Shown here one piece after another: positions 1 through 64,000 of a stretch of DNA of 64,000 nucleotides (position 1 is its first letter; the number at the start of each line of letters is the position of its first letter). Location: the NCBI GenBank assembly GCA_025786725.1, contig JAHLTZ010000042.1, positions 110,050 to 174,049 on the forward strand, in the 5' to 3' direction. Source of the DNA: Syncephalis fuscata (taxonomy: Eukaryota > Zoopagomycota > Zoopagomycetes > Zoopagales > Piptocephalidaceae). The notes under the pieces are model-generated. The model worked only from the letters and a program-made list of their open reading frames with translations, was not told where the DNA came from and searched no databases. Made by a program: the position numbers and the translations under genes.

Positions 1-1323
<1,323 letters not shown>

Positions 1324-2059
1324 GAATCTTTCTATATACATATTAGCAATGATGAGCGACAATTATAATAAAATAGTCTTGCATTGTTTACTGTATTACA
1401 CGTTGACAGATTACATTTACATTCTACATCAATTATCTATTTGTATACACACACATAATTTACTGATCAATTATTAATCATTACTAGAACGCATTGCTAT
1501 AACGGGTACTCAAGAATAAAAAAGTGAATGAGTAAATGAGTGAATGAATGAACGAGAAATAGTAACGTTATAGCGATATAGATCATAGTCATTATATAAA
1601 GCACGGCTACCAATATTATCCACTAACTAAAGTGAGATTTTATCAACATCAATAAAAATAAACCACCAAAGAACAATGAAAGTGAAAAGAACGGGATAAT
1701 CAATGAACGAATAATAAAACTAATAGTAGTAGTAAGTAGTAAGTAGTAATAGTAGTAGTTGTGTAGTGGCAGTTTAAGACATGGCTTAGAAAATAAACCA
1801 TCATCTCTAGATCAGTATGGGTATCGATAACATTGGGCGGCACTATCTTCGTTATTCGTCGTTATATTGATGATTTGTGTGTGTGTGTGTGTATGTTTGT
1901 TTGTGTGTGTATGCATACATTGCATGTAGGCTTGCGAGTGCACGTAGCGTTATCTTATGAATAAATGCCCAACAGTACTAACGGTGAACATGATAGTTGT
2001 AGAAGAAGTGAAGAACGAAGAAAAGTAATAACGTTACTAATATAGTATAATATAATATT
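1324..2059. other. Intergenic, convergent 3' ends
   Basis: About 735 bp between the convergent ends of SNU114 and the MAPKK gene. It holds simple repeats: a GTA/AGT run around 1725-1760 and a GT run at about 1875-1890. No coding signal or RNA gene was recognised; probably two 3' UTRs. Confidence 0.6.
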
Positions 2060-3603
2060 CTAAGCAGATGTTGTCGTTGTCGTCGTGGTCTTCTTTTCCC
2101 GTTCTAATCGCGCCTCATAAGCCCGTTCCGCCCAACCGCGCATATCAACATCTTCATCGGCATATTTGCATAAGAAAGGATGTTCCTATAATAAATAGTA
2201 TATAAGTAATGGTTATTAAATCAGCTGTATTACTTACCAATATTCGCCATAAGTTGGTCGTTCATTGGCTTCTCGTTTAAGACTAGTTATTATAAGCAAT
2301 TATCATTAACAATGGATTATCTTAATGGCTTCATTGCAGCTTACCATTGTTGAATAAAGTCACGAGCCTCGTCAGAATATTGTTCTGGTAATTCACGTGC
2401 CTCACCCTTTACAATTGATTGTAATTGCATATAGACAGTGTCTACAGGGAATGGATATTCAGCAAGGGCCACCTCGAGTAAAGAGACGCCGAGAGACCAG
2501 ACATCTGATGAGGCTGTATATGTAACTGCTTCTGGTGAAGCAATACGCTCAGGCTAGATAGTATATAATAAATAGTAATAAAGCATTAATATAATATATA
2601 TAATATGTAACATATAATTACTTACCGCCATATAACTATGACAGCCAATATGGGTTTTAGCTAGTGACTGTACCAATTGACCCGATACACCAAAGTCACA
2701 CAATTTTACCTCGCCTTTGGTATTGACAAGAACATTCGTTGGTTTAACGTCTAGTTGTATTCATATTAAACAATTAATTAATTAATTGATTAATTAAATA
2801 TTAATGGTTTAATAATTACCTCGATGAATGATTGACAGTTCATCTTTTAACAATTTCAATCCTTTAACCATCTAATTAATTAATTAATAATTGATTTAAT
2901 TAAATCAAATTCAATTAAAATACAAACTTGTTATTAATTACGTCTTTTAATTTACATATTTTTTATATCATCGCACAGCTATATAGTATAATCATGATAA
3001 TCACTTACTGATTCAGTAATTTTCGCCAACACATCCTCCTCGACGCCAATCGTATAAAGTCGGTCCAGAGATCCAGCATCCATGTATTCCATGCAGTAAT
3101 AGACACAACTCTCAATGAAGAAAGCACCATAGAATTCGACAATTAACGGTGAGTGAGATTTATTGAGCACGTCTAGCTCCATTAGAATCTGGTTAAGCCG
3201 GTTCTGATCAAGTTCAAGACGCGTTTCCTTCATGGCCATAATAACATTGGTCGGTCGATGGAGTACCTTTTTAACAACACCGTATTGACCAGCACCCAAG
3301 TCATCCAACAACTGAAGTTCTCCCATGTTAATTTTATAGCTTTTTCCACTGCTGAAATCAACGCCTTGAGCGTGAAGTACCGCCTTTCCATCAAAGTTTA
3401 ATTTACCCGACGGATCCCTATATAATTAGCCGCATAGATTAATAATCCATAGCTCTATCGTCATAGCACTCAAGAACAATAGCCGGATATGGCGCTTGTA
3501 GTAAAACTTACACAAATTTAGAGAAATTCGCAAAGGGCGTGGTCGTTGCTGATAATTCAGGCATAGAACCGAGAGCCAATGCCATACCCCTTCTCGGCTT
3601 CAT
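2060..3603 (-). CDS. MAP kinase kinase of the Pbs2/Wis1 (HOG, stress) type
   Basis: Dual-specificity kinase that phosphorylates a Hog1/p38-type MAPK in osmotic and general stress. Start chosen at 3603 ([14 protein letters not shown]). Exons on the minus strand: 3603-3512, 3417-3009, 2871-2820, 2750-2626, 2553-2345, 2282-2238, 2185-2060. Visible features: the Pbs2-family lead-in [20 protein letters not shown], glycine loop [13 protein letters not shown]-type lysine MAMKE, HRDVKPTN, DFGVSG, activation-loop SLAKTHIG with the S-x-x-x-T pair, then PERI and the C-terminal [16 protein letters not shown]. The protein is about 330 residues and lacks the long N-terminal docking extension of yeast Pbs2. 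One oddity: between RPTYG and EHPFL the frame shifts by one base at the CC pair 2247-2248; an extra G in the coding strand would give RPTYGRILEHPFL. Confidence 0.92.
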
Positions 3604-4405
3604 GTTTTCTGTATTTGCGGTATTTAAACAAAGACAAGCGAATCAATACCAATGAGAGAAGAAGAGAAACAAGAAAACCCAGACGAATGGATGAACAGCA
3701 GCAACTAAATAGACCAGTAAGCACAGTCACTATTCACTTGTAGTGGTTTGAAAAATACAAGATTATAAGTAGACGGGCTATTGCTAATCCACAAATAGTA
3801 GAACTAGTGAAGTTTAAAGTAGAACCTTCAGATGACAAAAGAAAGAAAGAAGGAAGAAGGAAAGAAAAGAAGAATCCTCCGTAGCAGTATGAGTTGACAT
3901 AAAAGACACACGCATATGCACATCCACACTCACTCACACTTTACACTTTACACTTGCACAAATAACACACAAATACACACACAAATACACACACAGATAC
4001 GTACTAGGAAAGAATCGACATGAGGTGGGTGACACGTCGCGCGTTCTTTCTTTTGTTCATTTACTTATTTAGGTCGATGTTGTCACATGGTAAAATGTAA
4101 ATGTATGTTGTAGATGTTTAATATCGATTGATTAAAGATAATATGGCCAAACAGTTGGTCTATAGTGTGATCAGTGTATTTCTATATGGATGACTCAAAT
4201 CCACGTCATAAATGACCTTTGTTATAGCGACATTAATCATCATTAATCAATGGATTAATCAATAGTTAAAAATGTGGATTATTTTTCTTTTTGGTCTACG
4301 TGTACCCCTTTAACACTCACCCACAAATACCTCTCACTGCTTACGATACGTAACTACTACGGCCTTGTTGTATTGCTTATCCTTACCATATCTACTACTT
4401 GCACT
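3604..4405. promoter_or_regulatory. Divergent promoter region, MAPKK (-) and RAD23 (+)
   Basis: 800 bp shared upstream region of two divergently transcribed genes. It includes purine-rich and CA-rich tracts (about 3840-3875 and 3955-4000). No specific operator could be identified by eye. Confidence 0.45.
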
Positions 4406-5767
4406 ATGAAGTTAACTTTTAAGACACTCCAGCAGGAACAATTCCATTTGGAAGTAGAGCCCGAAGCTACAGTGAGTATATGCTAGATCAAAGTATACTA
4501 GATCAGTCAACTCATAATATATATATTGTGTATATTATATAGATTTTGTCTGTAAAGCAAAAGATCAACGAGGAACGTGGCTTTGGCGAAGCAACTCAAA
4601 AGCTTATCTATTCCGGTAAGTTGTTAGGTTCATGTATGCCGTAACACACTAATACTATAGATCTTAGGTAAAATACTGGCCGATGATAAAACAGTGAGCA
4701 GCTATGGCATTTCAGAGAATGGCTTTATTGTTGTAATGGTTACAAAGCCGCCTTCTGCTGCGGCCAGTACATCTAAGGCACCGGCGGCATCAGCATCGAC
4801 AACTGCTAAAGCAGAGACAAAAGTACCGGCCAGCGCATCCACACCATCGACATCTACACCAGCAGCATCGGCTACTACCACTGAGACATCAAGTACTGAA
4901 CAAGCCGAATCAAAATTATCCTCTTCTTCGGCCAGTGAAGCACTTGGTAAGTGTTGTTATTGCTACTACTAGTATATAGCATACAGTCAATCTAATGGCT
5001 GTATAGTGACGGGTGAGCACTTTGAACAGGCTGTACAGAACATGATGGAAATGGGATTCCCACGGGACCAAGTCATGCAAGCCATGCGGGCCAGTTTCAA
5101 TAACCCCGATAGAGCAGTTGAATACTTAATGACGGTATGTTAGAGCATATAGTGTTAATATCACTATAATAGATAGCTTACCTGTCAACGATGTATGTAT
5201 CTAATAGGGTATTCCGGAAGGACTTGAAGGACCACCATCATCTGCACCAAATATGACAGCATCGGTTGAAGGCGAGGAAGATGGCAATAACATTGCCTTT
5301 TTGCAGTCCAATCCACACTTCCAACGACTACGCCAAGCGGTACACCGTAATCCCGAACTACTTCAGCCTTTACTTCAACAGCTGGCCCAGGCCAATCCTC
5401 GCCTTATGGAGGTAAGTGATCAGCTGATGGACCGATGATGAATGAGTAACGATTAGCACATATTAACTATAGTGTTTTTGTTTAGGTGATTGAACAGAAT
5501 CAAGAAGAGTTTATGCAAATGATGCTAGGTGGATCTGACGAGGATTTTCCCGCTGAAGGTGAAGGAGGTGACTATGTAGAAGGCGCAGAAGGTGAAACTG
5601 GTCTACCTAATGTGCGTTATATTAATGTAACGGCCGAGGAAAAGGAAGCGATTGATCGTCTAGTGGCCATGGGATTTGACCGGGCATTGGCCATTGAAGC
5701 CTATTTGGCCTGTGATAAAAATGAAGAACTAGCGGCTAACTTTTTGTTTGATAATATGCACGATTAA
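4406..5767 (+). CDS. RAD23: Rad23 UBL/UBA ubiquitin receptor
   Basis: Shuttle factor that brings ubiquitylated proteins to the proteasome and stabilises Rad4/XPC in nucleotide excision repair. Exons: 4406-4471, 4543-4615, 4668-4946, 5007-5134, 5208-5411, 5486-5767. Domain order is canonical: N-terminal ubiquitin-like domain (MKLTFKTLQQEQFHLEVEP to SYGISENGFIVVMVTKP), an Ala/Ser/Thr-rich linker, UBA1 (QNMMEMGFPRDQVMQAMRAS, ending RAVEYLM), the XPC-binding domain (NPHFQRLRQAVHRNPELLQP to RLME), and C-terminal UBA2 (EEKEAIDRLVAMGFDRALAI to ELAANFLFDNMHD). The start at 4406 is the Met of MKLTFKTL; an upstream in-frame extension has no homology. All motifs are intact. Confidence 0.96.
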
Positions 5768-5792
5768 ATGAAAGAATAGAACAACGATTATA

Positions 5793-5818
5793 TGTTATTG
5801 TTGTTGTTGTTGTTGTTG
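5793..5818. repeat. GTT trinucleotide microsatellite
   Basis: A run of about seven GTT units just downstream of the RAD23 stop codon, probably in its 3' UTR. Confidence 0.8.
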
Positions 5819-6090
5819 AAGATTGAATCCAATGTAGATTGTGCGTTCAACTTGTCCTTTTGGTCCGATTTTATATTATACAAATATTGAGTAATATACT
5901 TGTTTGTTATAAATATACTGGTGCAGTTACTGTGATGGTTAATAATAACACAGCACAGATAAACACTGTTCAATAAATTAGTTTACATTATCGACAATAA
6001 TATTAATATTAATACAGTTCATCTAGATTGTCAAAATTTTCTTTTTTTTTAATTATTATTGCGATTGTCTTTAGTTATTCTACGATCAAT

Positions 6091-6306
6091 ATGTTCAGCT
6101 TTCAACTGCCCAAGCCAACAGAAGAGGAAAAGGCAATGAATCGCCGCAATACAAAGCGTACGGTGACTTCGTTTGTATTTGCGATTGCCGTTCTACGTGC
6201 ATGTAAGTAGATGCTATAGGTGGTTGATTAGAATAAATCTAATTCCTATACTACTTTCTAAATAGTGCCATTCTTTTTGGATATGGGTCGTAAGGCGTTA
6301 CATTAA
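6091..6306 (+). CDS. Tom5-like small subunit of the mitochondrial TOM complex
   Basis: Two exons (6091-6202, 6266-6306) encode about 50 residues. Tom5 proteins are tail-anchored subunits that stabilise Tom40 and pass preproteins on. The sequence has the family layout: a short N-terminus with KPTEEEKAMNRRNTKRTV, then one hydrophobic segment (TSFVFAIAVLRALPFFLDMG) ending in a short basic tail RKALH. Yeast Tom5 is also 50 residues with an EEEK..T.KT stretch before its TM helix. Assignment rests on length, layout and this local resemblance, so Tom5 is likely but not proven. The start at 6091 (MFSFQLP) is preferred over the non-ATG upstream frame. Confidence 0.65.
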
Positions 6307-6462
6307 TACCGATTCAAGGACGAGGCATATCGTGGCCTACTATTTGCAATCTACGGTCAATCTGTGCATATACTGCTGCCCTATTTGCCATTATGCAATA
6401 AATATATTTCCATTATTATTGACGCTTTTCTTTTATTTTTATACTATTTCTATTTGTATTCA

Positions 6463-8376
6463 ATGCGTGTTCGACTAGAGTTAGTTACTCCTCTGCCTAC
6501 ACTGCGTTGCTGGTACGAGATACCTACGCATGGTGGGCGAGGACAGGAGATTCTATCTATTGCCCAGCTTGAACAGCATATTAAACGAGAATTCAAGATT
6601 GAAAAACACCACTCACTGCGTTTAGATTTAGACGGGTTCCAACTATTGCCAAACGGACGTGTTGGTGGACTAATACGCGATAACGATATTCTATGGTAAT
6701 ACCATTGACTAATGGCTATATTTATGTACTAATAATAAACAACCACTATGGTATAGTATCTCTATCAATGAAGATACTAATGATGCAAATACAACTGGTA
6801 CTTTATCTAAATGTAAGTAATACAAGAAATCAATGAAATATGTGTTTGTCAAATAGCGTCAATGTATTTAACAAGCTTTATTGCATTATTTATAAGCAGC
6901 TAGTAATAAATCAGCAAAACGAAAAAGCATTCCATCATCGAGTAGTTCAGAAACAAGTGAATCAAGCAGCAGTGACGAATCTGATGTTTCTAAGACGAAG
7001 CATATGAAGGTACAGCCAAAAAAGCAATTGGTGAAAAGCAAACAAAAAGCAGTAGTCTCTTCTACTTCAGATAGTAGTAGCGATACCAGTGAAGATAGTG
7101 AAAGTGACAAAGATAGTTCAAGTAGCAGGTAATTAACTGTTAATAATAGATAAATAATAGACTGTTTGGTTAATATTGATGGTGTATAACAGTGAGAGTA
7201 GTCCGGCTGAAATACCAATTCGCAAAGTGCCAGTTGACACGACGGCAGATACTTTAAATTTATCCAAACTTATTCCACCAGGTCAAGGATCAACGGCCAC
7301 TAAGCGGCGTAATATGCGCCGTTTGTTAGCTAAACGACGCAAATTTGAAGCGACACTAGCCGAACAAGGTCAAGAAATGAATGGGAAGGGTCTAGAGGTA
7401 AATAAAGAAAAAGATGAAGATTTGGAACAGGCCAAAGTTCAACAGACAGTAGTGGAGTCTGTTAAACAGCATTCATTACCGGTAAAAAATAAGCCAAAGC
7501 ACTTTACGAAGAAAATGAACGGTGCTGTTCGAACTCATATGCGATTTGATGCGCCTAAATTGGAGACAGCGTCGGTAAGTTAATGATGACAACTTGACAA
7601 CACAATGATTTATTATGTCGTATTTAGATGTCTATGGATGATGAAACTGACTTAAATACAGTCAGAGATACTGCCACTCCATCCAAACTAATTGTTACTG
7701 CAGTACAATTTCACGGTAGTCAACAATGCCAAGACTGGTGGGAATACCGAACAGAGCCGATACTTGAAAATAACTTTGCACCAAATACAACACTACAATC
7801 TAGTCAGACAAAGCGTAATACAACAACAAAACAACACAATATACACTGGATACCAAGGAAGAAGCAGTTTTGCCTGATACTGCGGTAAAAGCCACAGTAC
7901 AGAAACAAGATTATAGCACAATGCCGGCACTTCATGCTTTACCAGTAGTGGGACAATTGTTAGCATTTAAGGTGGATAATTAGCCATTTATATAAAATAA
8001 CACATTACTAACTGATATGACAGCAACTAGAAATGTCGGAGACATATACGCCTGAAATATCAGATTATAAGGTAGGTAGAATATTAGTAGTAGTAGTAGT
8101 AGTCACTAATATCAAGTTGATGATAATTAGGAAGCAACGGTACTTGCATACGATCCAACTACCGATAAAGTGACTTTAAAGCTATCGGCTGATTCTATAC
8201 CTACTCCTGCACCGCCTAAAGACAAAGAAGACGAGGAAGACGAGGAAGAAAGGCCCCGTAGACGATTTGAAATGGAGTTGAACGATGATGAGTATATTAT
8301 GGAAGGCCAACAAATAGAATCGGTTATAACGATTGATCGTAATACAATGCTTGAAACCAGATTAGTATCCACGTAG
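6463..8376 (+). CDS. Coilin (Cajal body scaffold)
   Basis: Nuclear scaffold of Cajal bodies, acting in snRNP assembly. Exons: 6463-6695, 6757-6812, 6900-7128, 7193-7574, 7628-7814, 7868-7971, 8024-8071, 8131-8376. The N-terminal ubiquitin-like self-association domain is seen as MRVRLELVTPLPTLRCWYEI and LRLDLDGFQLLPNGRVGGLIRDNDILW, close to animal coilin. It is followed by a Lys/Ser-rich disordered middle and the C-terminal Tudor-like domain (DYSTMPALHALPVVGQLLAF, LEMSETYTPEISDYKEATVL). An acidic KDKEDEEDEEE patch lies near the end. The 53-nt intron 7815-7867 is inferred because the frame changes there; it lacks a clear branch site, so a one-base indel is the alternative. Coilin is absent from most Dikarya, so its presence is informative. 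Confidence 0.88.
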
Positions 8377-8920
8377 CTATTAGTAAAAATATAATTCTTA
8401 ATTAAATCATAATAAAATTATATTATCTGAAATTTATTATGTATCTATAAATAACAGTGCTTGAAATAATACACAATACACAAATTTATTTAGTTGATAA
8501 AAGAAATAACATATATATATAAGATTATAATATAAACACAAATAATTAAATAATAGATTATAAATTATTACTTTAAATTAGCTAAAAAAACTACTAGCCA
8601 GGGTGATTATTTACACAACAAAGCGATTAGTAATATAGATTACTACAAAAGATTAGCCTATTGCTTAATTATTTAGCTACGTACTCGTTAGAAAAAGCGT
8701 AGCAATGTATCATTTTTCGTTAAAGGACTCGATAGCGCTTACAGCTTCGTTTGCTTCACACGTCTTCGGTGTAGACTTTGTGGCAAAACTTTGCCATACC
8801 AGTGATTCGCCCATGTAGTTTTTGGTAAAATCTGTTGATGTCATTGTTTCGTCGATTTTAATACTTAGTTGATTGGTTGATTCGTTCGGACTTCTTTAGA
8901 TAAGCTAGCTTGGTGCTTTT
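8377..8920. other. AT-rich intergenic, convergent 3' ends
   Basis: AT-rich spacer between the ends of coilin and the 7TM gene. No gene or repeat was recognised. Confidence 0.5.
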
Positions 8921-9945
8921 CTAAAACGGTGTCTTTTCTAAAAAGCAATGACAAATAGCCAGCTGTGTGGATGGATAGATAATACCATACAATAGCATAG
9001 CGAACGAAGCATGCCACCAACTGTTACTAGCTGAGCTGCTTTTAAGTAGCCAAATTGGAATGCCTAAAACCCAACCGCTAACGTTTGCTATGATCATAAT
9101 TAAAAAGAATTTTCGAAAACGTATAGCTGAAGTTCTTTTTCCTGATATTTCATTTTGGAGGCGTTTACAGCATGTAATATAAGTGTTTAGGATACGATCA
9201 AAACGATAGCAGTAATAGAGCGACATAATTACGGTTATTCCATTAATGATAGAATAACTAGCTACGTATAATTGATTTGCTAGCTCCAAATACCGGTGTT
9301 GTTTATTCTCGTCGATATAGCCTATCCATGTGCTAATAGCAACGATTATAATTGAAGGAACTAAACCGAGACAAATATTAATCCAGAATAAAACAGCGGC
9401 GGATGGTATAAATAAAATGCGCCTTTTCTTTAGAATTGTTTTGCTACCGTCGGCATTGATGATGTTTGAGTTGGATTGCGTATTGAATACTTATTACTAT
9501 TGCTGCTGCGTTCACTAGAATGATAGGACTGATACACATGTACTGGCGGGATATAGGAAATGATCCCCGTCAATGCCACCATTCCAATGCCGGTGATAAT
9601 GGCTGTGTAAATGCCATTAATAACATCGTAGAACAATCGACTTTTTGGCCAATTGGCCAGCATGGATAATAAATATAGAGTGCGTAAAATAATAGCAACA
9701 GTGAAACCTAGTAATAATATATCAATGGGTTGTGCAATGTAATAATCGTCGACACGTCGAAACAACGAGGCGGAGACGCCATTATGTTTTCGACAGTATA
9801 ATGTGTAAACACCGTATACACTGGCTGCTAAATAGGTGAGAAAACATACTATAACAACATAGAAAAACACTTTTTTTGGCTGACAATTAAATCCATCAAG
9901 TTCAGCAAAGCATGGACCATGCGGCGGCTGATTTGAGTTATTCAT
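8921..9945 (-). CDS. Seven-transmembrane, GPCR-like membrane protein (orphan)
   Basis: Starts MNNSNQPPHGPCFAELDGF at 9945. Exon 1 carries TM1 (VFFYVVIVCFLTYLAASVYG), TM2 (PIDILLLGFTVAIILRTLYL) and TM3 (YTAIITGIGMVALTGIISYI). The frame then changes. A 47-nt GTATTC..GGTAG intron (about 9437-9483) joins it to KTILKKRRILFIPSAAVLF, with TM4, TM5 (YSIINGITVIMSLYYCYRF), TM6 (FRKFFLIMIIANVSGWVLG) and TM7 (ASFAMLLYGIIYPSTQLAI). Seven helices with basic residues in the predicted cytosolic loops fit a receptor topology. It is not a close copy of the tandem 7TM family downstream: it lacks their GELNGYQFIMEAY start and ERAYLA motif. Ligand and family are unknown. The intron is my inference and is shorter than most introns here. 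Confidence 0.7.
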
Positions 9946-11534
9946 AATGGCAGTTAATGATGTTAAATACTTAAGGTATTAGAGTTATAAAAATAAAAAC
10001 CGTCAAGGTATTTGCAAGCAGAGGAATTGAACGAACATGACAAGGTCTGCTGGTGTTAAAAGATTCATGTGATATATTTAATAACAAGTTTTAATGCCAC
10101 ACAATGATAACAAGTAAACGAGAATACATGAGGGGTGTAACAAGTCTAGCACGTGCACTAAAAAGTACTGTCAATTTCTAGCACACCATCAGACTATTTA
10201 TTTTATCACTAGTACTCCGTACCTTGTAAATGAAATCTAATTTGCTTTAGTTTTAAAAAATAGGACTGCTTTCCTTGAACAGTATCGGATAATCAGTGTT
10301 AGGTTTGATTTAGTTGGATAGCTTGTTAATGCCAGAGTTGCTTTATAGTAAAAGCATAAGGAAATGGTATTAATATTTACATAAACTCAAATTATTTGAA
10401 CAATATTTTAATTGGTAATATTTTGTAATGCACTATTGTAATTGTTAATGGAATAGGTATAAAGACATGTACGCTAGTTGATGAATTTACCTCAATCGTT
10501 TCAATACTGCTACTGGCACTGCGATGCTATGATTTAGGCTAATTTATTGAAATGTTATACTTAGCAATAATAAATCTTTTACTTGTTATTTAGCGCACTG
10601 TGTTATTTGGTAATATGCCAAATAATCGTTTGTTCAAGCGTAACTATTGTAATATCGATATTAAAGTATCCATTAGACATATTTTGTAAATCAACTTAGA
10701 CGATCGTGTTTGATATCGGAATAGTTTAATCGTCAGATTTGAATCATAAGCCATGATTGTCACCAAATATCAGTCGTTGAAAAAGACTATCAGCTTGTAT
10801 TGTCTGTTATACTGCATATAATTTTTACCGTGCTGTAGTTAAATTATGACCGATATATCAGTTATATACTTCACTTTGACGCTTCTATATAAGCCTATTA
10901 ACAATATAAAAATCAATGCTATAAAAGTTATTAATGTGCTGCTGACCCTTTATGTTCAGCATAATATTATTGTTAGCAGAATGTTATGCTAATAATCATA
11001 GTAAATTTCTGCTTATTAGCACTTTTTAAATTAGTTTTATTAATCATTCATGCAACCATCATAAATAGAGCGCAATATATGTTGCACTGGTTGTTAAATA
11101 AATAAATAAACTTGGTTATGAGATTTCTATACTTTAAGCTAGCTATTGTAGTAAAACAAAGATTGGCATATTAAATATTACAAATAATTATATCTTGTGA
11201 TTTGTGCAAAGTTGGTAATGCGGTATTTATTGATATCTGAATCATTGCTGCAAGCAATATCAATCACTTTATAGATGGCCATAGGTCGTGTGGGTCAGAT
11301 TATGCTTTGTTTTTTGATGATTGTTATAGTCGTGTCTAGAAGTTTTGAATGCTAGTGGCCTCAGTTGGGAATGCCCCATCTTGTTAAAACCTGTTTATAC
11401 ATTGCCCGGTAGAGGACATTTCAAGGTGTCTGATAGCGAAAGGATAAACTTTTTGTTTCTCATATTTTCAATACTCGCCGCCACATATTTAGTAGTCTTG
11501 GATATGCTATTATATAGCTATTTATATTGCAAAA
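9946..11534. other. Long AT-rich intergenic region
   Basis: About 1.6 kb between the orphan 7TM gene and the tandem 7TM array. No convincing ORF, splice-site series or RNA gene was seen. The last 200 bp (around 11340-11530) loosely resembles the upstream regions of array copies 3 and 4 and is likely promoter. Confidence 0.45.
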
Positions 11535-12504
11535 ATGTATAATAGTAGCCGAGAGGGAGAGCTGAATGGCTATCAGTTTATTATGGAGGCATATGGTGAT
11601 AATACTGTTTTTCGGCGACGTTATATAGCTGTCCATTTACAGCTATTTCTTGTTTGATTATGATTTTATGTTTTGTGCGTAATGCATATCGGGCTATTTG
11701 TGCGATGTGTAAAAATCCGCGTAAAATAGCGCCATGGTGCTGTATTACAATGACAGTTGGTGGAATACTCTCGTTCTCCAATCCCCTGGCTTTCCAGACA
11801 CCATAGGCCTTCATGCTCTTCAGGAGTACTTCAAATTCTCGTTGGCATGACACTATATACAATGGCCACAAACTGTATACTGTTTGAGCGAGCCTATCTT
11901 GCGCAACAGAAAAGCCGGTGGATACTGGCAGCTGGTGTACTTGCAGTTGCAATTCCTGGGCCAGCATACGCAGTCGCCATATGGTATTTGGCCACGCCAA
12001 CTATATCAGAATTTATTGGATGCCACACGACAAAACATTACATGCTTCCTTATATTCGGATCATGCTCGACCTTCCAGCCCATATTATTTTTTCTGTAGT
12101 GTTTTTCCTAGTATTATACAAACGATATAAAACATACCGTGAAGGTTGCTGGAAACACTTAGCGCGTGATGGCGTTATTACTATGCTATTGGTTATTGCA
12201 TCAAATATAATATGCTGCCTGGTAAACACAATTGCCATTGCCAAAGATGTTGGAGATATGTTTTATATTATGGACTGGTAAGCAACGATTATATTGGCAT
12301 AGCAGTGTTTACTAACTATCGTGCAGGTTGGTTGCATCTACGTTACTTGTCGAATACCAGTATAAAATAAGTTCTTCTGCTTATATAAAAAAGACAAGCG
12401 CAAATAACATCGGATTTACACCAGTAGAATTTGCCAATTCTGTGGAAGGCATAACACGAACAAAATTTACTCATCTTTGGTCAGAATTCACTATTAGAAA
12501 ATAG
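11535..12504 (+). pseudogene. Tandem 7TM receptor-like gene, copy 1 (frameshifted)
   Basis: First of four paralogues. The frame opens as MYNSSREGELNGYQFIMEAY at 11535 and reads RRRYIAVHLQLFLV, then breaks at the T run 11653-11655 (one more T would restore IMILCFVRNAYRAI). A second break lies near 11801-11808, next to PSCSSGVLQILVG. From there to the intron the frame is open (TNCILFERAYLAQQKSRW, LPYIRIMLDLPAHIIFSVVF). The final intron 12278-12326 has a perfect TACTAAC branch; exon 2 is 12327-12504 (LVASTLLVEYQYKISSSAY). The second lesion is not a simple homopolymer deficit, so copy 1 is probably a real pseudogene, but sequence error cannot be excluded. Confidence 0.7.
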
Positions 12505-13155
12505 TACAATCTATAAATATGAGACATGTACTGTAGAGTATTGCAGTCGACAATAATACAACTGCAATTCATATTGGTATAACTTATTTATTCACATTTT
12601 ATTTCGTTTATTAAATACCAATACGCATCAAATGACATTTAATAATACAGTTGATTTATAATTCTGTCAAGCTAAAAAATTATTTAAATTACAACTATAG
12701 CTATGACGCTATTCTGCTATTGAAAACAATGCATTGGTTTAATAAATATAAACTGTTTAGAACTAATATATCAGTGTTGAACAGTATTTGCTATTTATTT
12801 ATTCATAGTTTTACTAACAATTAGATAAATCAAGCCAGTCGATTAAATACGCAATGATTATAGTCATTTAAAGTAGAGTATGGTGGTGTGTGTGAAAGAC
12901 ATTTACAATAGTCAGCCGTTTTAGCATTAGTACAGTACAATTCTATGGAGCGCTCATGCTTTTGATTAGCCCCATAATAAATACATCCGTACCAAAACTG
13001 GTTTATGCACAAGCATGCAAAGGAGTATGGTGAATTAAACACTGAGAATCACACGGTACGAAAAAGTCAACACTTATCATTGCGTTCTTTTTAATTCTGA
13101 TACCATTCTTAATTACTTAATATTTTTGCAAGCGTGTGTTTTAATATATATAACC
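12505..13155. other. Intergenic spacer, 7TM array
   Basis: About 650 bp of AT-rich DNA between copies 1 and 2. No coding signal was seen. Confidence 0.45.
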
Positions 13156-14130
13156 ATGAGATATAAAAGTCACACAGGAGAGTTGAATGGATATCAGTTT
13201 ATTATGGAAGCATACCATGACAAAGCTCTTTTTCAACGACGCTTTGTAGCTGTTAACTTTCAAGTATTTCTTATTATCACAGTAGCATTATTGTTTATAC
13301 GCAATTTTTATCGAGCTATTTGCGCATTAATGATGCATCCATACAGAATTGCATCATGGTGCTGTATTGTAATGACATTTGTTGGTGTATTAACGTTTAT
13401 AACTCCAATGCTATTCGAATCGTCATTTGGCCCAACGTGTTCGACATCTGTAATACAAATCGCAATTGGTCTTACGATATCCACGATAGCCACAAACATC
13501 ATATTGTTTGAGCGGGCCTATCTTGCACATCAGCGTAATCGATGGCTACTGGTTATTGGTCTAGTTGCAATTGTAGTGCCTCCTCCATTATATGTAGTTT
13601 CCATGTGGTTTTTAGCTATACCATATATATCAGACTATGTTGGCTGCTATACGCAAAATGATTATTGGCTTCCATACATCCGACTTACTATTGATTTACC
13701 ACCAAATATTATTTTTTCTGTAGTATTTTTACTAGTGGTTTATCGACGATATACTACATATCACGAAGGATGCTGGAGAGAGCTGGCACGTGATGGAATT
13801 ATTACTATGTTGTTGGTTGTTTTTTCCAACATGGTATGCTTTATCTTCAACATATCAAATATTTTAAAGGAATTTGGTAATATGCTTTATGTCACGGATT
13901 GGTAGGTTAAAAACATAACACTGGCGTATCATTGACTTACATAAACTATAAGGTTGATTACATCCACGCTGCTCGTAGAGAATCAATACCGAATTAGCAC
14001 TTCTGCTCATACAAAAAAGGCTGAGAAAAGCAGTGTAAGATTTACTACACGGGGATATGCCAACTCTATAGAAAGCGGGATGCAAACTGAGATTAGCCAT
14101 TTTCCATCACAACTCATAACCAAAGGATGA
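13156..14130 (+). CDS. Tandem 7TM receptor-like gene, copy 2 (intact)
   Basis: Intact member of the array, about 308 residues. Exons 13156-13901 and 13953-14130; the single intron splits the Trp codon after the conserved YVTD. Seven hydrophobic segments: FQVFLIITVALLFIRNFYRA; SWCCIVMTFVGVLTFITPML; VIQIAIGLTISTIATNIILF; LLVIGLVAIVVPPPLYVVSM; NIIFSVVFLLVVYRRY; GIITMLLVVFSNMVCFIFNI; and a last one spanning the intron. A Cys before TM3 (GPTCSTS) and a Cys in the loop after TM4 (YVGCYTQND) are placed like the conserved rhodopsin-class disulphide pair. ILFERAYLAHQR sits at the inner end of TM3, where GPCRs carry E/DRY. The family is unknown to me; receptor function is inferred from topology and these motifs. 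Confidence 0.78.
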
Positions 14131-14595
14131 TTTGATACAGAAATTTATGCAAACTATATAATCTAGGTCGTTTTTATTATCCATAGCACTATTATATAGC
14201 GTGTAACTATTAGCAACTGATTAGTATTGTCTATCCATCCGACGTACGTATGTGACTCTAATTAAGTAAACAAAACAAAGCCTATTGATTTTTCATGCTA
14301 TTGAAATAATACAATGTACCTGATATTAGTTATCATATAGAATAGAATTCCTCCTACAATAATATATTGCTGATCGCTTTTAGCCTTGTGTGCAATTGGT
14401 ATTACTGGTTTATTTCGGGTTTTGGTTAGGTTATGCAAGACGGGATATAGATAACCTGTTTGCACACCATCGTGCAGCTTTTTGTGTCTTAAAGCGACTG
14501 AAACAAACGAACTACCATTGCTCCCTTCCTCTTAATTTTTCGGTTTTTTTAATAGCTTTTGTTTATATAGTCCCTTATACACTTATCTTGTAAAA
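14131..14595. promoter_or_regulatory. Spacer and probable promoter of 7TM copy 3
   Basis: 465 bp. From about 14450 to 14595 it is recognisably similar to the region upstream of copy 4 (16405-16544). Both contain GATAACCTGTTTGCACACCATC, TGCAGCTTT and CTTGTAAAAATGCG running into the start codon. Conservation upstream of paralogues suggests a duplicated promoter and 5' UTR. Confidence 0.5.
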
Positions 14596-15573
14596 ATGCG
14601 AAATATAACACCCAAGGGGCAATTAAATGGATATCAGTTTATTATGGAGGCGTACCATGACAAAGCTCTTTTTCGGAAACGCTTTATGGCCATTCATTTC
14701 CAGTTATTTCTTGTTGCCATAATGGTATTGCTATCTATACGCAACTCTTATCGAGCTATTCGCGCTCTGATTATATATCCGCACAGAATTGCATCGTGGT
14801 GCTGTATTGTAATGACATTCACTGGCGTGGCGTCGCTTATAACCCCAATGTTTTTCGAATCGCCATTTGGCCCAGAATGTTCAACAGCCGCATTGCAAAT
14901 CATAGTTGGTCTTGCAATATCCACAGCAGCCACAAACATCATATTGTTTGAGCGGGCCTATCTTGCACATCAGCGTAATCGATGGTTGCTGATTATTGGT
15001 CTAATTTCAATTGCGTTGCCTGGCCCAATATATATAACTGCTATGTGGTTTTTATCTACTCCGCATATATCAGACTATGTTGGCTGCTATACACAAAATG
15101 ATTATTGGATTCCATACATCCGACTTACTATTGATTTACCGTCAAATATTATTTTTTCCATAGCGTTTTTCTTGGTGGTTTATCGACGATATACTACATA
15201 TCATGAAGGAGTATGGAAAGAGTTGGGACGCGATGGAATTATTACTATGTTGTTGGTTATTTTTTCCAACATGGTATGCTTCATCTTCAACATATCAAAT
15301 ATTTTTAAAGAGTTCGGTCCTATGCTTTATATCGCTGACTGGTAGGTTAAAAACATAACACTGGCGTATCATTGACTTACATAAACTATAAGGTTGATTA
15401 CATCCACGCTGCTCGTAGAGAATCAATACCGAATTAGCACTTCTACTCATACAAAAAAGGCTGAGAAAAGCAGTGTAAGATTTACTACACGGGGATATGT
15501 CAACTCTATAGAAAGCGGGATGCAAACTGAAATTAGTCATTTTCCATCACAACTCATAACCAAGATGATTTAA
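14596..15573 (+). CDS. Tandem 7TM receptor-like gene, copy 3 (intact)
   Basis: Closest paralogue of copy 2. Exons 14596-15341 and 15393-15573. Same seven segments, the GPECSTA and YVGCYTQND cysteines, and the ILFERAYLAHQRNRW motif. N-terminus MRNITPKGQLNGYQFIMEAY. The exon-1 proteins differ at many positions, mainly in TM1-TM3. The intron, exon 2 and 3' flank are almost base-for-base identical to copy 2, ending ITKMI where copy 2 ends ITKG because of a small indel at the stop. This points to recent local gene conversion or duplication of the 3' end. Confidence 0.78.
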
Positions 15574-16544
15574 TACAGAGATTTATGCAAACTATATAAT
15601 CTAGGTCGTTTTTTATTACCGATGACATTGGTGAATACCGCTGCTCCATTAATACCTGGTTGTTGTTGTTATTACATTTTATATTCACCTATCTAATTTT
15701 ACTACAGAGGCAGCTAATATTTATTATATTCTAATAGTGTAGCTACTGCACAGTTGCCATAAATTTAATAAACATTTTTATAATTGAAAAGCACGTATCA
15801 CAGAACAAGAAACACTGTTTAAATTAGCGGTGCATACAGGTATTGGAGTTCACACGGTATAGCTAAATGAATTCTATTAATGCACATGCATTTGATATGC
15901 ATACGTGATATTAATTAAATAAACAAAATAAAGCTTGCTAGTTTCACCATGCTATTAAAATACTATGGCGTAGTTATTAATGTATTGCTAGGCGCTTTTG
16001 ACCTTGTGTAAAGTTGTAGCCTTTGATATACTAATCTCGATCTTACATCACAAATATGCCCAAAGTGCAATAGTAGAATATTAAAAAAAAACAGACTATT
16101 CAGATGCAATAATCCATACAGTACATAAATGCAACAACAAATGCGAAATGACATGAATCGCAATCATATGGCTTCTATTGATATTCGATCAATTTTCTAC
16201 ACATGATCAACAACAACAATGATCAGCATTAAATGCTTTAACGAAATCAAATGATATGTTACATTGTTTATTTAAATCAACTTATTAACAACATTTTAAT
16301 AGAAAGCAATATAATTATGTTGTGCATAACAACGACATGACTTCAATTGGAACAAATTTTGCCTTAAGGATTCAAAATAGAAGAGTCAAAGTATAGTTCA
16401 ACCGGATAACCTGTTTGCACACCATCATGCAGCTTTCTGTATCCTGGAACGACTGAAAAAACAAACGGACAAACTTCTATTGCTTCCTTTTCTTGAGTTT
16501 TCGGCTTTCCTTTATACGGTCCGCCGTCTACTTTTCTTGTAAAA
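15574..16544. other. Spacer, 7TM array
   Basis: About 970 bp. The final 140 bp (from about 16405) is the duplicated promoter/5' UTR described for copy 3. The remainder is AT-rich with no supported gene. Confidence 0.45.
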
Positions 16545-17413
16545 ATGCGAAATACAACGCACAAAGGCCAATTAAATGGGTATTAGTTTATCATGGAAGC
16601 ATACCATGACAAAGCTCTTTTCGGCGGCGTATTGTAACGGTGTATTTTCAAATAGTTCTTATTATAGTTGTGGTGTCATGGTTTGCACGTAACGCTTACC
16701 GGTCTTTTCGTGCAATGTTAAGAAATCCACGGAAGATAGGACCGTGGTGTTGTATTATCATAGCTTCTTCTGGTGTATTGGCGTTTATCGCACCTATAAC
16801 CTTTGGAGTAACAACTGTTCCTTCATGTTCTACAGGATTACAGCATGCGCTTGCCGGCCTAACAATATCTACCATGGCCATCAATGTTATACTGTTTGAG
16901 CGAGCCTACCTTGCACATCAGCGCAGCCCATGGGTGCTAATTGCTGGTATAATTGCAGTTGCAATACCAGGACCGGCATATGCATTTGCCATATGGTATC
17001 TAGTTGTACCGAACATATCCGATTCCATCGGCTGCTATAGTATGAATCGACCGCTAATTCCTCACATCCGATTTGGACTTGATTTACCGTCAAATGTTGT
17101 TTTTTCAGCGGCGTTTTGTATAGTAGTGTATCGGCGGTATACAAAATATCACGAAGCTTGCTGGAAATATCTGGCGCATGATGGAATTATCGCCATGCTA
17201 CTGGTCATTGTATCAAATACATTATGCTGTGTACTCAATTTAATTAGTGTCGTCGAGGAGTTTGGTGACATGGTTTATCTTGTAGACTGGTAAGCTACAA
17301 ATATAACATTAATAGGCCTTTTGCTAACATGTCTTAAAAGGTTGATTACAGGCACTTTACTTGTAGAGTATCAGTGTAAAATAAGTTTTTTGCTTATTCT
17401 ATTATTGAAATAA
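16545..17413 (+). pseudogene. Tandem 7TM receptor-like gene, copy 4 (nonsense, frameshift, altered C-terminus)
   Basis: Start MRNTTHKGQLNGY at 16545, then TAG at 16584-16586 where the paralogues have a CAG Gln (GYQF). A one-base deficit in the T run 16618-16621 breaks ALFRRR. From 16640 the frame is open through TM1-TM7, with ILFERAYLAHQRSPW and SIGCYSMN conserved. The intron at 17290-17340 is retained (WLITGTLLVEYQCKIS), but the tail then runs into FLLILLLK and a stop instead of the conserved cytosolic tail. The nonsense codon plus the degenerate tail favour a true pseudogene, although the T-run error could be a sequencing artefact. Internal methionines could in principle still give a shorter product. 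Confidence 0.72.
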
Positions 17414-18187
17414 TGCGTGTGTTTACACCGCATTCATTCAATATGTCCAAGACCCTGACCGTCAGGTATTTGCCTGACATTAATTACCACATTTGGTTAA
17501 TCAAGCTTAAATGCAAACACATAACTAACAATTACACTTCATCATAACGCGTGACTAAATTGAATCCGCTAACTATATAATAACCAAAATCAGTAACACA
17601 TTTTAATAAAACAATTAACAATCCATTTTATTCAATTCAATCCATTCTATTGTCCCTTTTCATTCTAACATCTACAACGAAATTAAAGGAAATCAACGCT
17701 AAACTTATCACAATTGAATGTGCTAATTCCATGGGAAATATGGCGCAAATAAATTTTAATAGGTTTCCATTAAGATTCGTCACTATAAAATGAACTGGTA
17801 GCACATTTAACAGTAGAGCTCGAGTATCAATCTTGATGGCGACACAATTACAATTAAGCAAATATTTTAGTACTAGTTCTCATGTAACACAAAGTTGATA
17901 GATCTAATTCAGTGATGTACAAATCAAGTAATTGTAATTAATAATAAATATTTACTTTATAAATACAAAAAACAATATTTTATTAAGCTTATAAATAACA
18001 GCATATCAATCAGGTAGCCTTATGTTATTTATTGTTACAACGGCAATTAATAGCATTATTTCATTATATAGCTGCTCTATTTAGTACAGTAAAAAATGTT
18101 ATTTATTGTTTAAAATATGCTAATGCTGCTAGGCATATTTTTTGGATTTATTTAGTTCGTTAAAAGCATAAAGTAATCGATAAAATA
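17414..18187. other. Intergenic, convergent
   Basis: About 770 bp between 7TM copy 4 and the 3' end of the P450 gene. AT-rich; nothing recognised. Confidence 0.45.
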
Positions 18188-20270
18188 TTAAATTTTATAG
18201 GGTCGTACCAGATATTTTCCACCTCGAGGACGTAGAACAAAGTGATCGACCGGTTTTGTGTCGTTATCTGGTGACGCGACAAAATTAAAGTGACGCATTA
18301 GCTCGAAAATAGCCATGCGCATCTCCATCCAGGCCAGGCTAGAATAGTGTAATCAGTATTTTATATTGAAATAATATTTGTGTAGAGCTTACTTGCGTCC
18401 AATACACGCTCGAGGGCCCACTGAGAAAGGAACAAAGTGCTGCTTCATAAGAGCTAATTGGTCGGGCGATGCTGTTAGCCAGCGGTCTGGTTTGAATGCT
18501 TCCGGGTCAGGAAATACATGTTTGTTCAAATGTAGCGCATTAAATGACGAAAAAACAGTAGTCTATTAGACAATGGTTAGCAGCCTATATAATCCAAAAT
18601 AGTCATTGATACATACTCCAGCTGGAAGGTAGTAGTCGCCCAGCATGATACCGCCTTCTGGCACAACGCGTGGCATACCGTGTGGGGCAATAGGCCGAAT
18701 ACGCATCGATTCGTTGATTACAGCGTCAAGATAGGGTAAAGACTGAATGGCTTCGTAATCGATTATAGTGCTAGGATCGGGATACAATGCTCTAATCTCT
18801 TCGACAAGTCGACTAGCACACTCCGGGTGTTCAATCAACAAGAGAAGAGTCCTGCATAGCTTTAATTATCAAAGTCGTTCGAAATATTACACAAATACTT
18901 ACCATGTGAGCGTGGAAGCTGTTGTGTCGGTGCCGGCCACCCTGAGCATCGACAATTGTTGAGTAAGCGTGTAGGAATTTATAACTGACTTACATTAGCA
19001 TAATCGATTGCGCAACAAGATCTTGATTCGACATGCTTGTGCCGGTCTCTTCATCAACAGCATCTATTAATTTTTGTAAAGAGTCCTTGCGTTCATTACT
19101 GCCATTCTTTCTTCTTTTCTCGATAGCTTTTTTTGAGAACTGATTTATAATGACATTTTATTTAGCAATGCAATAAAATAGCAAACTATTACTTACAGTG
19201 GATAAATCATGGACACATTGAGTGCTTTTTGGGAATAGTTTTGGAGAAAACAACGGTCCAAGAACCATTTTCTACATGGTATTGTGTATTAGCAAAATCA
19301 TGATGCGTATTACATAATGGTACCTTACCAGTGCACTGTAAGTGGTTGCGCCGTTGATCCATTGCATGATGGGATGCTGTATCTTTTTATCATCAAATAG
19401 CTCTAGTGATTTGCCAAACGATACCTCACCAATGATCTCCTTTATAAATAATGGCAAATTAGTAAATTGAATCACATTAATTGCATTACTTACAAAGGCA
19501 AGGCGCTGGAACAGGTCCATCATATCAATGGTATCGCCAGAATCTGCATGTTGGCGAAGTCGCTCTACAAGAGGCGAAATGCCAACACTATAGATTAACG
19601 GCTCAAGTTCTGAAAGTGCTTTGGGTGTGTAGGCTGGTAGCATTAAACGTTTCTGTGCATAATGGTTAACGAAACATAGCCAAAACAATATGAAGTCCAC
19701 GCTTACCTGAAGACGATGTTGTTCCGGATCGCTAAAATATGAATATTGTGCTTAATTTGATGTAATTATCTTATCTACACACTAACTTACTTTGTAGTAA
19801 ATAAACTATTGCCTTCAGTGCGAAAGGCCTCATAGTGGAAACTTTTTTCAAACTGGTACGAGCCTAGGATTTTTCGAACCATTGTCACACCTGATACCCA
19901 TACCTCAGTGGGTCCTAGTTTGTCAGGCAGTTTGTTTTTTTATTTAGTAAAACTTAATATGCTGCAACACGCCACCTACCTATGCGTACAATGGGTCCGT
20001 AGCGCTTATGGAGCCCAAAGCAATAGCTGGATCTTCAGTGTATAGCTGTTGAAAGTTGGTCCAAAGAACGTTTAGTGTGGGGCACCATGGGCCAGGGATT
20101 TTGGAAAGCGGTGATCTATATTTTTGCTGGACAAACTATGTGTAATGTTAGATAATTGGCAAGCTAGCCTACACAATTGTTCGAACCTTATGGGCTGCAA
20201 CTAGTAGCACCGATACGACGGCTACCTCCAGCCATGGAATAGATGAGATAGCAGAATAAATGAAGAACAT
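18188..20270 (-). CDS. Cytochrome P450 monooxygenase
   Basis: Membrane-anchored haem-thiolate oxygenase. Twelve exons on the minus strand: 20270-20187, 20135-19980, 19914-19791, 19731-19707, 19652-19494, 19439-19329, 19271-19197, 19139-18994, 18941-18903, 18851-18617, 18562-18393, 18338-18188. Seen in order: N-terminal anchor (WLEVAVVSVLLVAA), proline hinge KIPGPW, RYGPIVRIGPTEVWVSG, NDPEQHRLQKRLMLPAYTPK, I-helix VAGTDTTAST, ExxR helix within LDAVINESMRIRP, FKPDRW, and haem loop FSVGPRACIGRNLAW with the Cys ligand. Substrate unknown; it resembles fungal secondary-metabolism or xenobiotic P450s. The frame breaks by one base at the CCC 20014-20016, between DPAIALG and LHKRYG; one more G restores homology. 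Confidence 0.9.
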
Positions 20271-20431
20271 TATGGCATGAAGATTGATATTAGATGGTGC
20301 AAGAATTGATAAATTGTCAAGAAATTGTTAGAAATGCGTTACAAGCGGAGACATGCTCATTTAAAACAGAGAGTTTTCATGTGCCAAATCCAAGTTATCA
20401 GTAAAAATCAACAGACTGCTGATACAAAGTT

Positions 20432-20472
20432 AAGGCCTATTGCTTCGATGAGATTCAAGACCCTATAGGCCT
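20432..20472. promoter_or_regulatory. Two AGGCCT boxes upstream of the P450
   Basis: Palindromic AGGCCT occurs at 20433-20438 (within TTAAGGCCTA) and 20467-20472, about 165-200 bp upstream of the P450 start codon. The same core is found 165-280 bp upstream of the four PY-motif genes between 29.0 and 33.2 kb. Possible shared cis-element; function inferred only from position and recurrence. Confidence 0.4.
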
Positions 20473-21633
20473 CGTGGAACAAATGGTCAGTTGCATTATT
20501 CAAAGGTCGGAATATTTTATGATTACTTTAAGCGAACTATAAAGGTACACTAAAGTGCTTTAAAATGTTTTAAAATGCCTATTTAACTTTATGAAAAATG
20601 CTATTGATACTAGCGATGCTAATATAGCCGATGGTTAAACGAATTGATTAGCCAATCCACCTAATAAGTATATAGGTGCTTGTAGGCTTAAAAAGTAAAT
20701 TAAAATGCACTGCATTTCCTTGAAGGCTCTTCGACAGCACGTGTGCGGAGTATTCACCCATTGTAATTTCATTATGTTTAAAACATATTATAATCTCATG
20801 TCATGTCATCTTTATTTGTGTATCTATATAAATACATCTTTTCTATAAAATTTATTTGTACATAGCAATAAACGACATTTAAAATTACATGTAAGAAGCA
20901 AAGCAAAGATTAATAATTGCATAGTATATTTGTGTGACCATTGAAATACTCCCTGACAATGAGTGTGCACCTTAAAAAGCATAAGAGATGTCCACAGCAG
21001 ACATTTACTACAACTAATAATTTACTTGTGTACGCCATACATTGAACATATAACTATGTATAAAACTTGAATATACAACATTTATGATTCTATTATTTGC
21101 AATTGTTACATATTACTACAATAGACAGCAGCTACATAAAAATATTTGAATATAAATCGCGTTTAACAGCATATTGTATTACCCTTTAGTATCTCTGGTT
21201 TATTTTGTTGTATTATTGTCCATTTGATATACTGAAGTCACAAACACATAAGGCCATGAGTTTTGAATAAGTCAAAAGCGTAATAGTGATAAAGAGAAGA
21301 TAAAAGCAAAGTTTTACAATTGGCCACTAATTAAAACTGTAACCATTTGTGAAGTGTTAAACGTGCAATTGGTTGCTACACATAAACCAGCTCTATCTTG
21401 TGTAAAAAGGCCCAGTAGAGGCCCGATTAGACACTGTACAACGCTTTACAATTAAAATCTTATAAGCAATAGTAGTGGCGATTAATTATACAAAATTAAG
21501 CAGTATTAATTTAAAACACATTTATGGATACGATTTATTATAATCATATTATTACGATGATGGATGATGATGGTGGTGGTGGTGGCCCGTTACACTGTTT
21601 GTTTCAAGTGACATGGATTTATGTACGTATGCA
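20473..21633. other. Intergenic, AT-rich
   Basis: About 1.2 kb between the P450 upstream boxes and the 3' end of the acyl-CoA ligase gene. A GGT/GAT-rich tract lies at 21558-21590. No gene was seen. Confidence 0.45.
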
Positions 21634-23409
21634 TCAGGTTTGAATGGTAGCAGTAATTTCTGCAGTAGAAGTTGGCATCGCCTTTGCCTTCTCGCGTAAA
21701 ACACGCCGTAGAATCTTTCCTGCGGCACTTCGAGGTATCAAATCAATAAACTCAACACCACCTCGTAAACGTTTGTAATGTGCAGTTCGTTCAGCAGTAA
21801 AATCAATGATCTCCTCTTGAGTAATTTTACCAACATGGGTTGGTTTTAATGACACATACGCTTTCGGCAACTCTGTCGCTTGCTCCGGACATTGTACCGG
21901 AACAACGGCAGCATCGGCTACCGCCTCGTGCGACTGAATGATTTCTTCAAGCTCAGCCGGCGCTACTTGGAATCCTTTATATTTGATAAACTCTTTAATA
22001 CGATCGACAATGTAAAAGTTGCCTTTCTCGTCAACTCGACCAATGTCGCCGGTGTGCAAATAGCCGTCGGCATCGATGGCCTCATCCGTAGCATCCGGTC
22101 GGTTCAAATATCCCTTCATAATATTTGGGCCTTTAAGTAGAATTTCACCAACACCACCTACGGGCAATGCATTGCCATCACCATCAATGATTTTGGCAAC
22201 TAGATTTGGCATTAATTTGCCGGCACTACCATCGATAGTTTCGTTTGCCTCCATGATATGAGTGATTGGCGATGCTTCTGTCATGCCATAGCCTTGACGT
22301 ATAATGATTTTAAGACGATCACGCGTAGCAGCCGCCAACTCAGAACCAAGCGGAGCGGCAGCGCATACCATATCGCGCAAGCTTGAAAGATCAAACTGGT
22401 CGACAATCGGATGCTTAGATAGTGCTAGACATACAGGTGGTGCAACATAGGCTGAGGTAACCTTGTAACGTGGGATAAGTTCGAGGAATTGGGGCAATTG
22501 GAAACGACGCATTACAATAATTTGCGCATCTCGCATGATGGGTGCAAACATTTGTACAATAAGACCGTAGATATGAAAGAATGGCAAGAAATTAACCTGT
22601 ATATCCTGTGATGGCAACGTAACCCACCAGCGCCTTCAAATGCCATATACTGGTTGATATTCGACACAATGTTGTAATGGGTCAACTCAACGCCTTTTGG
22701 CTTGCCAGTGGTGCCTGATGAATAACAAAGAACAGCTGTGGTATTACGAACCTCGTCGACATCTAATTCAATAAGATCGGCCTCTTTAGCACCTTGAAGA
22801 AGACCGCGTACTGTTACACAGCCATCAACTTCAGTCTTTGGTGTATTTCCGTCCCACGCATTGGTAATGATAATACGATTCAAGGGAATATTCGTGTTTA
22901 CGGCCACTTCCTTTGCGAGTTCAGCAATTGAATAATCGGCAATAATGTATTTTGTATTTGAATCTTCAACCTGATGTATCAACTCATCAAGTATATACGC
23001 GGGATTGGCTGGTGTAACAACAAGACCCGCTGCTATTGATCCAATAACTACCACGGAATAATCAATCTAAATAACATAGGATACAGTAAGTAATGCTATT
23101 AATATAACTATTATAACAGGCATGCTCAACTACTAATTAATCCAGCTACAGTATAACAAACATACTTACATCATTGGGTGAAATCACCATAACAACTTCT
23201 CCACGCTGTGCATTAAATTTTTGTTTCAATGCACCAGCAAATTGTTTGCAGTCACGACGAATATCCGCCATGGTCATTTTGCGACCAGATTCTGCAGAAA
23301 TAAACACAGTAGAATCATCTTTTCGGAGACTTTTACCACTTTCAAATAAGAAATGGCAAATGCTTTGCTCGGGCAAAACAATGTCGGGTACGGGCGAGGT
23401 ATAGATCAT
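21634..23409 (-). CDS. 4-coumarate-CoA-ligase-like acyl-CoA synthetase (ANL superfamily)
   Basis: Activates a carboxylic acid as adenylate, then CoA thioester. Two exons: 23409-23170 and 23066-21634. N-terminus MIYTSPVPDIVLPEQSICHF. Core motifs: P-loop YSSGTTGKPKGVELTH, PFFHIYGL, RQGYGMTEASPI, GEILLKGPNIMKGYLNRPDA, YLHTGDIGRVDEKGNFYIVD, the hinge/A8 region RIKEFIKYKGFQVAPAELE, and the catalytic lysine motif RSAAGKILRR. Length about 590 residues, typical of 4CL-like enzymes. No C-terminal SKL-type peroxisomal signal is visible (ends ATIQT). Substrate cannot be read from sequence. The frame slips by one base at the CCC 22623-22625 between MAFEGAGG and TLPSQDIQ; GGGG would restore it. It is a same-strand neighbour of the P450. 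Confidence 0.9.
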
Positions 23410-24533
23410 ATTGACAGTGATATAGACAAAGAGAAGGCCAGATTAAAGAATAACTCAACGGTAAAAGAAAGCAGATTAACAAGAATAATATTACACTGTT
23501 TGCTCGCAAGGAATAGACGATTGAATAGAGACGATAGAATATGAATATGAGCGACCAAGCCGGTGCTTGGCTTATCTTTATAGGCCCTTCCACGTCATAG
23601 AGACACAGATAACAATTCACTCATGTTCGGCTATAATTCCTATTCGTGGAATAACGACGACCGTGAATTATATTTACCCAATAAACTCCGTTTACCCCAT
23701 GTGAGAACTTGTACCTTTGCTACCAATGTAGCATTGGACGCCGTCTAGAATAAGCATCCCACGACCATATGCAAGTACCCACGCACAATCACTCAAATTC
23801 AATCTTGAATGCTTATAAATAACACAGTCATATTGTGTTGGGGGTAAAACTACTGATGTTATTTGCAGTGTACTGGTTTAATGATTCTTTATACTGATCA
23901 TGACTGTGCATGAAAATAACATTAACAATAATAATATAAATAATATAAATGATGTTTATAGTACATTGTACTGTTGCATTTTATAAATATAACAGTGTAA
24001 AAAGGTAGAAAGTTTATAAGTGATTATATTCTATATTTTTTGGTCGGATTTTGAATATTTTACTTGGCTACATTCCCATCACACATATAACCCACAGTAG
24101 TGACTAAATTTTATAGCATTTGCGTAATGAAAATAAACGCTCATTCTATTGAACATAAGACTAGATGGGGAATTATATATGATAAAAAATTTCAATTAGA
24201 TTGTAATTTTGGGATCAAATGACTAAATTTAATAATACCCACGTAATTACATTACATATTCATTGTGTTGAACATAAACTGAACTGAGTAATAGGCAGTA
24301 TTAGTGAATAAATACGTATTATTACTATTATTATACTTATTTAACGATTAATATAAACTCGGTTATTTTATTAATCAAAATAAATATCCTCTAACAAACT
24401 GCCATTTGCATTATTTATTATTAAAAACACTTTTTTTAATCAAACACAGCAACTTTAACAACACTAGCAATGTTATATATGAAATAATATAGTTAATGAA
24501 CATTAAGATAGAAATCCTCTGTATTTATTTACA
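23410..24533. other. Intergenic: 4CL-like promoter, then AT-rich spacer
   Basis: About 1.1 kb. The first 250 bp are the likely 5' region of the ligase gene. The remainder is very AT-rich and shows no gene. Confidence 0.45.
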
Positions 24534-25643
24534 TTATGCACCGGGTGAACTAGCTTCTGGCATAATTCGTTTAAGCATTGTGCCCCAAGATGATTGATTA
24601 GTTGGATACTAATCTAGATTATTGTATAATTTAGCCGTCATAAATATCACAAGTCCGCTTCTTCTCAGTGTCACTTTGTTACTCACTTGATACGGGAATG
24701 GATTGCCTTCATTGGTAGTAATGGCCGGTACATGTTCTCTATGTGTCTCTACAGTATGTACAATCCCCGCCAATAGCTTCCGAAGTTGAGCACTGGCCGC
24801 TTGACGTAAATAAGCCTGATCTAAAAGTATATGGTACAATAATTAGATCAAATAATAATAATAATAACAATAAATGATTTTAATGATTTAATAGGATAAT
24901 ATTTAATAAACATTTTTAACATTAAACACTTGTATTAATTATGTACATGCATATATTTCTTACCTCGTTCATCGCGAGGACGAACACAGGTTACAGTAAT
25001 GGGCCATTCTTCCCAGCAGACTTGTTCTTCCGCTTTAGAAAACCAGGAATTCTTTGTTCGCTTTTCGAAGAATCCAACAACCATCTATGGAACAGAGAGA
25101 AGTATGACGGTTGGGGCAATTAGTCTTTCGTTACTTCTGTTTATCCCTTCCAGTTACCTGTGCTGTATCCGAACCTGTGGCATCTAAATGACGCGCAAAT
25201 GCCCGCAACTTCTCTTCAATTGCTCGTTCAATATCGGGATCATCTATGGCTGGCTAATAATAGCACATCTAGTCCTAATTAATAACAGTCTTCACCAGTG
25301 TTGTCCTTTTGATTCAGCGGTGTCTATAGCTAAAACACAGCTGGCACCTTATTACACTTACATACGGTGTATCGATCGCCTCTAACTCCATTGGTCTTAT
25401 TGTAATAAACACTCTGTGAAATAGAATCGTATGCAATAAAGCTGATGTAGAATACAATAAGCATTGACGGTTAAACGCTAACCAAGCAAGACAGTTGCCT
25501 CGCTTACCTCGCAATACATCTTTAAGCAACGATCGATCTGTAGTCTACATCACTTCATTTAACAATTCTGATTACACTAATCTGTAGTTGATTCTAATTA
25601 CCAGCTCGATTGGAAATAGTTCTGCTTTGTTGTTGGTTGTCAT
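24534..25643 (-). CDS. ATG101: Autophagy protein Atg101
   Basis: HORMA-domain partner of Atg13 in the autophagy-initiating Atg1/ULK complex. Seven exons: 25643-25602, 25544-25508, 25441-25362, 25253-25159, 25084-24964, 24820-24687, 24608-24534. Recognised from the spliced protein: KAELFPIEL, LLKDVLRALLHTILFHRVF, IRPMELEAIDTPY, IERAIEEKLRAFARHLD, MVVGFFEKRTKNSWFSKAEE followed by CWEEWPITVTC, LRKLLAGIVHTVETHREHVP, NPFPYQ, and the C-terminal SSWGTMLKRIM typical of fungal Atg101. The CWEEW stretch corresponds to the WF-finger-adjacent segment of human ATG101. Present in animals, plants and many fungi but lost in Saccharomyces, which uses Atg29/Atg31. Head-to-head with VID27. Confidence 0.92.
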
Positions 25644-25874
25644 GTTGTTATCGGTAGAAAGTGAAGGGAAAAGAAAGGTCACGTTGACATGTGTAATTAG
25701 TGCGTCATCAATTGTTATGTTTATTTTTATTTGGCGTTTTCTTTCTTGTTTCTTTCTTATTTCTCTCTTTCTCTCTCTCCGCGACAGCTGTTTATTATTT
25801 ATACGCTGACTCTTATATTCTGGTCAAATTGAGATAAAAGCCGGCATTTTCACGTCATTATAACTACGAGAATC
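25644..25874. promoter_or_regulatory. Bidirectional promoter, ATG101 / VID27
   Basis: 231 bp between two divergent start codons, with a pyrimidine tract (TTTCTTTC..CTCTCTCTC, about 25738-25780). Both genes must be driven from this short interval. Confidence 0.6.
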
Positions 25875-28724
25875 ATGTTCAAAACTATTGGCAATCTTAT
25901 TTGGGGTGGCGAACAAGATCTAACGGTTGCCACTTTGCCGTCCGGTCAGCTATTCAAACGCACCGTAAAGAAAGGCAAGACGGTCCAAGAGTTGGTGTAA
26001 GTGCATCATACCTATTAATATGATAAATGCTTAGTGCTTATGCCTATTTAGCTTTAAAGATGCTCAGGCTGCCATTCGTCGAACATCGACACGGTATCAG
26101 TATCAATTGACAGTGTCACCCATCTACGAGGAAGGAGAAGAGGCACTTTTGGAAGAACAAGGCCAAGGTAATTAATCAATCTATATTACATATATATATG
26201 TATAACATAGAATATAATATTAATATAACATTACATGTATATAGATTTACCAGATGATTGTGTATTTTTACTCGATGCTGAATTAAAGTTACATATGACT
26301 CAAGCTGATGGCACCACCACCTTTACTTGGTCTGATATATCCAGTGTAAGTGTTTATTCAAAATGGCTTAGATATTATCAATTAATATTAATATAGGAAT
26401 CGGATGATGTATTGGAGTACATAGTGGATAGCAGTGTTTCTAATTCAATGGTAATGGCATTTGAGCGCTCTACTCTTCAGTGCATGTACGAGCGTAAACA
26501 CGACCGCCCATACACCGAGGCTACAGAGGAAGACTTGGCCGAGTTCAAATACAGGTAAGTTGTTTGTATAACAACGGGTTAATTGTTAATAACGCTGTAC
26601 GAATTAGACCTGACGAGAAGACTGAAGAATTAAAGATTGACGTTCCAGAGCCAAGAGATGCACCTGTAGCTGATGTGACACCCATTTGTGAAGCACCTGC
26701 ACAACTATTCCTATTCAATCCAGCTACGGGTACATTCCAGCTCCAGTCAAAACACGTGTCAGCCAAATTAGTGGCTGTAGCACCGTATACATGTAAGTAG
26801 CTTTTTTTAGTAAATGAATGACTAATAATTGACCAAATATGATTAGATTGGATTTATGCCGAGAATGAGACACGATGCTGGCTACGTCAACCAGTGGAAC
26901 CAGGCATGAATGCTATCTTTAACCGAGTAAGTGGATTAAAGCTAATTAATGATACATTGCAATTAACGGTTTATTATAGGAACATTCATCGTTTATTTGG
27001 TGCTATTACGATGGCAAGTATTATTTAGTTGTATAGTTTGGCTAGTCTAATTAGATGTTTAGAGTCCAATCGAGTTTATTCGTGGTCACTTCGATTCCCT
27101 GATGCTTCGGCTGAAGCAGAATTTCGAGAAACATTTGGACGATGTGCCTACGAGACAATGAATCATGCCAAATTTGAAAAAGTGGCGAAAGTAGACCAGA
27201 ACTACTTGTTGGATGCTTATCAGGATGATGTAACAATGGTGGATGCTGAATCAGTGGCTGACAGTGAAGAAGGTAAGTAAATAACAATAATAATAATAGC
27301 ATATAGCTACTTAACAGTAATATATATATACTATTAGAGGAGGAGGAGGAGGAAGAAGAAGAGGAGGAAGAGGTAGAAGCAGAATATACAGATGAAGAGG
27401 ATGAAGGTTCGGCTGAAGCACTTGGTCAAAAGGCAAAGAATAGCCAATTGGCCGTTGGCTACAAACATGATCGCTCATTTGTTGTGCGTGGTGACAAGAT
27501 TGGTGTATTTAAATACACGGAAGACGATAAATTGAAGTTTACCACAGCCATTAACAATGTGTCTACACTCAGTGGAACTGCTTTAAATCCACAAAAGGTA
27601 AGTGAACTAGTATGAATTAATAAAATCTTACCAATGAAACTAGATGATGCTTCACAACGAAGACACCAATTTAATTTTAATGGATGCAGATAAACATGAC
27701 GTCCTGTACAAGATGGATTTGGAATACGGTAAAGTTGTTGAAGAATGGCAGGTTCACGACGATATTCCATGTACTTCATTTGTGCCCGACAGTAAATACG
27801 CACAAATGACACAGCAACAAACGATAGTTGGTCTATCTCACAACTCGCTATTTCGAGTGGATCCACGTCTAAGCGGAAAGAAGCTGGTAGACGCAGAGTG
27901 TAAGTCGTATGCTACTAAGAACGGATTCAGCTGTGCTGCCACTACCGAACAAGGTTGGGTTGCTGTGGGCAGTGAAAAGGGAGAAATCCGACTATTTAAC
28001 AAGTTGGGTATCAACGCGAAGGCGGTACTGCCAGCAATTGGCGATCCAATTATTGGTATTGATGTTACCGCCGATGGCCGTTGGTTGGTGGCTACGTGCC
28101 GCAGCTATTTGCTATTGGTCGATTGCTGGAACAAAGAGGAAAATGTTTCTGGATTTGTGAAAGGCTTTTCCAAGGATAAAAAGGTAAGCATTAGGTATTT
28201 ACTGATGAGATGAGCACTAAAATAAAGCCACCTAGCCTGTGCCAAAACGACTGCAATTAAAACCGGAACATGTTGCCTACATGGGCATGCCAGTATCATT
28301 TACGGTAGCACGATTCAACACAGGTATCAACGAACATGAAAAGACTATTGTAACAAGGTAAGTGATTTAGAATGCACCAAAACATACTAAACTAACACTT
28401 ATTTAGCACTGGTCCGTATGTTATTACTTGGAACTTCCGTCGTGTTAAACAGGGCAAGATCTACGACTATCAAATCAAGCAGTACGAGGAGGACGTGGTG
28501 GCCGATAACTTCAAATACGGTCAAGATCGTAACATTATTGTGGCTTTGCCTGACGATGTCCACATGGCTTCGAAGCGTAGTTTGGCTACGGCTAAGAAAG
28601 TTTTGCAAACACCAGCCAAGGTAAGCTAGTTCTATTACTTAATATGCACGTATAGCTTATTCAAATATAATTTAATCAATAGAATCTGCCATCCAAGTCT
28701 GGTATTGTCAATGCTCCATATTAA
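25875..28724 (+). CDS. VID27: Vid27-family protein
   Basis: Fungal cytoplasmic protein named for a role in vacuole import and degradation of gluconeogenic enzymes in yeast. Fourteen exons from 25875 (MFKTIGNLIWGGEQDLTVAT) to the stop at 28722-28724, all with GT-AG borders (for example 25875-25996, 26052-26167, 26245-26345, 26397-26554, 26608-26792, 27338-27597, 27644-28183, 28236-28357, 28407-28620, 28683-28724). The N-terminal part has the Vid27 N-domain with LFKRTVKKGKTVQELV and CVFLLDAELKLHM. The middle PH-like part includes ESNRVYSWSLRFPDASAEAE. A Glu-rich acidic stretch (27338-27390) precedes the C-terminal WD40-like beta-propeller (NSQLAVGYKHDRSFVVRGDK, DIPCTSFVPDSKYAQM, GWVAVGSEKGEIRLFNKLGI, TGPYVITWNFRRVKQGK). 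The full domain order is intact. Confidence 0.94.
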
Positions 28725-29006
28725 TCAGCCAAATGATATGGATCAAATAAATAGTCGATTGGTATTAAAATTTGTTAAAATTAAGTAATCAATCAATGTG
28801 ATTAGAAAAAAATTTAATTACTGAATTGATGCATGAAATTAATAATAAGACCACTTATTGTAATAAGTAAATAAATGTTAAAGATAAAAATAGGTTAAAG
28901 TTTATATTCTTAAAACAGCTTATAGCAATGTACAATCATTGACTTTATATCCCAAAATAGCTGACTGTTCTAAATACTTGTAAATTGATTGTGATAGCGG
29001 TATAGT
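28725..29006. other. Short convergent spacer
   Basis: VID27 3' flank; AT-rich, nothing recognised. Confidence 0.5.
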
Positions 29007-29508
29007 TCAAGTATTATAAAATACACCATTCTTTCTTTTGTATCTATCAATGACACAAATCCATATCAATATAGTTTTAATGGAAACCACCCGGCGACAA
29101 CGTAGGTCCATTATTTTTAAAATCTTTTGATTGATCTTCTGAGGGTTTGTCATTGAAGGCATTTGAGTGAATACTATGATTGCTACAATTAGAACTACTA
29201 GAACTGCAATAATGCCAGAAATAGTACGCCATTTTCGCTTATTTCTGTAGTAGCTATCCGAATGCTTCTGGTTGACCACGGTCATTTGTACATTGACGCT
29301 GTTTGGTGCAGTGGCCGGATCATAAACGTTGATTGGTACAATTTGCTCACATACAAAGGGTGCATTGTTTGTAACGGCGTATGTTGATCATTAATTGCTA
29401 CTGAAGTATAGGCTGGCGGTGGTATATTCGTATATGACTTGATGCACCGCCATAAGACGGACCAATGTCGATTGTTGTGTACTTGCTTGGTATATTTTGA
29501 GTAGTCAT
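29007..29508 (-). CDS. PY-motif tail-anchored small protein A (frame-disrupted)
   Basis: Starts MTTQNIPSKYTTIDIGPSYG at 29508. Homologous pieces lie in successive frames: IPPPAYTSVAINDQHTP, then (after one extra base in the GGG run 29358-29360) FVCEQIVPINVYDPATAP, VQMTVVNQKHSDSYYRNKRK, and a single TM segment TISGIIAVLVVLIVAIIVFT near the C-terminus. It belongs with genes B-D by layout: short, a proline motif plus a Y/T-rich box, then a C-terminal hydrophobic segment. Here PPPAY replaces PPPPY but still satisfies PPxY. Two one-base shifts are needed; the second sits at a G run, the first (about 29430-29437) does not. It could be a gene with sequence errors or a decaying copy. Function unknown. 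Confidence 0.55.
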
Positions 29509-30374
29509 AGTAAAATAATAAACGTGCAAAAACAATACGGACTAAAAATCGTAGGCGTAGATTGTAAAGGGTGGATTGTATTTGGCATTCAAGAATATTT
29601 TGAGTGCAAACTAAATAGTACGGCGTCTTGCTTGTGGCCAGAACCGAAGACCGACGCCGAGAAGCCGGTAAAGCGATAAGGCCGCAAATTAGAATACTGC
29701 TATCCATGTGGGAATTGCATGATGTTTATCAATTATTAAATACAATCAGGTTATCGCGCATAATTATTTTTACCAGCCAGCGATTTAAGGCCTTGTTTCC
29801 ACCTGTTTAACGTAAGACTACACGCTGTTTTACAAATACAAATGATTTTCGTATTATTATTATTAGTTCAGTATAATATATCTCATGACATGGTATCATA
29901 GAAATGGTATTAGTATCTTTATTTCTAATAACAATAAACTGAAAATACTGAATACAAAGTACCGCAGTATTGCACTTGTCATATGAGTGGTTTAAATAAA
30001 ATGGTAAACAATATGTTATTTTTAATGTATTTTTAGAAATGATTAATAATGAAGTTATGTAAACTGTATACTTAAATGATAGCCGCATTTTATTACGCAA
30101 ACTACATTCAAATTGCTTATAAATAATTTATTTGATTTTGCAATTATCAGTTATTGCAGATAAATAAACAATGAGAACATAAAAGTATATTGCTATTTAA
30201 AGCATGCTATTTGTGTGTATGCTAATTACTGAAAAACTACTCTGCCGCCATTGTTTCTAATCAAGTACCTGGTTTTAAAGCATGACATAAAATTAGAACT
30301 AAAGAATGGGGTGTTATGTAAATCAAAAGTACGTCGCTATAAATTAAAAAAGTATTAAACAAGGTCAATAATGT
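29509..30374. other. Upstream region of PY gene A and spacer
   Basis: Contains TTTAAGGCCTT with AGGCCT at 29788-29793, 280 bp upstream of gene A. The rest is AT-rich with no gene. Confidence 0.45.
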
Positions 30375-30845
30375 CTAATGTTTAAATATAAACAAATAAA
30401 CAATTGAAAAAGTAATAAGCAACAGCATTGCAACTATAGCTACTAATCGCATGGTATTTCGGCTTGTCATACCCTTCTTTGCAACTATTTGATTGTAAAG
30501 CGTAGCGGGTGGTGCTGAATTTAGATTTCTGTTATCATTATTGTTGTTGTATGAATAATGCAATTGTTGATGACCATTGCTAAATAGCAAGTTTAATTGT
30601 TGGTTGCCATTGTTATATGGATAGTGTGCATGATGAATGATATGGGCATTACTGGGTGGCTGTATTGGCGCTCCATGAACTTGGTGCTCTGTCGGTTGAG
30701 GGTCAATTGCTATTGTTGTGTATGGTGGTGGAGGATCCAATTGATCACTGTTCTCTGTGTCATATGCTGCATAAGTATTTGCAGTGTTCACATTGGAGAC
30801 ATTGTTTGCCGTTGTAGATGCACCACCTGTGGTTCGATGGCTCAT
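30375..30845 (-). CDS. PY-motif tail-anchored small protein B
   Basis: Intact single-exon ORF of 156 residues. N-terminal Ser/Thr/Asn-rich region, then SDQLDPPPPYTTIAIDPQP with a canonical PPxY motif (WW-domain ligand of the Nedd4/Rsp5 class). Next comes a His/Asn/Gln-rich linker (PYNNGNQQLNLLFSNGHQQ), a basic patch (VAKKGMTSRNTMR) and a C-terminal transmembrane helix LVAIVAMLLLITFSIVYLFI ending FKH. Basic residues before the helix and a three-residue tail fit a tail-anchored protein with a cytosolic N-terminus. By analogy with PY-motif membrane adaptors it could recruit a HECT ligase to membranes; that is inference. AGGCCT at 31016-31021 lies 170 bp upstream. Confidence 0.75.
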   Translation of the reverse strand: MSHRTTGGASTTANNVSNVNTANTYAAYDTENSDQLDPPPPYTTIAIDPQPTEHQVHGAPIQPPSNAHIIHHAHYPYNNGNQQLNLLFSNGHQQLHYSYNNNNDNRNLNSAPPATLYNQIVAKKGMTSRNTMRLVAIVAMLLLITFSIVYLFIFKH

Positions 30846-31905
30846 TATAATAAACTATTGACTTAATAGTGAGAACAGATGTTTGAACGTGAATGTAAGT
30901 GGTAAAAAAAAGAACCGAGTGTATCTTAAATTTTGTGTCAAATAATAATATAAATAATAGCCATTTTTGCACTGCATTCTTCGCAAAGGACAGCCAAGAA
31001 ACCGGTAAAAAGAAAAGGCCTGGCTACCCTTGAATTTCCACCAATGCCTCAATTTAATGAATTTTTCTTAGATTAGATAGTTGGCTGTTTTAAAAATAGA
31101 ATTTGTATTTGATATCAGCGGAAGGCCTTGGTTGAATTTGGTTTAGTCTGACCATGCCATTGAATGTATTACTTAGTACGCATATTGTGCGTCAAGCAAA
31201 TACTAGATTTTCAAATCATTGCAATATCAATCAATTCTAATTCAACAGTAAATTAAATTTAATGTCCATAAACTAACATGAAGCACAAATGATGAAAACT
31301 AATAAGCTATTATAGTTGTAGATGTTAAGAAAACAATATGTAATGAAATACAAGAAATAACCATATAAATTTATGTTAGGAAATAATAAATCTTGCAAAG
31401 GCAATGTGCTAATTATTGGCACCAGGCAAGATGAGCGTGAAGAAATAGCATGTTATATCAGCATAAACTTTTTATAACAAAGATATGGTTACATGTATGC
31501 GAAATAGTAGCAAACATGAAGAACTATAGTTAAATGTAACATCGCTAATATTTCTAAGCATTATAGTGCATCATGAAGTGAAATAAATAAAAGTTCATAC
31601 GAATGTAGCAGCAATTCAAACGGTTAAACAACGCTACATAATTGTTACTATGCTTTAAACACAAATACATATACCGATATAAGCATCATAGGCAATGCGT
31701 TATTACTGGATATTGTGTCAAAAAAGATATGCAATAATTGAAGCAATAGCATAAATAACATACAACATAGCAACAGTGTAGCTGGTTGTAGTAATATAAA
31801 AATATTATTACATGTGTCAATGACTGCATATTATTACGTTAAACTATATTTCAATATAATTTAAGTTTATAATGAATCTGGGCTTATGCATAAAATTATG
31901 CACTG
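30846..31905. other. Spacer between PY genes B and C
   Basis: Upstream region of gene B with AGGCCT at 31016-31021 and 31123-31128, followed by AT-rich sequence without a supported gene. Confidence 0.45.
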
Positions 31906-32196
31906 CTAAATTTCAGAAAAAATAAGACAACAGCAGCAACATATCTCTAGTATGGCACAGCCGCCTTCTAAAGCATCAGCAGGTGTTTGTTGGTTTTCAT
32001 TGCTGTTATTTTGCGATCGCGGCTTTTTTCTCGGCGAGGTTTGGGCTGTCTGTTGTATAGGTTGACCTGTACAATGTTCCTCCAATGACATAGCTGTATA
32101 TGGAGGTGGAGGAGAGCTATACACTGGGAGATCTTGGTTGCGAATTGAATCAACTTCAATAACAGTATCTGGCATGGGCGCGGCTTGGTTATTCAT
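31906..32196 (-). CDS. PY-motif, Cys-tailed small protein C (CYSTM-like tail)
   Basis: 96 residues; the first ATG of the frame is at 32196 (MNNQAAPMPDTVIEVD). Contains PVYSSPPPPYTAMSLEEH with the same PPPPYT box as gene B, then a basic patch SPRKKPRSQ. Instead of a conventional TM helix it ends in a hydrophobic Cys run, GGCAILEICCCCCLIFSEI, which resembles the CYSTM module of small stress-related tail proteins. Such a tail is probably palmitoylated or membrane-inserted. AGGCCT at 32365-32370 lies 169 bp upstream, within TAAGGCCTAGCT. Function unknown. Confidence 0.72.
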   Translation of the reverse strand: MNNQAAPMPDTVIEVDSIRNQDLPVYSSPPPPYTAMSLEEHCTGQPIQQTAQTSPRKKPRSQNNSNENQQTPADALEGGCAILEICCCCCLIFSEI

Positions 32197-32886
32197 TTTG
32201 GTATTAACAAAGGTTAAAAGCAATATTGAAGTGAATACTAATGAGCTTTGTAGTTATTAATTTATATTTAGTAGCATTTTGTAATTTGTGCTTAATATAG
32301 ATAAAACATTAGCACGTTTTGCGATCCAAAACACAGAAAAGCATCAAGAAAATAATGAAGTCTAAGGCCTAGCTGTTGTTTAATTCTATATTTAGATCTT
32401 TTACTGATCGGCGAGCAGGGCAATCAGCAACAAGGGGACAAGTGAACTAATAAGGGGTAATCAACAGTATACAGCTGGTGGTTTACTATCTACTTGTATT
32501 ATCGTATCAATATGATGGACATTTTACTGCGTTATCCACATACATTATATCAAATATATAATTTCTTATTATAGATCGATGGAACGTAGGTTTTGTCAAA
32601 CAATTGCAATATGTACGCTGGTATTTATAGCGACGACCAGCCATATGTCTATTAAATGCTGTCGCAATTTCATTGTTTCCCCTTTGGCAAAACCAGTTGA
32701 GTTATTTTTATTCAATATCAACTTCAATGTACTATTTTTAAATAAATTGTTTATGCTTATTCATGCCTAAATTAATATAGCTTATATCAATTTGTTTTTT
32801 ATATCTCTTTATTTTTATTATATTTGCATACATAAATATAAATAATAAGGCGATTTGAAAAAGTTGCATGCAGTTTGTCGAAACAC
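32197..32886. other. Spacer between PY genes C and D
   Basis: Upstream region of gene C including the AGGCCT box at 32365-32370. No gene was seen in the rest. Confidence 0.45.
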
Positions 32887-33246
32887 TTAACGTAATTTAG
32901 AAGCATAATATACTAATAATGAAATTTTCACTATAATAGCTATTGAAATAAATGCAACCCGTATAGGACTACACCGCCCAGTACATGAATCGGACGATTC
33001 TGGGCTTTGTAAAGTTGCAGGCATTGGACGCTCTTCATTTTGCTGGGACGCCATAGGCTGATCATTAATTGTTATTTCAGTATGTGGTGGTTGCTGCGAA
33101 TTGAACGTATTGTTTACTGCGCCAGATACTGCACTATTGTTTTCAGCAGTATTTATAAATGCGCCATTTTGGCAGTTTGTTGTGTCTTGATTGCTTGTTG
33201 TATTTTGGCAACTTGTGTCTTGACAGTTCGTATCTTGCCCGTGCAT
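32887..33246 (-). CDS. Tail-anchored small protein D, related to the PY family
   Basis: 119 residues, intact. The N-terminus has Cys/Thr/Gln/Asn repeats (DTNCQDTSCQNTTSNQDT). The family box is present but degenerate: SQQPPHTEITINDQPMASQQ keeps the PP..T.I.IND pattern of gene A (PPPAYTSVAIND) but has lost the Tyr. The tail is a single hydrophobic helix VAFISIAIIVKISLLVYYA ending SKLR. AGGCCT at 33444-33449 lies about 198 bp upstream in TTAAGGCCTAGCT, almost identical to the gene C box. The final SKLR is one residue longer than a peroxisomal SKL signal, so I do not read it as PTS1. Confidence 0.68.
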   Translation of the reverse strand: MHGQDTNCQDTSCQNTTSNQDTTNCQNGAFINTAENNSAVSGAVNNTFNSQQPPHTEITINDQPMASQQNEERPMPATLQSPESSDSCTGRCSPIRVAFISIAIIVKISLLVYYASKLR

Positions 33247-35113
33247 CGTTATTTAATAAAGCTATATAATAGCAGTATCAAAACAGTGATAGTAAATTAT
33301 AGCAAATATAACTTGGAACGTAATTTAGATATTGTTTAGCTTGCTTAGCTCATTCAAAAAGTGCTTATAAATTTATAAAAAGTAAAAGGCGGTATGCTAC
33401 AGCTTAATCGCATACTATAAAAATGTACCGGGTTAATGGATTAAGGCCTAGCTAAACTGGCTTAATTTTATTGTACAGTCGACTTGTGTTATTGTCAATG
33501 CATTATGCTTACACGTGTTAGATTATCCGGCAGGTCTATATTGCTTAAACCAGTTTGGAATGACGGTCTAGAAGCAAAAAAAATTGAAATTACTCTGATT
33601 TAGCGCAGTGTGATGGAAGAAGTTTATGAGCGTTGCTTGCCTTTTCTCGCCTGTCGTTTAAATATTAGTCATTCCAAGTAACATAATTTTTTTCAAATTG
33701 TAATTGCATTAAAATTCAATTGTTCAATTGCTATCAGTTTTTGTTTTATTTTTACACAAAGATAAGCACATTTATACGCATTTAAAACAACAGCCAGTAT
33801 CATAGATGAATCGCAATTAGATGCAGCATGTATTTAGTATTTTTGAAATAATCTTAAGGCGTTTTTGTAACTACAAATTAATAAAAAATATTTATTATAA
33901 TAATGTTTATTTGAGAACATATTGTCGGGCGTAGCAACTGACCATAGAATTTGAAAATATATGTCACATCTATACTCGTAATACATAGGCGGCACTTCTT
34001 AATAGCCTATTAGCCCTCACTCTATAACTGTGCTATTCATATTCCGTTGAGTCATTACCGCAATACAAATATTAAAACATCGTTATTTTATTAAAAAAGA
34101 TATAAAACATGTTAGTTGTACCCGTGATGTAAAATTTGAACCAGTTAACTTTTTATTTTCCATGTGAGTATATAAGTTTCAAGAATAATCATAGGTCTAT
34201 GCAACTATCCGGATTAAATGTATTGCTTATAGCTATTAAAACAAAAGTGTTAATTAATACTGCATTGTATATAGCAATTATACTTTACTAATTGTATATT
34301 AATTGAATCTATCAACTAATACGATAATTATGAGAATTGTACGGTTATTCTAGGCATATCTAATGAAATAGTAACTTGGCTGATTATACTAAGGATTTAT
34401 CTGTATTGAAAATAGCCCAAGCAATTACAATAATCTTGTTTATATTATTTAACTGTGCTCATAAAAACAACCAGAATAACTTTTATGATGATGAGATTCA
34501 ATAATGTTGAAGCTAATTAGAATTATTTAATATGTATCTAGTATGCTATATCTAGACATGAAGACCATACAATTATGTAATTCAACATATTCCGTATATT
34601 CAGTACCATAGTATATATAACATAATATGTACTTAACATACTATTAATACCGTAATTAAAATGTTAGCGCAATAGTAACAACACTATAACGGGTGTCTTG
34701 ACAACTATAACATTTTGCAGTAAATCAACTTTTTATTAAATTTCCGCAATAGTACGTTACAGATTTTAATGCTGCATTTATGAAATAAAATAAACATGCA
34801 GTGTGTAGCTAAAAATGGTAGGATTTTACGTAAGATTTGATATAGCGAATAAATAAACGTCACAGATAGTGAAAGTTTTGACCAATAGGCAAAAACTCTG
34901 GTTTATAAGTCACATAACATTCCAGCAATATTTCATAACAATCATTTGGTTTGGTTATATCACAGTGTTTTTTATTTGCTTTTACGTTTCAAATTTAGAC
35001 AGCAATTTATATAAGCTACACACTATTAGAACAAAAAACCAATTTATGAATAACTTGCAAAACATAATAAACAAGACCAGCCTTGCTTTAAAAAAAAGAA
35101 TAGCAGCAAAAGT
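33247..35113. other. Long AT-rich intergenic region
   Basis: Gene D upstream region (AGGCCT at 33444-33449), then about 1.6 kb of very AT-rich DNA to the end of the nuclease gene. One open frame of 82 codons (34869-35117) begins with GTG and has no recognisable homology; I do not call it. Confidence 0.45.
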
Positions 35114-36107
35114 TTAGGCAGCAGGAGCAGCGGCTGGATGGTCATCTTCTACTTGAGGCAAAGTGGGAACAAAAGCATTGCACGATCCTAGGACAGTTTC
35201 AAAGTATTGCGCGCCACGCACGGCAGCACGAGCAACAAACATGTTTACACGCTCAGCGTTTTCCTGGTAATAGCTCTGGCTAAGCTCAGTCTTGCCGTTC
35301 TCTTTGCCTGCCTCGTAGGTAGGGAATATATAGTCACAGTTGAATTTGTTAGATTCATTAGCCCAGGCAATTGCGCACGCGTTAAGATCAGTTTTTTGGC
35401 CATTGAAACAGTTGAGCCATTCGGATTTCTGGCTAGCATATTTTCCAGTGCGGATATCTTTTTCCAGTTTGTTGACATAGGTGTTGAAATTTCCGTTGAT
35501 TGTCTTGTCAATAATACTACCATCCCACACGCTGTGCAGATTGGTTCTTTTTTGGCCCCAGAAACATACGAAATCGTTACCACCTCGAGCTACACCGGTC
35601 GCGTGCAGTGGCTGGCCAATATCGCCGAGGAAATGGATCAAGAACTTAATGGCCTCAATACGACCTGGCGCTGGCTTGTCACAGCTTACGCGCTCAGTGT
35701 AATTGGCGATGCCAGATATAATACAAACGCCATTCGGACAGTCCGACTCTTTGTAGGTGCCACAAGTGTCGGCCGATTCACCTTCAATGTCAACGTAATG
35801 AAGCGGAGAAGCCCAGCGATATGTATCTCCCCGGCTTTTGATGCGATCAGCCCATGTGGCAGCCTTGCCAAAGTCTCCCTGAACGTCAGGATCGTCTTTT
35901 AACAGCTTGGTGATGCCGTTCAGCGCGTTTGGGCTTAGAAGACGCTGAATGAGAACGCCTACAGCGCTATGTCCTAATAAAAATAAATGTTAGCTGACAC
36001 ACACTTTAGAATCAATTTCTATATTTACCATTTTGGCCCCAGGCATTTACAACAGTAGTGCTAGTAGCACAGATAAGAGCAGAAAGAGCAAAGTATTTGA
36101 GCATCAT
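35114..36107 (-). CDS. Secreted S1/P1-type nuclease
   Basis: Zinc-dependent single-strand/3'-nuclease, secreted. Exons 36107-36029 and 35973-35114. Signal peptide MMLKYFALSALICATSTTVV, with cleavage expected before the Trp of NA|WGQNGHSAVG; in S1/P1 enzymes the mature N-terminal Trp itself ligates zinc. Further metal ligands and motifs: KAATWADRIK, PLHYVDIEG, FLIHFLGDIGQPLHATGVAR followed by GGNDF, and NLHSVWDGSIID. Cys residues (ADTCGTYKESDCPNGVC) are placed as in family disulphides. Length about 315 residues, typical. A Pro/Ala tail (HPAAAPAA) ends the protein. Likely role: extracellular nucleic-acid scavenging. Confidence 0.94.
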
Positions 36108-36898
36108 GATATACTTGACTTTAGCAAAATAACAATGATGGTGATGGTGATAAAATAGCGTGACGGATGGCAAAAATCGTAAATCGTAAGTAGCTTCAAG
36201 CAAACAATTTGTTGTGGCAAAAAAGAGTATTCAGAATAGCAATGTGAGTGATGGCGGTGTTGGTGAGGATGATGATATTGAGCAATAGTATTTTTTGAAC
36301 ATTAATGAGTATGGTTTTTAAAGCTTTAATTTCGCTAAGTTACATCTTCTAAAAACTCTACTAAACCCGAAGACTTCTGTTACACGGACTCAATAACCAA
36401 TTGTAAACGATCACATGACATATACGCTTAATGATGAGCGTAATAAACAAGGTAGCTTTAATTGCTCGGCGTTGTTTGCCGCCCCTTTCTACGAGCATAG
36501 AAGCTACTAATCCGTGTCCCCACGTGCCAACTCCGTATTAAAGCATAGAAAAAGCACTCACAGTGCCACTGATTACAGGCGTGTCTAGGCGACGCAGATG
36601 TTCTCTTGCCGTAGGCCTATATCGCTAATAAATCTGCCACTGCTGCCAGTAATTGCATTGCCATGCTTAGTGACACAATTACTATGGCTTCCAAGACAAC
36701 GAATTTATGTAGTTCGGCCATTATAATTTAGATATGGCAGCACAGACTATAGATGCGCATTTATAGTTGTATTCTTTTAATTTTAGATATATGTTGCTCC
36801 TACAGTATTGTTTGTGATTGAATGAGTGTTACACGACAATTAATTGTTTTAGCCAATGCTAACACGTGTGCCATTTATTGCATTAAGGCTTTACAAAA
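36108..36898. promoter_or_regulatory. Divergent upstream region, nuclease (-) and MARVEL-like gene (+)
   Basis: 790 bp between divergent genes; an AGGCCT lies at 36613-36618. No other element was recognised. Confidence 0.4.
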
Positions 36899-38556
36899 AT
36901 GGAAAATCATCGCCACAATCAGCATCAGCATTATCAGCATCAGCAGCCACGGGGAAATCAAATGGCACAGCGTCAACGGCGCGACATGGAGCGCCGACGT
37001 GTAACGCCACAAGATAGGCTAATAATAGGGACGTCATCATATAATAATGCGCGACATCATGAGCTTTATTCGATAAATTCGACGCAACATCAGGCTATCC
37101 AAGTGCCACAAGGAACCAGGCCAAACCCGAGAATTGCCGGCCATCCTACATCTAAACAGCCAGCTCGGTTATCATCCAATGGAAACGGCAAAACTAACCT
37201 TTCTCCCTTGCCACAAGCAAGACAATCAGATATTCATCATCCTTCATATCTGTCCTACATAAGGCCACGAGATAATGTTTTAGCAACTAGTACAAATCAC
37301 TGGCATAGACCATTGGCCTGCCCGCCCAATGCCAGACCAAGGCTGGAGAGACCAAATACGCATTTAATTCGGCACAGTCAGCCTCAGATACCGAGAATAT
37401 CGCATCCAGTAAAAAAGATCCGCAGATCTATGCGAGTACTTCACGAGGCAATTAGCGATGCTCGGCCAATCATTAAAAAAATAAATGGGCCTGTAAAGGG
37501 CTTTACCCCGGTTGCTGGAAAGCCGCAGCAAGAAATAGGCCGAGTATCGTTTAATTGTATTTCTGAGGCAAGCGAAAATACAGATCAGAACATCGTCATA
37601 GCAAGTAACATTGCAACAGTCCATACAAGTAGCCTGTATCCAGAAAGTCTATCGATTGAAAGTAGACCATCATCAGCGGTGACACCAGAAAGAGCATTAT
37701 CAATTCCAGTGACAACAGCAACAATCCCTGTCACTGACAGTGTTCACACTACGCCGTTTGCTCTACCTCGCTATTTCTCTCCACAAACGCGCGAAATGTG
37801 TGAGCTATTGGAACGCCACGGAAAAACTGCGGATGATTTGGCCATAGGCATCATACAAATCCCCGGCAGTAACCTTAACATTTCACCTCGTTACATTCCC
37901 ACGACCAATAGCAGTCCTTACTTGTCACAAAAGCGAATGTCCTCTCGAAAACACTCGACCAACCATAATTTGTTGCCACTGCGGAAACGTATACGATTCC
38001 GGCCCGGATTATGGCTTCGTATCGGCGCCTTAATATTTGCCATAATAGCGGTCCCGTTATACGTGACGACTTTTAAAGTGCTTAAACAAGATGAATACGT
38101 TCAACTACTAGGAATTCACACCAGCCCTCTGCAGTATGCGATTGCCACCGCATCTAGCTCGCTCATATTGGCCACAGTCTCAATACCGGTTCATCTGTGG
38201 CCAATGCCTTATATTGTATGCTGTGCATCGACAGTTTTCGATAGTTTAATGTTGCTATTCTGGCTAATTACTGGATTTATTAGTATTAATCCAACGGACG
38301 ATGCTAATAATCCAAGCTATTTGCTTGTACACCCGTCCTATCCATTCGCCGACATAATGTCAACATGATCTTGGACAATAGTGGTTACTCAAGTGTCTGT
38401 GCCTGTATCAAAGCAGGTGCAGCATTTGCGTTTCTTTCGGTAATCGCGTATGTGTTTTTACTGGGTGGTAGCCTCCTTCGTGTAAGAAAATGTCGTCTTC
38501 GTATCATTACATCAAAAATCCAATATAACTTTGTCGGTATCAAAGTTTGTACTTGA
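36899..38556 (+). CDS. MARVEL-like four-TM protein with a long basic disordered N-terminus
   Basis: One frame is open for 489 codons (36899-38368). About 370 residues are low-complexity, rich in His, Gln, Pro, Ser and Arg (NHRHNQHQHYQHQQPRGNQ, LLPLRKRIRFRPG). TM1 (LRIGALIFAIIAVPLYVTTF), TM2 (YAIATASSSLILATVSI) and TM3 (FDSLMLLFWLITGFISI) follow. The frame stops at IMST, but the overlapping frame continues at once with NSGYSSVCACIKAGAAFAFL and SVIAYVFLLGGSLL, a natural TM4. A single-base shift around 38345-38370 joins them. The layout (TM3, extracellular loop with Cys, charged TM4 start) resembles MARVEL-domain proteins. If the shift is real, the gene ends at 38368 with three helices. Function unknown. 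Confidence 0.6.
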
Positions 38557-39334
38557 TCTTTTACGACTAGCACTATTACTGTTGATATTTCATCAGTAAT
38601 TTTTTGATTTTTTTTTACCTTTTTACGCCTTTATAGATACTTTTTATCCGTATTTTTAGAGCCATTTTTTCACTTTAATAGAAAATAACCATATGACTAT
38701 TTGGTTTTAATAAACAGAAAATATAGCAGTAATTTTATATTATCGTTAACATGTATATTCTTAGCAATAATTCTCTTTAATAACAAAAATAGCCAAATGT
38801 AGTTTGTTTTTTGTTAACATTTACTAATCACATGTAAAAATTTACATAATATTCGCCTTAGTATTATTTTTTATGTTTTCTTTATTATTCTATTATAGCT
38901 AAAACAACATCGATGCATTTTATTCAATTACGCCAATACATGTATCTTATAACTGCTAGTACTTTATTCTATACTAAAACATTAGAATACCAATAAAATT
39001 ATATAGTAATAAATACTTGGATTTAATTTAATTAAACATCGGTATTTTAGCCCATATACATTCTTGCTTGGATGTTACAGCAGCTATACTCTATAATACC
39101 ATGTAGATCTAGCTCGTAATTACATTTTCAGTGCAAATAGTAATAAACAACGCAAGTCAAGTGTGCCATATTCACACTAGATTAAATCTCCGGTAACATT
39201 TCTATTAGATTATAGCAGCTATAGTTAGTTAATTAAAGTTTCACTAGAATCCACACACACACACACTCACTCACTTATATATACACACATATACACTTGC
39301 TTGTTTGCAACCACTTTGCTCCTCGTTCCTCATC
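38557..39334. other. Intergenic with CA repeat upstream of the HDAC
   Basis: AT-rich 3' flank, then a CACACACAC/TATATACACACA stretch (39250-39295) immediately upstream of the HDAC start. Confidence 0.5.
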
Positions 39335-41073
39335 ATGGTACACGACGATTGGTCTTCTACGTTCTCTACCTCACGCCGTGCTAATTCCAAGACGTCTCTA
39401 CATTATCCCCCTGATGATCAGCAAATACAGCCTCATTCACGCACACGCGTTCACTACTTTCACGATGAAGGCGTTGGCAATTACCACTTTGGCGTATGTA
39501 ACTACCATAACTAACGACGTTTAGATTCTAATCGTTTGCTACTTTAACAGGAACGCCATCCAATGAAGCCACATCGATTAACATTGACCAATCATTTGGT
39601 CATGTCTTATGGTTTACATCGTAAAATGGAAGTATTTCAACCAAGACGCGCGACTGAGGAAGAAATTAGACGCTTTCACGCCGATGACTATATTGACTTT
39701 TTAAAAAGGTATTGTTTCTAAATAACTGTACTGTTTATTATGGCAAATAGCTGTAACTGTATTCATCTAGAGTAACACCGGATAATGCTCAAACGTTCGC
39801 CGACTCCTTCTCTCGGTATAATATCGGCGACGACTGTCCAATATTTGATGGCATGTATGATTTCTGTAAAATATACACAGGCGCCTCTATCGAAGCAGCC
39901 CGTCGTCTATGTTCGGGTGCGGCTGATATTGCCGTCAACTGGAGTGGTGGTCTACATCATGCCAAAAAGTTTGAAGCCAGTGGATTTTGTTATGTAAATG
40001 ATATTGTTTTGGCCATACTTGAAATGTTAAGGTAAGTTTATTTTATTTATAACAAATATACTATTAACTAGCAACACTTAATCATTAGACTCTACCCACG
40101 TGTACTCTACATTGATATCGATATTCATCATGGTGATGGTGTTCAAGAGGCATTCTACACAACCGATCGTGTGATGACAGTCAGCTTCCATAAATATAAT
40201 GGCGACTTTTTCCCTGGCACTGGTGCACTTGAAGAGACAGGCAGCGCTCAAGGAAAGCATTTTGCCTTAAATGTTCCACTACGTGATGGCATTGATGACG
40301 AGCGCTACCTTGAACTATTTAAATCGGTTATGGAGGGTGTATTGCAGTCGTATCGACCAGCGGCCATTGTTCTACAATGCGGGGCCGATTCACTAGGCTG
40401 TGATCGCCTTGGCTGTTTTAATCTAAGTATTGCAGCTCATGGCGAATGTGTTCGCTTTATTAAAGATTTTAAACTGCCTACACTGGTGTTGGGTGGCGGT
40501 GGCTATACCATTCGTAATGTCAGCCGATGCTGGACCTACGAAACGAGTGTAGTGGTCGATCAACGATTGCCAGATCGATTGCCAGAAAATGTATATCGTG
40601 AATATTTTGCACCCGATTACCGACTACATCCACGTCTTGATGGACGAGTAGAGAATCAAAATACGCAATCTTATTTACAAGAGGTGCGTGTGGGTATTCT
40701 TGAACGTTTGCGCTATTTAAAGGGTGCACCCAGTGTACAGATGCAAGAAATACCACCCGATATTCAAGGATTTATGGAAGACGAGGAACGAGCAGAACGA
40801 GAACGAGAACAAGACCGCCATGCTAGCCCTGAAGAAGACGCAACACGGAACGGCACAACAAGAGCTGAATATCGCGCACGCTATACAAGCACTGTAGCTT
40901 CAACGACAACCAAAGCAGATACACCCGGTGAATGGTACGAGAATGAAGCGGATCAAGATGCTGATGGCGATCAAAAGGAAGACAAACCCGATAACAATAA
41001 TAATAATAGCAATAGCCAGACAGCAAAGACGCGTACTCTAACTGAACCGGATACGATGGATGTTGACGTCTAA
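39335..41073 (+). CDS. Class I histone deacetylase (Rpd3/HDAC1 type)
   Basis: Zn-dependent deacetylase, catalytic subunit of Sin3-type corepressor complexes. Exons 39335-39493, 39551-39708, 39771-40031, 40089-41073. After a 45-residue leader it reads [87 protein letters not shown] with the catalytic His pair and zinc Asp/His, [54 protein letters not shown]. The C-terminus is an acidic/Asn-rich tail ([10 protein letters not shown] to EPDTMDVDV). Compared with Rpd3, only GERHPMKP differs from the common GPGHPMKP. All catalytic residues are present. Confidence 0.96.
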
Positions 41074-41215
41074 TACTACTATTGATATACACGATTTGTA
41101 CTTTACATAATAAACAGATATAATGGCATCAATATAAATATAAATAAATGTAAAGTTTATTAGGCAAAGTGTACATTGAAATAACGTTTAGGCAATATCG
41201 TATTAATAAAAGATA

Positions 41216-44200
41216 TCACAAATTGGTCATAAACGCCATCATCGCATCTTCAGTCTCGTCTTTTGTATCGGTCGGTGGTATAAGGGTCGTCGGTTGCGTG
41301 GACCATTCTTGCAATAAATGCCCTAACAATATGAGACCAACACTGCATTGACCATATCCACCCCCACGACAGATAACTGCACCAGATAGAGGAATGAGCT
41401 CGCCGTTAACTTTGTCATTATTGCCCCCGCTACTCGATGCTGATTGATGCAAGGCAGCAGTTAAGAACGAGGATATGGCTTGAGCCGAGGCCAATGCATC
41501 AATTGATCTCCAATCAGTTCTTAATACTTTTGTCCAATCAGTCATTGGAAGTGGCAATTGAGGATTAGTAGGTGTGGTGGCCGTCATAGGTGACTTTAAA
41601 TCAACCCATTCTTTAACGTCAACTAAACGTAATTCTGCATTGGGTTCAAGTATAATATCCAAGCCATATTTAGCTCTAATCAATTGTATTCATTAATTTG
41701 TATTCTATAAATGGCCATTGTATACCTACTCGGAATGATACACGCGAATACTATTAACATCACGTGTATAGATTTGTGCAGTTGGACAGCTGACATGGAT
41801 GACATCAAGTATCGATAGCATACGACTTGATAACTGTATTGTGTGGATGGTTAATAAACGACTATATAAGCGATATTGATTATTACCTCAATAACACTAC
41901 GTAGATTGTTGTATCGGCTTAAATGTCGTTCTAATAATGATAAAGTAGGCCATGAAGACCCATCACTAACCGATAGTCGATAGTCCCCTCGTTGTTTTGA
42001 TAACGTGTTTTGTTGAAGCATTTGCCAATCAATCGTCAATTCGACTGTAGATGTTGTGTTGTATAACTAGTAATATAAAGTTAGTTCGCATCAGCCTTTA
42101 TAATAACAAATTAATAAAATACCTTTTGTATTTTTAATACAAGTTGGGTAAAATCAAATCGAACTATTTCAACACCGTACAACTGTCTCCATGCGGTAGA
42201 TGCCACTATCGTATACATGAAATAATTAGTTCTGTTTAATATACTGTATTCATCTTACATTGTCGTGCCAAATGACTCATATGTAGTGTACGTTGCCAAC
42301 TCGATAAGAATTCATCAATACACGTTGTAACATTTCGACACACAATAGTTAATGTCTTATTTTGAACAAATATGGATGCTATTGTTATAACCACGTTAAT
42401 AGCCATACAAATACAACTAAACCATTGTTATACTTGCCTTGATGTGACGCTCTACTCCAGCTAAACCAAGGCGTCCATTGAATATCACTTTGGAAATAGA
42501 CCTATTTAACAGCGTTAATATTATTAAAACCCCTTTAATGAATAGCTCACATTGTACATCTGTTTACTGGCCATAGTAATCGTGGTTGAATTAATATCTG
42601 TATCGCTATTGGATACAGTTGCCACAATAACACGGATGTCACCAAAGGCACCACTAGCATATTGGCTATCTTGTATTTTCAAATCTTCTGATCTTATTAG
42701 TAAACAGGCCGCACTAGATGGACCATTATTAAGCTGTCCCAAGACCGTAGACAAGTCCGGCGTGGGTGACCAACGATATCTAATATTTAGTTGTGCTAAT
42801 TGCTGTTCTATTTTCAGATATAGCACACGTATTCTGTGCAATGATTCAAGTTAATGAATAGTCCTATTATTAACTATGCTTACTTACTGGCAATAGGCAA
42901 CCATTCGAGCAAATGTCGTAAATGTAATCAATGGACTAAATGGTGTAAATTATAGTATAAATAAATAGTTAAATAGTTAAATAGTATAATCAATCATTAA
43001 TATATTACTCACTTTCGATGCCATTTATTTTGTATAGCCTCTACATCATTTCTGTCTTCTTCACCCTCATTGTTTATATGTTTCGTCTCTTGTAGTCGAT
43101 TCAAGTGAATGGTTGTCATATAGGATAGAGAACGTATACAATGCTCATCTTCCGCCCTATTTGTTTTGTCAATAAATATATACTGTAATCCAATTACCTC
43201 CTGCTACATACCCAACTGTAATAAGCCATAAATGTAAACGGCCATACTTTACACCCGATACAATATAGGCATCAGGTAATCTGGGCAAACGAAAGAATGT
43301 AATACAGCCAAGTCCATCACCAAATCGATGCCAATCTATATAGTATAAATAATATATGGTTATTTCTATACTCTACATCTATCCGTATCCATTTACCTTG
43401 AGGACGTAAGAATAGCTGGCGTACTGGTAGCAGATCGAGTCGACGCGCCATTGATTCAAGATCAACAAGTAATAACTAATTAGATATAAATAAATTATAG
43501 TTGATTAATCTACAATAAACTATATTCTATTCATTAACTTACTTCTCGTCTGAATCGAAGTAATACATCAGCAATACAATTAGGATCCCGATTAACACTA
43601 TTTTCAATCTCTTTCAGCTTGGCTAAATAGAATAAATAATTAATATATATATTTATATTTATATTTATATTTATATTTATATAGACTACTTACCAAATAT
43701 CACATGTCCTACATCGCCTTGATGATCAAATAGTATACGACCTGTACGGATATCCACACCAACAGAGACAGCCCGATTAGATTGATACTGTACTGTAAAT
43801 GATACACTTGCAACTAATAATATACAAATAATCGATATAAATATGCATTTGTATTAATATTCCAATTCATACCTTGATCAGTAGTGTCATTACTCATTGG
43901 TATAGTAATATCGCTAACATCCTCATTAACAAAAGCATCTGGCTGTGTACTAGGTTGCAATAACCGTTCACGCAGACTAGTGACAATGTCCAGCGCATGT
44001 TGATTAACAATGGTTAATAGTAGCTTTTCTACATTAACCGCAGTTGAATCCTATATATATATACATATATATTATATATTATATATTATAAATTTAAAGG
44101 TTATTCATTATTAATTAAATACAAAACATTATAATTACCACAGTCAATTTATGTGTATCAACTTGTGTAGAACTACATTTAACTACAATATTTGTAGATA

Positions 44201-46581
44201 ATTGAGTATCTTTAAGTGGTCTCGATCGGCTTGATTGATCTTTAGACTCGGTGGTTTCCAGTGCAATATCAATAATATTAGGCATTGATTCGGATGCCAC
44301 ACGAGATACAGGTAGCGCTGTTAATGGTTCTATTTGATAATATATATATACATATATATATTAGTTAATGGTATCATTATTCATATAACACGTTTACTTA
44401 CGTTGATTATATGCACGAGCTGTAGTTGCTGGTGTTGATACCGTTGTAGCAATTTTACGACTATTGATTATAAATAATAATAAATTGTTATTACTATTTA
44501 GTACAAATTATTATTATTATTGTTATTATTTAATACCCACCACCAATAATTTAGTCGCAATACAGTATGAGAACCATCCATAGTACATGTCATATGTTCT
44601 TCCCAACGAGTTCTTGATAGATATAATGCCTAGATAATAGAGTAATCAATTAAGTAATTAATTAATCAACCAATAGAATAGTTTATTAACAAACTTACTT
44701 GAGTAAACATAATTTCAAGTTGAGTCATTAATGCAAAATTATCTAATAGTCATTCATTATAAATATTATATATATTATATATATTATATATACATAATCT
44801 ACTTTTACTTACGCATAAATCCATATAATCGATAGAGTGGTGGCCGTGTCTGTTCTGTATCAGTTGTTGTCGATATTGTTGATGTCTTTGGCAATAATTG
44901 ATGTTGAGCATACGCCACTAAGTGTGTACCTTGATAGTCAACCAACTTCATTTGCACCTCTATTTAATGATTGTGTTATACATCAGTTCTCTAATCAACT
45001 AAACCCTTACCTCGACAACATGTTGGATCAGCTGTAACCAAACAACGTGCTTCCATTACTCGCCATGGTTTAGAAAGCTCAGCACCATCGAGGGTTAATG
45101 ATACCTATAATAAATAGCGTGGATTAATAAAATGGCTATGTAACTCACTATTCATATACTTACCTCAAATTCATCTTTTACTTTAAATTTCACGACACCC
45201 TCGCCTAATAAATGTATATTAATATGTTTATATATATATATTAAACTATATAAACTGTAGTTACCAATCACATAATGACGAAATGCAGGTGGTGGTCGTT
45301 CATCACAAAACAGTCGTGTACGCATTAAATCGTCAAGCCTCTCTGTAATCTTTGCCTTTTCCCGTATACTCATAGGTTTAGGTGGAATAGCCAATGACTA
45401 ATATATAGATATAGTAGTTTAGTATATCATTTATTATACTAATAGTATTACGTACTTTCATAACTGTAGGTAAACGACAATAACTACCACTACCTAATAC
45501 ATCTACAGCAGTAGGTAAATCATAATTACGTAATCTATTATTGATCAGTATTTTGATGGTATTCATATAGTCACTTACTTTGCTCGATTAAATGTCTGGT
45601 GAAGTACCCAAAGTGTATGAACTGCACCACCAAATTGATGGCTTTGTTGTCGCAATGACCCATAATATCCTATATAGTATATAATATAATTAATATAAAT
45701 AGATCATATAAAGCACCGCCTTAATAACATACCTGGCATCGTTGTATATCCTGAGTATTGGCTGTCCATTGAACTAATACTAATAAACGAATAAACGACT
45801 GACGGGTCTGTACAATATAATCAAGAAACTGCCGTTTTCTATCCGAATCTGACATGCCAGGCATACTACACGTAATTCCTCTTAGTATATCATTTCAAAT
45901 AGCTATATATATATATGTTACATACATTTCAACCAAATTCTGTAAATCTGTATAGGCTTTAACCGTCAAACGATCTATAAGCAATCGTAACGGTACCATT
46001 CCCTCATTAGAGCGTGGCAATTGCCAGTTAGATGTATTTGATGGATTGATTCATTGTAGTAGTTGCTGTATCCATAGATTGCTGTTGATTTTGATTATGC
46101 ACGAGAGTATTTGTAGAAGGAGGAGAAGATGAAGATGAAGAAGAACTTGTAGTATTTGTAGTTGTAATAGGTAACATTGTATGAGTAGTAGATGATAAAA
46201 CGTGTTGTTGTTGTTGTTGTTTACTCGATGTTGACGTTATTTCAGATGTTATCTGTTGTTGTTGTTGTGTTGTTCTGATAGCTGTTGTGATGTTTGCGAT
46301 AATGACTGTTCAGATATAGGCGATGCCATCATATGATTGGTTCCACTTATTGGCTGAGTGTTTGTAGTATTCATCGCGTTGGTAGAATATTGTTGTTGTT
46401 GTTGTTCTTGTTGTTCTACATAAGGCATATTGCCACTACCACTACCGCCACCACTATTGTTACTATGGCTATTACTAAGGATGCTATGGTTGTTATGATC
46501 GTTGACACTACCAATACCGTTAATATTGGCAGTTGGCGAAGGAGGTGAAGGACCCGGCAAACCACTGGCCATACTAATCAT
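41216..46581 (-). CDS. MED14: Mediator subunit 14 (Med14/Rgr1)
   Basis: Backbone subunit linking the Mediator head, middle and tail. Many short exons on the minus strand, first ATG of the frame at 46581, stop at 41216-41218. The N-terminus is low-complexity (Asn/Ser/Gln runs, poly-CAA), followed by the diagnostic Med14 block: NEGMVPLRLLIDRLTVKAYT, DLQNLVE, MPGMSDSDRKRQFLDYIVQT, SFIRLLVLVQWTANTQDIQR, LRNYDLPTAVDVLGSGSYCR, and EFEVSLTLDGAELSKPWRVM. The C-terminal exon ends TEDAMMAFMTNL. Frame problems: one base is missing at the CCC 45659-45661 (DIMG|SLRQQ), and two shifts in the poly-Q/Asn region near 46030-46270 may be indels or an unresolved intron. Identity of the gene is secure; exon detail in the middle (42.0-45.1 kb) was not fully resolved. 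Confidence 0.88.
43640..43682. repeat. TATTTA hexamer repeat in a MED14 intron
   Basis: Tandem ATATTTATATTTAT units within an intron of MED14; simple AT-rich microsatellite. Confidence 0.7.
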
Positions 46582-46980
46582 AACCAGCTCTGTATCCAAT
46601 AAGCACTTGTCCGTGGCTCTTTTTAGCTACTTTACGCGTTATCTTCTGAGATCGCCCAATACAAACAAGAAAAGGTCAAATAAAGCTTAGATTGCTAATA
46701 GCAATAAAAACAACGCCACGATCATGGAATCCCAAAAAGATCAGCTAGTGGCTAGAAAAAGAAAATATGCCCGTAGAACGATCAAGCAACACACGAATAA
46801 ACAAATACTAAAGATACTATTTAAATCAAGGAAACCAATCTCTTCCAGAGGGGTAATGATGAGAAGTCGTAGTTGTAAGTGATAACGGTGGTGGTGGTGG
46901 TGAATATGAAATAAGAGAACTGTGTGTGTGTGTGGAGTGAATTAATATGAATAGTCTATTAAATTGGTTTTATTTTATTT
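46582..46980. other. MED14 upstream region / 3' flank of the F-box gene
   Basis: 400 bp with a short GGT and GT run (46890-46940). Same-strand spacer; nothing else was recognised. Confidence 0.45.
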
Positions 46981-49348
46981 TTATTCCATTGATAACCGGA
47001 TCGCTTCAATAATATCCTGTTCTTCTTGTAGTGATAATGCTGTTTCATCCATCCTAGATGCATATGAGTGTTGTTGGCTGCTATTACTGGTACTAGAAGT
47101 ATCAATGGTATCTATATCCTCGTAATAGAGATTATTTTCGTTATTCAATTCATTAGTTGAATTTAGAGTGTTGTTTTCTTCAAGAGATAGCATCATAGTG
47201 TAATTAAGTAGCTCTTCTTCAGTTAGATCGTCAAGACTATTGTATTTGTCTAGTAAAGCTTGTCGGAACTCTATCTCTCTACGTGTACTAGCCCTATACT
47301 GAGCCGTTTCTTCAATCTCCTCTTCAATTTCTTGTTTTACTGTTATTTCATATATTGTTAGTTTATACCATATTAGTTTAATGATTATAGTTACATTGAA
47401 GTCGATCAAGTATTGTGTCGTGTGCACCACCACGTCGTTTATTACGTGATATCTTTTTACGCTCTTTACCTATATTATATTGTTTATATTATTTATATTG
47501 TAAATTATTAAATAAAAAGATATTGACTATTCATTTCTACATTACCTAACGTATAAGCTGAATTGCCAATAGTCCATGATTTAACTTTAGAACCAAAAAC
47601 AGCAAGTAGTTCATTAGAACTAACTTGAAGTCTTGTCACTGGGACATGCGCTTCTTCATCTCGTCTATATATATATATATGTATATATATGTATATATAT
47701 ATAAATAAGTAATTAGATAACTACCCTATTATTAAATTGGCTTACCCTAAAAGAAATGTACAACGATATGTTCCTGATAATAGCTCCCATACAATAATTC
47801 GTCCATCGATACTATTAAATAGTGTTAGAATGGTTATATAATAATTATTTTATTACATTATATTTACCTGGATGATACCACTTTATCTATATCCATAGCC
47901 AATGAAGTAATTGGACCAGTATGAGCATCAATTTGCCTAAATAGATACCATAGAATATAGTGGTATTAGTTGCTACTATTACTACTACTATTATACTAGT
48001 TTTAAATCATCTTACCATAATAATGATCCATCGGTAACAGACCATAAGGCAACAGTTCCTGATGTATAGCCACAGACAATAATTGGTGTATGTTCTAGTG
48101 TAGCTACTGCTGTAATAGCACCATCTCGTTGATTACGTGTTATTTGATGCAGTAGCTTGCCTGTGACCAATTCTATAATAAATATAGTATCTTCTTGTAT
48201 AGCAATACACGTCGTTAAGGATTGTAATAGTAAATGGCTTGGTCCTTCACCCTCAAATAGTGATAGTCGATGAAGAGGGGAAATAATCGATTCTTCCAGG
48301 TTATTACTATCGAGTAACTGCCATATTAATAGATCGTCATTGGTCGCTGCAATCACCCAGTTACGTGTATCTAATTGAATCGATTGAATAGACTGTCCAC
48401 CTAATAACATTTAAATAGTAAATAACAATAATGTGTGTGTGTGTGTGTGTTTACGTGTAACTTACCATAGAGTGTATACAGACATTGGCCTGTTGATACT
48501 TCCCATAGTTTGACAAATCCATCATTACCACCACTGCCTAACCGGGTTGCTGTCCCTTTGGACCATGACATACAATTAACGGCGCCTTCATGCCGACTTT
48601 GGAAAATAACCTGACGAGGTTGGCGATTCTGGCGGGCTAATAGCTGTAGAATAATGGCACCGCCTTGATATCCCCAGGCAATGCGACCACTGCACAGCGT
48701 GTCAATAGGCAATATAGGTTGCAAAACACCAGCCTACCGTTCAAGACTCATACTACTAACAAAGGCGGCTGCTTCCGGACTTGCATACATATGCCGATGC
48801 TCTACTCGACCAGTGGTTGTATGACATATCACAGCCATGCCTATCTCTTTATTACCGGCCAACATATAAGCAGTCGACAAATCAATAAAAGTATGCGATA
48901 TACCATCAATACGTGGTCGAAATTCCACGTTGTATATTTTATCAAACTCCCATTGTCTAATTTAATAGTATTAAGCGTAAATAATTGCTGTTTAAAAGTA
49001 ATAGCTCTATCCACCTTATTCTATTAATTCTCTCGGTATACTCTTGTCGCCAGCTCTGAGGTTGTAGTCGGCTAGTATCAATGGAATATGTTACTTTGTG
49101 TTACTTTTACAATTGTACTTATTTACCGAAAGGGTAGGCGTCCCAGACCGTTGGCTAGTGCATCTCGCCAGGACCGATCGTCAGCAATCGCGTCATTCCA
49201 GCGTTTACAAACGCGCTGTGCTCTACGCTGTAAATAGACCGGCAGTGTTAGTCAGCTAATAGAGGCGTGCCTGGCCACTCATTACCAATGCCTCCGGTTC
49301 CAATAGCACAAATATACGAATCAGTAATTCACTAGGAAGTAACTTCAT
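46981..49348 (-). CDS. F-box / WD40 / UIM protein, putative SCF substrate receptor
   Basis: Starts MKLLPSELLIRIFVLLEPEA at 49348: the first half of an F-box, completed in exon 2 by RRAQRVCKRWNDAIADDRSW. WD40 repeats follow (GAVNCMSWSKGTATRLGSGG to NDGFVKLWEVSTGQC, DTRNWVIAATNDDLLIWQLL, GAITAVATLEHTPIIVCGYT to SGTVALWSVTDGSLLW, and further repeats in 47560-47990). The C-terminal exon ends with EIEEEIEETAQYRASTRREI, NYTMMLSLEE and ALSLQEEQDIIEAIRLSME, the last two reading like ubiquitin-interacting motifs. The F-box would bind Skp1, the propeller substrate and the UIMs ubiquitin. Fission yeast Pof10 is a comparable F-box/WD protein, but orthology is only a guess. About ten exons; the terminal ones are clear. 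Confidence 0.82.
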
Positions 49349-50041
49349 TTTTGTTTAATTAATCGTAATAAGAACAGCAAAGAAATAGCTACAAGGACAA
49401 CAAAAGAGAAAAGAATAAGCGTGAGTCAGAATTATGTTGTGCTTCACAGTAGTTGCTTTATAAGATATGGTGGTACTAGTTTATTGTCACACCTCCAGTA
49501 CGAATAGGAAAATAGAATGAAATAGTATTGTGCACCATTTACACTATGTAAAGTATTTAGAAACAATTATATCACAGCGCAGCAACGAGAATCAGTTCCA
49601 ATGTTGGATTATTATAATTGGTTATTTCTGTTTAATGTTTATTAAGGCTTTTAATATACTAGATATAATACAATAACTCTAATGAAAGTATTGCTCTGAG
49701 CAATTAAAATATGATTTCAACATTATACGGATAAAATAAGTAAATAGGCATGATAGATATGCGGTATAAACAGTATTAGTAAAGTCGATATTGAATACAA
49801 TTCGTTATTCTTAAATAGAAACATGTTTATTGTGATAGGCTTGTATAGTTAGGCCCAACTAAATCCAGACCTGCTGGTAATGTAGTAATGTCATTAATTA
49901 GAATCTAAATAAATCAAATGTTGAGTGTGGTTTGATATGTGAATGATCTGAACGGCTGTTGTCAGGTAATCTTGCTTCTATATGGTATATATGTCTAATG
50001 TATACTGGACAAGCCGTCTAATTGGTCTATTCATTTTATCT
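49349..50041. other. Intergenic, 3' flank of the micro-exon gene
   Basis: About 690 bp, AT-rich. Lies between the F-box gene start and the last exon of the micro-exon peptide gene, so it holds the promoter of the former and the 3' UTR of the latter. No other signal was seen. Confidence 0.45.
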
Positions 50042-51089
50042 TTATACTCTATCACCCACTATATATTTATAAATAAATATATGACATCTTATTAATACAT
50101 AGCCAGGTAATATACAGTGTTACTTACTTCCTAAAATAATATAGCCATTAAATATACATAGTGAATTACATTTAATTAGTATATAGTTATTTGACATGCA
50201 ATGCCACTTACTCCCTATTGATATCAGTATCAAATAAACGATGCATGTCGATTATATAATTAGTACAGGCTAATTAATATACAGTACACTTACACACTAT
50301 TAATATTAAATAAAAAATATTCATATCATATGGTTAGCGTGTGATTAAACAATATATAATACCACTTACTAGCTATTGATATTGTTAATACGTGTAAAAA
50401 TAGTATATATTTAGTAAATAAATCATTTTTATACAATATCACTTACGAGCTATTGCCATTAAATGAATGATATATATTGTATATTATATGGTTAGCTTAT
50501 AACTAATTGGAGTACAATACCACTTACGATCTATTTATATTGTTAAACAAGCATAGTACATGGTGTGTTAGTGTGTAGCCAGTTGGAAAACAGTGTCACT
50601 TACGATCTATTTATATTGTTAAACATATACGGTAGATAGTGTATGATTAATGAATATTCGGTTGATGTGCAGCTTTACTTACAGACTATTAATATTATTA
50701 AAACACACAGTACATGGTATACAATTAGGACATAAATGATTGATATATAATTTACTTACAAGCTATCAATATAGACAAACATGTACGGCAAATAATATAT
50801 AATTAGTGCATAGCCGATTGGTATGTAATGTCACTTACGTTTCACTAACATTATTAAATGTACACAATATATGGTGTGCGATTAGTAAGTGGATTATTGA
50901 TATATAGTTTACTTACTGTTAATTGACGGAGCTGGTTTATTCATTTAAATTAGTAAGTACAGTAATATTACATATTCACTATAATTTCTTCATACCTTGA
51001 ATTTCTTGAACTGGTCTAGCATCTATCGTAATGATATTGGCAGCAAAGGCAACGATAACGGTGCAGACGACGGCTATAGAAAGCTTCAT
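50042..51089 (-). CDS. Micro-exon gene encoding a small secreted peptide
   Basis: Exon 1 (51089-50996) encodes MKLSIAVVCTVIVAFAAN..IDA, a clean signal peptide with likely cleavage after Ala24, then RPVQEIQ. Eleven very short exons follow, each bounded by AG and GTAAGT: 50931-50917 (15 nt), 50844-50839 (6 nt), and 3-nt exons at 50762, 50685, 50606, 50530, 50449, 50372, 50296, 50214 and 50130 (5' base of each), then a last exon 50058-50042 with the stop. All introns are phase 1. Joined in order there is no stop, and the exons add APSIN, then MKPFYHPPMWR, then MGDRV: a precursor of about 52 residues, mature peptide about 28. The introns (64-81 nt) each carry a CTAAY- or TTAAT-type branch site and are tandem copies of one another. 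Every internal exon is a multiple of 3, so skipping preserves frame. The last exon boundary is the least certain. Confidence 0.72.
50128..50931 (-). repeat. Tandem array of intron/micro-exon units (period about 78 bp)
   Basis: Ten to eleven copies of a unit that reads, on the minus strand, GTAAGT(G/A)..ATTGTA.., a central CTAAT/CTAAC, then TTTAA.AATAT.AATAG followed by three exon bases and the next GTAAGT. On the plus strand it appears as ACTTAC-NNN-CTATT. Spacings between successive donors are 76-84 bp. The three exon bases differ from unit to unit (CTT, TCT, ATC, ATC, CTC, CTA, TGT, GGA, GAA), whereas the splice signals are fixed. A degenerate final unit (ATCAC-CCA-CTATA, 50051-50063) marks the end. 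Confidence 0.85.
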
Positions 51090-51637
51090 GGCGGTATGGA
51101 CTTTTGAAACAGAAAATTGGCTTGCGTAACAGAAAGTAGATATCAAAATAAAAGTAGTAGCAGCACTAGTAATAGCGAAATAGTGGAGCAGTAGAATAAT
51201 GGCTATGTGGGCATAAAGTAAATTTTAATGGTGCTTAAATATATTCAGTAAAACTGGTGGCCATACCATCTTGAAACAAAACCTGTATCCCATAGCAAGA
51301 CTCTTGAAACACCGTCACAGAGGACTATGCAGGAGTTTTCAGTAACCTAACAAATTAATTACCCCTTTTTTTAACTAATTAAGCCTTTATTACTGTGTTT
51401 TGACTTGTATGCAAATTCATAGTGTATACCGTGTTTTAAATAATGCCTTTAAATTATACAAGTCAAGAATCATAAAACATACACAAGTGTAGTAGAGAAT
51501 CACTAAACTATTTGGCAGCTTTCAAGTGCATCGTATGTTTATTGATAGAAAATGAGCTACTTCATACTACGCTATAACTTCTAAAGCTAGTATATAGATG
51601 CAACTACTGTGGCATCCAAATAAAAATGCTACAGTAA
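51090..51637. promoter_or_regulatory. Promoter of the micro-exon gene and 3' flank of alpha-tubulin
   Basis: About 550 bp between the tubulin stop and the micro-exon gene start on the same strand. No element was identified. Confidence 0.4.
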
Positions 51638-52996
51638 TTAATATTCTTCATCGGGCTCTCCTCCGACACCTTCGAAGGCATCGTTATCTTTGCCTACTTC
51701 TTCGTAGTCTCGCTCGAGAGCGGCTAGATTCTCACGTGCTTCGCTAAACTCGCCTTCCTCCATACCTTCACCGACATACCAGTGAACAAAGGCGCGTTTC
51801 GAGTACATTAGATCAAAGTTGTGATCAAGACGTGACCAAGCCGCACTGATGGCCGTTGTATTCGACAACATACACACGGCACGTGGTACATCGGCCATAT
51901 CGCTACCTCGCACCATCGTTGGCTTTTGTTCATTAATACCAACTTTAAAGCCAGTTGGGCACCAGTCGACGAACTGAACCGTTGAAAGCTGCTTAATCTT
52001 GTCGATGGCATTGCTCACATCCTTCGTAGTAACGTCACCACGGTACAAAAGACAGCAAGACATATATTTGCCAGACTGCGGATCGGTAACGACCATTTGA
52101 CTGCCATTTTCGAAACACTCGTTGGTAATTTCTTGCACGGTGAATTGTCGATGATTTACATGACTTGCCGATATAATCGGTGCATAAGCGACCAATGGGA
52201 AATGAATACGGGGGAAAGGCACAAGGTTCGTTTGGAACTCGTTAAGATCAACATTAAGCGAGCCGCTAAACCGTAGTGATGCCGTAATGGAGGAAACCAC
52301 CTGGGCAATCAGACAATTAAGATTCTTGTACTGTGGCAAATCGATTCCAAGGCGGCGTTTACAAATATTGTAGATGGCTTGGTTGTCGACCATAAATGTA
52401 CAGTCCGAGTGCTCAAGTGTTGTATGGGTCGTAAGAATTGAATTATACGGCTCAACAACAGCAGTCGACATTTCCGGAGCTGGATAGACGGCAAATTCAA
52501 ACTTGCACTTTTTGCCGTAATCCATACTAAGCCGCTCCATTAGTAAAGCGCCTAGACCAGAGCCGGTACCACCGCCAAACGAGTGAAACATGAAAAAGCC
52601 TTGAAGACCGTCGCAGTTATCGGCAAGTTTACGGAGACGGTCGTTAACGGCACCGGAAAGCTCTTTGCCAATTGTGTAGTGCCCACGGGCGTAGTTGTTT
52701 GCCGCATCTTCCTTGCCGGAAATTAACTGTTCGGGATGGAATAGTTGGCGGTATTCGCCCGTACGGATTTCATCAATGACGGCCGGTTCCAAGTCTACAA
52801 AGATTGAACGAGGCACGTATTTGCCAGAGCCAGACTCTGAAAAAAACGTATCGAACGAGTTATCCGTGCCTGACTTGAGTCCGTCCGTAGCCTGGCCATC
52901 GGGACTGATATTGTGCTCCTGGCAGTATAACTCCCAGCAAGCATTACCAATTTGTATACCGGCTTGACCGACATGGATTGAAATACATTCACGCAT
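51638..52996 (-). CDS. Alpha-tubulin
   Basis: 452-residue alpha subunit of the microtubule heterodimer, in one uninterrupted exon. [20 protein letters not shown] start, tubulin signature GGGTGSG within [16 protein letters not shown], catalytic Glu of the alpha chain in [24 protein letters not shown], and the acidic C-terminal tail [10 protein letters not shown] ending in the detyrosinatable Tyr. The luminal loop around the acetylation site is one residue shorter than in animals ([20 protein letters not shown]); its only Lys is position 41, near the canonical Lys40. Intronless while nearly all neighbours carry many introns, with more GC-rich third positions, consistent with high expression. 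Confidence 0.98.
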
Positions 52997-53426
52997 ATTG
53001 AATTAAATCTAACTACGCAATTAATAAACCGTTTAACACCAACAGCTATACTTACCGAAAATCGTTTACTAATGTATATTAAGTAAAAACAAAGAATGAA
53101 CTAACGTAGTATTATTATTACTATTAGAGAAAAACAGAAGGAAATATAAAGCGCAATATATAGGTGGCGTGCAAGCAAAAATGCAGCGATACTTATGCAG
53201 CGCTAATAAACACGCGCTTTGGTCAAGTCGTCGGTTGGAAAGCGTGGATGATGTTTCATGGTAGTACATAATGCATCAAGTCAGTCACGCTGAATTGAAT
53301 CGCGGTTACCGCGTGGTATATACTACTGAGTGGATACGCGCACGTGTAACTCAAGTACAGATAGCTCCACCGTTCTTTTAATACACATGCTAGATAAAGT
53401 AGCAGATTACACGTTTATTTATAACA
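52997..53426. other. Alpha-tubulin promoter / convergent spacer
   Basis: 430 bp upstream of alpha-tubulin and downstream of the hydrolase gene, same strand. No specific motif was identified. Confidence 0.45.
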
Positions 53427-55717
53427 TTAGGCACTGTCGCTGGTTTGAACAAATGGCAGTACGTGTTGCTCATAAACATGTTGATTTCGTCGATCCATTA
53501 AATCGGTTTCTTTTACGAGTTCATTCTTCTGCCAATGTTCAATATGTTCGCGTTCATTGGCAGAAATACTGCTTAATAACGGTAATTTGATATGAAGGCC
53601 ATCGGTCACTTGACCACTTGTAGGCAGTGCTAGCGTGCTAGACGATGCATGATGTAGCAACTCTTCTAACCAACCGCCTAACATTCGAATAATTGTCTTT
53701 GTATGGGGGAATAAAGAGGACATTTGCAAAAAGCCATGGCTTGTACCATCAATTACTTTAAAGCGAACATGTTGCTCCTCGTTAAAGTCGGCAATATCGG
53801 CGGCAGCTGCTTGTTTGCGCTTCCAAAGCTGGCGTTTCACTTGGCGTATCCGTGCTGCAAATCGAATCGAATCATCAACAAGTGGATCACGTTCACCACA
53901 AATCATATAAACAGGTGGCATTTGTGCAATAATATGATCTGGTGCCACAAGAGGTGATACATAATATTCACGTTCAAAATCTGGATGTCTATGTGGGCCT
54001 AAATACAAAATTACCATAGCCCGTAACTAATTATATTAATTATTATTAACATTATTAACATTATTAACATTATTAACATTATTAAGCTCACTTACCATAT
54101 CAAGAGTGAGAATACGATCAGAAATATAACTAGCTTGACTTGTCATCATTAATCGATCACTTTTCTCTTTAAGGCCGGCTACACGGGCACCTTGCTTCCA
54201 AACAATATCGTTACCTTGACTGGTCGCTACTGCTTCATCCTCTTCAACTGGATAGACGGCAACACGTTCTTGTATACTTTGGCTACGAATACGGCGCCAT
54301 CGACTAACTGTATCGGGCGCAAATGCCAATGGACTTTTATGACCCAAATGATCGCGGGACTCGGCTAGATTAGGCAGCGAATGAGCACTCTCATTTCTAA
54401 CCAAATCGGCATTCTTCGGCTCAAGCCAGCATCGAATATCAAAGGCCAGCGATGGATAGACCAGCAATAAACCAGCCAGCGGTACCAATGTTTTGGGCGA
54501 TTCAATAATCTTGTAGGTCAAAGCGGTGATAATATTGCCACCGGCCGAATCACCTATACCGATAATATGCAATGGTGGTTTAGGCGTATTATCAGTGGCA
54601 ACGGTCCATCCTTCAAGTCCTAAACAGCCGCCATTGGTCTCGCGAATTTGTCGATAAACATCGAAACACTCTTCAATAGCATATGGGTATGGAAATTCGG
54701 GTGCTTTTTTATAATCGATACTAAATACGGGCACACCTGTTTGAATGGCCCATTGTCTTAGGTAATCCTCATGTCCTTTGGGTGACATAGAAACAAACCG
54801 CCACCGTGTACGTGTAGAATGCATCGGGTGGCTGATGCAAATGCTTCTTTGGTGCCATTAAAGAAAACTTCCACGCCCACTGATGGTAAATTGCAATCAC
54901 TACGTTCTAACTCCACACGGTGCTGCATCATAATACGAGGTCGATCCATAAATGTAAGTAGTCGAATAATGGGCATTTCTGGTTTATTCCAACTAACGCG
55001 CATTTGCTCAAGTGTAATGCAAGAACGTATACGTCGTACCTATGTATTTATTAGTAATAAGCCTACATTATTTGACTACTAGATGTCGCTTACTTTTTCC
55101 GTTGCTTGATCTGCAAATACTAAATAATAGGCTGAAAATACCAATGAAAGTATTTGTTTTAGCCAATTAGGCCGGATATGCATAGCTGTCCAGAATCCAG
55201 CATCTAATGCCGTCATCATCCATGTAGCCCGATAAAAGTCGCGATTGTACTATATATTATTATTATCAATGTAATATACTGATTGTAGATATATATATAT
55301 ATAACTTACCATGCCAATCAACGGCTCAGGTGCTATCAATATTTATTTAATATAAAAAGTAAATAGCTAAATAATAGTAACTTACCGTTCATACCAGCAA
55401 GTAAAAATCCATTTTTTAAAAGGTATAAACCGGTCACAGTGCCTAGAATAACTTGCCAAGGCGCAAAATGGGCTAGTAACGACATCGTGTTATTTAACTA
55501 GTGTATACCAATACGCAATGACCTACCCAGCTTTGCATCTAGTCGTCGCAGCCATTGTGGACTAGTGGCCTGGTCGCGCTTCATACAGGCAAGCCTTTAG
55601 ACGAATTAATAGCATGTACAGACTATAGACACAATCTACTTACGCAGCAAGTACCCATACTATAACTTGTGCGCGTTTTATATTAGGCGACGGTTTACCC
55701 AGAATATGGTCAAGCAT
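53427..55717 (-). CDS. Hormone-sensitive-lipase-type alpha/beta hydrolase (membrane-anchored)
   Basis: Serine esterase/lipase of the HSL family. Start MLDHILGKPSPNIKRAQVIV at 55717; N-terminal hydrophobic segments (VIVWVLAALACMKRD, APWQVILGTVTGLYLLKNGF) precede the catalytic domain. Oxyanion motif HVHGGG, then MSPKGHEDYLRQWA, VPVFSIDYKKAPEFPYPYAI, the nucleophile elbow GIGDSAGGN, catalytic Asp in YMICGERDPLVDD, and catalytic His in GTSHGFLQM. A long Ser/Arg-rich insert (about 54150-54400) sits between nucleophile and acid, as in fungal HSL-like lipases. An intron with (AATGTT/AACATTATT)n repeats separates LTLDM from LRAMVILYLGPH. The frame slips at the AAA run 54795-54797 just after HGGG; one extra T in the coding strand restores HGGGFVSMSPKG. 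Confidence 0.87.
54042..54085. repeat. 9-bp tandem repeat (AACATTATT) in an HSL-gene intron
   Basis: About five tandem copies of AACATTATT inside the intron of the hydrolase gene. Read through, it would encode NNV repeats, a common trap for gene callers. Confidence 0.85.
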
Positions 55718-55914
55718 CGCAGTAGACAAGTGAAAAGATATTTGTTATTTGAAATGGGCTATAAGATAGCTAAACAATGATAGAGAATAGCAAATAGAAT
55801 AGATGGTGGAACTAACGAGAAGAACAAGAAGGTAACGACGGAGATTGTCAAGACAATATATAAATGGATTGCAACGAGCCAAATACAAGAATTAGGCCGA
55901 CCAGTTAGCAAATA

Positions 55915-56470
55915 GACCGAGTGACCGACCACTACGATGGTCGGCCCTATTTCACGTGAAATTGCATTTTGTATTGATAAAGGAGAAAGATAGGAATAAT
56001 GTTCTCTGTATGGTTATTCCCAACCGTTATAGCCACGTAGTAGCACGTCTACCCTTGCGGGTAGCACGTATGGAGAGACATAGAATATACAGGCGTCTAT
56101 CGGGAGACTGACCGGTGAGACTGGATGGACGCTATGTGGTGGGCTCAAGCTGATCTCCCGGTAAGGAAAGGCCAACGAATCCTGCCACACATCATCCACC
56201 GTTAAAACGCCCCATCGGCAACCTACAACCGACGACTTGTTCTAGTATAATACGTTGGTCAGAAATCTACACCACGCCTGTCCTTCCGTGAAGAAGGACC
56301 GACAAGGAATGTACTAAGTGCGGAACACCTTTCTATTGCTGTGTGCTTCGTAAAGCGACCAATAAGGCCGTACCAGCTCTGCCAGTAAAGGAGAGCCAGC
56401 AACGACACCGTATTCAATAACGCGACTAATCTACACGCGACGGAAAGTGAATCGTCACGGATGGGTGGTC
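55915..56470. other. GC-richer block with hairpins, candidate structured RNA
   Basis: Between the starts/ends of two minus-strand genes lies about 550 bp visibly richer in G+C than any other intergenic stretch, with no long ORF and no splice pattern. It contains compact perfect hairpins: CCGACCA-ctacga-TGGTCGG (55925-55944), CTACCC-ttgc-GGGTAG (56049-56064; on the minus strand the loop is GCAA, a GNRA tetraloop), GTCCTTC-cgtgaa-GAAGGAC (56280-56299). I tested by eye for SRP RNA, RNase P/MRP, U1-U6, U3 and telomerase landmarks and found no convincing match. Could be an unrecognised ncRNA or a promoter/UTR. The strand is unclear, with the GNRA loop slightly favouring minus. Confidence 0.35.
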
Positions 56471-56520
56471 ATTGATTGCAGTTATGGGATAAAAAGAAAA
56501 AAGAAAAAAATATTTTTATT

Positions 56521-59500
56521 TCATACAAGGCCAAAACCAGCGTAGTTATGAATGGCAATTATCAGTTTCTCTTGCAGCTTTTCCACTGAATTGTACTCAG
56601 GCAGTAATAATCGTCCAAAGCATGTATAAGCACTAGGCAGTCTAATATTGTATCAGTTTAATAATTGTTATAATAATAATAGTAATAATAAATTAGCTAG
56701 TTAGTAGGCAATACTTACCGATCGGTGTCAGGCCCATTGCGCTGAATTGAAAATCGAACATCTTGCAGACCACGAGGCGGTGTCCGATCACTGGCAGTAA
56801 CAAAACGTAGAAATTCACGCTGTTGTTCAGGTGTCATGGCATGAATAACATCCCAAAATGATCTATAATGCAAATAATTAATAAGTATTATATTATTATT
56901 ATTATTATAGTTCAATCTACCTAATGACTGGATGATCCCGTGTAAATCCATCTTCATACGTTGTATTCTGTTCGAGTATTTTAAAATCAAGTTCAGTACT
57001 GCCCCGCATAGCCCAATAAAGATCTTTGGGCTCAAATAAGCTCTATAGTAGCAAAATAAACATAAATAGGCTATTATTACACAGTGTCTACTTACACTAA
57101 TAAATGGCAAATCACAAACTGTAGAGAATCCACGTCGAAATGCTTCAAATCTAGTGCCAAAATATCGGCGATCCATATATCCAATATAAAGTTGAACAAA
57201 ATCTAATAAAAATAATTACAATATTGATTACTATAATTGATATTAATCTATCTTACCGTGTCGATTGGCATTGGTGACTGATAGATTCTCTCCATTGATC
57301 ACTAGTGATTCAGTTATCCGTTTACCAAAATGCATTACATCAACCGAGAAAGTTAAACAGAAAATGGATTCGACATCATCATGAGGCCAGTCAAGTAATT
57401 GCTGTAATCCACGAGCTATTTCCTATATATATACACATTAATATATTAATATAATTAATAATAGAAATAGGCTATTGTATTTGTATATACCGGTGCAAAA
57501 TCATGCAATAAAGCAAGTGTTAATGGCCGTCCAAGAAGTTTAGCCTCGAATGCCATTGGAAATCCAACATCTAGCCAAGCACCATTATAAAAGGCTAGAC
57601 CAAGAAAGTAAGTAACAGTTAAGGCAATTAATATTCATGATCCAATAGCCAAATTGATTGAAAGAAAGGATATGGCACCAACAAGTTCATACTGATCTTC
57701 TGGTTCAAGCGAATCCTCATTAAATAGCGTAACACGCGTCTCTTCATCATAAAGAAACATGCCTACAATATATGTATATGAATATACTATTAATCGCTAA
57801 TTACTAGCTAATTACATTTATAGTCTACTTACCATAAATTGGATTAAATAATTGGTAGGCAGCCATTTGAAATAGCTCTTTTTGTAAACCGCCTTGATCA
57901 ACACCTTCTTCGCCGCCATTAACAAATTTAACTCGTAATGGTCGTCTTAATGCACTGGCATGACTCATAATCTACATTCTATAATAAATAATACATATCA
58001 GGTAAAATAAATCAATTACCTGATTTAATATATCTTCAACCATTGATTCTCGACGTATTTCTAATGTCATGTGAGATTCTATCATAAGTTGTAATTGCTG
58101 TTCTCGTTCTGCAAATACTCCGAGTGATTTGATAAATGGCGTTGATAAAGTGCATAAATACCTTGCCATACACCAGCATCCTATTAATATGATATTGGTT
58201 AATCAAATTTAATATTCAGTATATAGTACACGTAACCTACCAAACTGGCCTGTTGCATTTGAGTAATAGCATGTATACGAACAAGGTAGCTTTTAAAGTT
58301 TACATTAAATAGAAATGGCCATTCTAAAAGGGTAGATTGATTGTTACAATTCCTATACAACAGATTCGTTAGTGATTTGCCAGTATCACTATATTACCAC
58401 TTACAATTCATGGTTAAATTGCCATCGTTGATACTCTTTACGGAAATCGATCATATCTGATAGTTTGGTACACTGAAAGAGTTCAGGTGTACCTGGAGAA
58501 TACTCGTCTTTACAGCCAATCATATCTATTTAATTAATAACAACAGTTAGTATTAAACTTATTTATATCGTTTTTGTTAACTCTTACACAATCTTTCCAT
58601 AGCTACTAGTATATAGCGTACAGAGGATACAGAGACTGATTCAGGAATATATGTACGCACCAAATATTCACACAGTATAGTTACTAGCTGTGCAAAAGCA
58701 ACTTTATCGTATCTAGTTAATCAATCCATTAGCTATTAACTGACTAGCCATTATTAACTATTCTATTTACCGAGCAAACATTGTTCATATAGAAATGTAT
58801 AATTATCACCGGTAACTTGAGCATTAATTGCACCAAATTATCAAGTATATTTGAAAACTCTAATTTCAATATTTCCGGGCACTTAAATCATATATTTGTT
58901 AAAATACCATAATAAATAAATAAATAAATATTACTTACCTTTAGTAATATTAAAATAGAATACAAATCCAATGAATCCAATGTACTTTTTAGTCTATCGA
59001 GTATCTCATTAGATAGTTGTTCGGCAGCAGATTGCATAGGCAATAGTGTAATATGTAATGGTTCTACTCAATTAAACATCAGCTATGATCTATATACAAA
59101 TAATGCACATACTATAGCCAATAACCATGTATAAGTAGCATCAATAGCCTTAAGATCAGATACTACACAGTTATTAGTATATTACATTATAGTATAGTAT
59201 ATTACATTAATTAAATAATGTAACTTACCTTCAAATGATTTAGATAAATGATTTATCTATTCCCTTTAATTAGTATTAATCAATATTATCCATACTATCC
59301 TACCAAAAATGCTTGACATAATAAAGATTTGCTCTTAAATGTTTTATAAATGGTATTTTCTACCAATGAATAATCCCGTCTATTTACATCTTCTTTACTA
59401 TCTATAATGTTGAACGATTTTACACATGCTTGTATGGCCCGTTTAATAAGTAACTGATCCATCGTCTTTAGTACATAATAAGATGATTGACAATAATTTG

Positions 59501-60350
59501 ATGTTGATCTTTTATCACTTTGAATAGTTGTTGCTGTTGTTGTTGTCTCCAGTATATCAATTTTTGTATTTGAATTGTTAGAATTGATATTAATTGGAAT
59601 TCTAACTTCTTCCAATATAGATTCAGAAGGAAATAATTCATAAAAACACACAGCTGATGGTAATACTAGTAAACTACCATGACTAGAATGGATACTAGTA
59701 CTATTATTAATACCATTATGTCTTTTACTACGATCAATAGATGATAGTGCTTGTCGAATAGTAGTATTAGAATGAGGTAAATGATCTAGTAAATGTTGAT
59801 ATGAAGATGTACGCCGTGCCTTATTTCTTAGAGTCCAAACAACTGAACAATTACTACATAACTGATTGACACCTTCAAATGTTGCCAACTGGGTGGCTAA
59901 ACGGTAACACGCATGTGTAGATAGACGTGGCCCCACTTATTATAATGAATATGAATCATTAATAACTTGTTATTTAATTATATTAGCCATTAATACTTAC
60001 TGGGACATGATTTACACCACACTTGAGAACAATCATTTCTGCCACATCCAATATTCAATTGATAGACATATCTATATATATATATTTACATATTGGTTAT
60101 TTATTTCTATATATTACTATATTACTCTATATATATATTACCGCTTCTCTAGTTCTTCTAGTTGACCAATAGTGTCAGTCTCATCTACTAGACATTGTTC
60201 AAGTACAATATTATCAACCAGTAGTGGGTCGCGCATTGCTATTCTAATGCTTAATGGCGTACTGGGTGATGTACCGCCTTGTTCTCCTTTAGAACTGCTA
60301 TGAACTAGGCTTGAATGTGGCTTTAATAGATTTATAAATGGTCGTGACAT
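56521..60350 (-). CDS. HECT E3 ubiquitin ligase, UBE3A (E6AP)-like with AZUL zinc finger
   Basis: Transfers ubiquitin through a catalytic Cys thioester. Start MSRPFINLLKPHSSLVHSSS at 60350. The N-terminal AZUL-type zinc finger is QLNIGCGRNDCSQVWCKSCP then ACYRLATQLATFEGVNQLCS (Cys pattern as in E6AP). A divergent middle part follows, then the HECT domain: QYELVGA|FLGLAFYNGAWLDVGFPMAF, ARGLQQLLDWPHDDVESIFC to LTFSVDVMHFGK, SVTNANRH, FGTRFEAFRRGFSTVCDLPF, HPVIRSFWDVIHAMTPEQQR, ASDRTPPRGLQDVRFSIQRN to GPDTDR, and the catalytic loop LPSAYTCFGRLLLPEYNSVE, ending GFGLV. One intron inside the HECT domain (57608-57673) is AT-AC rather than GT-AG. AZUL plus HECT is diagnostic of UBE3A-type ligases. 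About 20 exons, not all resolved. Confidence 0.88.
57608..57673 (-). other. AT-AC, U12-type intron in the HECT gene
   Basis: 66-nt intron, read on the minus strand. Donor ATATCCTTTC (U12 consensus ATATCCTT), branch region TGCCTTAACT (consensus TTCCTTAAC) with the branch A about 11 nt from the end, acceptor ..CTTAC. Removing it joins ELVGA to FLGLAFYNGAWLDVGFP in frame, exactly the HECT consensus. No GT-AG choice does so without deleting conserved residues. Confidence 0.85.
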
Positions 60351-60494
60351 ATTGTATAGTTGTTATGTCTAAGGTACAAGAAGTAGAATGCGTCACAGTG
60401 AATATTACACCACCTTTTCTTACTTTTACACCACCCATGATTACAATTGACTTATTGCTTCCTTGCATCAAATAGCCAACCAGTTTTATTTAAC
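60351..60494. promoter_or_regulatory. Short bidirectional promoter
   Basis: 144 bp between the divergent start codons of the HECT ligase and the unknown basic protein. No motif was singled out. Confidence 0.5.
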
Positions 60495-61630
60495 ATGCCA
60501 CGTACTCGTTCACAAAAGATCAATGCTACTGAACAAGAGAATACTCAATTGATGAGTGATTCAGCTAGAGTATCAGTAGGAAAGCAACAATGTTCAAATC
60601 TATCTACGGCTAAGCGTTCTAGTCGTCTGAACCGCGTCAGAAACAACAACAGCAAGAACAGCAACAACAAGAACAAGAACAAACAAGACAAAGAGAGCCA
60701 CTGGCCGATACAACAAATCAGCAACGAGTAACACGAAGTTCTAAAAAACACGTAGATATTACAATGTCACCAAATTTAACTTTGACAAAGTTGAACAATG
60801 ACAATAACAAACAATTACAAATTAAAAAGACTCGGAAAACAATGTCCAAATCTGATTTAAATGACTCTTCATCTTTAACATCTACATCAAATTTATCTGA
60901 TTCATCACCGACTAGAAGAATGACGACACGTAAAGCAATCGCCTTAACCCAGCCTGAACCTTTAGTGGTAAAAGACGTGGAGCCTTGTGTAATATCTGTT
61001 GATAATACGGAAAAAAAAGATGATCCATTTGGATTTGATGCAGCAGAGTTACGAGCAGAGAAGCGACGTCATGATGATAACTTTCTATGGAGTATTAATC
61101 ATTCGTATCAAAGTATAAATAGCAATATATCATTAACAAGTACTACATCGACGGTACTTCAGACTAGAAAGCAGTTGGAACGAAGCGTAAACAAACTAGA
61201 TGATATTAAAGAACCATCATCTTCAAACGAGCATCTGAAGATAATCCACTGGAATCAATCCTTACCAAGTCTATTGATCGAATTACTACTTCATTTTGGG
61301 ATGATACTGATGTATCATTACCTAAACGGCGACGTGAAACAACTAAACACTCAACCGACAAGGATATAATTGCTACAAAGACGACTAAAAGCAATAGTAA
61401 AAAAATACTTAAAAAGCCTCAGAAACAAAAGATATAGTAAAAAGTACTTTATTACAAGTAAGTTGTCATTTATACTACTATTTAACTAATCATTAATAAT
61501 AATATAATAATATTAATAATAATAGACACCGAATAAGAGAGGAACACGTCGCTCTTCTAGAGGAAAACAACCATCGTCAGATGATATTGATGAATATGTA
61601 ATTGAAGAAGAAGTATCAATTGCATTATAG
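60495..61630 (+). CDS. Unknown basic, Ser/Gln-rich nuclear-type protein
   Basis: Start MPRTRSQKINATEQENTQL at 60495. The sequence continues through a Gln/Asn-coding CAA/AAC tract, then KHVDITMSPNLTLTKL, SPTRRMTTRKAIAL, a distinctive KKDDPFGFDAAELRAEKRR, DNPLESILTKSIDRITTSFW followed by DDTDVSLPKRRRE, and a last exon TPNKRGTRRSSRGKQPSS then IDEYVIEEEVSIAL. Three one-base shifts are needed to keep these in one protein (poly-Q tract about 60640, about 61215, A5 run at 61411-61415); the last is a homopolymer. An intron lies at about 61459-61526. RTR/RRS motifs and basic clusters suggest a chromatin protein; DDPFGF-type motifs occur in cohesin regulators, but I cannot assign it. Confidence 0.55.
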
Positions 61631-61813
61631 TGAGATTGGCAGCTTTGTTTTTATTATAATGTTTCGTATTAGTCCAAGTATGGCCATAGCGTATTATTTT
61701 CATTTATTGTGATAGTTTTAGTGATTAAATAGTAATAAAAAAAGAGTTACTTATAAATGATTACTAGTTAAATCGCTATTACTTTAAACTAATCATTAAA
61801 TAACTATTTGTAT

Positions 61814-63765
61814 TTATTGTCGTTTTGTTATTTTATAATTACCCGTTATAAAAGCATCTTGATCATAGAAATCTGCTTCTAATTGTCGACCACCAAACCA
61901 GCGACCATGAAGCGTTTGTACAGCTTGTTGCGCACTAGTTACTGTGGCAAATTGCACAAAAATATAGGCAGCACCATTTGGATCATCTTCGGTTTCGATA
62001 TGAATTCGTATTACGTCACCGAAACGTCGACACTCTTCTTCAAATTCCTCTTTTAACACATCGTCTGCTTCGGCGGCGGCTACGGCATTGGCAATACACA
62101 CCACAGTAGTTGCTCGATTAGCTGCATCTTGTGCTTTATTCTGAGCTACTCTAGCCGCCTATATAGTATAGATGCATATTATTGATGTTGTTATTAAAGT
62201 ATTCATATGATGGTAATGGCAATGGTTAATTACCTCTTCGCTTTGAGCTAGCTTTTGCATAACTGCATATCGTTGACTTCCTTTAATACTAATATTCTCT
62301 TCACTTTGTACACTAGTTAAAGGTTCTACAGATGACATGGGCATCGTTTGACCTATAAATAGTTAATAATTAAATATTGTTTACATCAATACTATTGTAA
62401 ACGGATCTATAATTACCTTTTACTAATGGTGTATTTGTAGTGGGTATTGGTGTTGTGGTGGGTAGCGTCGGTACAGGCAATGGATCCAGTCCTTCCAACG
62501 CTTTCATTCCTTCAATCAATGTACCTGGAATCATTGCTGTGACTACATGTAGACTATTGCCGCCTAATTCAAATCCATTCATAGATGTAATTGCTGCAGT
62601 GGCAATTTCCTCTGATTCAAAATCAATAAATCTAACAATATATACATTGATCAATCAATTAATTAATCCATCAATTAATCATTACTATTTAACTGCGTTA
62701 ATGGCTTACCCATAAGTTTTATGCTGTCTAGTCGCTGTATTTGGCTAATATTATTAATAAACTACTGGTTATTATCGAATAGATAGCCATCATAAGTCAA
62801 CAATAGCTTACCACTAGAATACAACGTTCAATTTTACCAAATGCTTCAAATATTGTTTTAAGCATATCTTCATCAATATGACTATTAACATTTGATACAT
62901 AAACCCTATTTTTGGGTGCTGGTGGTAGATCTATACACAGATATTGAATAATGAATATATATATAGACTATTCATTGTTAATACTTACTATCGATTAAGG
63001 CTTGATCAAAGTTATTTGGTCGACCACAGCGCAGTGTTCTTAAATGTATCCATGGTAGTGTTATAAGTAGTGTATACGCCATCAACTATGCTATTAACCT
63101 ACCGACCACCTAATTCGGCCCCATTCATTAGATTCTGTGCCATATGTGCGGCCTCTGGTACATCAAATTCAATAAAACAAAAACCTTTATGTCGACCTGA
63201 CAATGGATCCAATTGCAGACTAACATCGCGGATATAGCCAAATTGTGAAACACGGCCCGTATATGTTCTTCTGCCAATTCGAAATGAATGCTGCCCACAT
63301 AAATACGCGAAATAATTGACATGGTGCGCGCATCCACACCTAATGGTAAGGCGGCAAGTGACGGATTTGGATTAAGCGCGCTATTAAATCCTGGTAGAGC
63401 CGGTGTCGCTTTTTTGGTTATCTTATCAGCAAACTAGTAAACAGTAACATATATTACATATATATACATATATATAGCAATTAGTATTGGTGGTTAGAGC
63501 GGATTCATTGAATATTGGTCCATAAGTACGATGGCTATGTAAATAGACCTACCTTTTTCTGTATTATACGTATATACTCTTTTGCCTTTTCCAGTCGCTC
63601 GCGTTGATCTTCATCAAGTGTTAACGAAGGAAGTTGGTCGAGATGTACCGGTGTTGTAGGCGTAACTGGATCAATAGCCATACTTGATTCTAAAGCATTA
63701 TCTTTGGTATCCGCTACAGCTGTTAACATGGTCGCGTCAGTTACAGGTGCAGTAGGTGCGGTCAT
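61814..63765 (-). CDS. PUF60-like splicing factor (RRM-RRM-UHM)
   Basis: Poly(U)-binding factor acting with U2AF in 3' splice-site recognition. Start MTAPTAPVTDATMLTAV at 63765. After a Thr/Pro-rich leader and LERLEKAKEY-type helix: RRM1 (RIYVGSIHFELAEEHIRAVF, HKGFCFIEFDVPEAAHMAQN, LGGRTLRCGRPNNFDQAL), RRM2 (NRVYVSNVNSHIDEDMLKTI, YGFIDFESEEIATAAITSMN followed by GFELGGNSLHV), a Pro/Thr-rich linker with SQRYAVMQKLAQSEE, and C-terminal UHM (VLKEEFEEECRRFGDVIRIH, YIFVQFATVTSAQQAVQTL, HGRWFGGRQLEADFYDQDAF) with the RWF motif of UHM domains. The frame slips at the AAA 63248-63250 between IRAVF and SQFGYIRDV; one extra T in the coding strand restores RNP2-RNP1. Domain order and spacing match PUF60. 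Confidence 0.92.
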
Positions 63766-64000
63766 GGTTATTTCTGTAGATATCGGATATGAATCAGAGG
63801 AGTAGTTGACTCGTGAATGGTCCCTGACATTATTTAATAAAGTGCTTTATACATACACTGTGTAGTCAAATAGCCACAAGTTGAAATGAAAGATAGTATA
63901 TTAATAGTAACAACCGTGTATTTGTGTGGTATTTGTGTGTGTATATATATTAGAAGGCTAGTGTTATGGTTATTATTAATATGTATTAATTATGTATTAA
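63766..64000. other. PUF60 upstream region to window end
   Basis: 235 bp, AT-rich with a short TG/TA run (63930-63950). Nothing else was recognised. Confidence 0.45.

Follow-up and report, generated by a model that had tools for sequence, protein, structure and literature searches.

Arrays of single-codon micro-exons as the probable basis of a secreted-peptide gene family in Syncephalis fuscata

The micro-exon gene on the minus strand of the window (the whole stretch of 64,000 nucleotides of Syncephalis fuscata DNA analysed here) appears to belong to a family of about 160 genes, in which the mature secreted peptide would be assembled from single-codon exons spliced in phase 1 and would probably serve as a host-directed arsenal. 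Judging from the sequence, we give this reading a probability of about 0.87. In the proposed mechanism, the mature peptide would be encoded almost wholly by 3-nt exons lying in cassettes of about 81 nt (an intron and one codon), every short intron would be removed by the spliceosome, and the micro-exons would be joined in phase 1. Each intron would be self-sufficient, because the GTAAGT donors and TAG acceptors are near-invariant. The predicted product begins with a conserved signal peptide; this is usually followed by a dibasic motif, which we take to be the processing site of a KEX2-type protease, and then comes a short, hypervariable, often cysteine-rich mature peptide. We regard the micro-exons as coding on four lines of evidence, namely exon length, reading frame, intronless paralogs, and splice-site compensation.

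If this reading is right, nearly every codon would have its own intron, which would make these the most extreme split genes known to us and offer a natural way to test minimal exon size and short-intron recognition. The introns would act as frame-safe spacers for the codon-level evolution of secreted peptides, and peptide diversification would be genome-encoded and spliceosome-dependent, single amino acids being quickly gained, lost, or changed. In addition, a large family of secreted peptides in a mycoparasite would seemingly have been missed by annotation.

The micro-exon gene of the window

The window gene, read from 51089 to 50042, comprises a signal-peptide exon, exons of 15 and 6 nt, nine exons of 3 nt, and a terminal exon (Table 1). 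This layout was proposed in a preliminary description, and we entered its exons by hand. The joined exons measure 159 nt and encode 52 amino acids with no internal stop and a final TAA, the product being MKLSIAVVCTVIVAFAANIITIDARPVQEIQAPSINMKPFYHPPMWRMGDRV; the layout and the open joined reading were thus confirmed. All 12 introns (64–81 nt) keep GT and AG and are in phase 1, as had been described, but the branch sites said to be recognisable in them carry little weight: a yTrAy word occurs at least once in each intron, and such words are common in this sequence. The framing of every exon by AG...GTAAGT holds for 11 of the 12 donors, the exception being GTATGA of intron 1. In the window, AG-NNN-GTAAGT is found nine times on the minus strand, always in this array, and four times on the plus strand, scattered. 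The acceptor of the terminal exon, TTTATAAATATATAG, looks by eye like the acceptors before the terminal exon in several genes of the family (TTTATAAATACAG or variants of it).

Table 1. Predicted exons and neighbouring features of the window gene, with positions in the window
Feature	Position	Strand	Basis
Exon 1, 94 nt: signal peptide MKLSIAVVCTVIVAFAANIITIDA and RPVQEIQ; leaves phase 1	50996..51089	-	shares homology with signal-peptide exons at other loci, such as MKLSIAVVCTIVVALVASTAMVDAKPALVRR
Intron 1, 64 nt: weak donor GTATGA, acceptor CAG	50932..50995	-	sequence
Exon 2, 15 nt: APSIN	50917..50931	-	sequence
Exon 3, 6 nt: TGAAAC	50839..50844	-	sequence
Micro-exon 4: CTT, in the context TAG-CTT-GTAAGT	50760..50762	-	sequence
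Micro-exon 5: TCT	50683..50685	-	sequence
Micro-exon 6: ATC	50604..50606	-	sequence
Micro-exon 7: ATC	50528..50530	-	sequence
Micro-exon 8: CTC	50447..50449	-	sequence
Micro-exon 9: CTA	50370..50372	-	sequence
Micro-exon 10: TGT	50294..50296	-	sequence
Micro-exon 11: GGA; its skipping alone gives a T|GA join, a TGA stop	50212..50214	-	sequence
Micro-exon 12: GAA	50128..50130	-	sequence
Terminal exon, coding part TGGGTGATAGAGTATAA: M-G-D-R-V-stop	50042..50058	-	sequence
Possible remnant of the conserved 3' sequence of the family, GTCCAGTATACATTAGACATATATACCATA; limits approximate	49975..50015	-	weak resemblance to the conserved tail, by eye

The lack of stops over the joins had been offered as a sign of coding. 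For the window gene such an open reading over 12 joins has a chance of about one half (a stop at about 5% of joins, from 38.3 of 741 in the shuffles described below), and the gene alone is weak evidence for coding micro-exons; the proof lies in the family. Gene finding trained on the family did not rediscover the model: it returned no chain, and with looser thresholds a different model.

Compared with the family, the window gene keeps the signal peptide and has RPVQEIQ in place of the PALVRR dibasic site. No cysteine follows its signal peptide, the six-cysteine framework is absent from its mature part, and the conserved family promoter was not found upstream. The gene appears as a diverged, cysteine-free member of the family, whose role may have changed or been lost. 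The weak first donor, several weak-scoring splice sites, the promoter unlike that of the family, the cysteine-free mature part, and the diverged terminal region would also suit a decaying copy that makes no useful peptide within an otherwise real family. We hold such decay to be doubtful, as all 12 joins are open, GT and AG are intact in 12 of 12 introns, and other cysteine-free members exist (e.g. L009).

Two other features of the window were observed. An intronless alpha-tubulin-like gene (51638–52996) adjoins the micro-exon gene; its listed relatives, at least 120, all have at most 77% identity to it, the gene itself excepted. Four related tandem open frames at 11757–17293 look like multi-helix membrane proteins, and the one that was scanned gave no Pfam match. 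Neither Rfam nor ARAGORN gave a match within the window.

The gene family and the case for coding micro-exons

At the DNA level, a search of the genome that holds the window (28.95 Mb, 299 contigs) returned 187 related matches. Consecutive micro-exon pairs, defined as TAG-NNN-GTAAGT followed 58–84 bases on by TAG-NNN-GTAAG, number 2744 genome-wide, and the reversed-pattern control gave 0. By tblastn, the exon for MKLSIAVVCTIVVALVASTAMVDAKPALVRR or a variant, or a part of it, lies upstream of an array in 36 of 39 regions (all except L012, L013, and L025). Our sample consisted of 39 fetched regions, of which two adjoining ones were merged and to which the window was added, giving 39 records. These contain 675 of the 2744 pairs; if the remainder is alike, this share scales to about 160 micro-exon genes, our estimate for the S. 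fuscata family. A protein search with one annotated member gave at least 150 places; among these best 150 of 313 candidates, the open frame has at most 43 amino acids in 77 and at least 64 in 64. Short frames are expected where the first exon runs on into intron 1.

The architecture of the arrays is uniform in exon length. Among the raw units of the fetched loci, the exon between AG and GTAAGT is exactly 3 nt in 716 of 786; an AG within the triplet probably explains some of the units scored as 0 or 1 nt. The introns before 3-nt exons measure 73–82 nt in 695 of 716 cases, most unit lengths being about 76–85 nt. In the 32 fitted models with at least 12 introns, internal exons have 3 nt in 868 of 924 and 6 nt in 34 (902 of 924 together), the donor is GTAAGT in 788 of 956, and 21 introns measure 354–617 nt, several of them at loci that carry an insertion of about 0.4 kb. 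The frame-aware models were fitted to stay open and include a few odd exons of 0, 1, 2, 4, 7, or 19 nt; the conserved terminal motif ends only 11 of 34 of them. The model of L018 has 50 introns, 49 internal exons, all of 3 nt, and a coding region of 240 nt, its full frame being that of the fitted model only. L016 (36 introns) and both genes of L011 (43 each) are open to the end already in frame-blind chains; a 53-intron model of L043 is less secure. At L063, inspection by eye shows a signal exon of this kind, and the pattern finds 13 triplet units. Many members have cysteine-rich mature parts; L009 and the window gene are cysteine-free.

It is in the family that the argument from open joins holds. 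Over 741 joins in 126 unique runs, reading in phase 1 meets 3 stops, in phase 0 it meets 9 and in phase 2 it meets 67, and 2000 shuffles of the exons within runs gave 38.3±4.7 phase-1 stops with a minimum of 23. The three phase-1 stops fall in loci that look damaged, namely L021, which has lost its ATG start codon, and the near-duplicates L028 and L037, which share a stop. When only 28 representative loci are counted, 1 stop is found in 608 phase-1 joins versus 30.1±4.0 in shuffles (minimum 16). Moreover, the phase-1 joins contain 119 cysteine codons versus 65.5±5.7 in shuffles.

Further evidence comes from the splice sites. Pairing with U1 predicts that a G at exon position -1 should compensate for a weak donor. 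Such a G precedes 61 of 118 non-GTAAGT donors versus 158 of 750 GTAAGT donors, and in 22 representative models the corresponding counts are 44 of 89 and 119 of 574 (p 4.5e-8). Donors with GC have it in 15 of 20 cases (13 of 14 among the representatives). This compensation speaks for real donors, since a decoy would not need it.

The third source of evidence is a set of intronless paralogs, which resemble the micro-exon genes in their first exon and 3' sequence but have no introns. In the 15 uninterrupted members that were read, a closely similar signal peptide is followed by a cysteine-rich mature part in one exon; the signal peptide of this type (as in P0121), MKLSIAVVCT...PALVRR, also occurs in the micro-exon family. 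Fourteen aligned members share six invariant mature cysteines in the framework C-x2-C-x3-C ... C ... C ... C. With a threshold of 10 bits, a profile built from 13 of the intronless members recognised 9 of the 22 mature peptides obtained by joining, as against 6 of 4400 shuffled versions and none of 44 readings in other frames; the other 13 of the 22 spliced peptides scored at most 10 bits. This comparison covered starts with a chain of at least 12 exons and an RR site, so that 17 of the 39 signal-peptide starts, the window gene included, were left out for a missing chain, fewer than 12 exons, or no RR site. The last acceptor of L010, L015, and L026 is immediately followed by AATAATCGATGG, the very stretch that in the intronless L057 directly follows the last cysteine codon; it is diverged in other micro-exon genes. 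As to the origin of the intronless copies, retroposition of spliced mRNA is not favoured, since the family promoter is present in four of the four intronless genes examined. Conversion mediated by cDNA and an ancestral intronless form remain as sources.

Existing annotation of the relatives neither shows nor excludes micro-exon joins. Among the seven covered here, of 12 in total, none that was mapped contains joined micro-exons. P0121, P0125, and P0129 correspond to uninterrupted genomic sequence, P0121 with a protein match of 100%, and P0124 is the one-exon frame of L058. By eye, P0123 and P0128 seem to run on into intron 1, and P0132 seems to be the P0129 sequence read in a shifted frame. 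The P0122 model passes over an ATA micro-exon and joins exon 1 to open sequence beyond it, in an apparent insertion; RNA support for this model would count against the joining of all exons there, at a disrupted locus.

These annotations, with P0122 joining exon 1 past a micro-exon, and the tandem repetition of the units would be in line with a non-coding 81-nt satellite derived from an intron; a single long intron would then separate exon 1 from a later exon, with the triplets as chance spacers. We consider this very improbable, and the phase test contradicts it. A satellite would explain neither the depletion of stops in one phase and the excess of cysteine, nor the match of spliced peptides to intronless paralogs that shuffles rarely attain, nor exons of exactly 3 nt while unit lengths vary, nor the -1 G compensation. 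Secreted peptides encoded by tandem single-codon exons, as first proposed for the window gene, are thus supported by the sequence evidence of the family.

Joining of the exons and turnover of the cassettes

The preliminary description further proposed that one locus makes a combinatorial peptide library, any subset of micro-exons being skipped in frame. Nearly all internal exons are indeed multiples of 3, so most skips are in frame; the window gene allows 66 skip joins, of which 63 stay open. The other three are stops, the skipping of GGA alone among them, and the claim for any subset was too strong. In the family, skip joins meet stops at the random rate, in 34 of 615 one-exon and 30 of 521 two-exon skips versus 3 of 741 true joins. 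Splice sites are near-optimal, as the fitted-model donors above illustrate, and suggest constitutive splicing; besides, skips would break the cysteine framework common to the intronless paralogs. Production of many isoforms per gene by skipping is therefore improbable. Since skip joins do not avoid stops, it is most likely that all exons are joined and that the diversity is held in the genome; occasional isoforms may arise from skipping.

Genomic diversity of this kind is seen when paralogs are compared. We counted differences in 17 overlapping paralog pairs, in columns with at least 75% local identity. Differing sites amount to 245 of 1122 in micro-exon triplets, 1832 of 27,944 in introns, 55 of 3908 in splice cores, 61 of 1514 in signal exons, and 26 of 495 in terminal exons. 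The triplets are thus about three times more divergent than the introns that surround them, and exceed them in 14 of the 17 pairs (the reverse is found in L024/L031, L029/L030, and L028/L037). The excess persists in 13 pairs for triplets flanked on both sides by introns that are at least 95% alike (15 of 318 versus 106 of 7080, p 2e-4) or 90–95% alike (16 of 120 versus 165 of 2653, p 0.007), and triplet differences are spread about equally over the three codon positions. Faster change of triplets than of introns, as the mechanism supposes, fits diversifying selection, although introns that are constrained, and perhaps homogenised, do not provide a clean neutral test.

Changes of whole cassettes are also visible. 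In the close pair L031 and L024, eight consecutive codon exons are absent from L031; L043 carries a tandem duplication of five cassettes, with introns 96–100% alike and five residues doubled; and other arrays have near-identical introns at other lags. Because the introns are homologous to each other, duplication, loss, and recombination of whole cassettes would change codons without breaking the frame. We find it on balance probable that the peptides are edited through these codon-cassette arrays, by one or a few residues each time and always in frame, as the roughly 160 genes undergo unequal exchange or gene conversion internally or with each other.

Several features of the loci were noted alongside. 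Most micro-exon genes examined, and L064–L067, have a conserved promoter with TATAAATAGCCC or TTTAAATAGCCC and the palindrome-like GTATACTGCAGTATAC or a variant. Nearly identical duplicated arrays occur at C1:475k/531k, C2:225k/245k, and C57:418k/475k, some in opposite orientation, which suggests recent gene duplication or an effect of the assembly. An insertion of about 0.4 kb is common to L020, L021, L025, L027, L030, L034, L037, L044, L045, and L047, the array resuming beyond it. Seven aligned copies lie within array introns and have a tRNA-like end on the opposite strand and a likely target-site duplication; by eye, the element appears to be tRNA-derived and SINE-like. A shared stretch that ends several models is this same insertion inside array introns.

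Role of the peptides and relation to known systems

Members of the genus Syncephalis, in the Zoopagales, are mycoparasites (PMC10386755, PMC6784888). The peptides of the family would form a rapidly diversifying secreted arsenal directed at the host fungus, and an effector- or toxin-like role against that host seems most likely. It is less likely, though conceivable, that they act inside the fungus, in self/non-self recognition, in mating, or as pheromones, or that they are general antimicrobials. Secreted peptides with dibasic processing can be pheromones, and the tandem open frames of the window look like multi-helix membrane proteins; their size, cysteine framework, and diversification compare better with what is known of toxin- and effector-like arsenals.

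The closest likeness in gene structure is to the micro-exon genes (MEGs) of schistosomes, of which 35 are described, with 10–20 short exons of 6–81 bp (3–81 bp in the abstract), mostly 15 bp, introns of 0.1–5 kb, and isoforms made by alternative splicing (PMC10526429). As in MEGs, the secretion signal is conserved, many tiny exons keep the frame, the secreted products vary, and the S. fuscata genes are those of a parasite. They differ in mutually homologous introns of about 78 nt, 3-nt exons, intronless paralogs, and occurrence in a fungus, and by the stop test they have no sign of selection for skipping. A signal exon and short exons in multiples of 3 are thus present, introns of 0.1–5 kb are not, and the proteins matched by a profile of 14 intronless members (12 at E <= 1) are all named Syncephalis fuscata. 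That the arrays are more extreme than schistosome MEGs, as the preliminary description held, is borne out by the preponderance of 3-nt exons and the 50 introns of L018. The layout thus departs from that of MEGs in lacking their long introns and, by the profile search, homology to them. Among the matches listed in the open-licence PMC literature, no report of such genes was seen in titles and abstract starts.

Among fungi, two papers describe microexons in Trichoderma Xlr2 and a one-nucleotide exon in Fusarium CYP621A (PMC11121469, PMC12940212). Like the latter, as there described, the S. fuscata micro-exons are backed by an intronless relative; unlike these single microexons in ordinary genes, they number tens per gene in a whole family. 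The family may also be set beside other systems of rapid change. Aphid bicycle genes are fast-evolving putative effectors recognised by a gene structure of many small exons, a likeness the S. fuscata family shares; we know of no single-codon cassette arrays among them. Mutually homologous introns also multiply through introner-like elements, which are near-identical introns spread over many unrelated genes, and through tandem duplication; these introns are added to existing exons, whereas in S. fuscata intron and codon would multiply together, in one phase and one family. To our knowledge, a unit of an intron and one codon repeated tens of times has no precedent.

The layout of the product recalls toxins of the cone-snail type, in which a conserved signal peptide and a processing site precede a hypervariable mature peptide with a cysteine framework; the S. 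fuscata peptides differ by their single-codon exons. Pfam gave no credible family for the 14 intronless proteins, and the profile found no credible relative among PDB sequences, the only match being a vicilin-like protein at E 1.3. For one intronless mature peptide, AlphaFold2 predicts a two-helix hairpin (helices 3–15 and 18–27, pLDDT 90.9, pTM 0.55). Foldseek of this model against PDB gave no match; the predicted hairpin may resemble the fold of plant alpha-hairpinins, a helical hairpin linked by disulfides.
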